Below, in pieces: positions 1 to 64,000 of a DNA stretch of 64,000 nt. The notes under the pieces are model-generated. The model did no database searches and was not told the origin of the DNA. It worked only from the letters and a program-made list of their open reading frames with translations. Made by a program: the position numbers and the translations under genes. The DNA lies in the NCBI RefSeq assembly GCF_004359375.1, contig NZ_CP034726.1:496001-560000 (forward strand), in the 5' to 3' direction. The stretch comes from Acetilactobacillus jinshanensis. GTDB taxonomy: Bacteria > Bacillota > Bacilli > Lactobacillales > Lactobacillaceae. Within the stretch, counting starts at the first letter, position 1, and every line of letters starts with the position of its first letter.

Positions 1-395
1 AGGATGAATGGTAAAATCCGGTTTGAGATGTGAAGCCCGAAATGCTTTAGAAAGACGTTTGCGAAATTCCCGACTAGTCCGGCATGGGCCGGCATGATTG
101 CCACGTACGCCAGGATCAGGATCCAGCCGGTGATGAAGCCACCTTTTTCACCGAACGCTTTTCGGTTGTAGGCGTACACGGATCCGGCACCGGCAATGTA
201 TTTCGCCATTGCCGCAAAACAAACAGCAACACAGAGGATACCTAAACCGCCCAATAGAAAAGAAACGGGGATGTTGTACCCAGCAAATTTAGTCGTGGCC
301 GCAGTGGTGTAGGCTAGTGAATCTGTGGGTGCCATCCCTGAAATTGCCAAAGCAAAGAGACCCAGCAACGTTAATTTTTTCCGATCATTATGCAT
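1..395 (-). CDS. APC-family amino acid permease, N-terminal part (runs off window)
   Basis: The first 131 residues of an amino acid-polyamine-organocation permease; the rest lies beyond the left edge. It starts at ATG 393-395 (MHNDRKKLTLLG) with an AGGTAA ribosome site just upstream. A short charged N-terminus is followed by hydrophobic segments typical of TM1 to TM4, and by the family's early GMAPTDSLAY and YIAGAGSVYAYNRKAFG signatures. It begins 34 bases after the aminotransferase stop, so both are probably one transcript under the alanine-type attenuator at 1632-1847. That context suggests an alanine or related amino acid substrate; this is inference. Confidence 0.85.
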   Translation of the reverse strand, partial: MHNDRKKLTLLGLFALAISGMAPTDSLAYTTAATTKFAGYNIPVSFLLGGLGILCVAVCFAAMAKYIAGAGSVYAYNRKAFGEKGGFITGWILILAYVAIMPAHAGLVGNFANVFLKHFGLHISNRILPFI

Positions 396-429
396 CTGAA
401 AATTACCTCGTATTAAAATGATTAATTAG

Positions 430-1590
430 TTATTTTTGCATAAATTGTCGGATCCGTTTTAAAGCTTCCTTAATATCACTTAGACTAGCAGCATAACTAA
501 CCCTTACGTAGCCTTCGCCACCGGGGCCAAAGACGCTTCCGGGAACGACGCCGACGTGGGCCTTTTTAGCTAGTGTAAAAGCAAATCCGACACTATCATT
601 CTGATACTTTTTCGGTAATTTAGCAAAGGTATAGAATGCACCTTCGGGTTTTGGGCATTTAAAGCCGAGTTTATCTAAGCCGTGACATAGGACCTGGCTG
701 TTATGTCGATAAGCTCTTTTCATTGGTAGAGCGTCATCAGCACCGTTCTTAAAGGCTTCGTTAGTGGCGTACTGGGAACAGGTCGTAGCGGCTGTAATGG
801 TGATGGTGTGGACCTTATTAATCTTATCAATAATTTTCTTAGGGCCACAAACGAGGCCGATCCGCCAACCAGTCATGGCAAAAGTCTTGGATGCACCGTT
901 GAACATGATGACTTGATCTGGAATCATTGTGCCCATGGAATAATGTTTGCATCCATAGGTTAATTCACTGTAGATTTCGTCGGATAGACAGAAAATTGGG
1001 TACTGTTTGATAACGTCTGCTAACTGCTGGAGTTCTGCTTTCGAGTAAACGACTCCAGTGGGGTTATTAGGGTCGTTAAGAATGACGGCCTTAACTTTAG
1101 GATGTGTCTTTAAAGTCTTAGCTAACACTTTCGGTGATAATTTAAAGTTAGTACTATCGGTATTGATAAAGATGGGTTTAGCGTCGTGGATTAATACGTT
1201 CGGGATATAGAATGGATAAATTGGGGTTGGGATGATAACCTCATCTCCAGGGTTGATAATGGCGGCTAAGACAGAACCTAGGCCTTCACTGACACCGGTC
1301 GTAACGAGCATTTCCGATTTTGGATCGTAGTTTAATCCATAGTGAGATTTGAAGAATTTGCTCGCGTTGATTCGAAGGGACAATAGGCCACGCGGGTTAG
1401 TGTAATGGCTGTCGTCATTTTGAATCGCTTTAATCGCAGCTTCTTTGATATGAGCGGGAGTATGAAAACCCGGTTCGCCAACGGTTAATTTAACGACGTC
1501 CGGGATGTTAGCAATGTCATCGTTAAAACTATAAATGCCTAAAGGCCATTTTTGATTAACGTATGTGTTCATACGATTAGATAAATCCAT
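430..1590 (-). CDS. Class I/II PLP-dependent aminotransferase (alanine type suggested by leader)
   Basis: A 386-residue fold-type I aminotransferase of the aspartate/alanine aminotransferase group. Visible motifs are NDPNNPTG (about 172-179), the PLP-pyridine Asp in SDEIYSEL (about 204), the PLP-binding Lys in GASKTFAMTGWR (about 235) and the C-terminal substrate Arg in YVRVSY. ATG 1588-1590 is preferred over the upstream TTG (1597-1599), because the AAAGGGA ribosome site leaves about 9 bases to the ATG. The upstream leader peptide is rich in Ala codons and a permease follows, so I infer a role in alanine synthesis (pyruvate plus glutamate). Aspartate or aromatic specificity cannot be excluded from sequence. 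Confidence 0.9.
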   Translation of the reverse strand: MDLSNRMNTYVNQKWPLGIYSFNDDIANIPDVVKLTVGEPGFHTPAHIKEAAIKAIQNDDSHYTNPRGLLSLRINASKFFKSHYGLNYDPKSEMLVTTGVSEGLGSVLAAIINPGDEVIIPTPIYPFYIPNVLIHDAKPIFINTDSTNFKLSPKVLAKTLKTHPKVKAVILNDPNNPTGVVYSKAELQQLADVIKQYPIFCLSDEIYSELTYGCKHYSMGTMIPDQVIMFNGASKTFAMTGWRIGLVCGPKKIIDKINKVHTITITAATTCSQYATNEAFKNGADDALPMKRAYRHNSQVLCHGLDKLGFKCPKPEGAFYTFAKLPKKYQNDSVGFAFTLAKKAHVGVVPGSVFGPGGEGYVRVSYAASLSDIKEALKRIRQFMQK

Positions 1591-1631
1591 AAATATCAAT
1601 CCCTTTTCATTTTTATAGAATAATTGGCATT

Positions 1632-1847
1632 AAAAAATCCTCACGATTAATTATTAACCGTGAGGATTTGGCTACCGATTTAATTTTCGAGTCTAATTGG
1701 ATTAATCCACACAGTTAATAATTCCCGTGTGGATATCATCAATGATGATTAAGATATTCGCACAGGCATACGATAGCTATTTGCCGCAATAGCTAGCGCA
1801 GCCGCCTGAATATTCACGTGTTCTACGCAATACATGTTAACCATCAT
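1632..1847 (-). promoter_or_regulatory. Alanine-type leader-peptide transcription attenuator
   Basis: On the minus strand a short ORF is followed by four mutually exclusive pairing segments. Segment 1 (CCTGTGCGAATATC, inside the ORF end) pairs with segment 2 (GATATCCACACGGG). Segment 2 also pairs with segment 3 (CTGTGTGGAT). Segment 3 (TAACTGTGTGGATT) pairs at 13 of 14 positions with segment 4 (AATCCTCACGGTTA). Segment 4 is also the 5' arm of the terminator AATCCTCACG...CGTGAGGATTTTTT at 1632-1669. This is the textbook layout of ribosome-stalling attenuation: a stall at the Ala codons frees 1:2 and 3:4 and permits read-through into the aminotransferase. Confidence 0.82.
1749..1847 (-). CDS. 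Leader peptide rich in alanine codons (32 aa)
   Basis: A 32-codon ORF starting ATG ATG GTT at 1847 with an AAAGGAAG ribosome site at proper spacing. Residues 14-24 read QAAALAIAANS, with six Ala codons (GCG, GCT, GCA) in nine positions. The Ala run lies about 10 to 20 bases upstream of attenuator segment 1, the right distance for a stalled ribosome to leave segment 1 free. The peptide probably acts only through its translation. No signal peptide and no reason to think the product is stable. Confidence 0.75.
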   Translation of the reverse strand: MMVNMYCVEHVNIQAAALAIAANSYRMPVRIS

Positions 1848-1962
1848 TAACTTCCTTTCACCTAAAAATTATAAACATAATTAACGACTTGTAAATAGGT
1901 TGTGCCAATAAATATAAAATTATTTTGGAAATTTCCTAAAGAATGTGCTGATTTAGGTGAAA

Positions 1963-2637
1963 TTATCGGTACTTTAAATCTTTTGGATTAATCTTGAAGG
2001 GATCATAACTATCTTTATATCGGAAGCACATCGCCTTACTGCAGAGTTCGTGAACCAGTTGGTTACCGAGGATTCCAGAATGGCCTTTAATTTGTCGAAT
2101 GTGGAGATTAGTAAAGCGATGTAAGTATTGCTTAAGGACTCTAAGCTGACCGATCTTCCAGTCAGTATTTCGGGCGATCGATTGAATGGAGATACTGTGC
2201 CTGACGTTATGGGTAATGCTTTTAACCGATACTGAATCAGTGTTTAGCCTAATTTTGTGATTATACATCCGATGATTAATCAAGAATTTTAAGACCTGAA
2301 TCACGGCTTCTAATTCGCAGTAGTTATTATTTTTGGTGTTAAAGTAGGCTGAATTGAATGCTAATTGATGACTGGCATCGTTAATACTGTATGCCCAAGC
2401 GCCGTCGTTAGAGTTCCGTTGACCACCGTCGGTATATACAACCAAGTTAAGGCGATGGTGTTTAATCAAGCGTCGTTCTGATAAGGTCGCAAAGGTGGGA
2501 CGAAACACATAACGATATGCACTTTGATAGGTCTTAAAATAATGAAGCTGAGACTCAGGGTATAGATGATTCGGGAGGGATGATGTCCGATCAATTTTAA
2601 TCACTGAACCTGACCTAACTGCGAAATAGGGAGCCAT
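1963..2637 (-). CDS. RNase HI-like protein with N-terminal hybrid-binding domain
   Basis: A 224-residue protein. Residues 1-45 (PYFAVRSGSV, then FKTYQSAYRYV) resemble the viroplasmin-like RNA-DNA hybrid binding domain that precedes many type 1 RNases H. Residues 65-200 form the RNase H fold with YTDGG (Asp70), Glu108 in NNYCELEAV, Asp134 in NTDS and His186 in KGHSG. The family's fourth acidic residue, the Asp of NxxxDEL, is a His here (His196 in NQLVHEL). The enzyme may be weakened or inactive, although the other three carboxylates are kept. Monocistronic, divergent from msrA. Confidence 0.75.
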   Translation of the reverse strand: MAPYFAVRSGSVIKIDRTSSLPNHLYPESQLHYFKTYQSAYRYVFRPTFATLSERRLIKHHRLNLVVYTDGGQRNSNDGAWAYSINDASHQLAFNSAYFNTKNNNYCELEAVIQVLKFLINHRMYNHKIRLNTDSVSVKSITHNVRHSISIQSIARNTDWKIGQLRVLKQYLHRFTNLHIRQIKGHSGILGNQLVHELCSKAMCFRYKDSYDPFKINPKDLKYR

Positions 2638-2782
2638 GTAATTACACCTCCACGTTTATTATATAGAATGCGAGTAACGCACGTCTAAATTATTGTGATG
2701 TAACTTGCAAACTTGATTAATCTGATTAAAATATATCGTGTAAGATATGTTGCTGATTTAATGTAAAGGGAAAGGTGATAGC

Positions 2783-3319
2783 ATGGCAAAGTTTGATACC
2801 GCTATTTTTGCTGGTGGCTGTTTCTGGTGCATGGTTAAACCATTTGATACCATTCCAGGAATTGAGAAGGTGGTCTCTGGATATACCGGTGGTCACGTTC
2901 CGAATCCAACCTATGAACAGGTTTGTTCAGGTAAAACGGGACATACTGAAGCCGTTAAGATTACTTATGATCCCAGTAAGATTTCATACCATAAATTAGT
3001 CCAGATTTACTGGCAGCAGACCGATCCAACTGACGCTTCAGGCCAGTTTCAGGATCGTGGCAGTAGCTACCGCCCGGTAATTTACGTTAATAGTCCTGAA
3101 CAGAAAAAGGTTGCTGAAGCGTCCAAAGCCAAGTTACAGGCTAGTCCGTTATTTGATAAACCGATCGTAACCCAGATTAAACCTGCTAAGCCGTTTTATC
3201 CTGCCGAAGATTATCATCAGGAATTCTACAAGAAGAATCCGCTTAGGGATGCAATGGAAGAATTAGGCGGCCGTAAACAGTTTATTGATAAATACTGGAA
3301 GCATAACCAGAATAAATAA
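2783..3319 (+). CDS. msrA: Peptide-methionine (S)-S-oxide reductase MsrA
   Basis: A 178-residue enzyme that reduces methionine-S-sulfoxide in proteins and free methionine sulfoxide. The catalytic GGCFWC motif is at residues 11-16, followed by the family hallmarks [24 protein letters not shown] and YHQEF. The length is typical. A GGGAAAGGTG ribosome site precedes the ATG. It stands alone and diverges from the RNase H gene. A second reductase, the free-methionine-R type, lies at 19431. Confidence 0.95.
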
Positions 3320-3549
3320 TTTTTGCTAAAGAGCGTTCTATAGCGATAAATATACAGTTATATATTAACAAAAGTAACTAACGTGGCTAATTTAAGTGAT
3401 ATTCTATAGATATAGAAACATATTCAAATTAATTTGATAATAAGTTGACATAATTAAGATTAAGAATATAATAACAATTGTATATCAAATGTTGAGTGTA
3501 AATAAGATCTCAATAATTAATAAACTAATAACATCTATCCTTAAAATTA
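3320..3549. other. AT-rich intergenic stretch without recognised gene
   Basis: About 230 bases of very AT-rich sequence after msrA. I see no ORF with a ribosome site, no RNA motif and no clear repeat. It ends in the bidirectional terminator at 3550-3587. Confidence 0.6.
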
Positions 3550-3587
3550 AAAAGATACTCTAAACGTAATATTTAGGGTATCTTTTT
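3550..3587. terminator. Bidirectional rho-independent terminator
   Basis: The hairpin AAAGATACTCTAAA...TTTAGGGTATCTTTTTT has A and T runs on its two sides. It can end msrA transcripts (plus strand) and transcripts of the gene at 3632 (minus strand). Confidence 0.8.
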
Positions 3588-3631
3588 TATAAACTGAATA
3601 AATAATTAATTATAAATTATTTTTCTGATAT

Positions 3632-3907
3632 TTAACAAACACCTTTAAAAAGTTCGTCAACGTATTTTTGATTGGTAATCTTAATGGCAACACCAGAAGT
3701 GGTTACAGTTGCGCATTGATTCTTATCTGTAGGTGTCTGTGAATAGCGAACACCAAGCAGGGCGTCAGCGTGCATATCTTTAGCTTGCTGCATCATTTCA
3801 TTTTTAGCGATTCTATAAGCATCGCTTAATTTACCAGACTTAGCGCCTTTAACGTGACCTAGAATCTTGTATGCCTGTTTAGGTAGATTGTTATTGAGAA
3901 CCTTCAT
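3632..3907 (-). CDS. Small YbjQ-like domain protein
   Basis: A 91-residue protein. The segment KNEMMQQAKDMHADALLGVRYS matches the pattern of the YbjQ/UPF0145 fold, in which a helix ends in GA(N/D)A(V/L)(I/L)GVR(F/Y) before a beta strand. The N-terminal LGHVKGAK also fits. The family was once called heavy-metal binding, but its function is not established. A GGAGGTTT ribosome site precedes ATG 3905-3907. The gene follows the hypothetical gene at 3926 by 18 bases and is probably co-transcribed with it. Confidence 0.55.
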   Translation of the reverse strand: MKVLNNNLPKQAYKILGHVKGAKSGKLSDAYRIAKNEMMQQAKDMHADALLGVRYSQTPTDKNQCATVTTSGVAIKITNQKYVDELFKGVC

Positions 3908-3925
3908 AATGAAACCTCCAATAAA

Positions 3926-4681
3926 TTAGACCTTAGCAATCTTGCTAGGATAACTAAGTTTGTAATCATAGTGTTTAACAAAATCGGTTGGTACGTATCC
4001 TTTATGATATTTTTTGACACGAGCTTCGAATTTAATTTTTTGATGATCTTTTAGATGACCAAGTTTACGAAAGCCTTGCGTATAACTGAACCATAAATGA
4101 CCAGTAATTTCCTTACCACGATATGTAATGTGTTTTAGTAATAATGATAGTTGGCCATTACTTTTACGACCAAATCGAGCGTAATCACCAATAAATTGAT
4201 AACGTTGATTATTGCCAAGTTGTGCTAATCGTTTTCGAGCGTGATCAACAAGCTGATAATTATTCTTAACGTGAATTCCACTTATAAATACAAATCCATG
4301 ATATATTGCATGAATTTGTTTAAGATCATCAACTGACCAGATTCGTTTCAATTGAACGGATATTTCATGAATGACTTGAAGCCAGGATGCAATCGTTAAT
4401 AATTTATGAGTTGCTTTTAGATATGTATGATGATTACGTGTAACAAAATTATCATTGATAAATGATCTAGGTTTAAATCCATAAATATAACTTAAGCCAC
4501 GGATTATTCGTCGGTAATTTTTATCAACATTAAGATGGCATGATCGATGTTTACGAAGACAAATTATTCTATAATTAATATTGTGCAAACTTTTAATAAT
4601 TTGTTTTTTAGCATGATTGATTTCAGTGGAATCTAAATTATGATATTGGATTGGATTTTGTCGATATTTGATAATAAACAT
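3926..4681 (-). CDS. Hypothetical basic protein, possible C-terminal nucleic-acid binding domain
   Basis: A 251-residue protein rich in Lys, Arg, His and Asn, with no signal peptide and no membrane segment. The last 90 residues (from YQFIGDYARFGRK, through GHLWFSYTQGFRKLG, to IKFEARVKKYHKGY) alternate strands and turns in a way reminiscent of small OB-like domains on plasmid and phage accessory proteins. I do not recognise the family with confidence. The gene is AT-rich and lies in an accessory-looking stretch. The upstream ribosome site is poor. Confidence 0.5.
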   Translation of the reverse strand: MFIIKYRQNPIQYHNLDSTEINHAKKQIIKSLHNINYRIICLRKHRSCHLNVDKNYRRIIRGLSYIYGFKPRSFINDNFVTRNHHTYLKATHKLLTIASWLQVIHEISVQLKRIWSVDDLKQIHAIYHGFVFISGIHVKNNYQLVDHARKRLAQLGNNQRYQFIGDYARFGRKSNGQLSLLLKHITYRGKEITGHLWFSYTQGFRKLGHLKDHQKIKFEARVKKYHKGYVPTDFVKHYDYKLSYPSKIAKV

Positions 4682-4826
4682 AAAATCAATTCTAAAAATT
4701 TAATTATTTCATAAATTTATACTAAGCAACGTTACGTTTTCAAGTAATTGCTAATCTGTGGTGTAAATGTGGTGTACCATAAATAGATATACGCTATAAA
4801 TGCCTATATAATGGCAATACTACTAC

Positions 4827-4859
4827 TAATGCACATAACCTATTGAGTTATGTGCATTA
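4827..4859. repeat. Perfect 13-bp inverted repeat, possible terminator
   Basis: TAATGCACATAAC and GTTATGTGCATTA flank a 7-base loop, just downstream of the minus-strand gene at 4873. No strong T-run follows on either strand, so termination is plausible but not certain. Confidence 0.5.
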
Positions 4860-4872
4860 TTTACACATTGAA

Positions 4873-5154
4873 TCATTTAAAATTACCCAGATTTAGCGTA
4901 ATTTCAATAAACTTCGGATCCATTTTCTTAAACCGACGATAATATTCTTTATCTAAATTTCGGTAATGCTGAGCAACTTGATGAATTTTATCAACGGCGT
5001 ATTTATGATACTTTGGTAAAATTGTTAATTCTTCATGCAAGCTAGCTAATGCGTTATGCATTTTACCGATTGAATAATCATTATCGATAACTTCTTTAAC
5101 TTGTTCGATGCTATTATCGACCAAGCTTTTTTGGAATTCGCTTAAATCATCCAT
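4873..5154 (-). CDS. Hypothetical 93-aa helical protein
   Basis: A soluble, highly charged, probably all-helical protein with no signal sequence. The middle (VIDNDYSIGKMHNALASLHEEL) and end (NLDKEYYRRFKKMDPKFIEI) give no family I can name. It starts at ATG 5152-5154 with an AGAAAGGTC ribosome site upstream. It is the last gene before the inverted repeat at 4827. Confidence 0.55.
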   Translation of the reverse strand: MDDLSEFQKSLVDNSIEQVKEVIDNDYSIGKMHNALASLHEELTILPKYHKYAVDKIHQVAQHYRNLDKEYYRRFKKMDPKFIEITLNLGNFK

Positions 5155-5251
5155 ATTTTTGACCTTTCTGATCTTAACTTGTAATCCGTTATATATTGCA
5201 GCAAAATTTTAATTGCTACTCAGTCATATTTCTAATTACAAAATAAAAAGA

Positions 5252-5413
5252 TTACTGATGAATAGCTTTGAATAACGTAATTTGTAATCCAGCAATAATA
5301 ATTAATAAAATAATCAAGCCAATTCTTAATAAATGATTACTGAAGAATGAAAAACCAATAATAAACATAATAATCCAGAAAATCGTACTGGTCCACCATA
5401 AAATTTTCGACAT
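5252..5413 (-). CDS. Small two-TM membrane protein (53 aa)
   Basis: A 53-codon ORF starting MSKILWWTSTIFW with an AAGGATGA ribosome site. Two hydrophobic stretches (about 8-24 and 30-45) are separated by FSNHLLR. It lies 12 bases after the 116-residue membrane protein gene at 5426, and appears to be the last member of that small operon. Function unknown. Confidence 0.6.
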   Translation of the reverse strand: MSKILWWTSTIFWIIMFIIGFSFFSNHLLRIGLIILLIIIAGLQITLFKAIHQ

Positions 5414-5425
5414 TTATAATCATCC

Positions 5426-5776
5426 TTAATTATTTTTTGCTAGATCTTTATTGGCGACGTAAATCAGACCACTCGTTAATAACGTAATTACTAAACCAAA
5501 AATTAACTGTCCCAACAAATATGGGAATACGATCATGGTCCAGATGGAACTGATAATTAATAAACCTTCGCCCACAAGAGATAATTTCAATAATTTAGCG
5601 TTATACTTGTACATTAATAATAAATTAAGTAATTGAAGTGCTGTCAATAATCCCGTTGATAATAAAGAAATATTAATCGAATTACTAAAACTGCCGACAT
5701 AGATATTGAATAACGTTACGCAGCAAAGGTACACACTGCTCAAACTTAATAATAATCGAAAAGCGCGATTTGGCAT
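5426..5776 (-). CDS. Hypothetical four-TM membrane protein
   Basis: A 116-residue protein with four hydrophobic segments (about 8-27, 31-54, 63-85 and 88-108), short loops and a charged C-terminus (KDLAKNN). An AGAGGGATC ribosome site precedes ATG. It lies between the small genes at 5252 and 5789 on the same strand, with short gaps. I do not recognise the family. Confidence 0.55.
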   Translation of the reverse strand: MPNRAFRLLLSLSSVYLCCVTLFNIYVGSFSNSINISLLSTGLLTALQLLNLLLMYKYNAKLLKLSLVGEGLLIISSIWTMIVFPYLLGQLIFGLVITLLTSGLIYVANKDLAKNN

Positions 5777-5788
5777 TTGATCCCTCTT

Positions 5789-6028
5789 TTAGTCGAAAAC
5801 TAAATTGAACTGGTCATTAATGTTAATAATTCGCTGCTTACTGATATCGAATTTAGTACCATGATCTTTACAGAAATTCTTTAAGACATCGCTATTGGTT
5901 TTAGTGACTTCAAACGTTGGTTGTCCTTTTACGTTTAATAAGTTAAAAATTACGTAGTCATTTTCAGATAACTTAGCAGCTAAATTCCGGCTAAAAATGT
6001 GTGAATTAATATGAATTTCTTTTTGCAT
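5789..6028 (-). CDS. Hypothetical small protein (79 aa)
   Basis: I choose ATG 6026-6028 (MQKEIHINSHIFSR), preceded by AAAGGTTGGA. A longer frame opens upstream, but it has no good ribosome site and reads into low-complexity sequence. The product is soluble with mixed alpha/beta character; no recognisable domain. It heads a three-gene group with the two membrane proteins at 5426 and 5252. Confidence 0.5.
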   Translation of the reverse strand: MQKEIHINSHIFSRNLAAKLSENDYVIFNLLNVKGQPTFEVTKTNSDVLKNFCKDHGTKFDISKQRIININDQFNLVFD

Positions 6029-6286
6029 AATAATATCCAACCTTTTCATTTTCGATAATCTAACGGATAACAAAAGAGACCAATGCGAATTACATTGGCC
6101 CGAAACTGCCATAAGTGTTCTATTAAATAAATTTTTGTCAATATCTATAAGATGACAAAACTCTACCTATATTGTATCTACATAAAATGCGTACAATAAA
6201 ATCTATTATGGTATGGCTTTCTACTGTTTCAGTTATTATGATAAACTAATCCCTTTTTAATTACAAAAGATTGTAATTACGACACT

Positions 6287-6318
6287 AAAAAAAGCCATCT
6301 AACTAAAGATGACTTTTT
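6287..6318 (-). terminator. Terminator of tRNA-Ser
   Basis: On the minus strand AAGTCATCT...AGATGGCTTTTTTT follows the tRNA-Ser 3' end by about 10 bases. Confidence 0.8.
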
Positions 6319-6328
6319 GGTGGGTCGA

Positions 6329-6416
6329 TGGAGAGTGAGGGATTCGAACCCTCGCGCCAAATTGATGACCTACACCCTTAGCAAGGGCGCCTCTTCAGCC
6401 ACTTGAGTAACTCTCC
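6329..6416 (-). tRNA. tRNA-Ser (GCT)
   Basis: A class II tRNA with a long variable arm. The acceptor GGAGAGT pairs with ACTCTCC. The anticodon loop TTGCTAA gives GCT, reading AGC and AGT codons. The T loop is TTCGAAT. The base after the acceptor stem is A rather than the G more usual for bacterial tRNA-Ser. CCA is not encoded. Confidence 0.95.
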
Positions 6417-6561
6417 ATAATTGATATTTATATCACTCGACACTTATTATTTTAATACGTTATTCTGGGATTTGTCTAGGGGTTGCCAAAAATTTCTTGA
6501 CTTTGACTGAGTTTCCGGGTTACCTTTTACGTAGTTATTAATTAAAGGAATGAATAAATCT

Positions 6562-7332
6562 ATGTATCGAGCAGTCGTATTTTTTGATTTAGATGGAACC
6601 CTATTGGATTCTTATAAACGAGTTCAACGCAGTAGTTTAAAGGCTTTACAGGAATTAAGGGCTAATCATATCCTGCCCGTTATTTCAACTGGCAGAAGCC
6701 TATTAATGATCAGATCAATCATGACTAAGACCCAGATTCACACGGCCATTTGTGCCAACGGAAGTTATATTCAGTATAAGAATGAACCATTGAATATTAT
6801 CCCAATTCCGACCGACATAATTGAACGCTTAATCAAACTCTCGGGTCAAAACGGTAAGGCCTTAGCCTTTCAGACTCGTGATCATATCGTATTAAACCGA
6901 GCTAATCCGTTAACGCATGCCGCCTATTTACACCACAGTGTTAATCCAACGGTTCGACCTGATTTCTACCGAACCCACCCGATTAACTTTATTAATCTGT
7001 TCACAACTAATCATGGGTACTATTACGTCAACCAGTTTAAGAATCAGTTAACGATCGTTTGTAACAGTACCAAATGCTTAGACGTTACTAAGGCTGGTGT
7101 CAGTAAGCAGCTTGGGATTAAGATCTTACTTAAAAAGTTACATATTGCAGGGATTCCAACCTATGCCTTTGGTGACGGTTTAAACGATGTTCAGATGTTC
7201 GATCAGGTCGATCACCCGATTGCCATGGGCGAAGGTTTAAAGCCATGTAAGGAACGTAGTGAATTCGTTACCGATACGAATGACCGTGGCGGAATCTTTA
7301 AAGGCTTAGCTCATTTTGGCTTAGTAAAATAA
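6562..7332 (+). CDS. Cof-type HAD-superfamily hydrolase
   Basis: A 256-residue cytoplasmic HAD phosphatase of the Cof/YidA type, which typically acts on small sugar or nucleotide phosphates. Motif I is FFDLDGTLLDS near the N-terminus, motif II ISTGRS, and motif IV GDGLNDVQMF near residue 210, with a C2-type cap between. ATG 6562 (MYRAVVFF) is preferred, because the in-frame ATG at 6550 directly abuts the AAAGGA ribosome site. It is transcribed divergently from tRNA-Ser. The substrate is unknown. Confidence 0.85.
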   Translation: MYRAVVFFDLDGTLLDSYKRVQRSSLKALQELRANHILPVISTGRSLLMIRSIMTKTQIHTAICANGSYIQYKNEPLNIIPIPTDIIERLIKLSGQNGKALAFQTRDHIVLNRANPLTHAAYLHHSVNPTVRPDFYRTHPINFINLFTTNHGYYYVNQFKNQLTIVCNSTKCLDVTKAGVSKQLGIKILLKKLHIAGIPTYAFGDGLNDVQMFDQVDHPIAMGEGLKPCKERSEFVTDTNDRGGIFKGLAHFGLVK

Positions 7333-7385
7333 AGTAAAATAAAAATGACTAAATTAATTAGTCATCATTAAAAGGATTGATTTAG

Positions 7386-7715
7386 ATGGGACTTACAATA
7401 ACGATTGCGGTGTTATTAGTCATCGTAATTGGTTTAATAATCTTACGTGCTTACCAATTTAAGCACCCTCAGACCATTCGGTGGCAGATTGGTCATCAAG
7501 TGTTTACGTTTGAATTTCCATTCCGCTGGATGCATTTAATGCGGTTCAGCAATTACTTCGAGGATGTGTTGGCAATGATCGGATTATTCGTTTTAGGCTT
7601 GATTGTTTTTATCGCAGTATGTGTATTCCTGTTCTTATTTATTGGATTTATCCTACCCATAATTTTAGTAATCGGCCTAATCGCTTTAATCTTTTTCTTA
7701 CTTTTTATACTCTAA
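7386..7715 (+). CDS. Hypothetical membrane protein
   Basis: A 109-residue protein with an N-terminal membrane segment (about 3-22), a 40-residue polar stretch rich in aromatic and basic residues, and a C-terminal hydrophobic block (about 60-109) that may hold two segments. An AAAAGGATTG ribosome site precedes the ATG. It follows the HAD gene by 53 bases. Its stop directly abuts the end of the convergent gene at 7716, with no terminator visible between them. Confidence 0.55.
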   Translation: MGLTITIAVLLVIVIGLIILRAYQFKHPQTIRWQIGHQVFTFEFPFRWMHLMRFSNYFEDVLAMIGLFVLGLIVFIAVCVFLFLFIGFILPIILVIGLIALIFFLLFIL

Positions 7716-8123
7716 TTAGATTGACATCCCGTTGATGCTAATCTTCGGAATGTTAACGACCTTTAATTTATTACCGGTCTGCTGGTAATAAACTTGAAAG
7801 ACACCACGGATGGTATTAATCGTGTTAATATCAAACGTCGTACTATTGATAAAGCTTCCGGACGTGGAATTTTCCGTTCGGAAGCTATTTTTGTATGCGA
7901 TGTAATTCTGGAGATCAACAACTTTAGACGTGATGATACTGTTGTAAATCTTAACGAAATAATCAAGCTGTTTAGCTTCACCTAAGTGGTAATGATTATC
8001 GATATAAACGATCTTACAAGCCATGTTAGTTAACCAATAAATCTGAATGATGGTCTGTTCGTTAATGGGCTTCTTTTTAAAGGTCGATAGTTGATCGAAA
8101 ATGATCTTGTATAGCGTTTTCAT
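7716..8123 (-). CDS. Hypothetical 135-aa protein
   Basis: A soluble protein starting MKTLYKIIFDQLS, with a GGAGGC ribosome site upstream. It has no motif I can assign. The second half is rich in Asn, Thr and Ser (FRTENSTSGSFINSTTF). Two other ORFs in this interval overlap it out of frame and look like shadows. Convergent with the membrane gene ending at 7715. Confidence 0.5.
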   Translation of the reverse strand: MKTLYKIIFDQLSTFKKKPINEQTIIQIYWLTNMACKIVYIDNHYHLGEAKQLDYFVKIYNSIITSKVVDLQNYIAYKNSFRTENSTSGSFINSTTFDINTINTIRGVFQVYYQQTGNKLKVVNIPKISINGMSI

Positions 8124-8192
8124 AATATTGCCTCCTCAAATCATTATAGATAACTACAATGATAAGTAAAATATTGTTAAAAGCAAGTCTTT

Positions 8193-8906
8193 TTACTGCA
8201 TTCTCGTTTTAACCCGCTTAAAGAAGTCCTTGAATAAGTTATTCTGAGCGAGTTTAGACTGCCAGAGGTTTTCAGGATGCCATTGAACACCCTGGATTGA
8301 AGCGTCATGATTTTCGATGCCTTCGATGATCTGATCACTGGCCCTGGCAACAACTTTTAAATTATGACCAAGCGTCTTAATTGCTTGGTGATGACGTGAG
8401 TTGACGATCTGTTTAGGACCTAAGACACGATAAAGGCGACTTTTTGGACTAATGGTCACCGAATGAAAACTGCCTTCATGATCGATTAACTGACGATCAG
8501 TAATTTGGGTATAGATGTTTTGGTATAATTTACCGCCTAAAGCGACATTAATCATTTGACTGCCCCGGCAAACACCCAGGATCGGTTTACGTTCATGGAT
8601 CGTCTCGTGAATGATTGCTAGTTCAAACTGGTCACGTTCTGGATACGTTAATTCCGGCATGATGGCTGGTTCGCCATAGGTACCGGGATCGATGTCGTCA
8701 CCGCCGCCTAAAATTAAACCGTTAAACTGGCTCACCATCTGCTTAATTAAGCGTTGGGATGGATTAATTACCGATGGCAATAATAATGGTGTGACATGAT
8801 TATAAATCAAAGCATCGGTTAACGGGTAAGCGCCATAATGCGGAATGCGAATATTAGTCTTCGATGTCGGGAATGAAGTCTCGTACATCGTAACGCCAAT
8901 TTTCAA
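8193..8906 (-). CDS. Class I glutamine amidotransferase-like gamma-glutamyl hydrolase (peptidase C26), copy 1
   Basis: A 237-residue PuuD-like hydrolase. The nucleophile Cys is in GVCRGSQMINVALGG (about 111-125), the substrate loop is GGGDDIDPGTYGE, and the His-Glu pair is in QGVQWHPE. The family cleaves gamma-glutamyl bonds of compounds such as gamma-glutamyl-GABA or gamma-glutamyl peptides. It starts with TTG 8904-8906 behind AAGGAGAG. A paralogue lies at 55809 under a Cys-rich leader; this copy has no such leader. Substrate not determinable here. Confidence 0.85.
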   Translation of the reverse strand: MKIGVTMYETSFPTSKTNIRIPHYGAYPLTDALIYNHVTPLLLPSVINPSQRLIKQMVSQFNGLILGGGDDIDPGTYGEPAIMPELTYPERDQFELAIIHETIHERKPILGVCRGSQMINVALGGKLYQNIYTQITDRQLIDHEGSFHSVTISPKSRLYRVLGPKQIVNSRHHQAIKTLGHNLKVVARASDQIIEGIENHDASIQGVQWHPENLWQSKLAQNNLFKDFFKRVKTRMQ

Positions 8907-8947
8907 TTAAGACTCTCCTTAATAATGTTCTTTCAGCTAAAATTAAA

Positions 8948-8973
8948 GAGAGAATATTCTATAACATTCCCTC
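8948..8973 (-). terminator. Probable terminator after the 9002 gene
   Basis: The minus-strand hairpin GAGGGAATGT...ATATTCTCTC is followed by TTTAATTTT. It separates the small membrane gene at 9002 from the C26 hydrolase. Confidence 0.55.
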
Positions 8974-9001
8974 CTTAATTAAATTATCGGTTAGTAATAT
9001 C

Positions 9002-9262
9002 TTAGCAAACTCCGGAACTGATTCCGATTACTAAGAAGCTAAGTACTAGTAATGCAACACCAGAAATGATAAATTTACCTTCTCCGGATTTGCTCCAACC
9101 CCATTGAACCTTTAAGGTTGAAATTAAGGTCATGACGAAACCAGCAGCGAAGATAAAGAAACCTAAAATAACGCTGACGCTGACTCCAGGAGTTAAACCT
9201 TCCATAAATGGAAGCCATTTACCAAATAAAGCTGGAACTTTAGCCACAGCTAACATGAACAT
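9002..9262 (-). CDS. Hypothetical two-TM membrane protein
   Basis: An 86-residue protein with two membrane segments (about 24-45 and 62-80) joined by a short loop (STLKVQWGWSKSGEGKF). ATG 9260-9262 (MFMLAVAKV) is chosen because the GGAGG site is 9 bases away. The size and topology recall holins and other small phage or competence membrane proteins, but nothing specific supports that. Confidence 0.5.
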   Translation of the reverse strand: MFMLAVAKVPALFGKWLPFMEGLTPGVSVSVILGFFIFAAGFVMTLISTLKVQWGWSKSGEGKFIISGVALLVLSFLVIGISSGVC

Positions 9263-9358
9263 ACTCAAGCGCCTCCTGCTTGCTTATTTCATTTACAATT
9301 ATAAGCCAAAATTATATAATTCACACCTGATTAATAAAATATTTAAAGGGGCCAAACT

Positions 9359-9751
9359 TTGTTAAAAATTCGAACTTATGGAAATAGTTTTTATCACAAC
9401 CGGGTTAACCTTCATGTCGCGGTGCCGAAACGATACGGTTTTCCTGATAACTGCCTGGTTTTAACACGAGTTACCAAGCCGACTTACGTCCTTTTTCACG
9501 ATAATGGCGAGATCTTTAAATCGATCAGTCAGACCCGAAGCCGGATTAATCCACCCGTTTATCGGCATGGCTTAAATAAATACGCCATTACTCAGCATAA
9601 TAATCTCCAAATCCTTAGCGGAACTGACTTAGCTAACTTAATATTCACTAAGCATCCCACTAAAAAGGAACTCAATTCAGCAGTTATGGATTACATTCAT
9701 TTCATTAGAAAGCTGTGTGACACCGGAATGACCTTTAAGTACGTTTACTGA
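9359..9751 (+). CDS. Hypothetical 130-aa protein
   Basis: It starts at TTG 9359 with AAAGGGG upstream. The opening LKIRTYGNSF and the following VPKRYGFPDN faintly recall AbrB-like swapped-hairpin domains (I-R-x-Y-G-N-S ... P), but the rest does not match. No membrane segment. Convergent with the HTH gene at 9754, leaving only two bases between the stops. Confidence 0.5.
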   Translation: MLKIRTYGNSFYHNRVNLHVAVPKRYGFPDNCLVLTRVTKPTYVLFHDNGEIFKSISQTRSRINPPVYRHGLNKYAITQHNNLQILSGTDLANLIFTKHPTKKELNSAVMDYIHFIRKLCDTGMTFKYVY

Positions 9752-9753
9752 GT

Positions 9754-10050
9754 TTACTTTAAAATCTTTAATAGGTCGTCGACGTTCATCTTTAAGACCT
9801 TAGCGTACTTTTTAATGGAATACATGGTATCGTTTGGCGTCGTTCCTGTCGTTTCCCAACGGTGAATTACACCCTGGGTGACGCCGCATTCCTTAGCGGC
9901 TTCATATAATGTCCACATGTTGGCCATTCGACGGTCAGCTAATTTAGAACGAGCGCCCTGGGCATGTTTAGCTTGATGCTTAGCGTGTTTGACGGATTTG
10001 TTCTTCATGTTGTTGACGGTGTTTTTATTAAGTAAATCACTAAATTTCAT
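9754..10050 (-). CDS. Small helix-turn-helix protein next to integrase
   Basis: A 98-residue protein. Residues 1-45 are a very basic tail (KNKSVKHAKHQAKHAQGARSK), then residues 46-98 form an XRE-like HTH (MWTLYEAAKECGVTQGVIHRWETTGTTP) ending in NVDDLLKILK. It follows the integrase start-to-end on the same strand with a 17-base gap. Position and size fit an excisionase or accessory regulator for the integrase; this is inferred from context. Confidence 0.65.
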   Translation of the reverse strand: MKFSDLLNKNTVNNMKNKSVKHAKHQAKHAQGARSKLADRRMANMWTLYEAAKECGVTQGVIHRWETTGTTPNDTMYSIKKYAKVLKMNVDDLLKILK

Positions 10051-10067
10051 GATATAAGCTCCTTTGC

Positions 10068-11237
10068 TTACTTCTTATTATGATAAATTTGTTCAATTTT
10101 ACTACCGAGATTCTTATTACTAGCTGGATTACGCTGAGTGTAAATTGCCAACGTAATCTGCGGGTTGGCATGGCCTAACGCATGTGACACCTCGGTTAAT
10201 GGCATCCCGTTATTCAATAGATAACTGGCGAACATATGTCTAAACGTATGGGCCGTAAAATGACCGCTTAAGTAACCAAGCCCAGCTTGCTTTAAAATCT
10301 TTGATAAATTTCTGGAAATGGTGGTATTCGACATGGGAACACCCTTATGCGTCGTGAAAACAAACGTCTTTTCGTTCCATGGCTGTTCCAGGTGCTTAAA
10401 AAGTTTAACTTGCCAAGTCTGGTATTTGATTAATAATTGAGCTAATTGCTTTGAGATTCCGATACTTCTACGGCTGTGCGGTGTCTTTGGTGTCCGTAAA
10501 CCGTTGTTGTCACGGGTATGATTAATATGAATCCGTAATTTAGTTAGGATAATATCCTGCCACGTTAGACCTAAGAGTTCACCCTCACGCATCCCGGTGT
10601 CTTCCAGAACATGAAAAATCGTCTGGTACAGAATTGGTTCATGTTTTAGTTGACGATTAAACTTAGCCAGTTCATCAGCCGTCATCAACCGCTTTTTTAG
10701 CTTACCAGTGATAGTGGGAATCTTGGTTCCGCTCAGTTTATTCCGGCTGACGATGTCGTTATCGACCGCTGAATTCATTAACGTAATCATGCGGTGATGA
10801 ACGTTAACGATACTGCTGTGCTTCAACCCCTTATCGATTAGCTTATTGATGCATAACCGTTGGTAAATATTTTTGTTGATCTGCTGGACTTTCACGTTGC
10901 CAATGGTCGGGATAATGAAATTACGAAACGTATATAGATACGTGTGGTAAGTTGATACCTTCCACCGGGAACGGTTAGCTTCAATAAAGCTATGAACCCA
11001 TTCGCTGATTGTTAGATTAATAAACTTCAGCGAATTAGCGTTACCTTTCATGACTTGACGACGAACTTGGTCTAACTCCAGGTTAGCTTCCTGAACCGAA
11101 CCAAAATTACGCCGTGAGATCTCGTGGCGTTTATGACTACTATCAATGTAAGTATAGCGAAATCCAAAGCGTTTATGCCCGTTCTTATGGACATAAAAGA
11201 TGTGCGGATAGCTTTTTAAATGATACGTTTTTGCCAT
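10068..11237 (-). CDS. Phage-type tyrosine recombinase/integrase
   Basis: A 389-residue integrase. An N-terminal arm-type DNA-binding region is followed by a SAM-like core-binding domain (about 65-150) and a C-terminal catalytic domain. Catalytic residues are visible: Arg in DTGMREGELLGL, the HxxR box in HTFRHMFASYLL, the second His in HALGHANPQIT and the Tyr nucleophile in LAIYTQR. It appears complete. No phage structural, packaging or lysis genes follow, so it may belong to a small integrated element or a remnant. I found no convincing att repeats. Confidence 0.9.
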   Translation of the reverse strand: MAKTYHLKSYPHIFYVHKNGHKRFGFRYTYIDSSHKRHEISRRNFGSVQEANLELDQVRRQVMKGNANSLKFINLTISEWVHSFIEANRSRWKVSTYHTYLYTFRNFIIPTIGNVKVQQINKNIYQRLCINKLIDKGLKHSSIVNVHHRMITLMNSAVDNDIVSRNKLSGTKIPTITGKLKKRLMTADELAKFNRQLKHEPILYQTIFHVLEDTGMREGELLGLTWQDIILTKLRIHINHTRDNNGLRTPKTPHSRRSIGISKQLAQLLIKYQTWQVKLFKHLEQPWNEKTFVFTTHKGVPMSNTTISRNLSKILKQAGLGYLSGHFTAHTFRHMFASYLLNNGMPLTEVSHALGHANPQITLAIYTQRNPASNKNLGSKIEQIYHNKK

Positions 11238-11364
11238 GCGAAAACCTTCAAAACCAAAATTAATCTATTTTCATTTTATCATAACGACGAAACCAATTTT
11301 TAAATGACGGAATTATCTTATAAAATGTAGCTGAATAACCTTTTTACATCAGAAAGTGACATTT

Positions 11365-11870
11365 ATGAAATTAAACGAATTATTAACCCAAGACATAACT
11401 AAGTTGAAGCCCAAAGCATTGATCATCGTGAAACACGCTGCTCAATACCGGAATTAATTAATCTTGGAATCATTTTACTGGGTTACTATGCAAATTCAGC
11501 TAAAGTTGAAAAACTGAGTCAGTTGGGTGACTGCCTGTCAGTAGCCCATTACTTGCAGGCACCCCGTGCTTTAAAATACGGTCGTGATTTCGAGAATAAT
11601 CCTAAATTTCAGAAACTACCGACTAAACCGAAGAAACACTTAACTGGTGAAATCCAGGACTGCACGATCTCGTTTTCAAGGGATCTAAGTAAACAACGAT
11701 TATCCATAGCGTTTACAGATTTGAAGTCATTTCTTAATCAGTACCCGATTCCGTATGTATATTTGTATCAGAACCAGAAGTGGCAATTATTGCGTCAAAA
11801 CGGCCGTGATTTATCAACTCCAGCTGATTTGAGAAACGTCATCGCTAAATTATTAAGCAAGAAGGCTTAA
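11365..11870 (+). pseudogene. Frameshifted hypothetical gene
   Basis: ATG 11365 opens a frame (MKLNELLTQDITKLKPKALI) that ends at TAA near 11457. A second frame takes over at about 11445 and continues to 11870, and the two halves read as one sensible protein (VKHAAQYR, then ELINLGIILLGYYANSAKVEKL). Restoring one G in CCGGAATT would rejoin them. The downstream half could still start at TTG 11523. The function is unknown. It lies just upstream of the zinc-ribbon gene, with which it may form an operon. Confidence 0.6.
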
Positions 11871-11873
11871 TCG

Positions 11874-12155
11874 ATGAAATTAAATCCGAACTTAAAAAAC
11901 GTCACGAACGTTAAGAAATTAACGTTGGGTAAAGTCTGCCCCAGCTGTCATTACATCGTACCTGTTCACGAAAGGTATTGTTATCACTGCGGATTGAACT
12001 TTATGAAGCACGCTCGTTGCGCCGTGGTGGATGCTGGTAAGCACAGCTTTCCGACCATGAGGGATACCCAGACGTGCCCAAAATGTCATCATAAAATTAG
12101 TGGCACCAACCGGTATTGTAACTACTGCGGGTATGACATGCTGAAAAATCAATAA
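11874..12155 (+). CDS. Double zinc-ribbon protein
   Basis: A 93-residue protein with two zinc-ribbon modules: CPSCHYIVPVHERYCYHCG at about 20-38 and CPKCHHKISGTNRYCNYCG at about 66-84. Each provides four Cys ligands and ends in CG before a hydrophobic residue. No enzymatic domain. It starts 4 bases after the preceding frame and 17 bases before the transporter at 12173. The role is unknown; such modules often serve as nucleic-acid or protein binding tags. Confidence 0.7.
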   Translation: MKLNPNLKNVTNVKKLTLGKVCPSCHYIVPVHERYCYHCGLNFMKHARCAVVDAGKHSFPTMRDTQTCPKCHHKISGTNRYCNYCGYDMLKNQ

Positions 12156-12172
12156 GTAAAGGAAGCTCGATC

Positions 12173-13084
12173 ATGATATTTTTGATTGGAATCGGTGCGG
12201 GCTTACTATTACCGATTCAGACATCGATCAATTCAAAGTTGCGGTTTAAAGTGGGTTCGCCCTATTTAGCATCTACGGCATCGATGGTGACTGGGATGCT
12301 ATTTTTAATGGTCATCGCTTGCCTGTTTGGTCAGGAATTATTACCATCGTTATCTGTTTTTGATGATGATCACTGGTGGTTAGGCCTTGGTGGTTTAATG
12401 GGTGCCATTGCCTTTACGATTAACGTTTTATTGTTGCCGCACTTAGGTGCTGTCCAAACGATCATTATGCCGCTAATCGGCCAGATCATCATGAGCATGA
12501 GTATTGATAACTTCGGTTGGTTTAATCTACCGGTCAACCATTTTAACATCGTTCGTTTATTCGGAGTTCTGTTATTGCTAAGTGGAGTCTTAGCCGTAAT
12601 TTACCAGAAAAGTGAAGATAAAATTCGGAAAGGTAACCCAATTCCGTGGCAATTACTAGGAATTATTGCTGGTTTTGCGTTAGCTATTCAGACGTCATCA
12701 AACGGCGCCTTAGGTCGGACGATTCACGCACCGATTAGTGCCGGAGTCTATTCATTCACCAGTGGATCCATTATTTTAGTTTTGGCCGTGGGTATCTTTG
12801 AACATGACTTTGGTCATTATCTAAGAGCTGTTGGCTACGGCACTCGCTGGTGGATCTGGATTGGCGGTCCGCTTGGTGCTACCTACGCTTTCTGTAACCT
12901 TAGCTTGGCACCGATTATTGGTGCTGGAACCACGATCGTCTTAACGATTTTAGGTAATGTTGCCGGTAGCGTCGTAATCGATAAGTTCGGCCTGATTGGG
13001 ACGCCAAAACGAGAAATCGGCTGGCGTCAGTATCTAGGCCTCGTGATTATGATATGCGGAGTAATATTGATTAAATTATTTTAA
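12173..13084 (+). CDS. YdcZ-type DMT-family transporter
   Basis: A 303-residue membrane protein with about ten hydrophobic segments in two homologous halves. Each half has the pattern GxxLPIQTSINSKL (N-half, near 10) or ALAIQTSSNGALG (C-half, near 167), as expected for the duplicated DUF606/YdcZ group of drug/metabolite transporters. The ribosome site is AAAGGAAG. Substrate unknown. A strong terminator follows. Confidence 0.8.
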   Translation: MIFLIGIGAGLLLPIQTSINSKLRFKVGSPYLASTASMVTGMLFLMVIACLFGQELLPSLSVFDDDHWWLGLGGLMGAIAFTINVLLLPHLGAVQTIIMPLIGQIIMSMSIDNFGWFNLPVNHFNIVRLFGVLLLLSGVLAVIYQKSEDKIRKGNPIPWQLLGIIAGFALAIQTSSNGALGRTIHAPISAGVYSFTSGSIILVLAVGIFEHDFGHYLRAVGYGTRWWIWIGGPLGATYAFCNLSLAPIIGAGTTIVLTILGNVAGSVVIDKFGLIGTPKREIGWRQYLGLVIMICGVILIKLF

Positions 13085-13102
13085 AATTGATCTGAGTAAA
13101 AT

Positions 13103-13140
13103 AAAGGCTCTTCACACATAATATCTGTGAAGAGCCTTTT
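13103..13140. terminator. Bidirectional terminator
   Basis: AAAGGCTCTTCACA pairs with TGTGAAGAGCCTTTT. It lies between the convergent transporter genes at 12173 and 13163. Confidence 0.9.
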
Positions 13141-13162
13141 AGTTTATTCAGATTTATTAACG

Positions 13163-14656
13163 TTAATCTTCAACACGATGCTTCTTGAGATCATAATCAT
13201 AGAAGATCCAAGCACACCCACCGAATAATACGGGTCCGATGAATGTCCAGAAGTCATCAATATAGTCGTGTGTCAATAATGGCTGGATAAAGTTAAAGAC
13301 AATTCCAAAGATTAAGACAATCAAGACCATAACGGTTGATGACCAAATGACCCTCTTACTGTGATAAATTTCAAATGGTCGGTTCATGTTAATAATCTTC
13401 TTAAAGAATGGGAATGCAAAAACAATTAATACGTATTGCAACGTCGTGGATACATTATTCATATCTGTCAAAATCTGATAGAACATCTTAGCGCTTGAGC
13501 CACCAAATGAAGTGAAGAATAGTACAACACTCATTAAAGCCGTCTGAATCCACATAACATGGTTTGGCATCCCATGCTTATTAAGATGCAATGCCCACTT
13601 AGGCCATAATTTAGTTGATGACCCAAACATAAATGATTTGATTGGTGAATAAAGTAGAACGAAGAAACCACCAATTCCACCAGCTAAGGTAGCAAAAGCT
13701 TCAAAACGAACTAAGAAATGACCAAAGGCTAATGTGGTTCCAGGAGCCCAGTTTAAACTACGACCTAAAGCGAAGCCAACGTTGGCCATTAAAACATACA
13801 TAACGTTACCTAAAGTAACTGACTTGCGACCCATAATGTGAGCCCAATTGATACTTACACCACAGAGAAGAATAGATGCTGTATATAGAACAACCATGAT
13901 GACCATGGAGATCATAACTGCACGCGGGAAAGTCTTCTTAGGGTTCTTTAAATGATTAATAACACCGCATAATGATTCAATTCCAGCGTAAGCAAAGATC
14001 GCGTATACAACGAACGAAATCATTGAAGCGGTGTGTCTAAACTGTGGATTCGGTGGAACGATAAAACTCTTGAAACCCGTGATTGGTTGAGCTAAATGGC
14101 CATGGTTAGTAAAAATCAAAATGATTGATAAAGTACAAAAGATTACCACTAATAAAGTTGCCATAAAGCCACCGATGGAAGCAATCCATGTAATTGACTT
14201 TAAACCTTTAATTGCTAACCATGTAGCAAAGATTAGAAAAATAATGGATAAGATACCTAAAGTTTCGGTGCTATCTAGTCCCAAAATACTCCATTGTTGA
14301 GTGGTATCTTTCCCAAAGATCATAGCAGACCAGGAAATCCAGCTATTGGGAATCCAGAAAATATTGGTAATGATCCAAGCTAATAGCCAAATAAACGTTC
14401 CAATAAATGCCCAACGTTCACCGATTGACACTTTAATCCAAGAATAGATTCCACCACTTTTATCACTTAAAGCAGAACCATATTCAGCAAACATAAATGA
14501 TGTTGGGATGAAGAAACAGAACGCACCAACTAAATACCAAATAATACTAGCGTAGCCCATTTGTTCATATGCCGTAGCGGTATTAACAAAGCCAAATGCG
14601 GTAGCAAGAATCATTAGAACTAAGCTAGTCAAAGAAATGTTGCCATCTTTTGACAT
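13163..14656 (-). CDS. APC-family amino acid transporter under a lysine riboswitch
   Basis: A 497-residue permease with twelve or more membrane segments. It resembles the YjeM/GadC-like branch (LTSLVLMILATAFGFVNT near the N-terminus, then AYAGIESLCGVINHLKNPKKTFPRA). It starts at ATG 14654-14656 with GGAGG upstream. The leader is an L-box, so lysine is the most likely substrate, as for other L-box-controlled APC permeases such as the YvsH group; substrate by regulation is inference. Monocistronic, with the bidirectional terminator at 13103. Confidence 0.88.
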   Translation of the reverse strand: MSKDGNISLTSLVLMILATAFGFVNTATAYEQMGYASIIWYLVGAFCFFIPTSFMFAEYGSALSDKSGGIYSWIKVSIGERWAFIGTFIWLLAWIITNIFWIPNSWISWSAMIFGKDTTQQWSILGLDSTETLGILSIIFLIFATWLAIKGLKSITWIASIGGFMATLLVVIFCTLSIILIFTNHGHLAQPITGFKSFIVPPNPQFRHTASMISFVVYAIFAYAGIESLCGVINHLKNPKKTFPRAVMISMVIMVVLYTASILLCGVSINWAHIMGRKSVTLGNVMYVLMANVGFALGRSLNWAPGTTLAFGHFLVRFEAFATLAGGIGGFFVLLYSPIKSFMFGSSTKLWPKWALHLNKHGMPNHVMWIQTALMSVVLFFTSFGGSSAKMFYQILTDMNNVSTTLQYVLIVFAFPFFKKIINMNRPFEIYHSKRVIWSSTVMVLIVLIFGIVFNFIQPLLTHDYIDDFWTFIGPVLFGGCAWIFYDYDLKKHRVED

Positions 14657-14733
14657 AATAAAATGAAGCCTCCAACTTTTATTAATTCAAAGAGGTTAGA
14701 GACACAAATCATTTATTTGTTGAATTATATACT

Positions 14734-14972
14734 AAAAAGCCATCATTTTAAGATAGCTTAAAACGATGGCATCAATTTTACCTACTTAACATATAGTCCA
14801 ACGTTCAAAGCTCTCCGCAGTTTATCTACGACAGTTCGCGATCTATTGAATCACGCCCCAGATCACCAGTAACCACTTTTACTAGCACCTCGGCAACTTT
14901 CCCTTTCAGCTAACTTCTTCACTAAAGTAGTAGTTCAATTAACCTACTCTTGTCAGTTGCAACCTCTTTGAT
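14734..14972 (-). promoter_or_regulatory. Lysine riboswitch (L-box) with terminator
   Basis: On the minus strand the leader carries L-box signatures in order: AGAGGTTGCAACTG, AAGAGTAGG, GCTGAAAGGGAAAGTTGCCG, GGTTACTGGTGATCTGG and ACTGCGGAGAGCTTT. An expression platform follows with the hairpin GCCATCGTTTTAAG...CTTAAAATGATGGCTTTTT (14734-14772). This should shut off the permease gene when lysine is plentiful. The recognition rests on sequence pattern; a covariance search was not run. Confidence 0.88.
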
Positions 14973-15106
14973 TTTTATATTAAATATATTATAACTTTAT
15001 GGTATTTTTGTCAAACCAATTTATTGATATTGACTATCAATGTTTAACTTTATATAGTTAAATTATACGTAAATTTAACTAATGTTCGTTTAAAGGAGCA
15101 ATTACT

Positions 15107-15580
15107 ATGAGTAAATTAAGTCCTGATACAAAAAAATATTTGTCATATGCTAAAAAATGGGTTGGCAACATCCCTTATAGCATGGCTGGACACGCTGATT
15201 GTTATCATAAATTGAAGGCTGGAAAGAAACCAGCATCAGGTGACTGCAGTGCCTTCGTATTAGGTGTCTTAGCACATGATGGTTATAAAGTTCATCAAGC
15301 CAGTACACCCACTATGGATGCTGAACCAGGTTTAAAGCGAATTAAACCCGATGAAGCAACGGTTGGTGATGTCGTTATCGTTAATAAGGGTGATGGATAT
15401 AATTCGAATGGTCACACCGCCTTTTTATTACAGCCTTGGAAAAAGTACGGGAAACATACTAAGGTTCTTCAGGAAAGTGTTTATCATGATCTTAAGAACG
15501 TTAACGTCAAAGAATTTGGGCCTAGCTTTGCTGATTTAGCTGGCGGTAAAACTCGGTTCTATCACCCAACTAAGCCTTAA
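15107..15580 (+). CDS. NlpC/P60-like cysteine hydrolase without signal peptide
   Basis: A 157-residue papain-fold domain. A Cys sits in SGDCSAFVLGVLAHDGY (about 43-60), a His in NGHTAFLLQP (about 102) and a further polar residue follows. This is the NlpC/P60 order, and those enzymes cleave peptidoglycan stem peptides. There is no signal peptide, transmembrane segment or cell-wall binding repeat. A TTGACT promoter with a TATATA box lies upstream. It heads a two-gene unit with the C39-like gene at 15615. Export by another route, lysis-dependent release or an intracellular role are all possible. Confidence 0.7.
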   Translation: MSKLSPDTKKYLSYAKKWVGNIPYSMAGHADCYHKLKAGKKPASGDCSAFVLGVLAHDGYKVHQASTPTMDAEPGLKRIKPDEATVGDVVIVNKGDGYNSNGHTAFLLQPWKKYGKHTKVLQESVYHDLKNVNVKEFGPSFADLAGGKTRFYHPTKP

Positions 15581-15614
15581 TTAATTTATAAAAATATAAT
15601 AAAGGTGTGAAATA

Positions 15615-16355
15615 ATGACTATTAATTCAAAGCTAACTGATTTTTATACGGTAATTGCTAATTCGGGTAAGCATGTCGGTACACCCATTTATGCAACCTA
15701 TCCAAAACAGAGTGCTTCAGGTAAAGTAATTGCCACTCAACACCAATATCGTAATCAAATCGTCCATGTTACTAAGATGGTTAAATCTACTCATCAAACT
15801 TGGGCTAAAATTGATGGTAAGATTTCTGGCTGGATTAATTATGATGGTCTTGATCACGATGTTCGCTGGTTTAAAGGTGTCCCACTAATTTGCCAACGCC
15901 CGGAATTACCCACGGGATGTGAATTAGTTGCCGCCACCATGATGCTTCAATATGCAACTGGTAAAAAATTAGATAAGATGAAATTAGTTCGTGAAATGCC
16001 AAGGAGTACTAACCCTAATAGAGGTTTTGTCGGTAGCCCTTATAAGACCAGTGGTTGGTGTGTATATCCTGGTGGCTTGATGAGCGTTGTAAATCAATAT
16101 ACCCATGATAAAGCATGGAACATGACGGGATGCACAATTACTGATATTAAAAAGCAAATTGATCGTAATCATCCCGTTGTCATCTGGATGACTGACATCG
16201 ATGGCTTTCCAACGCACGCCTTAACGGTTTATGGATACGATAAACATCACCTGTTTTTAAATGACCCGTGGGCAAACGCCCGAATTAAACGTTCATTATC
16301 GTTTATTCGTAAACGTCGAAGTAAAGATGGCATGCGAACGATTAGTTATCATTAA
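15615..16355 (+). CDS. C39-like papain-fold peptidase with N-terminal SH3/GW-like domain
   Basis: A 246-residue protein. Residues 1-80 resemble a GW or SH3-type module (FYTVIANSGKHVGTPIYATY through KIDGKISGWINYDGL). Residues 88-235 form a peptidase_C39_2 domain with the Cys in LPTGCELVAATMMLQY, the His in THALTVYGYDKHHLFLNDPW and the Asp in NDPW. No signal peptide is visible, although GW modules normally work at the cell surface. It lies 34 bases after the NlpC/P60-like gene with a good ribosome site, so the two probably act together. Confidence 0.75.
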   Translation: MTINSKLTDFYTVIANSGKHVGTPIYATYPKQSASGKVIATQHQYRNQIVHVTKMVKSTHQTWAKIDGKISGWINYDGLDHDVRWFKGVPLICQRPELPTGCELVAATMMLQYATGKKLDKMKLVREMPRSTNPNRGFVGSPYKTSGWCVYPGGLMSVVNQYTHDKAWNMTGCTITDIKKQIDRNHPVVIWMTDIDGFPTHALTVYGYDKHHLFLNDPWANARIKRSLSFIRKRRSKDGMRTISYH

Positions 16356-16606
16356 CGAGATCCTAAACTATAGAAAGTTAGACCATGATTGGTTTGGACT
16401 TCGAGGTACTTGTGTTTAACGAGATAATGAATGGCGTTATTAAATTGATTTGCTTTTATATGGCCAAGACGATTTAATAGCGTTTTTTGATCTAAGTAAT
16501 TGATACATGAATTATCTGAGCCATCGTGCATGATTTCATTAATTCGGTTTGCAATGGGATGAGCTTGTAAGTCACGGTTGTGATTAGTTAAATTAACGTA
16601 TTCCAT
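16352..16606 (-). CDS. Small hypothetical protein, winged-helix-like
   Basis: An 84-residue protein whose middle (DQKTLLNRLGHIKANQFNNAIHYLVKHKYLEVQ) has the helix-turn-helix-wing rhythm of small winged-helix proteins. Its stop overlaps the end of the convergent C39-like gene by four bases. No other feature. Confidence 0.5.
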   Translation of the reverse strand: MEYVNLTNHNRDLQAHPIANRINEIMHDGSDNSCINYLDQKTLLNRLGHIKANQFNNAIHYLVKHKYLEVQTNHGLTFYSLGSR

Positions 16607-16632
16607 ATTAGTAACCTTCTTTACATAAAAAA

Positions 16633-16664
16633 TAAAGGACTTAATTTATAAATTAAGTCCTTTA
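16633..16664. terminator. Bidirectional terminator
   Basis: TAAAGGACTTAATTT and AAATTAAGTCCTTTA form a perfect hairpin with T-rich flanks. It serves the mgtC-like gene transcribed toward it. Confidence 0.85.
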
Positions 16665-16678
16665 TTTTTATCTTTAAG

Positions 16679-17365
16679 TTATCTTCTGCTTAGACGAGCC
16701 CGAACGACGGCTTTACAACGGTTTAAATCCAAGATAATTTTGGTAACTGAAGTTTTACGATGATTCATCATTCCTTCGGCCTGGATTAGCATATGTTTTT
16801 CGTTAATGGCCGTTACTTCTAACTGCGGATGAACAATGTGATTATTCTTAAGGATCCGTTTGATGTGATCTAGCGAATCAGATTTATTAACGGCTCTAAT
16901 CTGCATTTTAATACTGACGTTGTTAACTAGCCATTCAGCGATTGAGTCATCATGGAACATAAACTGAATCGTTACGATGATGATCGTTGCGGCAATCGCA
17001 ATGATGTACATCCCGGCACCAACGGTCATACCAATAGCAGCAGTACCCCAGATACCGGCGGCGGTGGTTAAGCCACTGACTTTCGTATGGCCGGTTAAAA
17101 TCATTCCGGCACCCAGGAATCCAACACCACTGATGATCTGCGCGGCAATACGTGATGGATCAAGGCTGATGTTATGCATAGCTAAGACATCATAAAAGCC
17201 GTACTTAGAAACTAGTGTTGTTAGCGCGGCACCGACAGCCACTACAATATGGGTTCTAATTCCGGCACTCTTGAATTGTCGAGAACGTTCATAACCAATT
17301 GCACCACCACATAGCAATGCGACTAGCAGACGGACAATCCATTCAATTTCAGTTGACGCTGAAAT
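16679..17365 (-). CDS. MgtC/SapB family membrane protein, probable ATT start
   Basis: A membrane protein with the MgtC signature GGAIGYERSRQFKSAGIRTH near the N-terminus, four to five membrane segments and a C-terminal ACT-like cytoplasmic domain. The frame from the internal TTG at 17317 lacks a ribosome site and cuts into the first membrane helix. The frame stays open upstream to an ATT at 17363-17365, 7 bases after GGGGAG, giving SASTEIEWIVRLLVALL as a complete first helix. I therefore propose 228 residues and an ATT start. MgtC proteins influence magnesium homeostasis and ATP synthase activity in some bacteria; the role here is unknown. Confidence 0.8.
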   Translation of the reverse strand: MSASTEIEWIVRLLVALLCGGAIGYERSRQFKSAGIRTHIVVAVGAALTTLVSKYGFYDVLAMHNISLDPSRIAAQIISGVGFLGAGMILTGHTKVSGLTTAAGIWGTAAIGMTVGAGMYIIAIAATIIIVTIQFMFHDDSIAEWLVNNVSIKMQIRAVNKSDSLDHIKRILKNNHIVHPQLEVTAINEKHMLIQAEGMMNHRKTSVTKIILDLNRCKAVVRARLSRR

Positions 17366-17400
17366 ATTATCACTCCCCGTTCACTTTTACGTTTTATAAA

Positions 17401-17853
17401 TTAATCATGCTTCGTAGGAAATAATGCCAAAACAATGGCACAGATGAAACAGATAAATTCAAGAAACGCACTGGTGTTTTCGATGATGATCCGTGGCCAA
17501 GTCTTACCAACCGATTCATGAACGATGGCTTGTAGAACCCACGGTGCGACATAAGTTAAGAAAATCCAGTAAACACTAATCCCGGCGTTGCGGTATCGAC
17601 GAATCGTAATACTGATACACGGGATTAGAGCTACTAAACAGTAGGCCAGTAATAATACCAATCCAGTTAATTCAACGTGCGGTTCACCCTTTAGATGTCC
17701 CACTAATGCCCAGATTAGAAATACAAATCGAATTAACCAGTTCCACATAAATGGCCACCAGTATTCGGTTCGACTACTGTTACCTTTAAAATTAAAGTAA
17801 TTTTTCCAGAATAATTGATATGCTTTAAATAAATTTACGTGTCTTGTACTCAT
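17401..17853 (-). CDS. DUF805 family membrane protein
   Basis: A 150-residue protein with the DUF805 hallmark at its N-terminus (YQLFWKNYFNFKGNSSRTEYWWP), then four membrane segments and RRYRNAGISVYWIFL between helices 2 and 3. The family's function is unknown. An AAAGGATGA ribosome site precedes the ATG with a slightly long gap. Confidence 0.85.
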   Translation of the reverse strand: MSTRHVNLFKAYQLFWKNYFNFKGNSSRTEYWWPFMWNWLIRFVFLIWALVGHLKGEPHVELTGLVLLLAYCLVALIPCISITIRRYRNAGISVYWIFLTYVAPWVLQAIVHESVGKTWPRIIIENTSAFLEFICFICAIVLALFPTKHD

Positions 17854-17923
17854 TAGTAATTATCATCCTTTAACCTTTAACATCAATAACTTTAGATTAG
17901 ATTATCCAAAATCAATTTTCAAA

Positions 17924-18488
17924 TCAGTTCCTTAAAAAGCAGTCCATCGTGTGGTCGTTCACCATTCCGCTAGCTTCCATAAATGCATAAATGATGACGG
18001 GACCGGTAAATTTAAAACCGTCTCGTTTCATGGTTTTGCTGATTTTTTTTAGAAAGTGCGGTCTGGGTTGGGACTTCCGCATGATTTTGATAATGATTAA
18101 TGACCGGTCGATTATTTACAAAACGCCATAAGTAATGATTTAAGTCAATGGATCGTTGATTTAATCGATTAACTACTTTGGCGTTATTAATAATTGCTTT
18201 TAACTTCATCTGGTTACGAATAATTTTGGGATTATTAAGTAATTTAGGTAACTCTGGAGTCATTTTCATAACTTTCTGATAGTCAAAATTATGAAAGGCA
18301 ACTTCAAACGCCGGCCGTTTATGTAAAACGGTTCGCCAGCTCAAGCCCGCTTGCATGATTTCCAATGACAATAATTCAAATAGCTTTCGGTTGTCATGCA
18401 ACGGATGTCCCCATTCATGATCGTGATAATGTCGCATCAATGGATCATTAACGTTTGCCCATGCACATCGGTTAAGTCTAGTTGACAT
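17924..18488 (-). pseudogene. tag: DNA-3-methyladenine glycosylase I, frameshifted in a poly-A run
   Basis: The N-terminal frame (18012-18488) carries Tag hallmarks: RCAWAN with the zinc Cys, YHDHEWG with the zinc His, FELLSLEIMQAGLSWRTVL and YLWRFVN. At an 8-A run (plus strand 18043-18050) the frame leaves the family. The correct C-terminus (ISKTMKRDGFKFTGPVIIYA through VNDHTMDCF, which holds the last two zinc ligands) lies in another frame, ending at the TGA 17924-17926. Losing one A restores the full protein. This could be a true mutation, phase variation, polymerase slippage or a sequencing error. The gene overlaps the murI end region and is probably co-transcribed with it. Confidence 0.85.
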
Positions 18489-18492
18489 CAAA

Positions 18493-19278
18493 TCACTTCA
18501 AAATTTTGCCATGGTACATGTCCGAGTAGAACTTAATCTGCTGCGGAGTATTATTGCTACTGGTAAATTTAATGATCTGCTTCTGATCTTTTGGCGCAGC
18601 TAAGCCTTTAGCCTTTAACTGGTAACCAACGTAGCGAGCTAAGCCATCATATCCGGTGTAAATCGCGGGTTGATCATTAAATTCATGACTGATGATTGAG
18701 CGGATGTACGGGTAATGGGTACAGCCTAGAACGACCGAATCAATATGATATTTTTTAAGTGGGTCCAGTAACTTATGAACGAGTGCTTTAATCTGGGGTA
18801 AGTTCTTGGAGCCACCTTCGATTAAACCGGCTAAACCAGGACAAGGAACTGAGAAGATCCGGTGGGATGACTGATACTTATCTAACTGACGATTGTACTT
18901 TGGTAAACTCATTGTCAACGGCGTTGCCATTACGGCAATGTTCTGACCACCATTGTCAACAGCTTGCTTTAAAGCGGGTTCAATCCCAAAGATCGGTAAA
19001 TTGGGATGCATTTTAACTAATTCACTCTTAGCTGAACTAGTTGCTGTATTACAGGCAATTACAAACGCCTTAATGTGATGATGCTTAGTTAAATCGTTAA
19101 AGACATTGTTGGTCAAGTGAACGACAGCTTGCTTGCTGCGTTCACCGTACGGTGCGTTCTTAGAGTCACCATAAAAGACAAAGTCTTCGTGAGGTAGCAT
19201 CTTAGCTAATGTCTTAAGCGTACTAGTACCACCAACACCTGAATCCATAACACCGATTGGTTCTTGATTCTTATTCAT
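18493..19278 (-). CDS. murI: Glutamate racemase
   Basis: A 261-residue cytoplasmic enzyme that supplies D-glutamate for peptidoglycan. Motifs: IGVMDSGVGGTSTLK at the start, FYGDSKNAPYGER, the first catalytic Cys in VIACNTATSSA (about 73) and the second in VVLGCTHYPYIR (about 184). Length is typical. An AAGGAAG ribosome site precedes ATG. The broken tag gene follows directly, giving a murI-tag transcript. Confidence 0.95.
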   Translation of the reverse strand: MNKNQEPIGVMDSGVGGTSTLKTLAKMLPHEDFVFYGDSKNAPYGERSKQAVVHLTNNVFNDLTKHHHIKAFVIACNTATSSAKSELVKMHPNLPIFGIEPALKQAVDNGGQNIAVMATPLTMSLPKYNRQLDKYQSSHRIFSVPCPGLAGLIEGGSKNLPQIKALVHKLLDPLKKYHIDSVVLGCTHYPYIRSIISHEFNDQPAIYTGYDGLARYVGYQLKAKGLAAPKDQKQIIKFTSSNNTPQQIKFYSDMYHGKILK

Positions 19279-19384
19279 ATAATTACTTCCTTAGTAAAGT
19301 AAATTCGATAACTTAGAAATAACCATTATTTGGTTCAATTCCTTATTATAGTTAAATAACGAATGTAATTAAATGAAAAGAAAA

Positions 19385-19404
19385 GCCGTTTTATTAGTGA
19401 ACGG
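19385..19404 (-). terminator. Terminator of the fRMsr operon
   Basis: The minus-strand hairpin GCCGTT...AACGGC is followed by TTTTCTTTT, downstream of the gene at 19431. Confidence 0.7.
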
Positions 19405-19430
19405 CCGGTAAACATAATCAATTTAGTTGT

Positions 19431-19877
19431 TTAACAATTCTTTACTAAAACGTTCGCGATTTTTTCAAGAATCTTTTGATCCTGTGCGGTGAATGCATTT
19501 AGTTGGTTAGAATCAAGATCGAGAACACCGAGAACTTGATCAGCTTTCAATAACGGAACCACAATTTCAGATTGGCTAGCGCTATCACAAGCAATGTGAC
19601 CAGGAAACTGGCTAACGTCCTTTACTAATTGTGGTTTTTTAGTCTGAGCAGCGGTTCCACAAACACCTTTTCCATTCGGAATGATGTTGCAAGCTAATTT
19701 GCCCTGGTATGGTCCTAATAAAAGATCGTTAGTCTTGGGACGGTACTTATAAAACCCTGCCCAGCTTACTTTATCGTTAGTTTGCATTAATAACGCCGCA
19801 ACGTTAGCTAAATTAGTGACGACGTTGTCAACGCTGGTCGTTAATGCGTTGGCTTGAGAAATTAAAATTGAATCCAT
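19431..19877 (-). CDS. msrC: Free methionine-(R)-sulfoxide reductase (GAF domain)
   Basis: A 148-residue GAF-fold reductase of the fRMsr type, which reduces free methionine-R-sulfoxide. Conserved elements are WAGFYKY, LLLGPYQGKLACNII with the first Cys, GKGVCGTAA with the second and HIACDSASQSEIVVPL with the third. The ATG at 19875-19877 is chosen; an in-frame GTG upstream overlaps the ribosome site AAAGGTG. It follows the hypothetical genes at 19890 and 20242 on the same strand. Confidence 0.88.
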   Translation of the reverse strand: MDSILISQANALTTSVDNVVTNLANVAALLMQTNDKVSWAGFYKYRPKTNDLLLGPYQGKLACNIIPNGKGVCGTAAQTKKPQLVKDVSQFPGHIACDSASQSEIVVPLLKADQVLGVLDLDSNQLNAFTAQDQKILEKIANVLVKNC

Positions 19878-19889
19878 AATAATCACCTT

Positions 19890-20252
19890 TTAAAAAACGG
19901 TCGTTTTATTAATGGTGCCCTGAACGTCTGGAGTCGTTTTAAAAATCTTCCAGTCTACATCAACTAACTTTAGTTGGTGTAATGCGGCAAAATTAAAGTT
20001 TAATGATGGCTTGTTAAACATGAACTGTTTAACAACTGCTGCTTTAGAAACTTTAAAATGATCTTGGTCATCCATATGTTTAATTAAAAAGTTAAGCAAA
20101 CCCAATGTATCCGAAGTCTGGGTCTTTTCCGTTAATTTAGCGTTCTGGTCGTCGTTAATGTTTTCATCAAAATTCGTTAAACTGTTGACGATTCGAGGTC
20201 GAATTTTGGGCTTCTTGGCCATTCGTTTTAATTGTTTTCTGCTAATTCTCAT
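19890..20252 (-). CDS. Hypothetical protein, paralogue of the gene at 22385
   Basis: A 120-residue basic protein starting MRISRKQLKRMAKKP at ATG 20250-20252, which lies inside the end of the upstream gene. It shares a layout with the product at 22385: a KP(K/A)IxP(R/K)xxxxxxxFD motif near residues 18-35, SLNF(N/D) plus L(K/G)L(V/I)(D/H)(V/I)D in the middle, and a terminal (T/K)VF. The pair defines a small unnamed family. No known domain recognised. Confidence 0.55.
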   Translation of the reverse strand: MRISRKQLKRMAKKPKIRPRIVNSLTNFDENINDDQNAKLTEKTQTSDTLGLLNFLIKHMDDQDHFKVSKAAVVKQFMFNKPSLNFNFAALHQLKLVDVDWKIFKTTPDVQGTINKTTVF

Positions 20253-20772
20253 GGTGATTACCACTTTCTAAGGCTTTATTCTTGATTACCACTTCTGCGT
20301 AATGAATGATGCTTAAAGCCATGACGGCATATTCAGCAATCGCTTTCTTTAAATTCGGGTAACCGTGCGTTTTGAAATGCTGAACGATGGTTCCCCGTTT
20401 ATTAATCGGCTTTAAATAGCTGAACATACTGTGAGGATTATTCATGTATCGAACTAGCCCGCCACTGTAAATTGGGATCACGTTAATTTTTTGAAGCTTG
20501 GTTTGTTTGAGCTGTAAATTATAGATGATTTTAACGGATTCAACAGCGACTTTTAGTAAATTACCGTCATCGTTAAAATGAATATCATTGTGATCATCAA
20601 CAGTAAAGTGTAAATTGATGCTAAAGCCTAAAGCCTTAGTGTCGCTAACCTGAAGATGAGCAAAATTGACTAACGTAACGACGTAATGATATGCGTCTAG
20701 AGGTAATAACCTTACGTTCAATCCGTAAGGTTGTTTCTTCATGTCATCCGTTAAATTCTCGAGATTTAGCAT
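20242..20772 (-). CDS. Hypothetical 176-aa protein
   Basis: A soluble protein starting MLNLENLTDDMKKQPYG with an AAAGGAG ribosome site. The N-terminal 100 residues look beta-rich, and the C-terminal 60 look helical. No recognised family. Its end overlaps the start of the gene at 19890 by 11 bases, indicating translational coupling. Confidence 0.55.
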   Translation of the reverse strand: MLNLENLTDDMKKQPYGLNVRLLPLDAYHYVVTLVNFAHLQVSDTKALGFSINLHFTVDDHNDIHFNDDGNLLKVAVESVKIIYNLQLKQTKLQKINVIPIYSGGLVRYMNNPHSMFSYLKPINKRGTIVQHFKTHGYPNLKKAIAEYAVMALSIIHYAEVVIKNKALESGNHHEN

Positions 20773-20843
20773 TGTAGTCTCCTTTAAAGTAAAGTATCTT
20801 CTGTCCTTAATATCTTATGTTATAATTAATTTGTCAAATCGAT

Positions 20844-20918
20844 GGAGGATTAGCTCAGTTGGTCCAGAGCACTTGCATCACACGCAAGGGGTCGTGGGTT
20901 CGAATCCCACATCCGCCA
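20844..20918 (+). tRNA. tRNA-Val (CAC)
   Basis: A cloverleaf with acceptor GGAGGAT/ATCCGCC, D arm GCTC...GAGC, anticodon stem CTTGC/GCAAG around the loop ATCACAC (anticodon CAC, codon GUG), T arm GTGGG/CCCAC and discriminator A. CCA is not encoded. The acceptor has an A3-G70 mismatch and the D loop is two bases longer than usual. Confidence 0.8.
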
Positions 20919-20930
20919 TAACAGTTAGTA

Positions 20931-20965
20931 AAAAAGACTTATCATTTTTTATGATAAGTCTTTTT
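20931..20965 (+). terminator. Terminator after tRNA-Val (bidirectional)
   Basis: AAAAAGACTTATCAT pairs with ATGATAAGTCTTTTT directly downstream of the tRNA. It can also end the minus-strand transporter gene at 20984. Confidence 0.9.
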
Positions 20966-20983
20966 CTTATCTCGTTATTTTGA

Positions 20984-21856
20984 TTAATGAATAAATCCGG
21001 TCATAACACCACCGAGAACAACTAACGCAACACCTGATAAGGTGTATGCAAGCGATTTACCACTCTTGTGCTCACGGAGAACCACTAACCCGATGAATGT
21101 CGCAACGACAGTTGTCATCTGAGATAACGTAAATCCAGTTGAGACACCGTTTAAGATCATTGAAATCAAGTACGATAACGTTCCAAAGCCAGAGTTAAAT
21201 CCAGTTAAAACGTTAGTAAACGTTGCTTTACTCAAAACAGCATGGGAACGTGGGTAAAAGATTAAAGCGATCAATACAGCACTGATAATCATACCAACCG
21301 TTTGGCCAGGAAACGTTGACCAGCCCGAAGCATCTGGGATTCTTGGCAACGTGGAACAAGCAGTGTAACCAATTCCCGTTCCAATAATTAGTTCCAGAAC
21401 ATACTTGATGAACTTCTTTTTATTTTTAATGGATTGGTGTTTTTTACCGGTGCGGGTCGTTAGAAAGACTCCAAGGATAATTAGGACAATCGCAATTCCA
21501 CCAATGGTCTTAGCGATTGCACTTTTCCAACTACCAAAGAATGCAACACCAATAAAATTAACGCCAAGTAGTTGAATTCCCGCGGTAATTGGGGATGTGG
21601 TGGCAACACCTAAATTAATGAATGCTCGGTATTGGGCTAATTGACCTAATGACCAGCCCACACCACCTAAGAAACTCCACCAGAAAATTGATGGTGTCAT
21701 CAGCGGCTGTTTGATTAAATAGATCAAAATCCCAACGACTAAAGCACCATAAGTGGTTCCAACTAACTGTTGAATTGGTTTACCGCTACATATATGCGTC
21801 CATAGTGGTGTACAGCCCCAGAAGAACGCTGGTAACAACGCAATTAAAATATTCAT
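20984..21856 (-). CDS. GRP-type glucose/ribose uptake porter, copy 1
   Basis: A 290-residue, ten-TM protein of the glucose/ribose porter branch of the drug/metabolite transporter superfamily. Signatures are LPAFFWGCTPLW, GGVGWSLGQLAQYRAF, GYTACSTLPRIPDASGW and FTLSQMTTVVATFIGL near the C-terminus. Two closer relatives of each other lie at 37568 and 38513. A CAAGGAGTG ribosome site precedes ATG. Upstream lie a MarR regulator and a hypothetical gene on the same strand, with a 94-base gap. Confidence 0.88.
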   Translation of the reverse strand: MNILIALLPAFFWGCTPLWTHICSGKPIQQLVGTTYGALVVGILIYLIKQPLMTPSIFWWSFLGGVGWSLGQLAQYRAFINLGVATTSPITAGIQLLGVNFIGVAFFGSWKSAIAKTIGGIAIVLIILGVFLTTRTGKKHQSIKNKKKFIKYVLELIIGTGIGYTACSTLPRIPDASGWSTFPGQTVGMIISAVLIALIFYPRSHAVLSKATFTNVLTGFNSGFGTLSYLISMILNGVSTGFTLSQMTTVVATFIGLVVLREHKSGKSLAYTLSGVALVVLGGVMTGFIH

Positions 21857-21950
21857 TTGTCAATCACTCCTTGGTGTTTAATTGGGTTCGAATAGGTCCA
21901 ATATTACACTGTTATGAAGTATATTACCTGATTAAGAAATAAATAAAATC

Positions 21951-22382
21951 TTAGTTATCAAGGTTATTAAAGCCCTGAATTAAGAGCTTTAAAAGAATTC
22001 TCTGGGATTGATTACTCATTCCTTTTAAGAGTTCAGTCCCCGTAATTAAGCCTTTCTTTCGGTAAGCTGATAAATAGGTTTTACCGGATTTGGTCAGTTT
22101 AATAATTTGGCAACGTCCATCACGTTTTGAGCGTTTCATTTCTAATAAACCCTTTTTAACCATTTTCTTAACGACTTCCTGAATGGTCTGATGAGCACAG
22201 CCCATGAAAATGGCTAGGTCCGTCATAGTACTGTTTGGGTACTTATTGGTGTAAAACAAAACGTCTGCTTGACGTGAAGTTAAACCAACTTTACGGAGAT
22301 GTGAATTCCGGTTTCGGTTAATCGAATTCGCGATTTTTAAAAGTAATGAGATCAATTTATAACGATCTTTAATTCGTAACAT
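21951..22382 (-). CDS. MarR-family transcriptional regulator
   Basis: A 143-residue winged-helix regulator. The helix-turn-helix (LTSRQADVLFYTNKYPNSTMTDLAIFMG, then HQTIQEVVKKMVKKGLLEMKR) and the wing (KRDGRCQIIKLTKSGK) are in the normal places. It begins 2 bases after the hypothetical gene at 22385 and is co-transcribed with it; the sugar porter at 20984 is the natural candidate target. Ligand unknown. Confidence 0.88.
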   Translation of the reverse strand: MLRIKDRYKLISLLLKIANSINRNRNSHLRKVGLTSRQADVLFYTNKYPNSTMTDLAIFMGCAHQTIQEVVKKMVKKGLLEMKRSKRDGRCQIIKLTKSGKTYLSAYRKKGLITGTELLKGMSNQSQRILLKLLIQGFNNLDN

Positions 22383-22384
22383 TT

Positions 22385-22750
22385 TTAAAAGACCTTATGA
22401 GGAATGATTTCACAGTTGAAATTATCGTGTCCCGATGCTAATTGAGTAATATCAATATGAATTAAGCCAAGTCGATCTAATGACAGTAAGTCAAAGTTTA
22501 AGGAATTTTGGTTAGTTTTTAGAATTTTGATTAAATGACTCTGGCTTGTTGAAACACGCCAGTCGTAATTAGATTCATTAACTAATTCCTTTAACAAAGA
22601 CAAAGCGTCATAACGATCACTCTTTAATGCTTTATATTGATGAGAACGGAGATTAGCGCCTAAATCGAAATGTTTGATATTCGCTTGAACTTTAGGGTTA
22701 ATAGCGGGTTTATGAAGCATCTTTTTAACTGTTTTCTTGTTAGGTTTCAT
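22385..22750 (-). CDS. Hypothetical protein, paralogue of the gene at 19890
   Basis: A 121-residue basic protein beginning MKPNKKTVKKMLHKPAINPK. It shares with the 19890 product the N-terminal KPxIxPK, the FD at about 30, SLNFDLLSLDRLGLIHID and the final KVF. It heads an operon with MarR. An AAAGGAG ribosome site precedes ATG, and a leader hairpin lies upstream at 22780. Confidence 0.55.
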   Translation of the reverse strand: MKPNKKTVKKMLHKPAINPKVQANIKHFDLGANLRSHQYKALKSDRYDALSLLKELVNESNYDWRVSTSQSHLIKILKTNQNSLNFDLLSLDRLGLIHIDITQLASGHDNFNCEIIPHKVF

Positions 22751-22779
22751 TAAAAAGCTCCTTTATAGCAAAAATAAGG

Positions 22780-22840
22780 CACCTCAAGAGGTGTCGTTTG
22801 CTTGCCTGTTACGCAATTTAATTATAACATATGTCATTTT
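22780..22840 (-). promoter_or_regulatory. Promoter and leader hairpin of the 22750-21951 operon
   Basis: A TATAAT box (minus strand, near 22822-22827) precedes a leader holding the 14-base palindrome CACCTCTTGAGGTG at 22780-22793, followed by CCTTATTTTTG. The hairpin could attenuate transcription or serve as an operator for the MarR protein encoded in the same operon. No leader ORF seen. Confidence 0.45.
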
Positions 22841-22852
22841 AAGACGCTGACA

Positions 22853-22880
22853 AAAAATGCCGTTGCTTTTTAAGCAACGG
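22853..22880 (-). terminator. Terminator of the 23272-22917 transcript
   Basis: The minus-strand hairpin CCGTTGC...GCAACGG is followed by CATTTTTTG, just downstream of the gene at 22917. Confidence 0.85.
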
Positions 22881-22916
22881 TTGATGATCGTTATATTTTA
22901 CTTCTATTCCATTTCT

Positions 22917-23111
22917 TCAATTGATTTGGTTGCCTCGTCTTTGGCCATAGTCACGCTTAAAGTTATTTGAAATGTGCTTAATATTTTCACAGACTTCTTT
23001 TGGTAAATAAAAGATCGCGTTTATTAAATATCGGGTTGTCCGATTATAATCGGAAGCATTTAATTTTAAAACTACAATAATAAGAACTAACCAGAAAACT
23101 ACAGAGAACAT
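22917..23111 (-). CDS. Small membrane-anchored hypothetical protein
   Basis: A 64-residue protein: one N-terminal membrane segment (MFSVVFWLVLIIVVLKL), then a basic soluble tail. Its ATG overlaps the stop of the coiled-coil gene at 23111-23272 as TAATG, so the two are translationally coupled. Function unknown. Confidence 0.6.
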   Translation of the reverse strand: MFSVVFWLVLIIVVLKLNASDYNRTTRYLINAIFYLPKEVCENIKHISNNFKRDYGQRRGNQIN

Positions 23112-23272
23112 TATTCAAGACCTCCCGAAAGTTTGGCCACCATTTTAGCTAATAATTTATCTTCGGTATTAACCTGTTGCGTTAAATAATTAATTAAACT
23201 CGTTTTCATCATTAATTGCTTTTTTAAACTATCGTTTTCTCGCATAACATCGATTAAGTTAATTCGTTTCAT
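23111..23272 (-). CDS. Small coiled-coil hypothetical protein (53 aa)
   Basis: A 53-codon ORF starting MKRINLIDVMRENDSLKKQL with an AAAGGGTC ribosome site. Leucines and isoleucines every three to four residues through position 45 suggest a coiled coil. Coupled by TAATG to the membrane protein gene at 22917. Divergent from the XRE gene at 23531, with operator-like repeats between them. Confidence 0.6.
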   Translation of the reverse strand: MKRINLIDVMRENDSLKKQLMMKTSLINYLTQQVNTEDKLLAKMVAKLSGGLE

Positions 23273-23308
23273 AAGGCAAGACCCTTTCATGATAATGCTA
23301 CGTTTAAG

Positions 23309-23500
23309 TTTGTTAACGTAGTAATCTTCAAGGACGTGAATCCGTCCCTGGTATTAATGTAGAGATACGTGAACTAGCTAGTCATTGCTTTGAATATTCA
23401 ATTTGCCTATCTCAATTAGCAATTTTTATATTAGTCCCTCGTTAACAAAAATGCAACGATAAATTAACACCTTTTGATATTTTGTTAACGGTGCTATAAT
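23309..23500. promoter_or_regulatory. Divergent promoter region with three GTTAAC operator half-sites
   Basis: Three copies of TTTGTTAACG occur: 23309-23318 (direct), 23440-23450 (inverted, CGTTAACAAAA) and 23480-23490 (TTTTGTTAACG). The last two form an 11-base inverted repeat 29 bases apart. The 23480 copy sits between a TTGATA -35 (23474-23479) and a TATAAT -10 (23495-23500) of the XRE gene. This is the arrangement expected of an autoregulated repressor. Confidence 0.65.
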
Positions 23501-23530
23501 AGCGGTAGTTAATGAGAAGGAATTGATATT

Positions 23531-23896
23531 TTGGTAAACGTAAACGAAACGAATTTAGCAAAGTACGTTCATGACGCGATTTTTAACAGTCATTTATCGT
23601 TACGAAAAGCAGCTAAAAAAGTCGGTGTATCAGCCGCCTATTTATCTAAATTAATAAATCATAAAGCAAATTCAAACCCTAAACCGTCAACTTTAAAGAA
23701 AATGGCCGACGGCTTAAAGATTAGTTACACTAACATGTGTAAAATTTTAGGTTACGATACTCGGAAACAGCGGGTTATCGATCTCAAGCAAGCAATTGAT
23801 AATGATGATTACCTCACTTTTGGTGGTCGACCAATTAGTAAGGAAGAAAAGATTTTTGTTAAACGGATGCTAGATGGTGGCAACGATGATAATTGA
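23531..23896 (+). CDS. XRE-family repressor-like regulator
   Basis: A 121-residue protein with an N-terminal HTH (LSLRKAAKKVGVSAAYLSKL, recognition helix at about 34-45) followed by PKPSTLKKMADGLKISY and a short C-terminal tail. It starts at TTG 23531 with GAGAAGGA upstream. Its end overlaps the start of the ImmA/IrrE-like gene by 23 bases. Paired XRE and ImmA/IrrE genes typically form a protease-relieved repressor switch in mobile elements or stress loci. Confidence 0.85.
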   Translation: MVNVNETNLAKYVHDAIFNSHLSLRKAAKKVGVSAAYLSKLINHKANSNPKPSTLKKMADGLKISYTNMCKILGYDTRKQRVIDLKQAIDNDDYLTFGGRPISKEEKIFVKRMLDGGNDDN

Positions 23897-24302
23897 TGAT
23901 GTGATCAATGACCTGGTGGCATTTGCTAAAAGGCATCATATCATAATTAAATTTTTAAAGATGCCAAGTGGAATGCGATCACTGGCATTTATTAAACAAA
24001 AATTTATTATTATTAACACGAACTGTCCTGAATCACAGTTACCCTTTAAAATTGCTCATGAATTAGGCCACGTTCTTTTAGAATCGGATGACCGAATCTT
24101 TCATTCTAAATCGATGGATAACCGCTTTTCTTCTGAAGGCACCGCTAACGACGTCGCCTTACACCTATTGATTAAATTTTATTTAGATGAATGCGAAGAG
24201 TATAATCTGAATAGTGTTCAGCCCATTATGGAGCAATTACACATTGCTCCTAAATTTTTGGCAAAGGTTCAACGGATCACCAAGGAATGCTTAACGCATT
24301 AA
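23874..24302 (+). CDS. ImmA/IrrE-type metallopeptidase
   Basis: A 142-residue protein with the zinc protease motif HELGHVLLES (about 62-71) in the family context PFKIAHELGH, preceded by KFIIINTNCPESQ. In known pairs this class cleaves or inactivates the partner XRE repressor when induced. It overlaps the XRE gene in a different frame. No membrane segment. The signal that would activate it is unknown. Confidence 0.85.
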   Translation: MVATMIIDDVINDLVAFAKRHHIIIKFLKMPSGMRSLAFIKQKFIIINTNCPESQLPFKIAHELGHVLLESDDRIFHSKSMDNRFSSEGTANDVALHLLIKFYLDECEEYNLNSVQPIMEQLHIAPKFLAKVQRITKECLTH

Positions 24303-24329
24303 AATCTTGAATTAGATAAGGAATCGATA

Positions 24330-24752
24330 ATGATTAAGCCGTATATTCATAAAGTTCAATATTACGAAACCGATAAGATGGGAATTACTAATAACACCAA
24401 TTACGTTCGTTTTATGGAAGAAGCTCGGAATGATTATTTAGCTCAGATTAACTTCCCCTATTCAAAATTTGAAGATAACGGTATTATTTCACCCGTCGTT
24501 AAAATTAGCTGTGAGTACCGTAAGACGACCACTTATCCTGATCTCATCAAAATTCGGGTTCGAATTCTTAAAGTCAATCGATTTAAACTTATCGTTGGCT
24601 ATGTAATGACGGTTAAAGGGCAGATCGTTTGCAGAGCTAAAAGTTCCCATTGCTTTATGACTAACGGTCGAATCATTAACATGGAAAAGCAGCTTCCTGA
24701 CTTCTATCGTCAGTTAAAGGCTGAAGAAAAACGTGGTCAGCAGAATAATTAG
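24330..24752 (+). CDS. Acyl-CoA thioesterase of the 4HBT/YbgC type
   Basis: A 140-residue hot-dog fold protein. The N-terminal motif YYETDKMGITNNTNYVRFMEEARNDYL has the Asp and the Asn where YbgC/FcbC enzymes have D-x-x-G-x-x-xx-xxY. The strand GIISPVVKISCEYRKTTTYPD follows as expected. Cytoplasmic. It follows the ImmA/IrrE gene by 27 bases but is unlikely to be functionally tied to it. Confidence 0.88.
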   Translation: MIKPYIHKVQYYETDKMGITNNTNYVRFMEEARNDYLAQINFPYSKFEDNGIISPVVKISCEYRKTTTYPDLIKIRVRILKVNRFKLIVGYVMTVKGQIVCRAKSSHCFMTNGRIINMEKQLPDFYRQLKAEEKRGQQNN

Positions 24753-24792
24753 CTTTATAATTAGTGGGTTTGTCTTTTTGTTAGGGATTCAA

Positions 24793-24882
24793 ATGTATCG
24801 AAAACGACCTAGAATAAGGCAATCCGTTAATTTGATCTATGATTATTGCGTAGCTATATTACATCGTTTCGTAAATCGATAA
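24793..24882 (+). CDS. Possible 29-aa basic small protein
   Basis: ATG 24793 opens a 29-codon frame (MYRKRPRIRQSVNLIYDYC...) 5 bases after TAGGGA. It is strongly basic at the start and aromatic in the middle. It ends 14 bases before the gene at 24897, whose ribosome site overlaps its stop region. Small size and no family make this uncertain. Confidence 0.3.
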   Translation: MYRKRPRIRQSVNLIYDYCVAILHRFVNR

Positions 24883-24896
24883 GGAAGGTTAAATAG

Positions 24897-25298
24897 ATGT
24901 TTGATAAAGCAACGTTACAAAAATTGCAAGCCGGCTTTCAAAAAGGCAAGTTACGAGGATTAATTAATACTGATCCAAGTCGATTAGCCCTTACTTTTGA
25001 TGGCGCGACTCGACTTGGCGGGATGAAGATTAATACCGTCCGCATTCGTTTAGACGGTAAGCCAATCTTTTCTGCAGGGTTTGGAATTCCACCTCACAAA
25101 ACATCTTATATTATGTTTACCATTGCGCCTAATCCTCATCACTACACCCTTGCTCACATCAATGAAGATTTAAAGCCCCTTAAAATTCAAGCTAGTTTGA
25201 CCGGTGGTTCGTTACTTTTAATCTCGTTAGTTCGTGAAAAATCCTTCTTTGATTGTATCGGGAATATCCTTAAGGCAACCAAGATGTTAATTCGATAA
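24897..25298 (+). CDS. Hypothetical 133-aa protein
   Basis: A soluble mixed alpha/beta protein starting MFDKATLQKLQAGFQKGKL behind AAGGAAGG. Features are RLALTFDGATRLGG, GFGIPPHKTSYIMFTIAP and LTGGSLLLISLVREKSFFD, none of which I can tie to a family. A terminator follows at 25318. Confidence 0.55.
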   Translation: MFDKATLQKLQAGFQKGKLRGLINTDPSRLALTFDGATRLGGMKINTVRIRLDGKPIFSAGFGIPPHKTSYIMFTIAPNPHHYTLAHINEDLKPLKIQASLTGGSLLLISLVREKSFFDCIGNILKATKMLIR

Positions 25299-25317
25299 TT
25301 ATTAAATTAAATTATTA

Positions 25318-25356
25318 AAAAATCGGTACGTAAAATTATTTTATGTACCGATTTTG
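25318..25356. terminator. Bidirectional terminator
   Basis: AAAATCGGTACGTAAAA pairs with TTTTATGTACCGATTTT between convergent genes. Confidence 0.9.
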
Positions 25357-25358
25357 TT

Positions 25359-26057
25359 TTACTTGTCATGCTTGTGCTTTTTAAATACGTTCGGAATCCC
25401 TTTTCTTAACGGGGTGTTATTAATCGTTGTTCGTTGTCGTGAGCCAAAGATTCGGCTCTGAATTTCTGAATTCCAAGGCTTCGAATTTAACTTCTGCTGG
25501 TTCATCCAACGTTGCGCTTTATCAATTGACGTTAGATGATGTCGTTTCCACTTCATTACTAAACGGTTTAAGTATGGCAATGATTCTCGATAACTGTGAC
25601 AATGTTGCTTTGAGTACTGAATTCCGTACATCACCATTGCGGTATTAAGATATGATGCTAATTTAACTAAGGCCCTAGTGACTTGCGCGTCTTCACGATG
25701 CCAGATGATTAGCCACTGATTCTGAAGTGTTTTGTGGGTTATTTGATCGTCATGAGCTTTAATGATTTGCCCTACTTTGGGATTAGTTAATTCATGATGA
25801 CTCTTACCTAATTCGTTTATAATTAATAATTTATTATTAATTACTAGATAATGATCATCACTTAATTCTTTAAGGCCCGTTTTAAATTTACTCAAACCAT
25901 CTTTTGAATGTGTAGATAATTCAATTAAATCAATATGGGTATGATTACCTAATTGAATTAAGTATGCGTAAATGCCCTTTGCTCGCCAGCTTAACCGACG
26001 ATCATTAAGAACGTGTTGTAGATTAACCTGGGCTTGGCCCTGGCTAATTAATTCCAT
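25359..26057 (-). CDS. DnaD-like / replisome-organizer-like protein
   Basis: A 232-residue protein. The N-terminus has a winged-helix typical of phage and plasmid replication organizers (LNDRRLSWRAKGIYAYLIQLG, then STHSKDGLSKFKTGLKELSDD). The C-terminal part (YGIQYSKQHCHSYRESLPYL through KWKRHHLTSIDKAQRW) resembles the DnaD C-domain, in which SYxYI...L..W.....T..E is conserved. ATG 26055-26057 fits GGAG 8 bases upstream. It stands alone on the chromosome, with no adjacent DnaC-like loader. Confidence 0.65.
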   Translation of the reverse strand: MELISQGQAQVNLQHVLNDRRLSWRAKGIYAYLIQLGNHTHIDLIELSTHSKDGLSKFKTGLKELSDDHYLVINNKLLIINELGKSHHELTNPKVGQIIKAHDDQITHKTLQNQWLIIWHREDAQVTRALVKLASYLNTAMVMYGIQYSKQHCHSYRESLPYLNRLVMKWKRHHLTSIDKAQRWMNQQKLNSKPWNSEIQSRIFGSRQRTTINNTPLRKGIPNVFKKHKHDK

Positions 26058-26169
26058 AGTTAACACTCCGTTAATCGTTATTCATTTTGATTTTACTTGA
26101 TTTATCGGTAACAAGCCAATCATTGTTTATTTTATTTAGATATCGGTTAGAATAATAACTGAAGAAACG

Positions 26170-26185
26170 TTGAAAGCGCTTTATC
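26170..26185 (+). promoter_or_regulatory. Possible cre site upstream of adhP
   Basis: TTGAAAGCGCTTTATC is near-palindromic and matches most of the CcpA operator consensus (TGNAANCGNWNNCA), apart from the final CA. It lies 23 bases before the adhP start. Confidence 0.4.
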
Positions 26186-26207
26186 TATCAGAATCGAGGT
26201 TCTTTAT

Positions 26208-27242
26208 ATGCCAGCCATTCCAAAGACAATGAAAGCATGGGAAGTTGTAAAGCAAGGCTCAGTTAATAAGAAGCCATTCCCGTTAAAATACGTTACTAAA
26301 CCAGTTCCACAACCGAAACCCGGTGAAACCTTAGTTAAAGTATTGGCTTGTGGTGTTTGCCACACCGATCTTCACGTAACCGAAGGTGATCTTCCGGTTC
26401 ATAAGAAGCTATTAACACCAGGTCATGAAATCGTGGGCATCGTCGTTAAAAACGGGAAAAACGCTCACCGATTCAAGATTGGTGACCGGATTGGAATTCC
26501 GTGGCTTCGTTGGACCTGCGGCGTCTGCGAATACTGCCGTTCAGGTCACGAAAATCTGTGTCCAAACTCTAAGTACACTGGTTGGGATCATGATGGTGGT
26601 TACGCTCAATATGCTACCGTCCCTGAAGGATATGCCTACCACATCCCGAAACGCTTTAAATCCGTTGAAGCAGCACCGTTATTATGTGCCGGGATTATCG
26701 GTTACCGAGCTTATGAACGAGCTAATGTCCCCGCCGGTGGTAAATTAGGTCTCTACGGCTTTGGTGGATCTGCCCATATTACTGCCCAAATTGCCTTAGC
26801 TCAAGGGATTCAAGTCCACGTCTTTACTCGTGGTGGTGATGCTGGCCGATACGCTAAGAAATTAGGTTGCAGCTCAGTAAACAATACCTATGACGTATCA
26901 CCAGTTCCATTGGATTCATCAATCATTTACGCACCCGTTGGTGATTGTGTACCGAACGCTTTAAAGAGTCTTCGTTCTGGTGGAACTCTAGCATTGGCCG
27001 GAATTCATATGACCGACATCCCTCAGATGAGTTATGAAGACCATATCTTCCACGAAAAGACGTTAACTAGTGTTGAAAGTAACACCCGTCACGATGGTGA
27101 AACGTTCTTGACCTTAGCTGATCGTTTAGGAATTCAGCCACATGTTACCACTTATCCACTGGACAAAGCTGATCAGGCTTTGAAGCGAGTATCTAAAGGT
27201 GACCTTAAAGGTGCCTGCGTTTTAAAAGTCGCAGATAAGTAA
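26208..27242 (+). CDS. adhP: Zinc-dependent alcohol dehydrogenase
   Basis: A 344-residue medium-chain dehydrogenase that reduces acetaldehyde (or other aldehydes) with NADH. The catalytic zinc ligands are in CGVCHTDLHVTEGDLP and GHEIVG, the structural zinc Cys cluster is CGVCEYCRSGHENLC, and the dinucleotide fold is GLYGFGGSAHITAQIA. Complete. A probable cre site upstream suggests carbon control. In heterofermentative lactobacilli such enzymes recycle NADH by making ethanol. Confidence 0.93.
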   Translation: MPAIPKTMKAWEVVKQGSVNKKPFPLKYVTKPVPQPKPGETLVKVLACGVCHTDLHVTEGDLPVHKKLLTPGHEIVGIVVKNGKNAHRFKIGDRIGIPWLRWTCGVCEYCRSGHENLCPNSKYTGWDHDGGYAQYATVPEGYAYHIPKRFKSVEAAPLLCAGIIGYRAYERANVPAGGKLGLYGFGGSAHITAQIALAQGIQVHVFTRGGDAGRYAKKLGCSSVNNTYDVSPVPLDSSIIYAPVGDCVPNALKSLRSGGTLALAGIHMTDIPQMSYEDHIFHEKTLTSVESNTRHDGETFLTLADRLGIQPHVTTYPLDKADQALKRVSKGDLKGACVLKVADK

Positions 27243-27265
27243 AATTAATTATCAATTAATAAACT

Positions 27266-27310
27266 AAAAATCTCACAATTATTCATTTGAAAATGATTGT
27301 GAGATTTTTT
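27266..27310. terminator. Bidirectional terminator
   Basis: AAAAATCTCACAAT pairs with ATTGTGAGATTTTTT between convergent adhP and ligA-like genes. Confidence 0.9.
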
Positions 27311-27328
27311 ATCTGTCTTAGTTATTAT

Positions 27329-29392
27329 CTAATGCAATAATTTTTCAAACTGATTTTCATTAATGATCTTAACGTGTTTAGCAACCGCAGCCCGATACTT
27401 TCTAGAATTACTCTTATGGTTAGTAATCAAATAAGCAGTCTTACCATTGACGTCACTCTGCATCTTGCCACCGTTTTGTTTAATTAACGTGGTGAAGTGC
27501 TTACGTGGTTTGCTTAATGTACCGGTAATTACGAACTTCATTCCAGCTAATTTCTGAGCTGACTTTGGCTTTGCCTTAGCTGAGGAAGATTTTTGATCGT
27601 CAATCATATCCAGATATGGCGTTAAGTTTTGCAGCTGTTTAATCATATCAGGTGAGAACAAATCATCAATTACGGGAACTGATGATTGACCAAAGCCCTT
27701 TAGCTGTGGGATCTCAACGATTAATTTATGGTGCATAGCTTGTAAACGCTTTGGATCACTCAAAATGGGTTTAAAATTCTTAATCCGTTTAGCGATTGGC
27801 TTTAGTAAAGCTAAACCTGCGTTATTTAATGGTAACCCCATTAGAACTCGAGCTAATGGACGAGACTGGGCTTTGCGTAATTCGTCTTGTAATGTATCCC
27901 ATCGTTTAGTGCCAAAGCCTTTGATGCTCATAAATTTCTTCTTATCAATTCGCCAGAGACTGCTGAAATCATGCGGGTCAATCAGATGTTCATCAATTAA
28001 CTTAGCGATGATCTTATACGATAAGCCCATGATATTTAAGCACGGCTTTGAAACAAACCGTTTCCAGCGGTGAATCATCACGGTCTTGGAATGCTTGTTA
28101 ATGGGTAGATATAGATAAGCACCTTTTCGAATGGCTCCTTTAGGGATCGTCTTAGAAATGGGAACTTCTTTGCCGGTTCGGAAGGCTTTGATTGGTTTAA
28201 TCATCTTAGGAATGACATCGTTCATCCGTCGAACCGTAACGTGATCATATAGCATGATCCCACGGCGTTTGATATCAGGCATTGATGCTAACGAAGCTTT
28301 ACTGATTTCGGAACCGAGGATATGAACGGGGTGCTTTAAAATCCCAACCGGCGTTAATTTGCCATTAGCACTTTCCTGCCAGCGAACCTTTTGTAAAATG
28401 CCGATTGCTGACTTTGGTGGGAATTTCCAGCTGACACTATAACGTGGACCGTGCGGATTAAAACCGATTTTACTTAAATTAACTGTATAGTTTGGCTTGA
28501 TGACCATCCCGTCGATTGGATGACCAACGGCCTTTCGCTTCCAATTTGGAAACGTGAACATGAAACGAATAATCTGACGATGACCCTCAGGAGTATTCGG
28601 GAATTGATGAACGTCTTTGATAATGTAGAAGCCCAGAGACTTTAAAAACTTTAACTGTTCCAATTCAGTTGGGTATTTATCGGTCCATTCATCACGGTTG
28701 ATCAAGGTGTATACCGATAAGAAGATCCCACGCTTACCGGCAACCCGTGGATCCTTATTCATGATTGATCCGGAAGCAAGGTTACGTGAGTTAGCCCATT
28801 CATGATGCTTGTTGATGCGGTTAAAATCTTTATCATCAATTAAAGCTTCACCACGAACGACTAAATGACGTTTACCGATTCTTTGCCGAATCTTAGCGAT
28901 ATCCATCCGATTAAAATGATATAGTTCGTTAGTAATATCTTCACCAACGTGGCCTCCACCACGGGTTAAGGCCACGAACGGCTTCTTCATTCGTGGATCG
29001 TTAAAGTACAGGACAATTGACAAACCGTCTTCTTTTCGTTGAACTAAGAACGAATCAGTGTACCAGAGGTCGCCCTTCTTACGGTTCCACTTATCCAGAA
29101 ACTTAGCAACGGCATCTTTGGTTCGAGTCTTATCTAACGACCCAATAAAGTATGGATGATGAACGTGTTTAAACGTGTTATCCGTATTATATGGGATGGT
29201 TGAAAAGTAATGATTAATGGCCTTATCATCAGGGAATTCTTGCTTGTATTGTTTTAATTCGAAGTACATGTTATCAAACTGACCATCGGACATGATCGGC
29301 TTACTATTGTAGTACGCTACGTCAGCTTGATGTAAGTGCTTGATTAACGTCTGAATTGCTTGTTTAGTTTTGGGAGTCATTGTTTTGCTCAT
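27329..29392 (-). CDS. NAD-dependent DNA ligase lacking the zinc-finger cysteines
   Basis: A 687-residue LigA homologue. Domain Ia has YYNSKPIMSDGQFDNMYFEL, the adenylation site is KEDG (Lys120), the nucleotidyltransferase core has VVRGEAL and the OB fold is at about 320-400. Helix-hairpin-helix motifs lie at 455-610 and a BRCT domain (LAGMKFVITGTLSKPRKHF) closes the protein. The four-Cys zinc finger that normally precedes the first HhH (here about 405-451) is absent; the whole protein contains one cysteine. The family hallmark KVDG is KEDG. Not in the usual pcrA-ligA-gat context, so a second divergent ligase is plausible. Confidence 0.85.
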   Translation of the reverse strand: MSKTMTPKTKQAIQTLIKHLHQADVAYYNSKPIMSDGQFDNMYFELKQYKQEFPDDKAINHYFSTIPYNTDNTFKHVHHPYFIGSLDKTRTKDAVAKFLDKWNRKKGDLWYTDSFLVQRKEDGLSIVLYFNDPRMKKPFVALTRGGGHVGEDITNELYHFNRMDIAKIRQRIGKRHLVVRGEALIDDKDFNRINKHHEWANSRNLASGSIMNKDPRVAGKRGIFLSVYTLINRDEWTDKYPTELEQLKFLKSLGFYIIKDVHQFPNTPEGHRQIIRFMFTFPNWKRKAVGHPIDGMVIKPNYTVNLSKIGFNPHGPRYSVSWKFPPKSAIGILQKVRWQESANGKLTPVGILKHPVHILGSEISKASLASMPDIKRRGIMLYDHVTVRRMNDVIPKMIKPIKAFRTGKEVPISKTIPKGAIRKGAYLYLPINKHSKTVMIHRWKRFVSKPCLNIMGLSYKIIAKLIDEHLIDPHDFSSLWRIDKKKFMSIKGFGTKRWDTLQDELRKAQSRPLARVLMGLPLNNAGLALLKPIAKRIKNFKPILSDPKRLQAMHHKLIVEIPQLKGFGQSSVPVIDDLFSPDMIKQLQNLTPYLDMIDDQKSSSAKAKPKSAQKLAGMKFVITGTLSKPRKHFTTLIKQNGGKMQSDVNGKTAYLITNHKSNSRKYRAAVAKHVKIINENQFEKLLH

Positions 29393-29572
29393 CGTATCCC
29401 TCTTCCGAACTTGATCTAACTAAGTCTATTTTAACAGAAATTAAGTTAGTTATTACCACTGTAAAATCCAAAGGACTTGACCCAAAATATCAACAGGCTT
29501 AAGAAAATTCGAATAATTAACATTAAAAATGATGGGACTAATTGATTGTGATTATGTTAAGAAGTGATGACG

Positions 29573-29686
29573 ATGCTCATCCGTGAAATAATTGCAATTT
29601 TATTTATGACCATAACCTGGTTGATCGGAATTAGTGTTCTCCTCAAATCATATTTTCATCAATATCACAAGAGAAAGACTGGCTAA
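29573..29686 (+). CDS. Small single-TM protein (37 aa)
   Basis: ATG 29573 opens a 37-codon frame (MLIREIIAILFMTITWLIGI...) with one membrane segment and a basic tail (KSYFHQYHKRKTG). The ribosome site AAGAAGTGA is moderate. The terminator at 29681-29703 overlaps its last codons, supporting a short transcript. Function unknown. Confidence 0.45.
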   Translation: MLIREIIAILFMTITWLIGISVLLKSYFHQYHKRKTG

Positions 29687-29703
29687 ATACTAGCCTTTTT
29701 ATT
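29681..29703 (+). terminator. Terminator of the small membrane gene
   Basis: GGCTA, AATAC, TAGCC and TTTTTATTTT form a short hairpin with a T-run at the end of the ORF at 29573. Confidence 0.65.
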
Positions 29704-29713
29704 TTGGCCAAAC

Positions 29714-29747
29714 AAAAAAGAGTCCGTTATTCTATAACGAACTCTCT
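29714..29747. terminator. Terminator of tyrS
   Basis: On the minus strand GAGTTCGTTAT...ATAACGGACTCTTTTTT follows the tyrS stop. Confidence 0.85.
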
Positions 29748-29769
29748 TTAAATTATTTTAAATTTATAA

Positions 29770-31032
29770 TTACTTAGTTACTTTAGCTAACCAGTAATGC
29801 TTCTTACCTTTACGAACGACAACGAATTTCCCATGAAAAGCACTAGCTGGATCAACAGTAGCGCTCATGTCCTGAACTTTATCACCGTTGATATGAACGG
29901 CACCACTCTTAACATCCTGACGAGCCTGACGCTTAGATGGCTCAATCTTAGCGTCGACTAACCAGTCAATGATACCTTCTGGTTTGGATGAAATGTCAAC
30001 ACTTGGCATTCCATGGAAAGCCATTTGAGCTTCTTCATCGGTCAAACTCTTGATGTTGCCATGGAAGAAAGCATCGGTGATCTTCTGAGCCTGCTTCAAG
30101 CCCTTTTCACCGTGAACGAATTTAGTGACTTCTTCAGCTAACTTACGCTGAGCAACCCGTTTCCAAGGCGTCTTCTTGGTGATCTTTGCTAACTTAGTGA
30201 TTTCATCATGGCTTAAGAACGTGAAGTACTTCAAGTACTTGATGACGTCAGCATCAGCCGTGTTGAACCAGAACTGGTAGAATTCGTAAGGACTGGTCTT
30301 CTTTGGGTCTAACCAGACGGCACCACCAGCGGTTTTACCGAACTTAGTACCATCAGACTTTAACATTAACGGGATGGTTAAGCCGTATGCCTGAGCCTTT
30401 GGTCCTTCGATCTTACGGATTAATTTAATTCCGTCAGTAATGTTACCCCATTGATCGGAACCGCCAACTTCTAGGTGAACGTCATGAGTCTTATATAAAT
30501 GTAAGAAATCGATTGACTGTAAGATCTGGTAAGTGAATTCAGTGAATGAAATTCCGGCAGCTAAACGACTCTTGATGATTTCCTTATGGATCATGTCGTT
30601 GACGTTGAATAACTTACCGAACTTACGAAGGAAAGTTTCTAAGTTTAACTTGGATAACCAGTCGTAGTTGTTAACGATGGTAACGCCACCGTCTTTATCG
30701 AATAACTGCTTAGCCTGTTTAGTTAAGCACTTTTCATTGTGCTTAACCTGGGCCTGAGTCTGTAAGGTTCGTTCAGCTTTTTTGCCACTTGGATCACCAA
30801 TCGCACCGGTCATTCCACCGATTAAAATTACCGGATGGAAACCAGCTTTCTGGAAACGCTTCAGGATCATAAACGGAATTAAATGACCAACGTGCATACT
30901 GTCACCAGTTGGATCGATTCCAGCGTAAACGCTGATCTTATGATGAGCTAATAATTTCTTTAGGCCTTTTTCATCAGTTTCTTGATTAATGGCGCCACGC
31001 CATTTTAAATCATCAATAATATCCATAATCAT
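29770..31032 (-). CDS. tyrS: Tyrosyl-tRNA synthetase
   Basis: A 420-residue class I enzyme that charges tRNA-Tyr. It has the HIGH-type motif YAGIDPTGDSMHVGHL, the Tyr-binding region GGSDQWGNITDG, the KMSKS-like KFGKTAGGAVWL and a C-terminal S4 domain (QARQDVKSGAVHINGDKV). It lies 23 bases downstream of the NhaC-like gene, so the Tyr T-box at 32566-32805 likely controls both. Confidence 0.95.
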   Translation of the reverse strand: MIMDIIDDLKWRGAINQETDEKGLKKLLAHHKISVYAGIDPTGDSMHVGHLIPFMILKRFQKAGFHPVILIGGMTGAIGDPSGKKAERTLQTQAQVKHNEKCLTKQAKQLFDKDGGVTIVNNYDWLSKLNLETFLRKFGKLFNVNDMIHKEIIKSRLAAGISFTEFTYQILQSIDFLHLYKTHDVHLEVGGSDQWGNITDGIKLIRKIEGPKAQAYGLTIPLMLKSDGTKFGKTAGGAVWLDPKKTSPYEFYQFWFNTADADVIKYLKYFTFLSHDEITKLAKITKKTPWKRVAQRKLAEEVTKFVHGEKGLKQAQKITDAFFHGNIKSLTDEEAQMAFHGMPSVDISSKPEGIIDWLVDAKIEPSKRQARQDVKSGAVHINGDKVQDMSATVDPASAFHGKFVVVRKGKKHYWLAKVTK

Positions 31033-31055
31033 TTCTCCTTATTTAATTCAGTTCA

Positions 31056-32424
31056 TTATTTATTCTGATTCGGCTTAGCATGTTTAATCCCAATCCCGGT
31101 TACTCCACTTAAGATGGAGAAGATTGGTGATAACAGACTAAAGAAGACGAATGGCATGTAGTCTAATACAGGTACGTTCAAGGCGTTGGCAACGAATGCT
31201 CCGGCAACGCCCCATGGTACTAAGTAGTTAATTACGGTACCACCATCTTCTAGAGCACGACTTAAGGCAACTGGTGCTAAGCCAGCTTTCTTGAACGGTT
31301 CGTTAAATGCGGCTGCTGGTAAGATGACGGATGAGTACTGTTCACCGATAAAGACGTTAACACCGATACAGGATAGAATAACGGCAGTAATTAAAGCACC
31401 GGTACTGTGTAAGTGACTAACTAACGGAGTCATAACGGCCTTGATAATACCTAGGTGCATTAATAATCCACCTAAGGCCAAAGCAATGATGACTAACGAA
31501 GCGGTGCTCATCATGTTCATGATGCCACCACGGCTAAGTAATGAATCAACAGCTTTGTGACCGGTCGTGGATTTGAAACCGTTGATAATGATGTTGTTGA
31601 TGTTAGCTAACTTGAAACCGGGATGTTTAATAAAGATCATAATGCTCGAAACGGTAACGTTAATAAATAACGTCGAAACGGTTGGAATTCTTACCCAGGC
31701 ACAGATGAACAGTAAAGCGATCGGTACGATTGCCCACCAGGTAACGTTGAAATTCTGTTCTAAGATGGCGATCGTTGTTCGAACACTGTGTAAACTAGCG
31801 TTGGTGTTACCGCCACCGATGAAGCAGAAGATAATGAACGTACAAATCAATGATGTGATCAATTAAATCAGCACCAACGACGGCAGCTGATAAGTTATCG
31901 GTTGCTGATAACGGTGAAGACTTATCACCAAAAATGGCACCACATAATACGGCACCGGCAACCATGGCTGGATCGATGTGCATCGTTAAGCCCATCCCCA
32001 TGAAGGCAACACCTAAGGTTGAAATTACGGTAAAGGCACTACCAATGGCAGAACCAACGATTGCGGTAACGATGAAGACCGATGGTAAGAACCAACGAAT
32101 GCTGATCAAATGGAACCCAAAGACCATCAAACTTGGGATCACACCGGCAGCGATCCAAGTCCCGATTAAAGAGCCAATCAGAATGAAGATCAGTAATGGG
32201 ACAATCCCGTTCTTAATCCCAATAATGAAACCTTCGTCGATGTCATCCCAGCTGAAGCCGCGAAGCTTCGTCCATAAAATGATCATCATGATTCCGGCCA
32301 TAATCGGTACTTCTGGTGGTAATTTAAAGCCAATTACACTAACACCGATAATAACTAGAACCATTAACAGAATTAATAAACCTTCACCAAAGTGAATTTG
32401 CGGTTTTGAATTTTCTTTATCCAT
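31056..32424 (-). pseudogene. NhaC-family antiporter (probable tyrosine transporter), frameshifted
   Basis: Two overlapping frames (31807-32424 and 31056-31862) together make a full NhaC-type protein of about 455 residues. The first half has FKLPPEVPIMAGIMM and SPLSATDNLSAAVVGADLIDH, the second has YSSVILPAAAFNEPFKKAGLA and YLVPWGVAGAFVANAL. The frame breaks near 31845-31862, just after ADLIDH. There is no homopolymer at the break. NhaC-like genes under Tyr T-boxes were predicted to be tyrosine transporters by comparative genomics. This copy is broken unless the shift is an assembly error or programmed. Confidence 0.82.
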
Positions 32425-32503
32425 AATAATTAATACCTCGCTTATCGAAAATTGAACGTTAAATCATTGAATTCATTAATTAACGTTTTGATAACGAGGA
32501 TTT

Positions 32504-32518
32504 CCGCCACAGTGGCGG
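32504..32518 (-). repeat. GC-rich hairpin between tiny leader ORF and NhaC-like gene
   Basis: CCGCCAC and GTGGCGG face each other with a single central base, directly after the stop of the 5-codon ORF at 32520. No T-run follows, so it is not a simple terminator. Confidence 0.6.
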
Positions 32519-32519
32519 T

Positions 32520-32537
32520 TTAATATTTTACTTTCAT
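32520..32537 (-). CDS. Five-codon leader ORF ending in Tyr
   Basis: ATG AAA GTA AAA TAT TAA (MKVKY) lies behind a strong AGAGGTG ribosome site at 7-base spacing. It is transcribed only if the T-box reads through. The last sense codon is Tyr, and the hairpin at 32504 begins one base after the stop. Confidence 0.45.
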   Translation of the reverse strand: MKVKY

Positions 32538-32565
32538 TCCAAAGCACCTCTTTTAAGATAACAAA

Positions 32566-32805
32566 AAATCGCCTCAATTATTCTTTCAAATAATTGGGAC
32601 GATCAGTTATTAATAACCGCGGTACCACCCAGATTAGCAGGTAACTACTCACTCAAATAGATGATAACGGTTCTATGATTTCCGAACATCAACACTCACC
32701 GTATTTTGAGCAGCGACCCTGCCCGGTTCACAGCAAACCACCGGTTCTCTGACGTTCAAGCCGCTTCTCTACTAGAAATGAATTTCACGATTACTTATGA
32801 ATTTT
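32566..32805 (-). promoter_or_regulatory. Tyr T-box leader
   Basis: The minus-strand leader has the T-box core GGGTGGTACCGCGG, an AGAGAAGCGG-type stem I start and a distal GGTGGTTTGC...GAACCGGGC region. A candidate specifier UAC (Tyr) lies at plus-strand 32701-32703 in AAAATACGGTGAG. The terminator GTCCCAATTATT...AATAATTGAGGCGATTTTTT follows. Uncharged tRNA-Tyr should bind and allow read-through into the NhaC-like gene and tyrS. Confidence 0.92.
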
Positions 32806-32901
32806 GTTTGACACTTAGTAATGTACCACCGATCTTAATGATTGGCAAGTGAACAGAAATTAATTTTAAATAATATTCAAGATTGTTTCTAAATATTACT
32901 A

Positions 32902-33432
32902 CTATTTCTTACTAGTGCCCGTCATTAAACGTTTAACGATATTATTCTCTTTGGGCTCGCAATAGAAGTAACCAAATAGATTATCTTCCATTCCGCTGAT
33001 TAAGCCTTCAACGCCGTAGCCGGTCTTTCTTAATAGTTTCTTGAAGTCTTTATGAAGCTTAGATCCGAACGGGATGTAACGAATTACCTTACCATCTAAA
33101 GTTCCGATAATGGCGTCTTCCGTTTCCTTTAAAGAAGCTTGCTTATTATAGTACTTGTTAGCTAACTGATGAGTCGTGTTTAGTAACCGGTTGTAGCTCA
33201 TGATTCGCACTAAAGCGGCACTCATTTCTTGAATATCCTGCGGATCATATATCTGGGCGTCGCCGACTTCCTGGTCAATCCCGAAGCAGTAATCACTAAG
33301 GAAACAATCAATCACGATCTTGGTAACATCACACGGATGATCAATCATGTGATGTTCAGAATTTAGGATAATTTCATCAACGGTCGGTGTTTTCTTTTTA
33401 GAACTAAGGTTTAATGACAATTGTTTAGACAT
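32902..33432 (-). CDS. Hypothetical 176-aa protein
   Basis: A soluble protein starting MSKQLSLNLSSKKKTPTVDE. ATG 33430-33432 fits AAAGGG with 6-base spacing, better than the TTG one codon upstream. The N-terminal tail is basic and polar; the rest is helical with acidic patches (SDYCFGIDQEVGDAQIYD). The end (NNIVKRLMTGTSKK) is basic. No family recognised. It follows the gene at 33500 on the same strand. Confidence 0.5.
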   Translation of the reverse strand: MSKQLSLNLSSKKKTPTVDEIILNSEHHMIDHPCDVTKIVIDCFLSDYCFGIDQEVGDAQIYDPQDIQEMSAALVRIMSYNRLLNTTHQLANKYYNKQASLKETEDAIIGTLDGKVIRYIPFGSKLHKDFKKLLRKTGYGVEGLISGMEDNLFGYFYCEPKENNIVKRLMTGTSKK

Positions 33433-33499
33433 CAAATTCCCTTTCTATCGATGACATTCGATGGTTTCATCTAAACTAATTTTAGATCATTTGACTTAT

Positions 33500-33757
33500 T
33501 TATGCTTGGCAGGAGTGGAAAAGTCCTTCGGTCCAGAGGATCTTGTAGATTTTTCGACCCTTCGCCATGGCTTCGTCCTTAAACAGAGCTCGCCCATAGT
33601 CCTGATGACTAACGATGTATTCCACTAACCGTGGGAATCTGACCCCAGGATATCTTTTCATCAATGCTGGTGTATTATTTAATTTATAATCTAGATAACG
33701 CATGTATTTAACGTCTTTTAAGTTAAAATGCTGTCTATCGATATCAAATTTTTCCAT
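33500..33757 (-). CDS. Hypothetical 85-aa protein
   Basis: A small soluble protein (MEKFDIDRQHFNLKDVKYMRYLDYKL...), with a cysteine near the end (GLFHSCQA). An AAGTGGG-type ribosome site precedes the ATG. Divergent from the secreted protein at 33841. No family recognised. Confidence 0.5.
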   Translation of the reverse strand: MEKFDIDRQHFNLKDVKYMRYLDYKLNNTPALMKRYPGVRFPRLVEYIVSHQDYGRALFKDEAMAKGRKIYKILWTEGLFHSCQA

Positions 33758-33840
33758 GTTTCAACCCACTTTCGATATTTTATTTCCATTATATAATATA
33801 CTCGAAGAATGGATATCCGTCCAAGAAGGAGCAAGATATT

Positions 33841-34617
33841 ATGTCATTTAAGAAATCATTGTGTATCTGTGCTAGTACGTTACTGATGCTGAGTCTTGGT
33901 GCAACAAGTGCCAGCGCATCAACCGTTAATTCAAATCGTTCCCACCCTAATAATAAAGTTACGAGGATGGCTCGTCATTTAGATAACGTTAAACGAACTA
34001 ACCATGTTCACGCTCGCAACGTTCGTAAACTTAACCAAATCAAACGTCATTTAATCAATCACCAGAAGAATCTGACTAAACTAGCTCGACGGATTAATCG
34101 TGCCCATCGACATCGCCGGAACGCAAACCTTATTAAACGTCTTAATAATGATAAAGCTCAACTAATTAAAGCAATTGAGAATAACGAACGTGGAATGCTG
34201 AAATTAGCATTTCAGGGATCAAACGAAAAACACCAGATTAATTTAGCTCATCATCTCCAAAGTCAGCAATTAACTACGGTTAACCTACCATCGGTCACGT
34301 CGCCGTCTGAATACAGTACCAGTAAATCCGTGGTTAGTTTTATCAATGAAGTCAACGGCAAGCTGACTAAGTACGGTGTGAAAGACGCTAATTCCTGGAG
34401 CAATGGTCGTCAATCTAAATCAAATGAATACAGTGACGTCAACGGTAAGTATTCCGCATCACCGGATCAGATTAGCCACGACGAAATGACTCAATTGAAT
34501 CGGCAGATCCAGGATGAGATTCAGAATTCGAATAACTGGTTCAATGAATCTAATAATTGGGTAAAAGAAATGAACCAGGAAATTGATCAAGATTTTGATT
34601 CTGCCTTTAACTTTTAA
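33841..34617 (+). CDS. Secreted coiled-coil protein
   Basis: A 258-residue protein with a clear signal peptide (MSFKKSLCICASTLLMLSLG, then ATSASASTVN with cleavage near 27). Residues 40-120 are very basic, His/Arg/Asn-rich and helical (NVRKLNQIKRHLINHQKNL, AHRHRRNANLIKRLN), followed by a Ser-rich, Asn-rich acidic tail. No anchor, no enzymatic motif. An AGAAGGAG ribosome site precedes ATG. Likely exported and surface-associated by charge; function unknown. Confidence 0.65.
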   Translation: MSFKKSLCICASTLLMLSLGATSASASTVNSNRSHPNNKVTRMARHLDNVKRTNHVHARNVRKLNQIKRHLINHQKNLTKLARRINRAHRHRRNANLIKRLNNDKAQLIKAIENNERGMLKLAFQGSNEKHQINLAHHLQSQQLTTVNLPSVTSPSEYSTSKSVVSFINEVNGKLTKYGVKDANSWSNGRQSKSNEYSDVNGKYSASPDQISHDEMTQLNRQIQDEIQNSNNWFNESNNWVKEMNQEIDQDFDSAFNF

Positions 34618-34630
34618 AATCAACTAAAAG

Positions 34631-34671
34631 AAAATCATGATAAATGCTAATTAACATTTACCATGATTTTT
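34631..34671 (+). terminator. Terminator of the secreted protein gene
   Basis: AAAATCATGATAAATG pairs with CATTTACCATGATTTTT. It also faces the convergent gene at 34690. Confidence 0.85.
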
Positions 34672-34689
34672 AATTTGGTTTAATCCCAA

Positions 34690-35259
34690 TTATTTAACGA
34701 TTTTGGCACCTAAGCAATTCTTGAAATGATTCAATGCCCAGTCTTGAGCAGTCTTACTCAGAGTTGCAACACCGCTCTTGTGAATGACTAGATTATAGTT
34801 TCGGTTATAAGCACCGATTGCCGTATGCAGAACACAAATGTCGGTACAAACACCCACTAGGTGAAGAGTATCAACATGGCGTTCACGGAGCATTAAATCA
34901 AGATTAGTCCCAACGAATGAACTATAGCGAGTTTTATCCATCTGAAAGACCTTAGGACTCTTTTTATGACTTTGGTACCAATCATTTAGTTTTCCATATA
35001 ACTGACGACCCCAGGTTCCTCTAACGTTATGGGTTGGAAACAGTTTCGTTTCCGGATGGTACGGGTTGCCTTTGATGTGAACATCAGTTGGTAAGATCAC
35101 CCAGTCGCCATTCTGATAGAATTGATTAGCAAGTTTAATAATGCTAGGTTCTAGTTTCTGAGCGGGCTTACCACAGGTTAACGAACCCTTATCGGCAACG
35201 AAGTCATTCGTATAATCAATAATCAGTAAAGCTTGATGACTGTTGTAGATATCACTCAT
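34690..35259 (-). CDS. Isochorismatase-family hydrolase, probable nicotinamidase
   Basis: A 189-residue enzyme. The catalytic Asp is in LLIIDYTNDFVADKGSLTCG (about 14), the Lys in VFQMDKTRYSSFVGTNLD and the Cys in LVGVCTDICVLHTAIGAY. The layout fits PncA-like nicotinamidases that convert nicotinamide to nicotinate for NAD salvage. It shares a short gap and direction with the deaminase gene at 35276. pnuC at 53048 may supply a related precursor. Confidence 0.82.
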   Translation of the reverse strand: MSDIYNSHQALLIIDYTNDFVADKGSLTCGKPAQKLEPSIIKLANQFYQNGDWVILPTDVHIKGNPYHPETKLFPTHNVRGTWGRQLYGKLNDWYQSHKKSPKVFQMDKTRYSSFVGTNLDLMLRERHVDTLHLVGVCTDICVLHTAIGAYNRNYNLVIHKSGVATLSKTAQDWALNHFKNCLGAKIVK

Positions 35260-35275
35260 GATATAGCTCCTTACG

Positions 35276-36304
35276 TTACTTATTAGTTAACTTAATGTAA
35301 TCGTCAATCTGTTTTAGATAGAACTTTTTAGCCGTATTACTGATCCATGATGATAAGAATGAATTCTTAGCAATCTTAACCAGATCTTCGCGGCTTAGAT
35401 GATATTTTTCAGCGAATTTATAGTAGTTGTCATCAATGTAGTTACTACCCATGTAACCAGGATCATCTGAATTAAAGCTAACTAAGGCACCCTTCTTTAA
35501 GAGTTCTAACGTTGGCTTAGCTTTCATGTCGTGATAAATATATAGATTTGAGATTGGACAAATCGTAAAGCCAAGCTGCTTTTGAATGGCAAAGTCCATT
35601 AAGTCAGGATCGGCAACGATGTTAACACCGTGGTCAATCCGTTCGACCTCGATGATTTCTAGAGCCTGTTTAATGTGCTTTAAAGTATCCACCTGGTCAG
35701 GGTCACAATGCATTGTTAAATGATATCCTTCGGTTTTGGCCTTGGCGAATAACATCATGAACTTTAACGGCGGGTTGTGATGTTCATCAGAATCTAGACC
35801 TAAGCCTAGGATCCAGCCTTTTTCATGATAAGGCTTGGCTTGAATCAATGTTTTACGAGCCGATTCTTTAGAAAAGTCACGAAGGAAACACATGATTAAT
35901 TGAGCATCAACACCTAATGCTCTAGCGTCAACTGCTGCTTGATGGATTCCGTTAATAACGGTTGAGAAGGAAATTCCTCGACTGGTGTGCGCCTGTGGAT
36001 CGAAGAATAGTTCGACATGTTTAACGCTACTCTTAGCCATTTTCTTTAAGTATGCCCAGGTTAAGTCATAGAAATCCTGTTCGGTAATCAATGTTTGCAT
36101 CCCCGCATAATAGGATTTTAAAAATGCTGCCAAACCGTATTTGTAACTTCGGTTGATTTGATCAGGACTGCTAACACCTAGATCAATTCCGTTACGTTTA
36201 GCTAGTTTAAATTCCAAATCGGGTTCTAACGTGCCCTCAATATGAACATGTAATTCGGCCTTTGGTAAACCATCGACAAATTTACGTGTAATCTTTTCTG
36301 ACAT
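35276..36304 (-). CDS. Adenosine deaminase-like purine deaminase
   Basis: A 342-residue amidohydrolase of the ADA family. Metal and substrate motifs are AELHVHIEGTLEPDLEF, MFFDP-like FFDPQAHTSRGIS, ERIDHGVNIV and VSFNSDDPGYMG. The usual HAGE box with the catalytic Glu reads MHCDPDQ here, as in some adenosine or adenine deaminase-like subgroups, so the exact substrate is uncertain. ATG 36302-36304 is preferred with AGAAGGAAA; upstream in-frame codons lack a ribosome site. It precedes the nicotinamidase-like gene by 16 bases, forming a nucleotide or base salvage operon. Confidence 0.82.
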   Translation of the reverse strand: MSEKITRKFVDGLPKAELHVHIEGTLEPDLEFKLAKRNGIDLGVSSPDQINRSYKYGLAAFLKSYYAGMQTLITEQDFYDLTWAYLKKMAKSSVKHVELFFDPQAHTSRGISFSTVINGIHQAAVDARALGVDAQLIMCFLRDFSKESARKTLIQAKPYHEKGWILGLGLDSDEHHNPPLKFMMLFAKAKTEGYHLTMHCDPDQVDTLKHIKQALEIIEVERIDHGVNIVADPDLMDFAIQKQLGFTICPISNLYIYHDMKAKPTLELLKKGALVSFNSDDPGYMGSNYIDDNYYKFAEKYHLSREDLVKIAKNSFLSSWISNTAKKFYLKQIDDYIKLTNK

Positions 36305-36374
36305 AAATATTTCCTTCTTGCTATAATAAATTCGTAAAAGCATCAACGATTTTTATGGTAGCCCCTTTATAAAT

Positions 36375-36423
36375 AAAAATCCAGCTCATATGTGAGATAA
36401 GTTAACATAAGAGTTGGATTTTT
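36375..36423. terminator. Terminator of the SDR gene
   Basis: On the minus strand ATCCAACTC...TGAGCTGGATTTTTATTT follows the SDR stop. Confidence 0.75.
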
Positions 36424-36442
36424 AAATAATTTTATTAAATTT

Positions 36443-37288
36443 TTACTTATTATCAGAATAATCAGCTGAGCTAGCCAATTTCTTTAACTTCTTGAAACGA
36501 CTTAGTTCATCTTCAAGATGCTCAATGGTGCCGTTAACCGAACGGGAACCAAGCGGTAATTGCAACGGTAACTTATCAGGATGATTATTAACCAAATCAT
36601 AGATAATCTTAGCGGCTTTGTTAGGATCACCCTTTTCGTCACCGGCTCGCTTAGCCATGAATTTCATCTGCGGATTTAAGAACTGGTAATTCTTGATGTG
36701 AGATAATTCCGGATGAGCCGTTGTTGAAAAATGAGTGCGGAACGCACTTGGCTCAACTAGCATCACTTTAATTCCGGATGGCTTAACTTCACGGGCTAGG
36801 ACCTGGTTCATTCCTTCAACGGCATACTTAGCACCGGTGTAATATGCAACGTCCAAAAATGGGTTAAAACCTGACATGGATGAGAAGTCCACGATGACGC
36901 CTTGTTTTTGTTTTCGCATGATCGGTAAGACTTCTCGCGTCATCTTGGTTAATCCCCAGACATCGGCATCAAACATCTTTTGAGCGGCAACAATTGGTGT
37001 TTCTTCGTAGGTTCCGACGATTCCATAGCCAGCGTTGTTGACTAAAACGTCGATTCGACCGAATTTAGCTTTAGCCACCTTAACGGAACTTTCGATCTGA
37101 TTATTGTCGGTTACATCTAATTGAACCTTTAAGATCTGACCATGATTGTACTGATCTAGATAATCCAACTGCGTCTTCGGTTTACGGGCCGTAGCAACTA
37201 AATTAACGTTCTTTTTCTGAGCTAATAAAGTAGCTAAACATTTACCAAAACCGGTATGGCATCCGGTAACAAGCCAAGTTTTATTCAT
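36443..37288 (-). CDS. Short-chain dehydrogenase/reductase
   Basis: A 281-residue classical SDR. The cofactor motif is TGCHTGFGKCLA (TGxxxGxG), followed by NNAGYGIVG, the catalytic Ser in DFSSMSG and YYTGAKYAVEG with the Tyr and Lys. An Arg after the second strand (ATARKPK) suggests NADPH. The substrate is unknown. An unusual structured leader lies upstream at 37384-37438. Confidence 0.9.
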   Translation of the reverse strand: MNKTWLVTGCHTGFGKCLATLLAQKKNVNLVATARKPKTQLDYLDQYNHGQILKVQLDVTDNNQIESSVKVAKAKFGRIDVLVNNAGYGIVGTYEETPIVAAQKMFDADVWGLTKMTREVLPIMRKQKQGVIVDFSSMSGFNPFLDVAYYTGAKYAVEGMNQVLAREVKPSGIKVMLVEPSAFRTHFSTTAHPELSHIKNYQFLNPQMKFMAKRAGDEKGDPNKAAKIIYDLVNNHPDKLPLQLPLGSRSVNGTIEHLEDELSRFKKLKKLASSADYSDNK

Positions 37289-37383
37289 AACGATCCCCTC
37301 CGTTTAATTAATTCTTTAACTAAATTGATTATAATTTAATTCATTCTAAATACCAACGGCAGATTTAACTTCAGGCTAAAAAT

Positions 37384-37470
37384 AACGCCGACGATTTCCA
37401 CTCGCCGACGTTACCGCATGATGCGCATTGCCTTGCGCAACTTTAATTATACAGGACTTAAGGTATATAC
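37384..37470 (-). promoter_or_regulatory. Promoter and structured leader of the SDR gene with terminator
   Basis: TTGTGG and TATAAT (18-base spacing, minus strand, near 37443-37472) precede a leader with two hairpins. TGCGC...GCGCA holds a 5-codon ORF start (MRIMR, 37411-37428). Directly after its stop, AACGTCGGCGA...TCGTCGGCGTT forms an 11-pair stem followed by ATTTTTAG (37384-37416), which looks like an intrinsic terminator. I do not recognise it as a known riboswitch. Confidence 0.5.
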
Positions 37471-37510
37471 CACAATTAGTTTAATTAGTAAATAATTTTG
37501 AAATTTAATA

Positions 37511-37524
37511 TGTAACCGTTTACA
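37511..37524 (+). promoter_or_regulatory. Perfect cre site (CcpA operator)
   Basis: TGTAACCGTTTACA matches the palindromic catabolite-responsive element TGWAANCGNTNWCA at every fixed position. It lies just upstream of a TATAAT box (37534-37539) and 44 bases before the sugar porter start. Confidence 0.8.
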
Positions 37525-37567
37525 AATTGTGCTATTATAATCAAATGTTAAAGGAGATATTTGGTAA

Positions 37568-38437
37568 ATGAATATTTTAATCGCGATTCTGCCCGCTCTG
37601 TTATGGGGCTCAGGACCAATCTTAGCAACGTTGGTCGGTGGTAAACCGATTCAACAGGTTACCGGAACTTGTTACGGTCAAATAATTATTGGTCTAATCT
37701 TATTTTTGATTTTTAGACCGTCAATCACGTTTTATCAATTTTTATGGCCATTTTTAGGTGGCTTATTATGGGCCATTGCTCAATTGATGCAATTCACTTC
37801 ATTTAAACAGTTGAACGTTTCAATTGCTATGCCAATTTCCACTGGTTTGCAGTTGATTGAAATTCCGCTTGCCGGAGTTATTTTCTGGGGCGACTGGGGA
37901 ACGCCAGCTGAAAAATTAGCTGGTTTCTTGGCCATTTTGGTTTTGATTACTGGGATCAACATGACCAGTATCAACGATCATTCGTCCAGTACCGAAAAGC
38001 ATATGGACTACAAAGGCGGCCTGATGAATCTAATCGTCGGTTCCTTTGGCTATACTGCCTGTTCAGTCTTTCCAAAGATTACCAACGCTAGCGGCTTAAC
38101 GAATTTAATGCCGCAAACCTTAGGGATGTTCTTGGGTGGTGTCTTAATGGCAACCTACTACCAAGCCAAAAGTCATAATAATATTTTAACGGCTAAGGTA
38201 TCGTTTAAGAACGCTTGCGTCGGTTTATTGGGTGGACTTGGTACTTACTGTTACCTATTTTCGTTAAGTCACTTGGGTCCAGCTACCGCATTCCCGTTAA
38301 CCCAGATGAACGTTGTCGTTTCTACTTTAGGTGGTGTCTTTATTCTTAAAGAACACAAGGACCACAAGGAAATGTCATTCATTATCGCTGGATTAATTTT
38401 AATCATCGGTGCCGCAACTGTGATTGCACGTCTATAG
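37568..38437 (+). CDS. GRP-type sugar uptake porter, copy 2
   Basis: A 289-residue, ten-TM glucose/ribose porter-like protein. Signatures are ILPALLWGSGPILATLVGGK, GGLLWAIAQLMQFTSF, GYTACSVFPKITNASG and AFPLTQMNVVVSTLGG. AAAGGAG precedes ATG. It is the first of a tandem pair with the gene at 38513 (very similar throughout). The cre site at 37511 predicts CcpA control. A partial terminator separates the two copies. Confidence 0.9.
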   Translation: MNILIAILPALLWGSGPILATLVGGKPIQQVTGTCYGQIIIGLILFLIFRPSITFYQFLWPFLGGLLWAIAQLMQFTSFKQLNVSIAMPISTGLQLIEIPLAGVIFWGDWGTPAEKLAGFLAILVLITGINMTSINDHSSSTEKHMDYKGGLMNLIVGSFGYTACSVFPKITNASGLTNLMPQTLGMFLGGVLMATYYQAKSHNNILTAKVSFKNACVGLLGGLGTYCYLFSLSHLGPATAFPLTQMNVVVSTLGGVFILKEHKDHKEMSFIIAGLILIIGAATVIARL

Positions 38438-38452
38438 TATAAGTTATTAACG

Positions 38453-38481
38453 GTTCGCTAATTTAGTTAGCGGATTTTTTT
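38453..38481 (+). terminator. Terminator between the tandem sugar porters
   Basis: TCGCTAA, TTTAG and TTAGCGGA form a hairpin followed by TTTTTTT. Confidence 0.8.
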
Positions 38482-38512
38482 ATTAACAAATTAATGTTAA
38501 GGGATGATTCTT

Positions 38513-39409
38513 TTGGATATATTTATTGCGATTTTACCAGCCCTGCTCTGGGGTGCTGGTCCGTTGTTAGCTACCCTAGTCGGTGGTAAGCCAATCCAGC
38601 AGGTCACCGGGACCTGTTACGGTCAGTTCGTGATCGGTGTCGTTTTATATTTGGTCTACGGTATGATTTTTGGCATGCCTGCGATCACCTTTAAATTACT
38701 CTTCTGGCCACTGCTAGGTGGGATCTTATGGGCCGTTGCCCAACTGATGCAATTCACCTCATTCAAACAATTAAGCGTTTCAATCGCAATGCCGATTTCA
38801 ACCGGTTTACAAGTCATCGAGATCCCGTTATTGGGGGTCATCTTCTGGGGCGAATGGTACATGCCTCACGCCAAGTTATACGGTTTTATCAGTATCGCCG
38901 TTCTGATCATCGGGATTTGTTTGACCAGTTATAAGCAGAACGCTTCGAGTAACAAGAAACTAGATTATAAAGGCGGCTTAACAATGCTAATCGTTGGTTC
39001 CTTTGGTTATACCGCCTGCTCGATCTTCCCGAAGATTAGTGATGCACACACCTTTAGTCAGACCATCGTTCTTTGCCTAGGTCAGAATATCGGGATGTGC
39101 TTAGGTGCTGCTGTCATGGCTGCCTTTATCCAGCATAAAGCCCACTTCAACGTTTTAACCGCTAAAGTATCGTTCAAGAACATGATCGTCGGTTTACTTG
39201 GTGGGATTGGTATCCTTTGCTATTTATACGCATTAAGTAAGTTAGGTCCGGCTACCGCATTTCCATTAACTCAAATGAACGTTCTGGTCTCCACTCTTGG
39301 TGGAATCTTCATTCTTCATGAACATAAGACCTATAAGGAAATGGCCTTTATCCTGATTGGTTTAGTACTGATATTAGGTGCCGCTACCGTGATTGCTCAA
39401 TTAAAGTAG
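38513..39409 (+). CDS. GRP-type sugar uptake porter, copy 3
   Basis: A 298-residue tandem duplicate of the gene at 37568 (ILPALLWGAGPLLATLVGGK, AVAQLMQFTSFKQL, GYTACSIFPKISDA). I choose TTG 38513, because AAGGG is 8 bases upstream and the start then aligns with copy 2; the ATG at 38504 directly abuts AAGGG. It appears to have its own leader after the terminator at 38453. The likely substrate is glucose or another monosaccharide. Confidence 0.88.
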   Translation: MDIFIAILPALLWGAGPLLATLVGGKPIQQVTGTCYGQFVIGVVLYLVYGMIFGMPAITFKLLFWPLLGGILWAVAQLMQFTSFKQLSVSIAMPISTGLQVIEIPLLGVIFWGEWYMPHAKLYGFISIAVLIIGICLTSYKQNASSNKKLDYKGGLTMLIVGSFGYTACSIFPKISDAHTFSQTIVLCLGQNIGMCLGAAVMAAFIQHKAHFNVLTAKVSFKNMIVGLLGGIGILCYLYALSKLGPATAFPLTQMNVLVSTLGGIFILHEHKTYKEMAFILIGLVLILGAATVIAQLK

Positions 39410-39432
39410 TTTATTAATTAGATAAATATTTT

Positions 39433-39466
39433 GGCGTGATGGTTTAAAAATCATCACGCTTTTTTG
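39433..39466 (+). terminator. Terminator of sugar porter copy 3
   Basis: GCGTGATGGTTTAAAAATCATCACGC is followed by TTTTTT. Confidence 0.92.
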
Positions 39467-39552
39467 TTTATTTTTCAACTGTTTTGCGTCTTTTTACGTA
39501 ATATATATTGTTGCAGTTCTTTCACCATTAGACTGTTAATTTTTATTAACAA

Positions 39553-39627
39553 GAGTTATCATAAGATTAGCGTTACTAATCATAACGATTAATTAAAGAG
39601 AAAATAAATTGAAATTATTGATAACTC
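39553..39627 (+). other. Long-range inverted repeat in the recA leader
   Basis: GAGTTATCA (39553-39561) and TGATAACTC (39619-39627) are perfect complements 57 bases apart; the second arm lies 27 bases before recA. It could close a structured 5' leader. I saw no Gram-positive LexA box (CGAACNNNNGTTCG type) in the interval. Confidence 0.4.
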
Positions 39628-39654
39628 CGATCATTAATTTAAAGGAGACTTAAT

Positions 39655-40776
39655 ATGGCAAAGAAACAAGATCAAGCCAAAATGCGTAAAAACGCTTTAG
39701 ATGGGGCCTTGAAACAGATTACCAAAGAGTTCGGGAAAGGTTCCATTATGCGAATGTCAGACCGTCCGTTAACGGTCCCAACATTTTCATCCGGCAGTTT
39801 AGCAATTGATAACGCCTTAGGTGGTGGCTACCCGATGGGCCGAATCACTGAAATTTACGGCCCTGAATCAGCTGGTAAAACTACCCTAGCTTTAGAAGCT
39901 ACTGCTCAAGTGCAGAAACATGGTGGTGTCGTTGCTTATATCGATGCCGAAAATGCTCTGGATCCTGACTATGCTAAGGCATTGGGTGTTAATATTAACG
40001 ATTTGCTTCTATCTCAACCGGATACCGGTGAACAAGGTTTACAAATTGCTAATGCCCTGGTTAAAAGTAGTGCCGTTGATCTAATCGTCGTTGATTCCGT
40101 TGCGGCTTTAGTACCCCGTCAGGAAATCGAAGGTGAAATGGGTGACAGTCACGTTGGTTTACAGGCCCGTATGATGTCACAAGCCTTACGTTCTTTCTCA
40201 GGTGAATTAAGCCGTACCAATACCGCCATGATCTTCATTAACCAACTTCGTGAAAAGGTTGGTGTGATGTTTGGTAACCCTGAAACCACCCCTGGTGGTC
40301 GTGCCCTGAAGTTCTACTCGTCAGTTCGTTTAGAAATTCGTCGTGGTAAGAAGATCAAGAAAGGCACCGATGTAATTGGTTGCCAAGGTAAAGTCAAAAT
40401 TACCAAGAACAAGATTGCCCCGCCGTTCAAGCGTTGCACCGTTGACATCATGTTCGGTGGAGGTATCAGTCAATTAGGTGAACTAATTGACATGGGTGCT
40501 GACAAAGACATCATTGATAAAGCTGGTGCCTGGTACTCTTATGATGGCAAACGAATTGGTCAGGGTCGTGAAAACGCCAAGAAATGGTTACATGATCATC
40601 CAGATGCATGCAAGAAACTTTATAACGAAGTCCGTACGGCTTATGGGATGAAAGCTGATCCTGACGATTCTAATGATAAGGATAAAACCGATAAAGATAA
40701 AAAAGCTAGTTCAGATAAGAAAGCTAAATCCCCTAAGCAGGAAAATTTATTACACGGCAAGAAAGCTGATAAATAA
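39655..40776 (+). CDS. recA: Recombinase A
   Basis: A 373-residue RecA. Walker A is GPESAGKT (69-76), Walker B is [10 protein letters not shown], loop L2 is [20 protein letters not shown] and the C-terminal tail is Lys/Asp-rich ([18 protein letters not shown]). AAAGGAG precedes ATG. It overlaps recX by one base pair group (ATAATG), a standard recA-recX coupling. Its role is homologous recombination and SOS induction. Confidence 0.97.
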
Positions 40777-42044
40777 TGAAGATCATATCAGACCGGAAAC
40801 ATTTAGCCCATCTGATTAAAATGAATATTCGTTGGTATGATCGGCAGGCAAAGCAACGTGACCAGGGAACCTTAAGTAAGACCTGGGTTAAATACGTTGC
40901 TAAATTGAATTTGAAACAATGGACGGCACTTCAGCACGGAAGTGACGCCCTTTCGTTATCCACCTATCAACATACCCTTCGTTTATTGACTGATATGGAA
41001 GAAAGCGTCTTGGGGACTGCTTACCAGTCTTGTCGACAGCAGGGGTCAAAGCCCAAGCTCAATTCAATGGCTACGGCTAAGCAGAACATGCAAAAAGTCT
41101 TGGCGGGAATTAAACAGCAGCAAAAATCACGGCCCAATCCGAAAGCTAAGTCTAATTCAGCTATGAATAAGGCTAAACAGAATTTACTTAAGGTTTTAGG
41201 CCCGGTTGAGCAGACTCCATCCCGATCCAAGCGTGTGATTACTTTAATTAAAGCGCAACGTCGTAAAAACCGGTTTAACGTTTACGTTAACGGTCGCTAT
41301 GCATTTCCAGCTGGAATTAACGAACTGACGAAATATCACCTTCGAATTGGGATGTCGATTTCAAGATCTCTTGAAAAAAAGATCAGCGAATCATCTGACG
41401 TTTCAAAGATGTTCACCCGAGCTTCCGCTAGAATTGTTCATCACTTAAGAACTGAACATGAGATCCAGAAATGGTTACACCAAAAGTATGATGCCTCACC
41501 GACCGATGCTGATAAAGTCATCAAAATGCTTAAGAACTACCACTTGATTGATGATTCCCAGTATTCAAAGGAATACATTCGAGAAGAAATTATTAGTGGC
41601 AGTAAAGGTCCACTCGCTATCAGTCGATTTCTTCGATCAAAAGGTGTCAGTGATTTAACGATTCAGGACGTCATGGCAAAGGTTTACCCAGTTGATAAAC
41701 AATTATCGGTAGCTAAACACATGGCAAAGGATAAATTTAAGATGCAGACGCATACACCCTTTGCTAAACGGCTTCGTAAAATTAAAACGGCGTTAGTTCG
41801 GAAAGGTTTCAATTTTGAAATTGCGAGTCAAGCCGTCAATGAATGTCATTTTCAACCGGATCACTCGATGCAAAAATTACTGTTGAATAAATACACTCGA
41901 CAAGCTTTTCGTCGCTATGGTCGCAAATTGACTCCCAATAATCGTTACCAGATTAACATGAAAATCAAACGGTTCCTCTATCGGAAAGGCTTTGATTTTG
42001 ACACGATTGATCAGGCAATGGAAGAATATCAGCAGAATAAGTAA
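40776..42044 (+). CDS. recX: RecX with a 150-residue N-terminal extension
   Basis: A 422-residue protein; typical RecX of lactobacilli is about 265. Residues 152-422 are RecX: RVITLIKAQRRKNRFNVYVN, then LRTEHEIQKWL, YHLIDDSQYSKEYI and repeated three-helix modules. Residues 1-151 are an additional basic domain holding two copies of AKQN(M/L)xKVL (101-109 and 133-141). The start overlaps the recA stop. RecX inhibits or modulates RecA filaments; the extension may add a DNA-binding or partner site. An internal start near Met130 is possible. Confidence 0.85.
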   Translation: MKIISDRKHLAHLIKMNIRWYDRQAKQRDQGTLSKTWVKYVAKLNLKQWTALQHGSDALSLSTYQHTLRLLTDMEESVLGTAYQSCRQQGSKPKLNSMATAKQNMQKVLAGIKQQQKSRPNPKAKSNSAMNKAKQNLLKVLGPVEQTPSRSKRVITLIKAQRRKNRFNVYVNGRYAFPAGINELTKYHLRIGMSISRSLEKKISESSDVSKMFTRASARIVHHLRTEHEIQKWLHQKYDASPTDADKVIKMLKNYHLIDDSQYSKEYIREEIISGSKGPLAISRFLRSKGVSDLTIQDVMAKVYPVDKQLSVAKHMAKDKFKMQTHTPFAKRLRKIKTALVRKGFNFEIASQAVNECHFQPDHSMQKLLLNKYTRQAFRRYGRKLTPNNRYQINMKIKRFLYRKGFDFDTIDQAMEEYQQNK

Positions 42045-42056
42045 TTACTGACAAGC

Positions 42057-42100
42057 AAAAAGGCGATGATCTTTTAATTATAAAGATCATCGCCTTTTTT
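42057..42100. terminator. Terminator of recA-recX and asnS
   Basis: AAAAAGGCGATGATCTTT pairs with AAAGATCATCGCCTTTTTT between convergent genes. Confidence 0.9.
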
Positions 42101-42128
42101 AGGTACTTATCTATGATTAAGAATTAAC

Positions 42129-43424
42129 TTATGGGTTTAACCGGTTCATTAATCTTGGGAATGGAATACACTGACGAATGTGGTTCTGGTGAGTGATCCA
42201 GGCTAAGAAACGTTCTAAGCCTAAGCCAAAGCCAGAATGCGGAACACTACCGTACTTACGTAAGTCTAAGTACCAGTCGTACATCTTAGGATCCTGGCCA
42301 CTTTCCTTAATCTTCTTTAATAGGTAGTCGTAATTAGTTGAACGTTCAGAACCACCAATAATTTCACCGTAACCCTGTGGAGCGATACAGTCGGCACAGA
42401 TTACCTTTCGATCATCGTCCGGATCCGGTTTCATGTAGAATGGCTTAGCACTCTTTGGATAGTTACATACGAAGCACGGCTTCTTGAAGTTTTCACCGAT
42501 GCAAGTTTCTTCAGGAGAACCAAATGGTTCACCCCACTTGATGTGTAAGCCGTTCTTATGGAATAACTTAATGGCATCATCATAACTAATGCGTGGGTAT
42601 GGCGTCTTGGTACAAGCCTTTAAGTCATCTAACGGCCGGCCTAATAACTTCAGTTCATACTGACAATGATCAAGGATACTCTTAATCATGTAGGCGATAT
42701 AATCTTCCTGAACCTTTAAGCTTTCGTCCTGGTGACAAAATGCCATTTCAGGTTCGATCATCCAAAATTCGGATAAGTGGCGACGGGTCTTGGATTTACT
42801 TTCACGGAACGTTGGTCCAAATGAATAAACCTTACCAAAAGCTGCGGCACCAGCTTCTTCATAAAGCTGACCACTTTGTGATAAGTAAGCATCTTCACCA
42901 AAGTATTCACAATGGAATAAGTCGGTCGTGTTTTCTGGTGCGTTGGCGGTAAAGATTGGTGCATCGAACTGAACGAAACCGTGCTTATGGAAGAAGCGGT
43001 AGGTAGCACGTTTAGCTTCATCACGAATTCGTAAAATAGCCCAAGGTTCTTTATGACGGATCCATAAATGACGATGGTCTAATAAGTAGTTAATGTTGTA
43101 CTTTTCATGAGAAATTGGGTAGTCATGAGATTTGTCGATCATCTTGATGTCTTCAACCTGGATTTCGTAACCAAATGGTGATCGTTTATCGGCATCGATA
43201 GTCCCGATAACCCAGAAACTTGATTCCTGTCGCAGGTGTTCGGCTAAATCAAAGATCTTCGGATCGACCTTGTTTTTCTTAACGATTCCCTGGAAAAATG
43301 CGGTCCCGTCACGTAACTGTAAGAACGCAATCTTACCTGAGCCACGTTTGTTAGTTAACCAACAACCAATTTTAACTTCTTCGCCAACGTGTTCCTTGGA
43401 ATCAGCAATACAAATTCGTTCCAT
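42129..43424 (-). CDS. asnS: Asparaginyl-tRNA synthetase
   Basis: A 431-residue class IIb synthetase. The N-terminal OB fold ([21 protein letters not shown]) binds the anticodon. The catalytic domain has motif 2 [25 protein letters not shown] and motif 3 [13 protein letters not shown]. An AGAGGAG ribosome site precedes ATG. It is the only gene after a tRNA-Asn pair, an Asn-rich leader and an attenuator (43463-43901), so its expression should rise when charged tRNA-Asn is scarce. Confidence 0.96.
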
Positions 43425-43462
43425 AATGAATTCGCTCCTCTAAAGTATCAAATATTATCTAT

Positions 43463-43697
43463 TAAAAAATCCTCACAACTAATTGATTCTCAGCTGTGAG
43501 GATTTCACTTTAGTGTTGTCACTATTGAAAAATAACATCTACACAGCCGATTGATGCCGTCTGTGCAGATCCATTCATTGATTTAAGAAAGTATTCTGGT
43601 GTTTACACAGACGCTAATAATTCAAATTTGAATTTAGATTTCGATTCAGATTTGAATTATTAGCGTCATCGATAATGCTTAAACTAATTAAAGACAT
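43463..43697 (-). promoter_or_regulatory. Asparagine-type leader-peptide attenuator of asnS
   Basis: After the leader ORF stop, minus strand, come four pairing segments. CGTCTGTG (starting at the last base of the stop) pairs with CACAGACG eight for eight. The CACAG of segment 2 pairs with CTGTG in segment 3. Segment 3 CGGCTGTG pairs with segment 4 CACAGCTG. Segment 4 is the 5' arm of the terminator ATCCTCACAGCT...AGTTGTGAGGATTTTTT (43463-43504). A ribosome stalled at Asn codons favours 1:2 plus 3:4 (read-through); one reaching the stop covers segment 1 and favours termination. Confidence 0.88.
43614..43697 (-). CDS. Asn-rich leader peptide of asnS (27 aa)
   Basis: A 27-codon ORF with AAGGAG 9 bases before ATG. 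After MSLISLSIIDDA the rest reads NNSNLNRNLNSNLNY: eight Asn in fifteen residues, all AAT codons. It starts 20 bases after the 3' end of the nearer tRNA-Asn gene. This codon bias next to asnS is far from chance and marks it as the sensor of the attenuator. Confidence 0.9.
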   Translation of the reverse strand: MSLISLSIIDDANNSNLNRNLNSNLNY

Positions 43698-43717
43698 TGA
43701 TGACAACTCCTTATTAA

Positions 43718-43790
43718 CTGTCCCAGATGGGCTCGAACCACCATCCGTCCCAGCAAACAACTGGGCGTTCTACCATTAGACTACAGGACA
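43718..43790 (-). tRNA. tRNA-Asn (GTT), copy 1
   Basis: Acceptor TGTCCTG/TGGGACA, D arm GTCTAATGGTAGAAC, anticodon stem CCCAG/CTGGG with loop TTGTTTG (anticodon GTT), T arm GGTGG/CCATC and discriminator G73, the identity base for AsnRS. CCA is not encoded. Second of two tRNA-Asn genes in the asnS transcript. Confidence 0.95.
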
Positions 43791-43828
43791 ATGATGAATA
43801 TGTAATAATTGGGAAGCTGAACTTCCAA

Positions 43829-43901
43829 CTGTCCCAGATGGGCTCGAACCACCATCCATCCTGGCAAACAACCAGGCGTTCTACCATTAGACTACAGGAC
43901 A
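43829..43901 (-). tRNA. tRNA-Asn (GTT), copy 2
   Basis: Same cloverleaf as copy 1 but with anticodon stem CCTGG/CCAGG, a compensated change. The spacer to copy 1 contains GGAAG...CTTCC, a likely processing hairpin. A promoter lies at 43956-43986 upstream. Confidence 0.95.
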
Positions 43902-43955
43902 ATAATAAGGATAGCCGAACCGGTTATCTTGCAACCGATCTCATCGACTACACTT

Positions 43956-43986
43956 ATTATATTAACATCATTATTTTATGATGCAA
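43956..43986 (-). promoter_or_regulatory. Promoter of the tRNA-Asn/asnS transcript
   Basis: On the minus strand TTGCAT is followed by TAATAT at 16 bases (or TATAAT at 19), about 55 bases before the first tRNA-Asn. I see no other promoter or terminator between tRNA copy 1 and the leader ORF. Confidence 0.6.
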
Positions 43987-44095
43987 GGGAAATGTTGAGA
44001 TTTATTAATAAATTTTCAATTTATTATTCTCAAATTGTTTCAATTTTGTTTACTATCTATATTTAAGGCTAATAAATGGTGTTAATCCGATCAAA

Positions 44096-45619
44096 TTAGC
44101 CTAAGAAATGTCTTAAGAGACCCTGACGATTGATTAACCAGGTGATCGTCTTGGAATCAGTTGCGTTGATTAATTCAGAGGCTAACTGACATTCTTTAGC
44201 TTCGGATGAATTCTTTGGACCGGGCTGAATACCAAAGGTCTTCGTAATCCCCTGAACATCCTTTTCGACTTCTTTCCAAGCGGAGTTCTTGGCTTCTAAT
44301 TCATTTAAGGCACTCTGACTAAAGTAATGCATCAATAATTCAAAGTCAGCTTTCATGTCAGGATAGTACTTCATAAGAACGGCCTTTTCATGATCACTTA
44401 ATTTAGCTAAGGTTTTACCAACACCTAAGATTTCGGGCGGAATACCAACGGAATAGAACGAGCCACTGTAAGTAATGGCACGAGGCATCTTGAAGCCATC
44501 GACATCACGAGAGTAGCTTAGGATCCCGACCGTTGGGTGACGGTAACGACGCTTTGGGAAGGAACTAAAGACGGGCTGTAAGTCTTTGACCAATGGATCT
44601 AAGGTCTTGTGGTATTCAATGCTGGATTCCTTAGCAATCTTGATCAACGTTTTTTCGTCAGCTTTCGGAATGACCTGGAAATCATTGTGCTGTAAGTTAT
44701 GACGTAAGTGTTTAATCGCGGGTTTAACGACCCTTTCTAATGGGTAATCATAACGGAATGCTGATTGAGCAGTCGCGGTCTTTAATCCTGGATATTCACG
44801 GGTGTAACGATCGATCCGAACCGGTGATAAACCACCACGGAAGATCGTGCTGCCACTACCGGCAATTGGGAAGATCGGCATATGAATCTGGTGTGAGAAC
44901 TGACCAATCCGAGTTAACGCAATCTTGTTACCAAGAATGCTGTTAAGGAAGCCGTTGCCTAATGCTGTATCAGAACACGCTAAGAAGACTCGCATGTACT
45001 TAAGGTGACGATGGAAATGTTCGTGGTACATCTTGATGTAATCAGTTAAGATCTTCGGGATGCTTAGTTGAACGTCGAAGTTTTCGAATAACGGAATCAT
45101 GCCAATGTAAGGATTATTCTTATAATGGCCCTTGCTAAAGCTTTCGGTCTTATACTTAGCTAAACTTTCGAACTTTTCCTGAGTGATAATGATCTGTTTA
45201 GCATTTTGGGTCATTGGTAAAATGGCTTCGATCGATGGCCGGTTAAAATGCAAATCATGAGTAAAGTCTTCGGCAGTCAACATGGTCGTCATGGCCTGCA
45301 TAATGTTGTAGCCTGGTTCCTGCCAAATGTTTGGGAACCGGAACGTTAGGAATTTATCTTTACCCAACGGGTGCTTCTTAAAGAAGTCGTAGTGATCAGC
45401 AATTAAATGGTCTAGGACGGTACCATCGGCATACTTACCTTCCCAGTCCCACATGGATTCATCTGTATCTAAGGTCTTGAAGTCTTCGTAAGCTTCCTTC
45501 ATTTCGTTAAAAGAGTTAACCATAGGACTCTTCTGGAAAAATGGAGCTCGCGCGTTATCTGGATGCTGCGAACCCATTACGTTTGGGATCTTACGACCAA
45601 TTTCTTCACTCATAACCAT
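44096..45619 (-). CDS. ppcA: Archaeal-type phosphoenolpyruvate carboxylase
   Basis: A 507-residue enzyme, the short PpcA type rather than the 900-residue bacterial form. It opens with RKIPNVMGSQHPDNARAPFF and carries GHYKNNPYIGMIPLFENF, FLACSDTALGNGF and GSGSTIFRGGLSPVRIDRY. It carboxylates PEP to oxaloacetate, the carbon source for aspartate. AGGAGG precedes the first ATG. Sparse distribution: known from archaea, Clostridium, Leuconostoc/Oenococcus and some lactobacilli. It is preceded by tRNA-Asn genes and a Asp/Asn-rich leader with attenuator. Confidence 0.93.
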   Translation of the reverse strand: MVMSEEIGRKIPNVMGSQHPDNARAPFFQKSPMVNSFNEMKEAYEDFKTLDTDESMWDWEGKYADGTVLDHLIADHYDFFKKHPLGKDKFLTFRFPNIWQEPGYNIMQAMTTMLTAEDFTHDLHFNRPSIEAILPMTQNAKQIIITQEKFESLAKYKTESFSKGHYKNNPYIGMIPLFENFDVQLSIPKILTDYIKMYHEHFHRHLKYMRVFLACSDTALGNGFLNSILGNKIALTRIGQFSHQIHMPIFPIAGSGSTIFRGGLSPVRIDRYTREYPGLKTATAQSAFRYDYPLERVVKPAIKHLRHNLQHNDFQVIPKADEKTLIKIAKESSIEYHKTLDPLVKDLQPVFSSFPKRRYRHPTVGILSYSRDVDGFKMPRAITYSGSFYSVGIPPEILGVGKTLAKLSDHEKAVLMKYYPDMKADFELLMHYFSQSALNELEAKNSAWKEVEKDVQGITKTFGIQPGPKNSSEAKECQLASELINATDSKTITWLINRQGLLRHFLG

Positions 45620-45651
45620 AACATTTTCCTCCTAGTAATTTATCAAAGCAT

Positions 45652-45879
45652 TAAAAAAGCCGCACAGCTTTTCTACTAAGCCATGCGGTTTGATTTCGTG
45701 TTATATATGTTAGTCACGATCCACAAGACCTAGTATTCGGGTCTGTGCGGATCACATTTGGATTAATATCTATATAATTCACACAGACGTTAAAGATTTG
45801 ATTCTGAATCCATCTTGGTATTCAGATTGTCATCCTTAACGTCGCGTTTAACTAATAACAAGCGACTAATGACTAACAT
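45652..45879 (-). promoter_or_regulatory. Asp/Asn-type leader-peptide attenuator of PEP carboxylase
   Basis: Directly after the leader stop, minus strand, GTCTGTGTG pairs with CGCACAGAC. That second segment (GATCCGCACAGACC) also pairs with GGTCTTGTGGATC. TTGTGG in the third can pair with CCGCAT, the 5' arm of the terminator CCGCATGGCTT...AAGCTGTGCGGCTTTTTT (45652-45690). The design and even the CGTCTGTG first segment match the asnS attenuator. The 3:4 pairing is weaker here than in the Ala and Asn cases. Confidence 0.78.
45790..45879 (-). CDS. Asp/Asn-rich leader peptide of PEP carboxylase (29 aa)
   Basis: A 29-codon ORF with AAGGAG 8 bases before ATG. The first half is MLVISRLLLVKR; the second half reads DVKDDNLNTKMDSESNL, with four Asp and three Asn in seventeen residues. 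It starts 37 bases after the tRNA-Asn copy 3. The enzyme behind it supplies oxaloacetate for aspartate and asparagine, so the codon content fits end-product control. Confidence 0.82.
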   Translation of the reverse strand: MLVISRLLLVKRDVKDDNLNTKMDSESNL

Positions 45880-45916
45880 AACCAAAACTCCTTAAATTTT
45901 AACAAACAACTAGAAA

Positions 45917-45989
45917 CTGTCCCAGATGGGCTCGAGCCACCATCCATCCTGGCAAACAACCAGGCGTTCTACCGTTAGACTACAGGACA
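45917..45989 (-). tRNA. tRNA-Asn (GTT), copy 3, with T-loop change
   Basis: As copy 2 (anticodon stem CCTGG/CCAGG) but the T loop starts CTCGA instead of TTCGA (position 54 is C) and the D loop has C for T. Anticodon GTT and discriminator G are intact. Position 54 is nearly invariant in bacterial tRNAs, so this copy may fold or be modified poorly. Confidence 0.9.
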
Positions 45990-46029
45990 ATAATGAAGGT
46001 GTCATAATTTGGGAAGCATCAACTTCCAA

Positions 46030-46102
46030 CTGTCCCAGATGGGCTCGAACCACCATCCATCCCAGCAAACAACTGGGCGTTCTACCATTAGACTACAGGA
46101 CA
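46030..46102 (-). tRNA. tRNA-Asn (GTT), copy 4
   Basis: Identical design to copy 1 (anticodon stem CCCAG/CTGGG, standard TTCGA T loop). First gene of the second tRNA-Asn/leader/PEP carboxylase transcript. The spacer to copy 3 again has GGAAG...CTTCC. Confidence 0.95.
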
Positions 46103-46148
46103 ATAACTAGTGAACAATATGAGTAAGACATATCACTTTGTACACTTT

Positions 46149-46178
46149 TTATAATAGAGCAACGAAATTAAATGTCAA
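46149..46178 (-). promoter_or_regulatory. Strong promoter of the tRNA-Asn/PEP carboxylase transcript
   Basis: On the minus strand a consensus TTGACA (46173-46178) is followed at 16 to 18 bases by TATTATAAA, about 47 bases before tRNA-Asn copy 4. No terminator is seen between the tRNAs and the leader ORF. Confidence 0.75.
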
Positions 46179-46309
46179 GAATTAATTTAAATTAATCAAA
46201 ACTTTTTATTTAATCTATCGCTCAATGCAATTTATATAATAAACCATTATTTCAGAAATGCAAATGAAATTATAAATATTTGTGAACTTTTTCGGCAAGT
46301 GGCCGAAAT

Positions 46310-46353
46310 AAAAGGCCTAACATCCTTAAGAATACTAGGATATTAGGCCTTTA
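46310..46353 (-). terminator. Terminator of carbamate kinase
   Basis: AAAGGCCTAATATCCT...AGGATGTTAGGCCTTTTATTT on the minus strand, directly after the arcC stop. Confidence 0.9.
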
Positions 46354-46370
46354 AATAATAAAGTTAATTT

Positions 46371-47312
46371 TTAATCTTTAGTAATGATGGTACCAGAGTG
46401 GTCCTTTAAGTAACCTTCAATGTTGCCTAAAGCAGTGATAACAGCTTCGTTACCAGTTGCGTTGACGTAGTCAATAGCAGCCTGAACCTTTGGTAACATG
46501 CTGCCTTCTGGGAACTGGTGCTGTTTGATGTATTCTTCCATTTCAGGTACGGTTACGTGCTTCAAAGCCTTCTGATTTGGCTTACCATAGTTGACGTAAA
46601 CATTCTTAACGGCAGTTAATGTAATCAAGGCATCAGCGTGAGTTTCCTTAGCTAATTCAGCACTGGCGTAATCTTTATCGATGACGGCGTCTTCACCCTG
46701 TAAGGAATCACCCTTCTGGGCAACGGCGACACCACCACCACCAACGGAGATCGGGATCATACCTTTATCGGCTAAGTCTTCGACGGCGTTGGCTTCTAAA
46801 ATCTTTTCTGGCTTTGGAGATGGAACGGCACGACGGTAACCACGGCCGGCATCTTCAACGATAACGTAATCCGGATGAGCTTTCTTATCTTTGTCAGCTT
46901 CAGCCTTGCTCATGAATGGTCCAACGGTCTTGGTTGGGCGCTTGAATGCAGGGTCATTAGCGTTAACTTTGATCTGGGTAACTAAAGCAACGGACTTCTT
47001 GTTAATACCCTTAGCGGCCATAACTTCGTCCATAGCTTTCTGGATCCAGTAACCAATTCCACCCTGGGTCATGGCAACACAGGTGTTTAATGGCATTGCT
47101 GGGTTCTTCTTGGAATTAGAAGCAGCCTGCTGTAATAATAAGTTACCAACTTGTGGACCATTACCGTGGGCAATGATTAGCTGGTCACCGTTTTCAACGA
47201 ACTTAACTAGGTTCTTAGCGGTGTTTAATAGTGTCTTTTGTTGTGCGTCAGCGGATGGGTCATCAGTTAAGATGGCGTTACCACCTAAGGCAACTACAAT
47301 ACGTTTACTCAT
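46371..47312 (-). CDS. arcC: Carbamate kinase
   Basis: A 313-residue amino acid kinase-fold enzyme (carbamoyl phosphate + ADP to ATP + carbamate). It starts MSKRIVVALGGNAI; LIIAHGNGPQVGNLLLQ and DKDYASAELAKETHADALI are diagnostic. GGAGG precedes ATG. No arginine deiminase or ornithine carbamoyltransferase gene is adjacent, so it may serve agmatine, allantoin or reverse synthesis rather than a local ADI operon. The PEP carboxylase transcript follows on the same strand after a terminator. Confidence 0.95.
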   Translation of the reverse strand: MSKRIVVALGGNAILTDDPSADAQQKTLLNTAKNLVKFVENGDQLIIAHGNGPQVGNLLLQQAASNSKKNPAMPLNTCVAMTQGGIGYWIQKAMDEVMAAKGINKKSVALVTQIKVNANDPAFKRPTKTVGPFMSKAEADKDKKAHPDYVIVEDAGRGYRRAVPSPKPEKILEANAVEDLADKGMIPISVGGGGVAVAQKGDSLQGEDAVIDKDYASAELAKETHADALITLTAVKNVYVNYGKPNQKALKHVTVPEMEEYIKQHQFPEGSMLPKVQAAIDYVNATGNEAVITALGNIEGYLKDHSGTIITKD

Positions 47313-47387
47313 TTAAAATACCTCCATTACAATTCGGTTTACGTCTTTAGTTTATAGGAAAAATGCCGTTAATAAAAGCAACGCAGC

Positions 47388-47621
47388 TTATTTCTTGGCT
47401 AATTTGCTCTTAATCGTGGCAACGTCCTTTAAAGATTTCTTTTGGTTTTGAGCTGTTAGGTCATCAATTAACATGCTTATCCAAACGTTTAAGATGTCGT
47501 CGGCATGGTTTCGTTCTAATAAATCGGCCTTATCACCAGCGTCGCCAAACTTTTTGTTCTGGACGTCAGTTTCAATAATCTTGACTAATTTATCATCGCT
47601 CATCGTAAATGGTTTAGCCAT
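47388..47621 (-). CDS. Hypothetical 77-aa helical protein
   Basis: A small acidic and basic helical protein (MAKPFTMSDDKLVKIIETDV...), ATG 47619-47621, 8 bases from GGGAGG. An upstream TTG in frame lies inside the ribosome site. It follows the gene at 47674 and precedes arcC on the same strand. No known domain. Confidence 0.55.
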   Translation of the reverse strand: MAKPFTMSDDKLVKIIETDVQNKKFGDAGDKADLLERNHADDILNVWISMLIDDLTAQNQKKSLKDVATIKSKLAKK

Positions 47622-47673
47622 CTTTAAAGCCTCCCTCGGCAAACAAAAAGAGCCATCAATGGCCCTTCATTAA

Positions 47674-47946
47674 TTATGCATTAAATTTTTTCTTAAAATC
47701 ATCGGTATACATAACGTGTAAATCATCGACAGAGTATTTAGCTTCGGATGGGTGCTGTTTGATCCAACGCTTTAAGTTGGTAACGTCACCATCGGAAAAG
47801 GCGTGATCACGGTTATCCATACCGATAATCATAACGGTTGGATCAGTATAGGTCTTGAAACCGTGCTTAGTCTTTGAGAAGTAAGTTAAGCTGGTAACTT
47901 TGTTACCGCTCTTTTTGTAGTCAACAATAACGTAATACTTTTTCAT
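47674..47946 (-). CDS. Hypothetical 90-aa protein
   Basis: A small alpha/beta protein starting MKKYYVIVDYKKSGNKV with AAGGAG upstream. Conserved-looking core TDPTVMIIGMDNRDHAFSDGDVTNLKRWI suggests a compact domain, but I cannot name it. In the same small cluster as 47388. Confidence 0.5.
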   Translation of the reverse strand: MKKYYVIVDYKKSGNKVTSLTYFSKTKHGFKTYTDPTVMIIGMDNRDHAFSDGDVTNLKRWIKQHPSEAKYSVDDLHVMYTDDFKKKFNA

Positions 47947-48024
47947 ATTTTTTCTCCTTAACGTTTATATTTAACTCATCTATAATTATAATTCATAATT
48001 TCGGTTCAACCAACCGTTAACTCA

Positions 48025-49407
48025 CTATTTAAGCGGATAATGGCGGTGAAGGTATTCCGCAAAGATCACCCGTAAGAACTTATCGTGGAAAATGTGGTTG
48101 TGTCCCATAATGCTGATGACCGGGAAGAACGGGATGAACATGTAGTGATCCAGCATCCCGATTTTATACAGTTTACTTGGGATAACCGGCTTACCGCAGT
48201 AGTACACGATTTCCGTCTTTGGATCGTACTTGATTCCAGCAAAGCGGACGTAGCCAAAGATTTTGCCACGGAAGCCCATCCCTTTCATTGGATAACGGGA
48301 CAGGAAACTCCGGCTTTTATTAACTTCCTTAACTAACATCCATAGACTCTGACCAGTCATTAAAGAGCTCATCGGGAAGATCGAATGTGGCAGACAATTA
48401 TGAATCTGTCGCATGTTGACGATTCCTTTCGGGATGCTGTTCAGAAACATTCCGGTACTGATCATTGCCGCATGAGTGTGGGTAGCTTCCATGATCGCTT
48501 TTAGACCTACCGTATTAATGTTAGCTGGTTCTTTTAATTTAGCGTGCAACGTTTCTGGGATTTCGGCAACCTTGTAATCAGTCAACAGCTGATTACCACG
48601 ATCCATATAATCTTTAATTTCAGCATAGTCACCCTTTTGACTCGGTAAATCAGCGGTCCTGACGGTGGTTGCCTTTTCATTAACGATCTTATGATTCTGT
48701 AATTCAAAGGTAGCGCAGCCCACGTAGTAACCATATTTCTTGGCGGCGACTAATAAACTATTATTATCCTTTTCACCGCGCGGGAATAAATGGTGGGTAT
48801 GACCCCCGACAATCAGGTTAAATTCTGGGTAATGTTTAGCAATGTAGCGATCCCGATCAACACCCAGGTGTGATAACAGAACCAAGAAGTCATACTTGCC
48901 CTTAACCTTATTTAAGATTTTAGGGACCGTCTTTTTATAATCAGTGGCTCGCCAGTTTAAAAACTTATAGCCGTTTTCGTAAGGCACGGTCAGACCCACG
49001 AACATAATGCGAGTCCCCTGTTTAGTTTTAACGACCTTATCGAATTGGCTCCATTTCGGACGTTGATTAGTCTTCGTATCATAAAGATTGTCTAAAATCA
49101 CCGGAAAGTTAGCGTGATCATATAGATGATCCAAGACATGGTGCGGATTATTAAGCCCTTCGTTATTACCGATCGTTGCAGCTGTATAGTGAATTCGGTT
49201 TAGTTGCTGAATGTTGGCCTGACCATCGGTAGCGTCGGTCAAGGGATGCCAGCGGTCAATCGCGTCACCAACGTCGACAGTATAGACTTGATAGCCCTGC
49301 TTTCTTAACTGGGCTCGTTTATCTAATAGATAATGCCGAACTTTTGGCCAGTTTTCAAAATGCGAATGCAGGTCGTTAGTGTGCAGAAAAGCAATTTTTT
49401 CGGTCAT
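48025..49407 (-). CDS. YunD-like 5'-nucleotidase / metallophosphatase
   Basis: A 460-residue cytoplasmic enzyme. The metallophosphatase domain has LHTNDLHSHFENWP, DVGDAIDR, GNNE (in TIGNNEGL), LSHLGVDRD and GGHTHHLFP. The C-terminal 5'-nucleotidase-like domain follows from about residue 290. No signal peptide, unlike UshA. Likely acts on nucleotides or other phosphoesters. It follows the CAP-domain gene at 49438 by about 30 bases on the same strand. Confidence 0.85.
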   Translation of the reverse strand: MTEKIAFLHTNDLHSHFENWPKVRHYLLDKRAQLRKQGYQVYTVDVGDAIDRWHPLTDATDGQANIQQLNRIHYTAATIGNNEGLNNPHHVLDHLYDHANFPVILDNLYDTKTNQRPKWSQFDKVVKTKQGTRIMFVGLTVPYENGYKFLNWRATDYKKTVPKILNKVKGKYDFLVLLSHLGVDRDRYIAKHYPEFNLIVGGHTHHLFPRGEKDNNSLLVAAKKYGYYVGCATFELQNHKIVNEKATTVRTADLPSQKGDYAEIKDYMDRGNQLLTDYKVAEIPETLHAKLKEPANINTVGLKAIMEATHTHAAMISTGMFLNSIPKGIVNMRQIHNCLPHSIFPMSSLMTGQSLWMLVKEVNKSRSFLSRYPMKGMGFRGKIFGYVRFAGIKYDPKTEIVYYCGKPVIPSKLYKIGMLDHYMFIPFFPVISIMGHNHIFHDKFLRVIFAEYLHRHYPLK

Positions 49408-49437
49408 ATAATATCTCCTTTGGTGACGTACTTCTTA

Positions 49438-50208
49438 TTATTTCTTATGGATAACGGGTTTCTTGGTGCTAAATTCAACCAAGACGTATAGGACCCGGGT
49501 CGATTTACGGTAATACGTGCCGATTCCTATATAACGGTGCCTAGGCATCATAATGTTTTCACCATGAGACCACTGTGAAGCGGCATCATTGTTTAACGAA
49601 TCAAAAACGTTGTCATCGGCTAAAGCCCACGGATCTTTAAAGTAATATCCAGCAAGGCCGTTATTAGTATGGACTTGGGATAATTTGCCGACGTAGAACA
49701 TGTTTTCACCGATATTCCAGCGGTTATATAGATAGGATCCCCAGTGCATCTTAACGGCATCGGTCCAAGCTAGTGGCTGACCCTTTTGGTTGTAATGTGT
49801 AAAGTGTCGTTCAGCCTGTTTAGCTCGCCACTTAGCAAGTTTAACTAGATTCTGATTTTGAATTAACGGTCGTTCATGAATTGATTTACGGGCTGAGTTG
49901 ATTGCTGAATATTCATTCTTAACGACAGACTTAATGTATCGTTTTGACATCGCGAGATTTACATGCCGATTACTGAAATAATTTCGGGTAACTCCTGTTT
50001 GACCGTTTTCCGTATAATAAAGTAAATCTTTTGGATAAATGTTTGCCGGAATTTTAGTGACGACGGGACGGCGTTGACAGCGTGTGATCTGACTATAATG
50101 AGCTCGATGCACACGACGTGCGTGGACATGAGTAGTGGCTAGACCAGTATTTCCCACCAAGCCCAATAAAAGAATACTACTTAAAATCAACCAACTCTTG
50201 TGCTTCAT
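49438..50208 (-). CDS. Secreted CAP-domain (SCP/PR1-like) protein
   Basis: A 256-residue protein with a signal peptide (MKHKSWLILSSILLLGLVGN, then TGLATTHVHA). From residue 95 the CAP pattern is clear: INSARKSIHERPLIQNQNLV, AKWRAKQAERHFTHYNQKGQ, NIGENMFY and MMPRHRYIGIGTYY near the end. Secreted CAP proteins of lactobacilli bind or modify the cell surface; enzymatic activity is not proven. An AAAAGGATCC ribosome site precedes ATG. Confidence 0.8.
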   Translation of the reverse strand: MKHKSWLILSSILLLGLVGNTGLATTHVHARRVHRAHYSQITRCQRRPVVTKIPANIYPKDLLYYTENGQTGVTRNYFSNRHVNLAMSKRYIKSVVKNEYSAINSARKSIHERPLIQNQNLVKLAKWRAKQAERHFTHYNQKGQPLAWTDAVKMHWGSYLYNRWNIGENMFYVGKLSQVHTNNGLAGYYFKDPWALADDNVFDSLNNDAASQWSHGENIMMPRHRYIGIGTYYRKSTRVLYVLVEFSTKKPVIHKK

Positions 50209-50304
50209 AAAAGGATCCTTTTTGTATATTTTTTGTGTTGCCTTAATTATATCATTAATTCATAGTAGAATAATAAGTAGACTTTCTACGTAAGAAGAGA
50301 TTAT

Positions 50305-51081
50305 ATGATCGATCGTGTGGCAAATATTATTAACAGTCCAACGCCTAATAAGCCGTGGGCCCTTTACCACTTATTATACTTTGCGTACCGTTATCGCTTT
50401 GAATATCAATATCGTGACAAAAACCCGATTATTGGGATGCGTTTACCAGAATATTTAATGGTCAGCAGTGCTTTCAACACTACCCAGATTTTTCTGTTTG
50501 ATATGACGAAAGAACGAAAATCGTTAATTCAGAAAATGGGTAAAGATGAATACCAATTCTACGAGTTAAAGCTTAATCAGCAACTGGTTGATTTAGACCG
50601 GATCTATCACCAGCATCCCCACACCATTTTCGGAATTAACCCGAAAACGGGCCTGGTTCACCCGATTGATTTCTTAGAGACTCAGCAGATGGCTAAAAAT
50701 TTCAATTTAATTATTAAGCAGTTCCCATTTACACTGGAACAATTCCAAGCTTTCGAAAAGGCTTTACCAGAAGAGGATCTGTTTTCGATTCTGCAGGGAA
50801 TTCAAATTGCGGATCGTTTTGGCGGAACGGCTTTCTTGATTAAAGTTAAAAACTTTATGGTCATGTATTACGAAGTTCCCCAAACGGAAGACTTGGATAA
50901 ACAAAAGGTTCACATTAATAATAAGAACGTTAAAGTTAATCTAGGCAGCAAGAGTCCGAACATTGATCTACAGACGCACCTGTTTAATCACAACGATGAA
51001 GCAGGCTTTCTCTACGGCGAATTACGCTTAGTTGGTAAACATTTGCAGAAAATGGCTCGTCGAAAGTTAGAGCATAAATAA
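50305..51081 (+). CDS. Hypothetical 258-aa protein
   Basis: A soluble protein (MIDRVANIINSPTPNKPWAL...), mixed helix and strand. It contains ALPEEDLFSILQGIQIADRFGG and KVHINNKNVKVNLGSKS. AGAAGAGA precedes ATG. No motif for a known enzyme, no signal peptide. Divergent from the CAP-domain gene. Confidence 0.55.
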   Translation: MIDRVANIINSPTPNKPWALYHLLYFAYRYRFEYQYRDKNPIIGMRLPEYLMVSSAFNTTQIFLFDMTKERKSLIQKMGKDEYQFYELKLNQQLVDLDRIYHQHPHTIFGINPKTGLVHPIDFLETQQMAKNFNLIIKQFPFTLEQFQAFEKALPEEDLFSILQGIQIADRFGGTAFLIKVKNFMVMYYEVPQTEDLDKQKVHINNKNVKVNLGSKSPNIDLQTHLFNHNDEAGFLYGELRLVGKHLQKMARRKLEHK

Positions 51082-51096
51082 TTAATCACTTAAGTT

Positions 51097-51125
51097 GGTC
51101 GTCAGAATTTGACGACCCTTTTGTT
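51097..51125 (+). terminator. Terminator of the 50305 gene
   Basis: GGTCGTC, AGAATTT and GACGACC are followed by CTTTTGTTT. Confidence 0.8.
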
Positions 51126-51261
51126 TCGTCAAATTGGCCATGTTGATTAACGAAATGGACAGCTTAGATATACAATATCACCACCACACGATAATGATGT
51201 AATCCCTTACAATAGACCCGTTATTCGTTGGGAACGTATATTGGCGATGTTGATAATTCAT

Positions 51262-51289
51262 GAAAAAAGCCACTGTCGATTTAAGTGGC
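51262..51289 (-). terminator. Possible second minus-strand terminator
   Basis: GCCACTTAAATCGACAGTGG is followed by CTTTTTTC on the minus strand. It lies downstream of the main MFS terminator in a 325-base gap otherwise without features (51082-51407). Confidence 0.5.
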
Positions 51290-51345
51290 GCTTATCTTTT
51301 ATCAATCGTTTTAGGTTGTTAATCATCCCTTAATCTATTCAAGTG

Positions 51346-51382
51346 AAAAGCCGTACCTTGCTAATTAGAGGTACGGCTTTTC
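51346..51382. terminator. Terminator of the MFS gene
   Basis: AAAAGCCGTACCT pairs with AGGTACGGCTTTT, bidirectional. Confidence 0.85.
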
Positions 51383-51407
51383 ATTTTCCATTATTTTTAG
51401 TTATTAA

Positions 51408-52805
51408 TTACTTAACTTTGCCACCCACAACTTTATACAATGGTAAGCAACCAATCATAACGATAAACGTCATCACAATAAATGCAGATTCGGATCCCTT
51501 AACGGTCAGGGCAACTTTACTAGCGCCACCGATCAATTGAGCGTGATTAATGATGGCGGAAACAACACTGGTTCCCATGGCTCCGGATAACTGCTGAAGA
51601 GTTGTAAATACGGCGTTACCGTCAGCGTGGTTAGTTACCTTTAAATAGCTGATTCCACTCGTCATGATGTTACCAAAACTAATCCCGATGCAGATCATAA
51701 AAATCGAGTAGAACGTGGCAATCATCCAGTCTGATAAGTGAGTTCCTAAAGCCACGAATAACATCATCGCAATCAAGCACAGAATATTACCCAGTAAAAT
51801 CGGCTTTCGGGCACCAAACTGATCCATGATGCGACCGCCAAACGGTGCTAGAACGGCACAGATCGAGGCTCCGGGAAAGATTAACAGGCCAGCACTCAAT
51901 GAATTACCACCGTTAACCATTTGGATGTAATTCGGCAGTACGAACGATAGCCCTAGGGTTAGAAACTGTAGAGAAAAGAATCCTGATAAGTGACCCAAGA
52001 ATGCCTTATTCTTTAAAATTCGAAGATGAATTATCGGGTCGTTAATCTTCATTGAACGGTCAATTACCGTAGCCAAAACAAAAATGCCTAAAATAATTGG
52101 ACTAACGCAGGCAATGTTAGCTTGATCGCTGGTGCCGACCTTGCCCATGTTACTAAAGCCGTAAACTAAACTGATGAACGTGATGAAAATCATCAGAACG
52201 CTCCTAATATCAAACTGAGCTCGTTTGGTTGGTTTGATCTGTCGAATGTCTTTCATTCCAATTGCCAACGAAAATAAAAGGATTGGCAGTAGGAAAACAA
52301 AGATCCAGCGCCAGTTAAGGAACGAGTTCACGATTCCGCCGTACGTTGGGCCAACGGCTGGAGCAATTCCAGTAATCAAGCAGCCGACGCCCATCATTAA
52401 ACCAACCTTAGCTTTTGGAACCTGTTCTAAAATGATGTTGAACATCAATGGTAAAGCAATTCCAGTCCCGATGCCCTGAATTACTCGACCTAAAAGTAAC
52501 ATCCAGAAAGCCGGAGCGATCATATCAATTAATAAACCGATCATAAAAGCTAGGTTAGCCGTTAAAAATAACGGTCGATTCCTAAAAGTTCGCTTCAGAA
52601 TTGCGGAGAGCGGAACCACCATGGCAACGATCAATAGGTAAATCGTCGTCATCCACTGAACGGTGCTGACACTGATGTGGAACTGTTGAATGAGGTCTGG
52701 GAACGCAACGTTCATCGCCGTTTCTACCACTACACCGCAAAATGACATAATTCCGGGAGCGATAATTGCTCCTAACATTTGCTTGGAAATCTTGTTTTCA
52801 GTCAT
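51408..52805 (-). CDS. MFS multidrug-type transporter (DHA2 family)
   Basis: A 465-residue, about fourteen-TM major facilitator with the antiporter motif C GVGCLITGIAPAVGPTYGG and the motif VVETAMNVAFPDLIQQF of EmrB/QacA-type drug:H+ antiporters. ATG 52803-52805 is preferred over an upstream GTG that lies at the GGAGGG site. A 13-codon ORF and a long hairpin precede it (52811-52900), suggesting leader-dependent control. Substrates unknown. Confidence 0.88.
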   Translation of the reverse strand: MTENKISKQMLGAIIAPGIMSFCGVVVETAMNVAFPDLIQQFHISVSTVQWMTTIYLLIVAMVVPLSAILKRTFRNRPLFLTANLAFMIGLLIDMIAPAFWMLLLGRVIQGIGTGIALPLMFNIILEQVPKAKVGLMMGVGCLITGIAPAVGPTYGGIVNSFLNWRWIFVFLLPILLFSLAIGMKDIRQIKPTKRAQFDIRSVLMIFITFISLVYGFSNMGKVGTSDQANIACVSPIILGIFVLATVIDRSMKINDPIIHLRILKNKAFLGHLSGFFSLQFLTLGLSFVLPNYIQMVNGGNSLSAGLLIFPGASICAVLAPFGGRIMDQFGARKPILLGNILCLIAMMLFVALGTHLSDWMIATFYSIFMICIGISFGNIMTSGISYLKVTNHADGNAVFTTLQQLSGAMGTSVVSAIINHAQLIGGASKVALTVKGSESAFIVMTFIVMIGCLPLYKVVGGKVK

Positions 52806-52810
52806 GATGG

Positions 52811-52852
52811 TCACCCTCCTTTTGAATAAATAAAAAAGCGCTCTAGTTCCAT
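52811..52852 (-). CDS. 13-codon upstream ORF of the MFS gene
   Basis: ATG 52850-52852, 9 bases after AAGGA, encodes MELERFFIYSKGG. Its stop TGA lies inside the MFS ribosome site region (GGAGGGTGACC). The start is in the arm of CCAT...ATGG. The layout resembles translational attenuation leaders of resistance genes; not proof. Confidence 0.4.
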   Translation of the reverse strand: MELERFFIYSKGG

Positions 52853-52997
52853 GTGAAATGGTCCTTAAGTGCTTATGTGATGTGATGTGATGTTTTGTAT
52901 TTTAACATGCAGAATTGGGGATCTTAAAGGGGTCTTTAGACAAAAATTTGATAAAAGCGGTTCCAATTTTGTATAATTCAGATAAGTTTATATTTTC

Positions 52998-53044
52998 AGC
53001 AGCGTTGCTTCCGTTACGGCTGCTAAAAAACAAGAGGAGTCTTG
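52998..53044 (+). promoter_or_regulatory. Structured leader of pnuC with ribosome site in a hairpin loop
   Basis: AGCAGCGT...ACGGCTGCT forms a bulged stem (52998-53024). Directly after, CAAGAGGAGTCTTG (53031-53044) folds with the GGAG ribosome site in the loop, 4 bases before ATG. pnuC genes in some Firmicutes are controlled by the NAD-II riboswitch; I cannot show that this is one. Confidence 0.45.
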
Positions 53045-53047
53045 CAT

Positions 53048-53764
53048 ATGTTAAATAAAATTGCTAAATCTAAGGGCTTTGATTGGCTCGGTATCGCCAT
53101 TGTAATTCTGGCGGCCTACTTTTCTGGATATATTTTTGAGAACTTAGATACGATCACCCATTGGGGCGGAATTAGTGCCTTTGTTCCGTTTGGGATCATT
53201 AGTGTGATTGCTTCGATCATTTCGCTGATGAGTGATCGCCTGGTCTGCCGGATCAAGAACCTGGGCAACTGGATTGGCTTAATTGCCGTTGTTACCTCAG
53301 GAACGATTGACTATCTGTTAGGCAATAAAGGTGCGATCTTCACCTATCCACTAACGTTTATTATTCAAGGCTGGGCCATCAAAACCTGGATGCACAGCGA
53401 ACGCTTTAAAGCCGCTAAACCGCTTCATGGCTTTCGCGGTGGTGTCATTATTGTCCTAATCTTAATTGCTTCATTCAGTTTCAGCTGGTGGATCAACGCT
53501 TTGGGCTTTACTCAAGAAAATTGGTTGTTTTACACCACCGTTTTGGTGTTTGGTTTATCACTGGTCGCCAATATCTTTAATGCCCTGAAGTTAACGATGC
53601 AGTGGCCATTCTGGTTGTTCTATAATCTGGTCCAGTTAGTTAAGGCCTTTATTCAGGGTAACTACGCTAACGTCGGTAAATATATTTATTACATCGTTAA
53701 TTCGTTAGCAGGCTTATCACTCTGGTTCACAAGTCGATTCGATAAGGAACAAGTCAAAAGTTAA
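53048..53764 (+). CDS. pnuC: Nicotinamide riboside transporter PnuC
   Basis: A 238-residue, seven-TM protein of the PnuC family, which imports nicotinamide riboside. WLGIAIVILAAYFSGYIFEN, YPLTFIIQGWAIKTWM and QWPFWLFYNLVQLVKAFIQGNYAN (with the conserved W-x-x-Y/F-N) match. ATG 53048 fits AGGAG with 8 bases. A regulatory leader is likely. Together with the nicotinamidase-like gene at 34690 it points to NAD precursor salvage. Confidence 0.88.
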   Translation: MLNKIAKSKGFDWLGIAIVILAAYFSGYIFENLDTITHWGGISAFVPFGIISVIASIISLMSDRLVCRIKNLGNWIGLIAVVTSGTIDYLLGNKGAIFTYPLTFIIQGWAIKTWMHSERFKAAKPLHGFRGGVIIVLILIASFSFSWWINALGFTQENWLFYTTVLVFGLSLVANIFNALKLTMQWPFWLFYNLVQLVKAFIQGNYANVGKYIYYIVNSLAGLSLWFTSRFDKEQVKS

Positions 53765-53784
53765 TCAAAATTTGGGATAAAAAT

Positions 53785-53818
53785 AAGGGCGCTAATCTTT
53801 AATGATTAGTGCCCTTTT
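53785..53818. terminator. Terminator of pnuC and the GNAT gene
   Basis: AAGGGCGCTAATC...GATTAGTGCCCTT, bidirectional, between convergent genes. Confidence 0.9.
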
Positions 53819-53831
53819 CGTTTTGATGATT

Positions 53832-54272
53832 TTAATCTTTAATCATTTTGATGTGTTTACGTCCAGCATCCCGGAATGGCTTGCCGACGGTATAAAAGCC
53901 TAACTTCTTGTAGAAGCCAATCGCATAATACTGAGCTTCAATCACGATTTTAGTCGGACCGTACACCTTTTTAATCCCGTTAAGAACTCTCTTTATTAAT
54001 TCAGCACCAATGCCTTCGCCGCGGTGTTCTTTAGGAATCACGACTCGGCCAAATGATACGTTATCGCCATTCTTAAAGAACCGAGCGTAGGCAATTAAAT
54101 GCTGCTGATCATTCATCGCAAAGACGTGATATGAATGACGGTCCTGTTTATCGATTTCCTGATATGGACTATCTTGTTCAACGATGAAGACTTTATCGCG
54201 TAGATAGACGATTTTCCAGAATTCATTTAACGTTAATTGGTTAAACGTCTTGATGTGCCAATGTAATTTCAT
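53832..54272 (-). CDS. GNAT acetyltransferase, ElaA type
   Basis: A 146-residue ElaA-like N-acetyltransferase. LNEFWKIVYLRDKVFIVEQDSPYQEIDKQDR is the ElaA N-terminal signature, and VVIPKEHRGEGIGAELI is the acetyl-CoA binding motif A. Cytoplasmic. It follows the gene at 54276 with a 3-base gap. Substrate unknown. Confidence 0.9.
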   Translation of the reverse strand: MKLHWHIKTFNQLTLNEFWKIVYLRDKVFIVEQDSPYQEIDKQDRHSYHVFAMNDQQHLIAYARFFKNGDNVSFGRVVIPKEHRGEGIGAELIKRVLNGIKKVYGPTKIVIEAQYYAIGFYKKLGFYTVGKPFRDAGRKHIKMIKD

Positions 54273-54275
54273 TAA

Positions 54276-54752
54276 TTAATCACCCGGTAAATTCTGTTTC
54301 ATTCGTTCGGCAAGGCCAATCACGTCATCCGATTTTAAAGGTGCAGCGCACATCATGTAACCATCGTTCTGGTTGATGAACCGAAAGTCATATTTCTTAA
54401 AATCAGGTACCTTACCGTAGGCGAAAACTAAGTAGCGATACTTTTTAATCGGTGACCGTTGTAATAGATCCAGGTAGTAGGCTTCGTTGATGGCTGCCGT
54501 AAACTTATTGTACTTGATAGCTTTAGTACAGAAGTCCTTCATTCCTCTGATAACGTTCGGGATATTACCCGAAATCTCGTAGGACCAGGTATCATGATTA
54601 ACCTGAAGTGACTTATAAGCCGCTTTAACGTAGACCTTTTTATCGCACTTAAGCTGTTTAAAAGGATCGTTAATCAAATCCAACGCTTCACGGACAAATG
54701 AATGTTGAGCCATTCGTTCGCATTTGTCTAAAAATTTTACTACATCTGACAT
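54276..54752 (-). CDS. Hypothetical 158-aa protein
   Basis: Starts at ATG 54750-54752 (MSDVVKFLDKCERMAQHSF), 7 bases after AGAAGGTG; earlier in-frame codons have no ribosome site. Helical, soluble. LQRSPIKKYRYLVFAYGKVP is in the middle. Probably co-transcribed with the GNAT gene. No family recognised. Confidence 0.55.
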   Translation of the reverse strand: MSDVVKFLDKCERMAQHSFVREALDLINDPFKQLKCDKKVYVKAAYKSLQVNHDTWSYEISGNIPNVIRGMKDFCTKAIKYNKFTAAINEAYYLDLLQRSPIKKYRYLVFAYGKVPDFKKYDFRFINQNDGYMMCAAPLKSDDVIGLAERMKQNLPGD

Positions 54753-54876
54753 TCCGGACACCTTCTTATGATCACTACTTACATTATAACCGCTTTTAGT
54801 TGACAACCGTCTTTAAGCGATTGACATGGTAACAAAAAGCGTTATTCAGCGGTAGTAATCAACGACTGTTTATTTA

Positions 54877-55530
54877 TTAATCGTAAGTGTGTTTGCCCTT
54901 GGTGCCGAATAAACGGTCACCAGCGTCACCAAATCCATAAGCGTTGTAATTCTGTGGAGTTAACGGACCGTCCTCTTCAGACGTAATGATTCTAACGCTC
55001 GGGTATTTCTTCAGGATGGCTTTAACCCCGTTTGGTGAGCAAATGATGCAAAGGAACGTAATGTTTCTTGGTGAAACGCCGCGGTGCACTAAAGCGGTAA
55101 TTGCATCAATGGCGGTTGTTCCGGTAGCGACCATTGGATCGACCATAATGATTTTTCGTTTAGTAATATCGTTCGGACACTTAACGAAGTATTCGTGCGG
55201 AACCTCCGTCTTCGGATCACGGTACATCCCGATACAAGCGATTCGAGCCGACGGAATTAAATCCAGCATCCCGTCGAGCATGCCTAAGCCAGCTCTTAAG
55301 ATTGGAGCAATCGCTAATTTTTTACCAGCTAATCGCTTGGCAGTTGTTGTTCCAGTCGTTGCTGGGATCTTAACGGTCTTTAACGGTAAGTCACGGGTGG
55401 CACGGACGCCAAGTAATAACGTTACTTCTTTAATCGTGTCTCGGAACTGCTTAACGCTGCAGTTCTTATTCCGAATAATTGACATTTTATGCTGAATTAA
55501 CGGGTGTTTATCAATAATAAAATGCTTCAA
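54877..55530 (-). CDS. upp: Uracil phosphoribosyltransferase
   Basis: A 217-residue PRTase that converts uracil and PRPP to UMP. The N-terminus HPLIQHKMSIIRNKNCSVKQF, then PILRAGLGMLDGML, the PRPP loop VDPMVATGTTAIDAI and the C-terminal GFGDAGDRLFGTK (uracil binding) are all present. Complete. Monocistronic. Confidence 0.96.
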   Translation of the reverse strand: MKHFIIDKHPLIQHKMSIIRNKNCSVKQFRDTIKEVTLLLGVRATRDLPLKTVKIPATTGTTTAKRLAGKKLAIAPILRAGLGMLDGMLDLIPSARIACIGMYRDPKTEVPHEYFVKCPNDITKRKIIMVDPMVATGTTAIDAITALVHRGVSPRNITFLCIICSPNGVKAILKKYPSVRIITSEEDGPLTPQNYNAYGFGDAGDRLFGTKGKHTYD

Positions 55531-55566
55531 TTAAAGTTCCTCTTTCTATTCAAGTTAATTACATAC

Positions 55567-55594
55567 AAAAAAGGCTCCAATCAAAGATTGGAGT
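55567..55594 (-). terminator. Terminator of the 55606 / C26 operon
   Basis: GACTCCAATC, TTT, GATTGGAGCC and TTTTTTG on the minus strand, after the stop of the gene at 55606. Confidence 0.85.
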
Positions 55595-55605
55595 CGAAGT
55601 TCCTG

Positions 55606-55791
55606 TTAGTGAAAGCCAACCTGATGAGAAGCTGACTTCTTGGTGCTTTTATGTAACTGTTTATCCTCGTCCTGCATTTGCTTAACAACTTGATGGTACT
55701 TCCGCACAACTTGCTTTGGCGTCATTTTAGCCATGTCAGATTTTTTCATGTAAAGCATCGCTAATTGTTGAACAATCATGTTTCGAGTCAT
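55606..55791 (-). CDS. Small basic hypothetical protein (61 aa)
   Basis: A 61-residue protein rich in Lys, Gln and Met (MTRNMIVQQLAMLYMKKSDM...), predicted helical. It follows the C26 hydrolase by 17 bases and shares its terminator, so it belongs to the Cys-leader transcript. Function unknown. Confidence 0.5.
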   Translation of the reverse strand: MTRNMIVQQLAMLYMKKSDMAKMTPKQVVRKYHQVVKQMQDEDKQLHKSTKKSASHQVGFH

Positions 55792-55808
55792 AAAAGTTAC
55801 TCCCTATT

Positions 55809-56600
55809 CTATTTTGAAATCGATACGTTATTGGGTTCAGTATGTGAATTCAGTTGTTTTTGAACCAATTCGACACGGTGAGCCTTAATGTGAGCGACCC
55901 GGGTTAGATAATCCTGGAACAATTTTTCCTGTTTCGGATAATTATAATACAGGTCCTCGGGGTGCCACTGAATCCCCTGTAATAAGCCATCGGGACTCTC
56001 AATTGCTTCGATCACGTGATCCGGTGCATAGGCGCTGGCAACTAAGCCTTTACCCAGCTTTTTGACGGCTTCGTGATGACGAGAATTGACGAAAGCTTTA
56101 TCACCTAAGGCATGATGAAGATGGGTTCCAGATTTAACCAAAATGGAGTGAGTTGGTTTATTACCGGCAGCTTTCTGTTCATGCTGAATCTTGTCATCGG
56201 GCAGCTGAACCATTAAGTTCTGGTATAAGCTACCACCTAAGGCAACGTTGATCACCTGTAATCCACGGCATAATCCTAAAATTGGTTTATGCATTTGGAT
56301 TGCCTGATGAACCAACTCAAATTCAAACAGGTCACGGTTCCGTTCGCCTGTGCAAATCCCGTTTAACGGCTGTTCATTATAAAATGACGGGTTAATGTCA
56401 CAGCCACCGGTAATAATAATGCCATCGACTAAATGTAAGTACGCATTAATTAATTTAGCGTTAACGATTGGCAAAATAAACGGTAAAGCACCGTTCTTGG
56501 CAACTACGTCGGCAACCTTTTTGTGGATCCCTTCGGCAGCGGTTTGCCAATGGTTAGCCGTATGTGTATTAATAATGTCACTAGTGATTCCAATCTTCAT
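55809..56600 (-). CDS. Gamma-glutamyl hydrolase (peptidase C26), copy 2, under a Cys-rich leader
   Basis: A 263-residue PuuD-like enzyme. The Cys nucleophile is in LGLCRGLQVINVALGG, the substrate loop is TGGCDINPSFYNE and the His-Glu pair is in QGIQWHPEDLYY. GGAG precedes ATG. The leader carries five Cys codons and an attenuator, so I infer that it releases cysteine (or gamma-glutamyl-cysteine products) from a gamma-glutamyl compound such as glutathione. A PuuD-like activity on gamma-glutamyl-GABA remains possible. Paralogue at 8193. Confidence 0.85.
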   Translation of the reverse strand: MKIGITSDIINTHTANHWQTAAEGIHKKVADVVAKNGALPFILPIVNAKLINAYLHLVDGIIITGGCDINPSFYNEQPLNGICTGERNRDLFEFELVHQAIQMHKPILGLCRGLQVINVALGGSLYQNLMVQLPDDKIQHEQKAAGNKPTHSILVKSGTHLHHALGDKAFVNSRHHEAVKKLGKGLVASAYAPDHVIEAIESPDGLLQGIQWHPEDLYYNYPKQEKLFQDYLTRVAHIKAHRVELVQKQLNSHTEPNNVSISK

Positions 56601-56631
56601 AATTTATTCTCCATTTCAATTCATCCATGTA

Positions 56632-56794
56632 AAAAAGCCACGAGATAACTCTGCGCAGCTTAATAACCCATTTATTATCTTCACGCAGAACACCTGCGCG
56701 AAATAAGAAGCATCATAACACTAATTATTCAACACAGGCAGATATGGTTTGAATCACTGAAGCAACAGGCCTGACAGATTAATTGGTTTAGCAT
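56632..56794 (-). promoter_or_regulatory. Cysteine-type leader-peptide attenuator
   Basis: After the leader ORF, minus strand, TTCGCGCAG pairs with CTGCGTGAA (9 pairs with one G-U). GCGCAG can instead pair with CTGCGC, which is part of the 5' arm of the terminator AGCTGCGCAGAG-TTAT-CTCGTGGCT-TTTTT (56632-56661). The two foldings are mutually exclusive, as needed for attenuation. Stem details have bulges, so the support is weaker than for the Ala and Asn leaders. Confidence 0.72.
56729..56794 (-). CDS. Cys-rich leader peptide (21 aa)
   Basis: A 21-codon ORF with GAAGGGAG 9 bases before ATG. MLNQLICQACCFSD, then five more residues, then the last three are CLC minus one: in all five Cys codons (four TGT/TGC in positions 7, 10, 11, 19 and 21). 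It ends with TGT TGA. Located 67 bases upstream of the terminator arm and followed by the C26 hydrolase. Cys is otherwise rare in proteins of this window, so the enrichment is notable. Confidence 0.82.
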   Translation of the reverse strand: MLNQLICQACCFSDSNHICLC

Positions 56795-56960
56795 TATGAT
56801 AAACTCCCTTCATTTAATATCGTACACGTTAAGTATACTGCTAATTGCCAGAATGTCAACATCACGCGACTGCCTTAGATGATTTTTTCATCTGAATGGG
56901 GTATAATCATAAATAGATACATATACACTGATTTCCAATTCTGATCTGAATAGAAAAGGA

Positions 56961-57623
56961 ATGATCATTACGAAAAACAATAGTAACCAACATTATTCAT
57001 ATGCGATAACCGATAAAAATGTGGTTCACATTTATTCCCACATTTTGGATAATGAAATTATCGATATTACGGATCAAGTTAAAAATGCTTTTTACTACCA
57101 GGAAAACAAGAGTAATGACACCATGATCCCAAAGGATAAGATCACCCAGAAGTTATTACCATTCTATGATGAAATGATTAAGAACGCTGTTAACCGGATG
57201 TGGGGTAACAACACGATGAACTTGGATTTACCAAAGAATCCACAAAAGACCGTCAAGGAATTTGAAGACCAGACGGACATTAATCATTTCTATGCTTTAA
57301 AGCTTCATTCCCTATTAGCATATTTAGTACCTCGATACTGGAAATACATGCAGAAGACAACTGGAATCGCCCCATCCCGAATGGCTTATGACTTATACCA
57401 GATTCCGTTGAACCGCTCCAACACGTTAAACTACTACGTTTACCGTGGTACTGATCGTGGTTCTTACTACGTTCCTAACCAGTTCTTGTTCGGTGGCGAC
57501 ATGCACGACAGTAAATTTTACGCTGTTAAGCACTTCCTTAAGTGGGCTAACGATACGTACTTACCAAAGCATCCTCTTCCTGAACTTAAGAAAAAGGGTA
57601 TCGAATTCCATAAAAAAGGCTAA
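56961..57623 (+). CDS. Hypothetical 220-aa protein
   Basis: A soluble helical protein (ITKNNSNQHYSYAITDKNVV...), with DINHFYALKLHSLLAYLVPRY and MAYDLYQIPLNRSNTLNYY. No family recognised. The ATG at 56961 directly abuts the AAAAGGA site; an ATT at 56967 would be 6 bases away, a second hint of ATT starts here. It is followed by a terminator and a second hypothetical gene. Confidence 0.5.
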   Translation: MIITKNNSNQHYSYAITDKNVVHIYSHILDNEIIDITDQVKNAFYYQENKSNDTMIPKDKITQKLLPFYDEMIKNAVNRMWGNNTMNLDLPKNPQKTVKEFEDQTDINHFYALKLHSLLAYLVPRYWKYMQKTTGIAPSRMAYDLYQIPLNRSNTLNYYVYRGTDRGSYYVPNQFLFGGDMHDSKFYAVKHFLKWANDTYLPKHPLPELKKKGIEFHKKG

Positions 57624-57650
57624 TTTAATTTTTAATCTAATCATAAACAA

Positions 57651-57675
57651 GCATCCTGTGAATGGGATGCTTTTT
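57651..57675 (+). terminator. Terminator of the 56961 gene
   Basis: GCATCCTGTGAATGGGATGC is followed by TTTTTG. Confidence 0.8.
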
Positions 57676-57698
57676 GTTTAGAACCAGGAGAATCTTTC

Positions 57699-58223
57699 GT
57701 GCGCACCAAACCAATCTTAAAACTCATTAAATCCGTTCGGTTTCACGTTAAGAACCATGATCAATTTAAAATTGCTGATGACATTCGAAACGTTATTAAC
57801 GTTACCCACCATTTTCAGACCGTTAGTACCAAGATGACGAAATACCCTGACATGGACATTAGCAAGAAAGTCGTTAACTATGCGGATGATTTACAGAATC
57901 TAATGAACGATTACCCTAATTATCCTGAATTCCAGCCTAAGGAACAGAAACAGTTCGTCCATGATTTATTAACGATCTACTACTTCATTTATTTTGATCT
58001 TCAAAACAAGTGCCAAGTTAAAGAAATCAATTCAACGTTTAAAGTCGCTAAAACACCTGCCTTTAAAAAGAAGTGGCAAGACGCTGAAACGCAACTCCGC
58101 AAAGCCGGCAACGTGGTTCTGGACGCCCGCTTTGTATCTGACGCTAACTTTACGCAGAGTCCTGACGGTAGTTTGATCATTGATTATTTACCAAAAACTA
58201 CGATTGAAAAGACGTTCAATTAA
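57699..58223 (+). CDS. Hypothetical 174-aa protein
   Basis: Starts at GTG 57699 behind AGGAG. Helical and soluble (MRTKPILKLIKSVRFHVKNH...), with a YYFIYFDLQNKC patch. No recognised domain, no signal peptide. It is the only gene between terminators at 57651 and 58252. Confidence 0.55.
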   Translation: MRTKPILKLIKSVRFHVKNHDQFKIADDIRNVINVTHHFQTVSTKMTKYPDMDISKKVVNYADDLQNLMNDYPNYPEFQPKEQKQFVHDLLTIYYFIYFDLQNKCQVKEINSTFKVAKTPAFKKKWQDAETQLRKAGNVVLDARFVSDANFTQSPDGSLIIDYLPKTTIEKTFN

Positions 58224-58251
58224 ACATCATTTTATTTGGAGATAAGAAAAA

Positions 58252-58277
58252 GAGATCACATTTGTGATCTTTTTTTA
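58252..58277 (+). terminator. Terminator of the 57699 gene
   Basis: AGATCACATTTGTGATCT is followed by TTTTTTT. Confidence 0.9.
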
Positions 58278-58295
58278 ATTGGCTTAATTAATAAA

Positions 58296-59276
58296 TTAGC
58301 CTTTGTAATTAACTAAATACTTACTGCGAAGTTGCTTAATTTGCTTATGAGTTAAGCCTAGACCGTTGGAACTAGTTAAGTAGTTATCCATGGTACCGTA
58401 CCAGGTTCGAATGCCCCAGAAGAAGCGGTTCATTTCAGCAGCTTTATTTCGGTATGACATCTTATGATCATAGTAATCAGTAATCATAAAGTCATTATAG
58501 ATGTGCCACTTACTAACGCCTAATGCGGATAAGTAAAGAGCGGCCATAATTCCGGTTCGGTCATCACCGTTAATGCAGTGGAAATAAATGGCACCGCTCT
58601 TATGATTTAGTAATTCCATAAAGACTTGATGATAAGCTTGTCGAGCGTGTTTCCACCTTAAGAATGACGTTGCGTACTTATAGATTTCACCACCGTAAGC
58701 TCGTTTAAATGGTGCAATTTTTTGTTTATCGGCACGGGTGTTCACTACCGCTTCAACGTATTTGACACCCAATGGATTTGGTTGATTAGGATGGTCTTCG
58801 TTCGGATCAGCGCCACCTTGGTGATGGTAACTACGTAGGTCAATCACTTCATTAATGCCTAGATCTTTTAAATGCTGGGTACCGTATTTTGAGATCTTAT
58901 GCAGATTAGCACCACGATAGACGACACCAGTCTTGGTCCACATGCCATGGCCGGCATAGTAACCACCCATGTCACGGCCGTTCCAACTGATGTGTGGGTA
59001 ACGATAATTTTGACGTTTATAAGCAGCTAAATTAACTCGATTAATCCAATACTTGCTGTCGCCCCGTTCAATGGGACTGTTATCATTTTTAACGGCTTGT
59101 GGCTGTTGATTAGCGATTTGTTGTTCACTTTCGTGCTGGGACGCACCTAATCGCTGAACTTGGACGTTCTGCTGGTTATTAGCCGGTTTGGAATTAGCAC
59201 TGGCCACGCTGGCACTTAATAGAAACGGTGCCATCAGCAAAGCACCGACGTATAGAGACTTCCTAAATGAATTCAC
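58296..59276 (-). CDS. Secreted tyrosine-protein phosphatase (Tyr_phosphatase3 type)
   Basis: A 326-residue exported phosphatase. GTG 59274-59276 gives MNSFRKSLYVGALLMAPFLL and a signal peptide ending near ASVASANS, with GAAAGGAAA upstream. An upstream frame exists but would bury the signal. The P-loop is FHCINGDDRTGIMAA (CX5R), preceded by VYRGANLHKISKYG and VIDLRSYHHQGG. Similar secreted phosphatases occur in listeria and lactobacilli; the target (protein, lipid or phosphoinositide) is unknown. Confidence 0.88.
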   Translation of the reverse strand: MNSFRKSLYVGALLMAPFLLSASVASANSKPANNQQNVQVQRLGASQHESEQQIANQQPQAVKNDNSPIERGDSKYWINRVNLAAYKRQNYRYPHISWNGRDMGGYYAGHGMWTKTGVVYRGANLHKISKYGTQHLKDLGINEVIDLRSYHHQGGADPNEDHPNQPNPLGVKYVEAVVNTRADKQKIAPFKRAYGGEIYKYATSFLRWKHARQAYHQVFMELLNHKSGAIYFHCINGDDRTGIMAALYLSALGVSKWHIYNDFMITDYYDHKMSYRNKAAEMNRFFWGIRTWYGTMDNYLTSSNGLGLTHKQIKQLRSKYLVNYKG

Positions 59277-59334
59277 AGTAATTTCCTTTCGGTAATGTTT
59301 TCGACACTGTTTAGGATAGCATATATATGGCCTA

Positions 59335-59372
59335 AAGCCCATTACAGCAAGCGTAACATTTGTAATGGGCTT
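59335..59372 (-). terminator. Probable terminator of thiD
   Basis: AAGCCCATTACA pairs with TGTAATGGGCTT, directly after the thiD stop and before the phosphatase start. Only TTT follows, so read-through into the phosphatase gene is possible. Confidence 0.5.
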
Positions 59373-59404
59373 GTCATATTCCAACATGTTTTAAGTCATA
59401 TAAA

Positions 59405-60205
59405 TTACACAAAATGATTAATCGGACCATATTCATGGCCAACGTTCAGTGGATTTCGGATTGCCTTATCAACGTATTCCCGAGCGTTCTTAATGGCATC
59501 GGTAACTGATTGACCCTTCGCTAGTTCAGCACAGATGCCTGCCGATAAAGTGTCACCGGTTCCGTTCTTACGTTTAGTCGGATAATATTTGCCAGCCAAC
59601 CAGAAATGATGATCATTCGACAATAAAACGAGATCCTTAACGATTTTCTGCTGAGGATCATGATGTGGGCCTTTGATGATGACATTATCGGCACCTAAAT
59701 TTTGAAGCCGATGTCCTGCCGTTAGCATGTCCTGATCATCATTAATTTTCATTTTAGCTAACGTTTGCGCTTCATAATAATTGGGCGTTAGGACTGTGGC
59801 GAGCGGAATCAACCGTGCTTTTAAAAGTTGAAAAGTGTTCGGATCTAATAATCGGGTGTTTGGATTATTCCCAAAGATTACGGGATCGACCACCAACGGA
59901 CCAAAATCATATCGCTGATAATTTTTAACGACCGTTTTAATTACACTGGCGTTAGCCAACATCCCGGTCTTAGATGCTTTGATGTTAAAATCATCGGCTA
60001 AATCTTTAAATTCTTGATCAATGAATGACGTCGACATAATTTGCTGAGCATGAACTCCGTATGAATTACCGGCTACGCAAACGGTAACGACTGAAGTCCC
60101 GTAAACTTTAAAGTGATCGAACGTCGCTAAATCGGCTTGCATCCCTGCGGCACCGTCGTTTTCAGATCCAGCAATCGTCAGAACTTGTGGGAATTGATTT
60201 AACAT
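59405..60205 (-). CDS. thiD: ThiD/PdxK-type hydroxymethylpyrimidine or pyridoxal kinase
   Basis: A 266-residue ribokinase-fold kinase. TIAGSENDGAAGMQADLATF is the N-terminal signature of ThiD, and NGTGDTLSAGICAELAKG holds the catalytic Asp region. Probably phosphorylates HMP or HMP-P in thiamine salvage; some Firmicute relatives act on pyridoxal. ATG 60203-60205 fits AAGGAAG at 8 bases. The IS200/IS605 element ends about 21 bases upstream of its start, so its original promoter has been displaced. Confidence 0.88.
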   Translation of the reverse strand: MLNQFPQVLTIAGSENDGAAGMQADLATFDHFKVYGTSVVTVCVAGNSYGVHAQQIMSTSFIDQEFKDLADDFNIKASKTGMLANASVIKTVVKNYQRYDFGPLVVDPVIFGNNPNTRLLDPNTFQLLKARLIPLATVLTPNYYEAQTLAKMKINDDQDMLTAGHRLQNLGADNVIIKGPHHDPQQKIVKDLVLLSNDHHFWLAGKYYPTKRKNGTGDTLSAGICAELAKGQSVTDAIKNAREYVDKAIRNPLNVGHEYGPINHFV

Positions 60206-60230
60206 TCTTACTGACTTCCTTATCAACCTA

Positions 60231-60464
60231 CTCCCGTCTAAAGGCGGGAGCATGATGGACATCACCCTTATGAATAGCACAGGGCAATCGGCCATCAGTA
60301 GATTAGCTGCGGGAGTTATCTAGAAGCCTTACGGCTTCCCCCGACAGAGCCTACTAAGCTAATCCATATTATTAAACTCTCTATAAGACTTTAATTCGTC
60401 AGCTGACTACGGTCTTAATCAGAGCAATACACGTATTACTCCAGACTTTAGAGAGCTGAGCTGT
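60231..60464 (-). ncRNA. Probable omega/re guide RNA region of TnpB
   Basis: The 230 bases after tnpB on the minus strand hold ordered hairpins, including GAAGCCGTAAGGCTTC (60323-60338), and end at the element boundary hairpin. In this family the right-end transcript forms the RNA that TnpB uses with a guide from the flanking sequence (starting near 60226, TAGGTTGATAAGG...). Boundaries are inferred. Confidence 0.6.
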
Positions 60465-61808
60465 TTATTCTGCAGCTCGATGAAATTCAAAGGTTAAATT
60501 AGGATGATTATCAAATTCTTGCGGAGTCCGTTTGCGTTTTAATCGAATTAGATTTTGACGTTGCTTCACAAGAATTTCCTTTTGTCCTCTTCTCAAGATA
60601 TTAATAGCCGCATTCTGATCACGAACATGATACGTCTGGCATCGAGGACAAGTCCATTTCCTGTCTACTAAAGTTAAATGACAGCCATTCTGTCTAGTAC
60701 AAATGAAGCCACAATGACTACATATTTGAGTAGTATAAGCAGGATTAACCAGGATAACTGTTTTTCCGTATAACTTAGCTTTGTACTGCAGCATCGACAA
60801 GAATTCACGCCAACCACAATCACTGGCTTTTTGAGCAATCTTATGGTTACGCAGGATATTAGAACTTTTTAGATTTTCAGCAACTATCAAATCATGGTTC
60901 TCGATCAGTCTAGTCGAAATCCGATCTAAGAAAGCTCTTCGTTCATTTTTAATGTAGCCATAATACTTAGCACAGCGTTTTCTAGCCCGTTGATATCCTT
61001 TATCAACCGTTAGGTTGATGTGATGACTTTTAGCATAACGTCGTCTACGATTTTCCCGCTGCTGCAGGAACTTTAAGTACGGTAATCCATGAGTGTAGAA
61101 CTTAGGGTTAGAGACTTGATGCCCATAATTATCCATAAGGGAATTACAGATGTTCAAGTCGATTCCAATAGCAGAGTGAGTCTGCGGCTGATAGGATTTA
61201 AACGGTGTGTCACTAGCTAATTGTAGGGAAACCCAGAATTTATCGGTCGCATCCTTATAAATCGTAACGGTACCAATTAACGTATCGTCAGGCATTTTAC
61301 GGGTTGTGCCTAATGTGATTCTGCCAAGGACTGGTAATACTAAGTGCCTGTTATCAGTAAAATATATATTGGACTTGCGTTTCCCTTTAGATTTCCAGGT
61401 AATCCTCGATGTCTGATATTTCCATTCATAAGGATGGTCTTTTTTACGATGGAATTGAGGCTGTCCTTGTAGGCCACTAGCGTGGTTCTTATAAGCCAAG
61501 TTATTCGATTGATTTGTCTTGGCAAAGTTCAGACTGTCAATATACTTATCACGTAGCCAGCTAATTCGTTTTCGGACTACTGATTCATGGAGCGTGTGTT
61601 TATAATTAGCAATTATTTTTCGTTTAAGATCACCATTCCAGTAAGATGTATGTATAATCCACCCTAATTTGCGTTTATTAGCAATTAGATGATTATAGAA
61701 AGCTCGTCTCACATCGGCATTCACTTTAACAACCTGTTTTTGGGTATCCGAAGGATACCAACGGTACTTAGCACCAAAATGATACTGTAATTGTGACATT
61801 GATTTCAT
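60465..61808 (-). CDS. tnpB: RNA-guided nuclease TnpB (IS605 OrfB)
   Basis: A 447-residue TnpB. RuvC residues are Asp217 in IGIDLNICNS, Glu311 in IVAENLKSSN and Asp397 in RDQNAAINILRRG. The zinc ribbon has CSHCG (363, 366) and CPRC (387, 390). An HTH-like N-terminus (FGAKYRWYPSDTQKQVVKVN) is intact. It appears active. In known members TnpB cuts DNA next to a short TAM using the right-end RNA and favours retention of the element. Confidence 0.92.
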   Translation of the reverse strand: MKSMSQLQYHFGAKYRWYPSDTQKQVVKVNADVRRAFYNHLIANKRKLGWIIHTSYWNGDLKRKIIANYKHTLHESVVRKRISWLRDKYIDSLNFAKTNQSNNLAYKNHASGLQGQPQFHRKKDHPYEWKYQTSRITWKSKGKRKSNIYFTDNRHLVLPVLGRITLGTTRKMPDDTLIGTVTIYKDATDKFWVSLQLASDTPFKSYQPQTHSAIGIDLNICNSLMDNYGHQVSNPKFYTHGLPYLKFLQQRENRRRRYAKSHHINLTVDKGYQRARKRCAKYYGYIKNERRAFLDRISTRLIENHDLIVAENLKSSNILRNHKIAQKASDCGWREFLSMLQYKAKLYGKTVILVNPAYTTQICSHCGFICTRQNGCHLTLVDRKWTCPRCQTYHVRDQNAAINILRRGQKEILVKQRQNLIRLKRKRTPQEFDNHPNLTFEFHRAAE

Positions 61809-61908
61809 TTGAACTCACCTCTTCCTACACTTATAATTATACTGTGTCGATAGATTGATTACAATAAGCTATAATAACTATAATATAAGTGTTTAAGGTG
61901 ATATGTAT

Positions 61909-62370
61909 ATGGACAAGAAATACGATTATGACAATGCCGTTCACATGAGAAATTATGTTTATAACATCCATTGCCATTTAGTTTGGGCAACTAAATATCG
62001 CAATAAGGTTTTTACGACTCCAGAGTTAGTTCAAGGCATGGAGAAATTATTAAAGTACATCGCTAAATGTAGCCAAGTTAAAGTCGAGAATATTAAAGTT
62101 ATGCCAGATCACGTCCATATGTTAGTATCATTTAGGCCTAAGTTATCAATTACAACGATGGTTAGAACCTTAAAGGGCAACAGTGCTCGATACTTTCTAC
62201 GTAATCATCCGAAACTTCGGAAAGAACTATTCTGGGGAAATCATTTATGGTCACATAGCTATTATGTTGGCACCGTAGGTGATATGAGTAGAAAAACTGT
62301 TGAGAAGTACATTGACGATCAATACCAAAATAGCCCATATCCTGATTTAGACAAAAGAAAGCGAAAATGA
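61909..62370 (+). CDS. tnpA: IS200-type Y1 transposase TnpA
   Basis: A 153-residue HUH-Y1 transposase. The HUH motif is in VMPDHVHMLVSF and the catalytic Tyr in TVEKYIDDQYQ near the end. IHCHLVWATKYRNKVF is the typical start. ATG 61909 is 10 bases after AAGG; an alternative ATG at 61903 is also possible. It works on single-stranded DNA during replication. Divergent from tnpB. Confidence 0.92.
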   Translation: MDKKYDYDNAVHMRNYVYNIHCHLVWATKYRNKVFTTPELVQGMEKLLKYIAKCSQVKVENIKVMPDHVHMLVSFRPKLSITTMVRTLKGNSARYFLRNHPKLRKELFWGNHLWSHSYYVGTVGDMSRKTVEKYIDDQYQNSPYPDLDKRKRK

Positions 62371-62432
62371 CGAACTTCATCTCCCGTTTGAAAGCGGGAG
62401 TATTAGTTCTATTTTCGCTAAAATTCGATAAA

Positions 62433-62475
62433 TAAAAAAGCATTCTGTAAGCATTACTCGTACTTACAGAATACT
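62433..62475 (-). terminator. Terminator of pepN
   Basis: GTATTCTGTAAG...CTTACAGAATGC followed by TTTTTT on the minus strand after the pepN stop. Confidence 0.85.
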
Positions 62476-62503
62476 TTAATATGATTGATTTTAAAATGAA
62501 ATC

Positions 62504-64000
62504 TTATTTAATTGCTTTCATTACTTCAGCTTTCTGAGTTTGAATCAAGCTGACCTTATTAGCAACTGATTCTTCATCCAGAGTAATTTCACGGTCCAAA
62601 CCAGGAACGCTCTTCTTTGGATCAAAGAATGCTTTAAATTCAGCTAAGCGCTGTGGAGTATGGAAAATTCGCGAAATCAAAGTGATGTAGAACGAGAATT
62701 CCATGTCACCGCCAAGGGTCTTAACGAGCCATTTCCAGTTGGTACGGAACCAGTCCCAGTCAACTTGCTGGCCCTTTGGATTATCAAGGACACTGGCGAA
62801 CCAACTCCGGAGATCCTGCGGCTTAATGAAACTACTATCTTTGTAACTATTCATAATCTGATCTAAGATCTGCGGGTCACTAGCTGAGCAACACGCTAAC
62901 ATTAAGTCGGTCTTGTAGCTTGGATCAACTGTCGTTTCGTATTCGTGTTTGAACTGCTTGTATAGGTCTTCGCTACAGTAGTTCTTCATTTCATTAGCCA
63001 AGATAACACCACGGACGTCAGCTGATAACTTACCTGGTTCCTGACGATGTTCATCGAATAAATTGTGTAAGCCCTGCTTAGTAACTGGGTTGTTAGCATA
63101 CAGAGCTTCACGTAAGATCATCTTTCGAACCAAGTCGTCATCGTTAGTGTCACCATCATGATGCTGAACACCTAACCGGTTGAACTGGTCTGACGTTAGT
63201 AAGTCAAAGAATTCACGCATCTGCTTATCGTCTGCTGAATCAGGTGTAACGAAGTCCCTTAATTCACCAGCTAAGTGGTAAAGAGCCTGGTTAACGATGG
63301 CGGACTTGCTGTCTTTCAGCTTAAGTAATAACGGTACGACGCTAGCGTATGATACTTGATGAGCTTCAGCTAATAAGCGTGAATATTCAAGTAACTGTAA
63401 CTGGCCAACGTGACCTAACTGGTCGGCATGCTTAATGAGATCACTTAATAAGGTGTGGTCGTACTTAACGATAAAGTGGGAATTGTTGCCGACGTTCAAC
63501 ATTAACGGTTTGCCAGTGGCAACCCTTAAGTTTTCGTATTTGCCTAAGTTTAAGGTCTTGCTTTCCATGACTTTCGGTGCTTTGAAGTTGGCGTTTAACG
63601 GGATGTCCCACTGACGGCCAACGTCGTTACTCTTGCCGATGAAGAATTGCTTCTGGGATAAGACAACGTCACCGTCTTTATTAACGCTCATGTTAACGAC
63701 TGGGTAACCAGGTTGAGCTAACCAGGTGTGCATCAGTTTACCGATGTCCATGCCAGATACTTTGCCTAAAGCACTCCAAAGGTCGTTACCTTCGGCGTTG
63801 TGGTACTTATGGGTGTTTAAGTATAAGTTCAAGCCTTTTCGTAAGTTCTTGTCACCCAGTAAAGCACGAACCATGACTAACATTCGGGCACCTTTAGCGT
63901 ATACGATGGCCGGATCGAATAATTCGTTAATGTCAGCTGGCTTTTCAACGTGAACCTGAATGGCCTGGACGCCGTCGATGGCATCACGCTGTAGAGCTTG
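62504..64000 (-). CDS. pepN: Aminopeptidase N, C-terminal part (5' end beyond window)
   Basis: The last 498 residues of a lactococcal-type PepN, an M1 metallo-aminopeptidase that degrades peptides. The visible frame enters at the right edge with ALQRDAIDGVQAIQVHVEKP, then DPAIVYAKGARMLVMVRA (which follows the zinc-binding domain), LMHTWLAQPGYPVV, and the ERAP1-like helical C-terminal domain. The HExxH zinc site lies beyond the window. Complete at its 3' end, with a terminator. Confidence 0.93.
   Translation of the reverse strand, partial: QALQRDAIDGVQAIQVHVEKPADINELFDPAIVYAKGARMLVMVRALLGDKNLRKGLNLYLNTHKYHNAEGNDLWSALGKVSGMDIGKLMHTWLAQPGYPVVNMSVNKDGDVVLSQKQFFIGKSNDVGRQWDIPLNANFKAPKVMESKTLNLGKYENLRVATGKPLMLNVGNNSHFIVKYDHTLLSDLIKHADQLGHVGQLQLLEYSRLLAEAHQVSYASVVPLLLKLKDSKSAIVNQALYHLAGELRDFVTPDSADDKQMREFFDLLTSDQFNRLGVQHHDGDTNDDDLVRKMILREALYANNPVTKQGLHNLFDEHRQEPGKLSADVRGVILANEMKNYCSEDLYKQFKHEYETTVDPSYKTDLMLACCSASDPQILDQIMNSYKDSSFIKPQDLRSWFASVLDNPKGQQVDWDWFRTNWKWLVKTLGGDMEFSFYITLISRIFHTPQRLAEFKAFFDPKKSVPGLDREITLDEESVANKVSLIQTQKAEVMKAIK

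Follow-up and report, generated by a model that had tools for sequence, protein, structure and literature searches.

Asn-codon leader-peptide attenuation predicted for two paralogous leaders, ahead of asnS2 and a PEP carboxylase gene, in Acetilactobacillus jinshanensis

The asnS2 gene of Acetilactobacillus jinshanensis, a paralogue of the gene for asparagine--tRNA ligase, is preceded by a short ORF rich in Asn codons, mutually exclusive RNA pairings and a terminator, and a paralogous arrangement stands ahead of a nearby gene for an archaeal-type PEP carboxylase (PEPC). We consider it highly probable (about 0.85) that the locus works in both copies like a classical peptide attenuator, mediated by the ribosome and sensing Asn. 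By all sequence features tested the attenuator is of the leader-peptide kind, and a response to starvation is predicted. The window, that is, the whole stretch of DNA analysed, comprises 64,000 nt of contig NZ_CP034726.1 (GCF_004359375.1; positions 496,001-560,000, forward strand), from a genome of 1.616 Mb on one contig; positions below refer to the window unless prefixed with C1.

In minus-strand order, a first unit consists of two tRNA-Asn genes, a 29-codon ORF, an attenuator with its terminator and the PEPC gene. A second unit, downstream of PEPC, consists of two more tRNA-Asn genes, a 27-codon Asn-rich ORF, an attenuator with its terminator and asnS2. Sequence alignment matches the two tRNA-leader units end to end, over their entire length, and therefore one was most likely copied from the other. 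Each gene would lie at the end of a transcript that runs from a promoter through two tRNA-Asn, a leader ORF and a terminator. A candidate promoter, TTGACA-16-TATTAT, is found upstream of the first tRNA pair (46151-46178, minus strand); it is a consensus match only, from a scan that returned 13 matches overall against 12.4 expected.

The leader of asnS2

The initial annotation proposed an Asn-codon leader-peptide attenuator ahead of asnS, and this proposal is supported; it makes no mention of the further attenuator at PEPC, of the tRNA genes, of asnS2 being a paralogue or of the ORF-internal helix. The downstream gene (42129-43424, minus strand, 431 aa) scores as an asparagine--tRNA ligase with both profiles applied (NF003037, 549.7 bits, cut-off 414; TIGR00457, 463.4, cut-off 342.6). 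On the same strand, two tRNA-Asn(GUU) genes lie at 43828-43902 and 43717-43791, the latter ending directly before the asnS2 leader. The leader ORF (43614-43697, minus strand) has 27 codons from the ATG at 43697 to the TAG at 43616-43614 and would encode the peptide MSLISLSIIDDANNSNLNRNLNSNLNY; an AAGGAG box at 43707-43712, 9 nt before the ATG, is the predicted ribosome-binding site. Leader, AAGGAG box and terminator follow one another in the order expected for an attenuator. All Asn codons of the ORF are AAT (eight, against no AAC) and all eight fall within the last 15 sense codons, in agreement with the coordinates and codon count given earlier; across the 13,523 codons of the window genes, AAT and AAC are used nearly equally (2.59% versus 2.65%). 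In six frames of the window, this is the sole stretch with at least eight Asn per 15 stop-free codons, as compared with a mean of 0.01 in 100 dinucleotide shuffles of the window.

The RNA can be divided into segments, all on the minus strand. A hairpin within the ORF (segment 0, 43610-43667; -26.9 kcal/mol, z -9.8, for the fold of 43604-43667) contains the Asn codons and occupies the first bases of segment 1 (43604-43613). Segment 2 (43558-43576) can pair either with segment 1, through 43558-43567, or with segment 3 (43527-43552), which in turn can pair with segment 4 through 43542-43552. Segments 4 and 5 form the terminator, which together with its U run spans 43464-43506 (hairpin 43506-43466, U run 43469-43464, MFE -23 kcal/mol, shuffle z -7.7). 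The respective pairing energies are -14.4 kcal/mol for 1:2, -17.3 for 2:3, -14.0 for 3:4 and -20.4 for 4:5. The first stem had been described as eight pairs out of eight beginning at the stop codon; it does begin at 43613, the base next after the stop, but has 10 pairs (CGUCUGUGUA:UGCACAGACG). The asnS2 hairpin was found by folding, and the terminator scan reports the terminator of PEPC and not that of asnS2. Folds of the plus strand gave the same hairpins as the minus strand and were set aside.

These elements suggest the following course of events. With charged tRNA-Asn plentiful, a ribosome translating the leader would reach the stop codon and cover segment 1, 2:3 would pair and the terminator 4:5 would form, so that the products would be limited to the tRNAs and a short RNA of the leader. 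When Asn-tRNA is short, the ribosome would stall on an AAT codon, open the ORF-internal helix and free segment 1; formation of 1:2 and then of 3:4 would allow RNA polymerase to continue into asnS2.

Uncharged tRNA or the AsnS2 protein might instead bind the leader directly and switch it, in a T-box-like or autogenous manner. The tRNA genes just upstream on the same strand would suit such binding, as would the family assignment of the asnS2 product as a tRNA-binding protein. However, the T-box model of Rfam (RF00230) has no match at E<=5 in 43300-46300, and direct binding would leave both the ORF and its codon content without a role. We therefore hold direct binding to be very unlikely. In the genome, 26 T-box matches are found at E<=0.001, four of them over the curated cut-off, and none lies at either asnS. 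The relatives' asnS loci likewise yielded no T-box, neither at E<=0.5 (0 of 16, these being the loci searched out of 29 at hand) nor at the curated cut-off (0 of 20), and the part of PMC2494555 available reports a T-box on asnS in only few Firmicutes species. To describe the attenuator as present 'instead of a T-box', as in the initial annotation, is thus misleading, given the same findings in relatives, at the other asnS and in that source. Elsewhere in the window, a lysine riboswitch (14800-14976, minus strand, 89.5 bits) and a T-box match under the curated cut-off (32592-32787, minus strand, genome C1:528592-528787, 69.7 bits) were recorded.

Ribosome position and the choice of fold

We folded only the RNA left free by the ribosome, varying the stall position and lengthening the transcript stepwise, with footprints of 12, 15 and 18 nt; the folds are equilibrium states of truncated RNAs, with kinetics outside the model. 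In asnS2 transcripts with 3' ends at 236-243, segment 4 has emerged fully and segment 5 in part. At these lengths, stalls from -20 to -6 give 7.3-9.5 of the 10 pairs of 1:2 and 7.4-8.9 pairs of 3:4 over the three footprints, whereas a ribosome on the stop codon leaves 0 pairs of 1:2 and at most 1.7 of 3:4, and 2:3 and the nascent terminator form. The combination of 1:2 and 3:4 on stalling, part of the logic put forward earlier, is hence reproduced. The border of the switch lies between -4 and 0, varying with the footprint; positions -15 to -4 hold seven of the eight Asn codons, which places these within the stalling range or at the edge of the border.

The full-length asnS2 leader takes up the terminator fold in all ribosome states (P 0.96-0.99), and thus the switch must act during transcription. 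Moreover, in a transcript ending at 195, past segment 3 and before segment 4, 2:3 prevails even with a stalled ribosome, so that the stalled state must re-pair when segment 4 emerges. It follows from both results that the asnS2 switch depends on 3:4 forming before segment 5 emerges. The competition of segments 2 and 3 for the terminator arm, also claimed earlier, is recovered but confined to transcripts that end before the 3' arm of the terminator is complete. Free of ribosomes, the asnS2 leader shows a mixed fold at ends 236-241; from 243 onward its antiterminator is gone.

In these folds, the leader of PEPC switches in a comparable manner. At 3' ends 248-250, 3:4 has 13.8 pairs on stalls versus at most 0.7 at the stop codon. 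In the full-length PEPC leader, the probability of the terminator is 0.05-0.28 for stalls from -17 to -6, 0.98 at -2 and 0.79 at the stop. At end 252 with the ribosome at the stop, 3:4 persists with a footprint of 12 nt (11.4 pairs) and partly with one of 15 (4.4). The ribosome-free PEPC leader is terminator-folded. As a control, the stretch from stop codon to terminator was shuffled and those shuffles were counted whose switch equalled or exceeded the observed one. For asnS2, this applied to 1 of 300 in a fixed version and to 16 of 400 when the best of five transcript ends was taken; for PEPC, to 37 of 300 at one transcript end and to 3 of 400 when five ends were scanned.

A second leader ahead of PEPC, and known attenuators

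The PEPC gene (44096-45619, minus strand) encodes 507 aa and scores 466.4 bits with TIGR02751 (cut-off 146.05). Its unit opens with tRNA-Asn(GUU) genes at 46029-46103 and 45916-45990, followed by the leader ORF (45790-45879, MLVISRLLLVKRDVKDDNLNTKMDSESNL) with an AAGGAG box at 45888-45893, 8 nt before the ATG, all on the minus strand. Among the 29 codons of this ORF are three for Asn and five for Asp, a weaker codon run than in the asnS2 leader. The attenuator (45656-45789, minus strand) comprises segments 1 (45770-45789), 2 (45741-45757) and 3 (45718-45735), the terminator at 45660-45688 and a U run, and retains all four pairings: 1:2 with -19.1, 2:3 with -19.2, 3:4 with -17.5 and 4:5 with -17.6 kcal/mol. 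Segments 3 to 5 have diverged between the two copies and the pairing energies are similar. By plain sequence alignment many pairs are out of register between the copies, and in 3:4 five of nine are broken. An ORF-internal hairpin that takes the first bases of segment 1 is present in the PEPC copy as well.

An explanation that dispenses with attenuation would have the terminators merely end the tRNA transcripts, with asnS2 and PEPC served by promoters of their own and the leader ORFs being accidental or coding for an unrelated small protein. The terminators do come after the tRNA pairs, and a weak promoter-like match (43451-43423) lies downstream of the asnS2 terminator. Against this stand an AAGGAG box, an ORF and four exclusive pairings that are kept in two diverged copies, a run of eight Asn in 15 codons that is expected 0.01 times per window, and the fact that ribosome position sets the fold in both copies; we judge the explanation improbable.

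Could the leaders respond to a general slowing of translation and not to Asn, as described for ermC in the portion of PMC2965389 available? Any stall between -20 and -6 yields the antiterminator of asnS2, and the codon set of the PEPC leader is mixed, as such sensing would allow. It is hard to square with the asnS2 leader, where Asn accounts for eight of the last 15 codons, all of them AAT, and we give it the slimmest of chances.

Peptide attenuation thus remains our preferred reading, with the PEPC copy expected to work in the same way and to sense Asp as well as Asn codons. A leader that reads Asp codons fits a PEPC that supplies oxaloacetate for aspartate, and the Asp/Asn leader would be consistent with an enzyme that feeds aspartate and, via asnB, asparagine. 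The genome has one strong match to asnB, the upstream region of which, on reading, contains no leader of this type, and has no match to asnA (controls matched in 2 of 14). Of 80 genomes searched, 14, counting this one, have an archaeal-type PEPC; in relatives L142-L144 it comes after another gene, which we take to be asd, unlike the setting behind tRNA genes and a leader seen here.

Leader-peptide attenuators are well known from enterobacteria, for trp and his and, for a synthetase, pheST. The present locus shares with them a short ORF rich in cognate codons, exclusive hairpins and an intrinsic terminator, and with pheST a synthetase as target; unlike them it combines Asn codons with asnS, forms an adjacent paralogous pair, lies behind tRNA genes and belongs to a lactic acid bacterium. 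T-boxes likewise end transcription ahead of amino-acid genes, but read the tRNA directly and need no ORF, and RF00230 finds no match here. Within Firmicutes, His leader peptides have been predicted in Bacillus on hisS* and hisZ, two hisS paralogues, according to the part of PMC2965389 at hand; these also represent peptide attenuation predicted on a duplicated synthetase gene, and differ from the present case in amino acid and gene; that part of the paper mentions neither tRNA genes nor a metabolic partner gene. A Leu-rich ilv-leu leader in Staphylococcus aureus has mutational and reporter support in the text seen of PMC5794164; it is peptide attenuation in Firmicutes too, albeit of a biosynthetic operon and with Leu, as opposed to a synthetase gene and Asn. 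The view that such attenuation is very unusual in Firmicutes accordingly needs tempering in light of what these two sources contain. A literature search returned no paper that joins leader peptide, attenuation and asparaginyl-tRNA synthetase. The principle is classical; the amino acid, the gene pair, the tRNA genes within the units and the odd tRNA-Asn look new. If the proposal is right, an Asn-specific peptide attenuator acts on a synthetase gene in a T-box-heavy genome, duplication has placed two enzymes, one for charging and one anaplerotic, under one signal, and paralogous attenuators with different codon sets offer a natural pair for testing how codon content tunes the response.

Variant tRNA-Asn genes, asnS paralogues and occurrence elsewhere

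The four tRNA-Asn genes of the locus all have anticodon GUU, discriminator G73 and the anticodon loop UUGUUUG. Anticodon and G73 are bacterial Asn determinants, as given in the part of PMC9976931 available. Among the 69 tRNAs of the genome, 52 have A37, 13 have G37 and four have U37, the last being the locus tRNA-Asn, the only ones with a pyrimidine at this position; the two ordinary tRNA-Asn have the loop CUGUUAA. Position 37 of tRNAs is normally a purine, and U37 should impair decoding; a literature search on this effect of U37 found nothing. The anticodon stems vary among the four genes with compensating changes (CCUGG/CCAGG and CCCAG/CUGGG), which suggests that the tRNA fold has been kept. 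The closest relatives to turn up, at 77-80%, are tRNA-Asn genes carried by Nitunavirus phages of Bacillus; the two that were read have the usual loop. A role of the U37 tRNAs in peptidoglycan cross-bridges was considered and rejected, as the genome has no FemAB match (controls matched in 3 of 14). The peptide aminoacyl-tRNA ligase family PF04738 had no match in the genome, and none in the controls either.

The other asnS of the genome (C1:1130909-1132198) is 72% identical to asnS2. Its 16 kb stretch contains no tRNA genes and, by reading, no comparable leader; an adjoining gene is presumably dnaD. The two copies group as sisters in a tree of 32 proteins (support 100/99); the branch of asnS2 has a length of 0.48 and that of the other asnS 0.11, and asnS2 is therefore a lineage-specific, fast-evolving duplicate. 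Between the copies, dN is 0.21 and dS 1.87, the latter near saturation; the resulting dN/dS of about 0.11 points to selection for function on asnS2 and speaks for a functional protein. Among the columns that at least 90% of 30 relatives conserve, asnS2 departs at 32 and the other asnS at 21, and 13 departures are common to both when the two lists are compared by reading. Notably, asnS2 has FRES for FRAE and HEKYN for PKEHG, where 27-30 of the 30 relatives agree; the A and E of FRAE are present in 30 of 30 relatives' rows. Motif 2 of class II synthetases contains arginine-x-glutamate, and we take the FRAE/FRES stretch to be this motif and the PKEHG/HEKYN stretch to be the hinge that precedes the catalytic domain. 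The nearest match to asnS2 in plasmid records is from Limosilactobacillus fermentum (63%). Four distant viral relatives of asnS have 32-36% identity.

That tRNA-Asn with U37 should decode poorly raises the question of their purpose. Conceivably, the locus constitutes a self-contained Asn-tRNA module, in which four poorly decoding U37 tRNA-Asn are charged by an asnS2 product whose tRNA- and ATP-facing positions have drifted to suit this task, PEPC feeds aspartate, and paired attenuators read Asn and Asp; the charged variant tRNA might be used for something other than regular elongation, or provide a buffer to which the attenuators respond. We offer this extension as speculation and deem it rather unlikely.

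The variant anticodon arm, with up to three mismatches, was found in 1 of 397 genomes of the family and the exact core of segments 1 and 2 in 1 of 100 relatives, in each case in A. jinshanensis itself. In the GTDB collection, the exact arm pattern has a single match, within a Bacteroidales reading frame and with no tRNA. Searches for the leader in plasmids and phages gave no match, and upstream of asnS in 29 relatives and of PEPC in 13 there was neither a comparable Asn-rich leader nor a same-strand tRNA-Asn. No homologous attenuator was found in other genomes, the relatives searched including no further member of the genus, so that cross-species covariation lends the pairings no support. Short frames with five Asn plus Asp per 15 codons, never with more than four Asn, were seen upstream of asnS in 7 of the 29 relatives and upstream of PEPC in 0 of the 13. 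A strict tRNA pattern had 0 matches in viral contigs, and a looser one 52 stretches by pattern match alone. Relative L157 (G013:C1:499000-503500) has two asnS genes, the second with no tRNA and situated behind another gene, presumably asnA. In relative L147, the strand opposite to PEPC carries an ordinary tRNA-Asn (1180-1251, minus strand) upstream of that gene.

Follow-up and report, generated by a model that had tools for sequence, protein, structure and literature searches.

The window considered here is the whole stretch of DNA that was analysed, 64,000 nt from the 1.62-Mb genome of Acetilactobacillus jinshanensis (Lactobacillaceae; contig C1, NZ_CP034726.1, positions 496001-560000). It contains two units of common layout, both on the minus strand, in which a pair of tRNA-Asn(GUU) genes is followed by a leader open reading frame (ORF), a his-type multi-hairpin attenuator, and a gene. 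In the ppcA unit, a promoter (TTGACA-16-TATTAT, 46151-46178) matches the consensus at 11 of 12 positions in a region where a similar number of promoter-like sites is expected by chance. Downstream lie a first tRNA with a CCCAG anticodon stem (46029-46103; 39.8 bits in Rfam), a spacer with a GGAAG..CTTCC hairpin (45991-46028), and a second tRNA with a CCTGG stem and C54 (45916-45990; 37.4 bits, the lowest score in the genome). The leader ORF MLVISRLLLVKRDVKDDNLNTKMDSESNL (45790-45879) has AAGGAG at 45888-45893 and precedes an attenuator (45653-45843) and ppcA, which encodes an archaeal-type PEP carboxylase (44096-45619; TIGR02751, 466 bits).

The asnS unit has a promoter candidate, TTGCAT-19-TATAAT (43956-43986), then a CCTGG-stem tRNA (43828-43902; 42.9 bits), a GGAAG..CTTCC spacer (43792-43827), and a CCCAG-stem tRNA (43717-43791; 39.2 bits); ARAGORN detected all four tRNAs. 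The leader ORF MSLISLSIIDDANNSNLNRNLNSNLNY (43614-43697, with AAGGAG at 43707-43712), an attenuator (43464-43667), and a gene for an asparaginyl-tRNA synthetase (42129-43424; NF003037, 550 bits) complete the unit. From the tRNA 3' end to the leader ATG there are 20 nt in the asnS unit and 37 nt in the ppcA unit, and a site scan found no terminator-like site in this interval in either unit. The four tRNAs, the two leaders, the attenuators sharing CGTCTGTG, and the genes are thus all where an earlier note on this DNA had placed them, and its reading of tRNA, leader, and attenuator as parts of one unit appears sound, given the short gap and the absent terminator. As to its assignment of a promoter to each unit, the ppcA promoter has the 11/12 match, and the asnS promoter is a candidate seen in the sequence, with an over-long spacer and missed by the scan.

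Two further regulatory elements were seen on the minus strand of the window. A lysine riboswitch (14800-14976) precedes an amino-acid permease-like gene (13163-14656), and a T-box match of 69.7 bits, under the Rfam cut-off (32592-32787; C1:528592-528787), lies upstream of an Na+/H+ antiporter-like gene split into two overlapping frames (31056-32424).

Variant tRNA-Asn genes and a second asparaginyl-tRNA synthetase

The earlier note overlooked that these tRNAs are not ordinary tRNA-Asn and that the asnS gene is a second copy. A census of all 69 tRNA matches in the genome located two ordinary tRNA-Asn genes outside the window, at 147751 and 325849, and the window was therefore rejected as the sole source of tRNA-Asn. 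The four window tRNAs share the anticodon loop UUGUUUG, with U37 and G38, and are the only ones among the 69 with a pyrimidine at position 37, all other own tRNAs having a purine. The usual loop (CTGTTAA in the genes), with its purine 37, is found in the two ordinary copies and in all 16 other tRNA-Asn seen, and in none of the four. They also carry a C12xA23 mismatch in the D-stem and account for four of the five lowest scores in the genome (37-43 bits), the fifth belonging to a tRNA-Ser at 40.2 bits. The anticodon GUU, U1-A72, G73, and G18G19 are all retained, and the anticodon with G73 constitutes the bacterial Asn identity set (PMC9976931).

These properties bear on the proposal of the earlier note that each transcript supplies the tRNA-Asn with which the cell works and also monitors how well this tRNA is charged. 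The intact identity elements agree with it, but the two ordinary genes elsewhere, together with the U37, the C12xA23 mismatch, and the low scores of the window tRNAs, make it unlikely. Because the ordinary genes exist and the window tRNAs carry these anomalies, the ordinary tRNA-Asn species probably decode the leaders.

The window tRNAs are 58% identical to the ordinary tRNA-Asn of the genome, no better than to unrelated own tRNAs, and a vertical origin from the ordinary genes was consequently rejected. Their nearest cellular relatives (73-74%) are tRNA-Asn found in two genomes from a single related genus, on indirect evidence probably Fructobacillus, and these were the only genomes with matches besides the own genome among 398 family genomes; no match was found beyond the own genome in 399 class genomes. 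The 78.7% match to tRNA-Asn of Bacillus Herelleviridae phages is at most suggestive of a phage origin; there was no match for a plasmid origin, and an exact-pattern scan of viral contigs found none. The asnS-unit spacer resembles the Fructobacillus-type tandem tRNA-Asn spacer, as judged by alignment scores against shuffles. In one genome of a related genus (G289, C11:68937-69240), a triple tandem tRNA-Asn array has hairpin spacers resembling those of the window, and a sister species (G040) has a single copy in the same place. A role of the variant tRNAs in cell-wall bridge formation was also considered and rejected, as the genome has no match to a FemAB-type transferase (PF02388).

The other asnS gene (C1:1130909-1132198) is 72% identical to the window copy and lies in a dinG-like/asnS/dnaD-like arrangement (gene names by inspection), with neither a tRNA nor a T-box upstream. 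As this is the copy in the ancestral context, the window gene was rejected as the housekeeping one, and we refer to it as asnS2. The two copies are sisters in the tree with 100/99 support, on branches of 0.56 (asnS2) and 0.17 (housekeeping). The window gene is thus a lineage-specific second copy evolving about 3 times (3.3) faster than the housekeeping asnS. Among 160 columns that 58 other sequences conserve, it departs at 14, versus 7 for the housekeeping copy. The departures confined to it include positions 107, 109, 110, and 113, E350Q, and AE to ES at 208-209, which changes motif 2 from FRAE to FRES and replaces its Glu by Ser. A genome of another genus has an independently duplicated asnS (G013:C1:499500-503500) with a strong T-box upstream (112.7 bits); this extra copy of separate origin suggests the same logic with another sensor.

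The fast evolution of asnS2 and its altered motif 2, the low tRNA scores, U37, the C12xA23 mismatch, and the C54 of one copy could also indicate decay, with the tRNAs as pseudogenes, asnS2 as a degenerating duplicate, and the cassettes as relics. We regard this as quite improbable, since asnS2 remains an intact ORF of 431 aa scoring above the AsnRS equivalog cut-off (NF003037, 549.7 bits versus 414). Moreover, the tRNAs are 90-99% identical between the units, against widely diverged leaders, and the changes in their anticodon stems compensate each other at two pairs.

A tentative alternative, which we hold to be possible though doubtful, is that AsnRS2 and the variant tRNAs form a dedicated, co-evolved pair. 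Its charging would be partly separate, its role would lie outside bulk translation or in starvation-specific decoding, and it would be switched by an Asn leader on the same transcript. The departures specific to AsnRS2 are concentrated in two places, 107-113 and motif 2 (208-209), and the variant tRNA differs in the D-stem and acceptor stem. In class IIb enzymes, we take regions like these to be close to the D-stem and the acceptor end of the tRNA.

Homology of the two units and their distribution

The regions downstream of the tRNAs align between the two units with a score of 108, compared with 28 +- 4.7 and a maximum of 55 in 1000 dinucleotide shuffles, and this alignment spans the ribosome-binding site to the terminator. 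Because the leader and attenuator regions are homologous to this degree, duplication of the cassette behind the asnS2 and ppcA units, as the earlier note proposed, is well supported by the sequence comparison. The inter-tRNA spacers are homologous too, their common GGAAG..CTTCC giving an alignment score of 51, higher than all 2000 shuffles. In the promoter regions, a score of 38 against 28.6 +- 5.0 in shuffles makes homology not demonstrable.

Each pair combines one CCCAG-stem and one CCTGG-stem tRNA in swapped order, as previously noted. Between copies that share a stem, 1 or 2 of 73 positions differ; between positional counterparts, 4 and 7 do. The swapped order would fit an ancestral array of at least three copies trimmed differently in each unit, or gene conversion. 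The subsequent adoption of the cassette by a second gene, also part of the original reading, is supported because ppcA directly follows asd in three relatives. In a Leuconostoc fallax-like genome (G007), an ordinary tRNA-Asn lies divergently, 231-305 bases upstream of ppcA.

No tRNA was found upstream of asnS at any of 69 loci in 68 other genomes, nor did the other 397 family genomes contain a DNA match to the cassette. The earlier note had named such an absence of tRNA-leader linkage in close relatives as evidence against its reading. The absence shows a lineage-specific arrangement rather than a refutation, because the genomes compared include no other member of the same genus; among the matches listed, no named same-genus relative exceeded 64%.

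Leader peptides, alternative pairings, and a model of regulation

Both leader ORFs are preceded by an AAGGAG ribosome-binding site and contain codons for the presumed sensed amino acids, more weakly enriched in the ppcA leader. The asnS2 leader has 8 Asn in 27 codons (8/26 after Met, p = 1.4e-5). The ppcA leader, with 3 Asn and 4 Asp in 29 codons, is not significant for Asn alone (3/28 after Met, p = 0.13); for Asp and Asn together the count is 7 of 28 (p = 0.015). All seven fall within the last 19 codons, at codons 13-28 (p = 0.0014, for a stretch picked after inspection).

Six segments, A to F, were recognized in each attenuator, E:F being the terminator. They lie at 43650-43667, 43606-43627, 43558-43571, 43536-43549, 43489-43505, and 43464-43478 in asnS2, where A pairs with B over 18 perfect base pairs, and at 45832-45843, 45780-45797, 45740-45753, 45718-45734, 45675-45688, and 45653-45670 in ppcA. 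The helices A:B, B:C, C:D, D:E, and E:F have energies of -25.7, -16.2, -16.4, -20.6, and -21.7 kcal/mol in asnS2 and -24.7, -18.1, -16.9, -19.7, and -16.4 kcal/mol in ppcA. All five occur in both units, and the mutually exclusive sets are balanced, with B:C+D:E versus C:D+E:F at -36.8 versus -38.1 kcal/mol in asnS2 and -37.8 versus -33.3 kcal/mol in ppcA. According to the alignment, the pairings are kept in both units despite sequence divergence, in a scheme that rests on two sequences. UUAUUUUU, a tract missing from the ppcA copy, comes after the asnS2 C:D hairpin (43536-43571, minus strand), and this hairpin might serve as an early, weak terminator of its own.

It is important to consider that the two units behave differently when folding is modeled. 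In ppcA, the predicted terminator probability is at most 0.31, and mostly below 0.1, with the ribosome on codons 9-26, and rises to 0.54-0.97 at codons 27-30. In asnS2, the equilibrium model gives a terminator probability of at least 0.94 at every ribosome position; the antiterminator is the minimum-energy state only briefly, at nascent lengths of 224-245, as RNA polymerase passes E. Since equilibrium folding favours the terminator throughout, antitermination in asnS2 would depend on kinetics, and the case for a switch there draws on kinetics together with the homology to the ppcA unit.

We consider it fairly probable that the window encodes two operons under Asn-responsive attenuation, each beginning with variant tRNA-Asn genes and having an attenuator that doubles as the tRNA operon terminator. 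For this model, we infer co-transcription, leader translation, stalling, and the processing and charging of the tRNAs. Each promoter would drive the two variant tRNA genes, the leader ORF, the attenuator, and then the gene, and the variant tRNAs would be made constitutively by each unit. Once the tRNA 3' end had matured, a fresh 5' end would lie beside the ribosome-binding site of the leader, and the pairings A:B, C:D, and E:F would alternate against B:C and D:E. When Asn-tRNA is plentiful (for ppcA, Asp- and Asn-tRNA), the ribosome would run to the stop codon, which lies on segment B, C:D would form together with E:F, and the transcript would end after the tRNAs, so that the attenuator would also be the terminator of the tRNA operon. 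When charging falls, the ribosome would stall over segment A, B:C and D:E would form, and RNA polymerase would continue into asnS2 or ppcA. Read-through into asnS2 would add charging capacity, and read-through into ppcA would supply oxaloacetate for Asp and Asn synthesis. We counted in favour of the model that asnB is present in the genome and that AsnRS and PEP carboxylase fit Asn supply.

Other regulatory arrangements were weighed against this one. A T-box was rejected as the cassette sensor, as no covariance-model match was obtained in either cassette at the Rfam gathering cut-off or even at E up to 1. The tRNAs and the leader-gene units could instead be separate transcripts with their own promoters, adjacent by chance, and a 9/12 promoter-like site (45923-45896) does overlap the tRNA-leader junction of the ppcA unit. 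With about 9.6 such sites expected by chance in the region, the tRNA and the leader ATG only 20 nt apart in the asnS2 unit, and the arrangement kept in both copies, this explanation is very improbable. Similarly remote is operator mimicry as in Escherichia coli thrS, in which the tRNA-like domains would stay in the leader, bind AsnRS or AsnRS2, and regulate the unit. What recalls that system is the position of divergent tRNA-like structures immediately before a synthetase gene; these domains, however, do not extend over the ribosome-binding site of the gene but stop 20-37 nt short of a separate leader ORF, and the ppcA unit has them too.

Comparison with known systems

If the favoured model is true, a classical leader-peptide attenuator would control a synthetase gene in a lineage using T-boxes for that task. 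This attenuator would also be in physical linkage with tRNA genes whose specificity it senses, and a copy of it would serve a gene of central metabolism. The locus would then show how a tRNA operon terminator can become a regulated switch and provide a compact natural example in which a synthetase and its tRNA diverge together.

The cassettes are like ribosome-mediated attenuators of the his, pheA, trp, and pheST type in having a leader ORF with the sensed codons, a U-tract terminator, and alternating A:B/C:D/E:F versus B:C/D:E helices. They are unlike them in belonging to a T-box-using Lactobacillaceae genome, in one case preceding a synthetase gene, and in having tRNA genes that would come first in the transcript. 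A comparative study from 2005 found that Firmicutes mostly use T-boxes for synthetase genes, with none known to use classical attenuation (PMC1262725), though later work may differ; we found no asnS leader-peptide attenuator in the literature searched. T-box leaders likewise switch on a synthetase when charging is poor. The present genome has 26 T-box matches, and at least nine of the downstream genes, among those tested, were synthetase genes by NCBIfam; examples are leuS, valS, pheS, hisS, glyQ, serS, ileS, thrS, and alaS. Unlike these leaders, the cassettes have no T-box match, and sensing would be by the translating ribosome.

The tRNA-Gly(CCC)-T-box-argS arrangement of Lactobacillaceae also places a tRNA gene just upstream, on the same strand, of a charging-sensing leader. 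Here, about 20 nt separate this tRNA from the argS T-box downstream of it (C1:1277986-1278244, minus strand), and visual inspection showed no terminator in the interval. The tRNA was found upstream of argS in 6 of 28 other genomes (L261 being without a detected T-box motif), and the full arrangement occurs here and in no fewer than five related genera. Since tRNA-Gly(CCC) precedes the argS T-box here and in several genera, the mere placement of a tRNA gene at the head of a leader that senses charging has other examples in the family. That tRNA, however, is ordinary and not cognate to its gene, and its sensor is a T-box.

The non-proteinogenic tRNA-Gly of Staphylococcus and the tRNA-Other of Bacillus cereus are, like the window tRNAs, divergent species present in addition to the ordinary isoacceptors (PMC4052509, PMC3399842). 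In contrast to them, the variants described here keep G18G19, occur without FemAB, and are linked to their own synthetase paralog. Such linkage of a second synthetase to a second tRNA type is known among duplicated synthetases from PylRS2/tRNA-Pyl2 (PMC9437257); in the present case, the second synthetase is a recent paralog of the housekeeping AsnRS, and its orthogonality is only putative.
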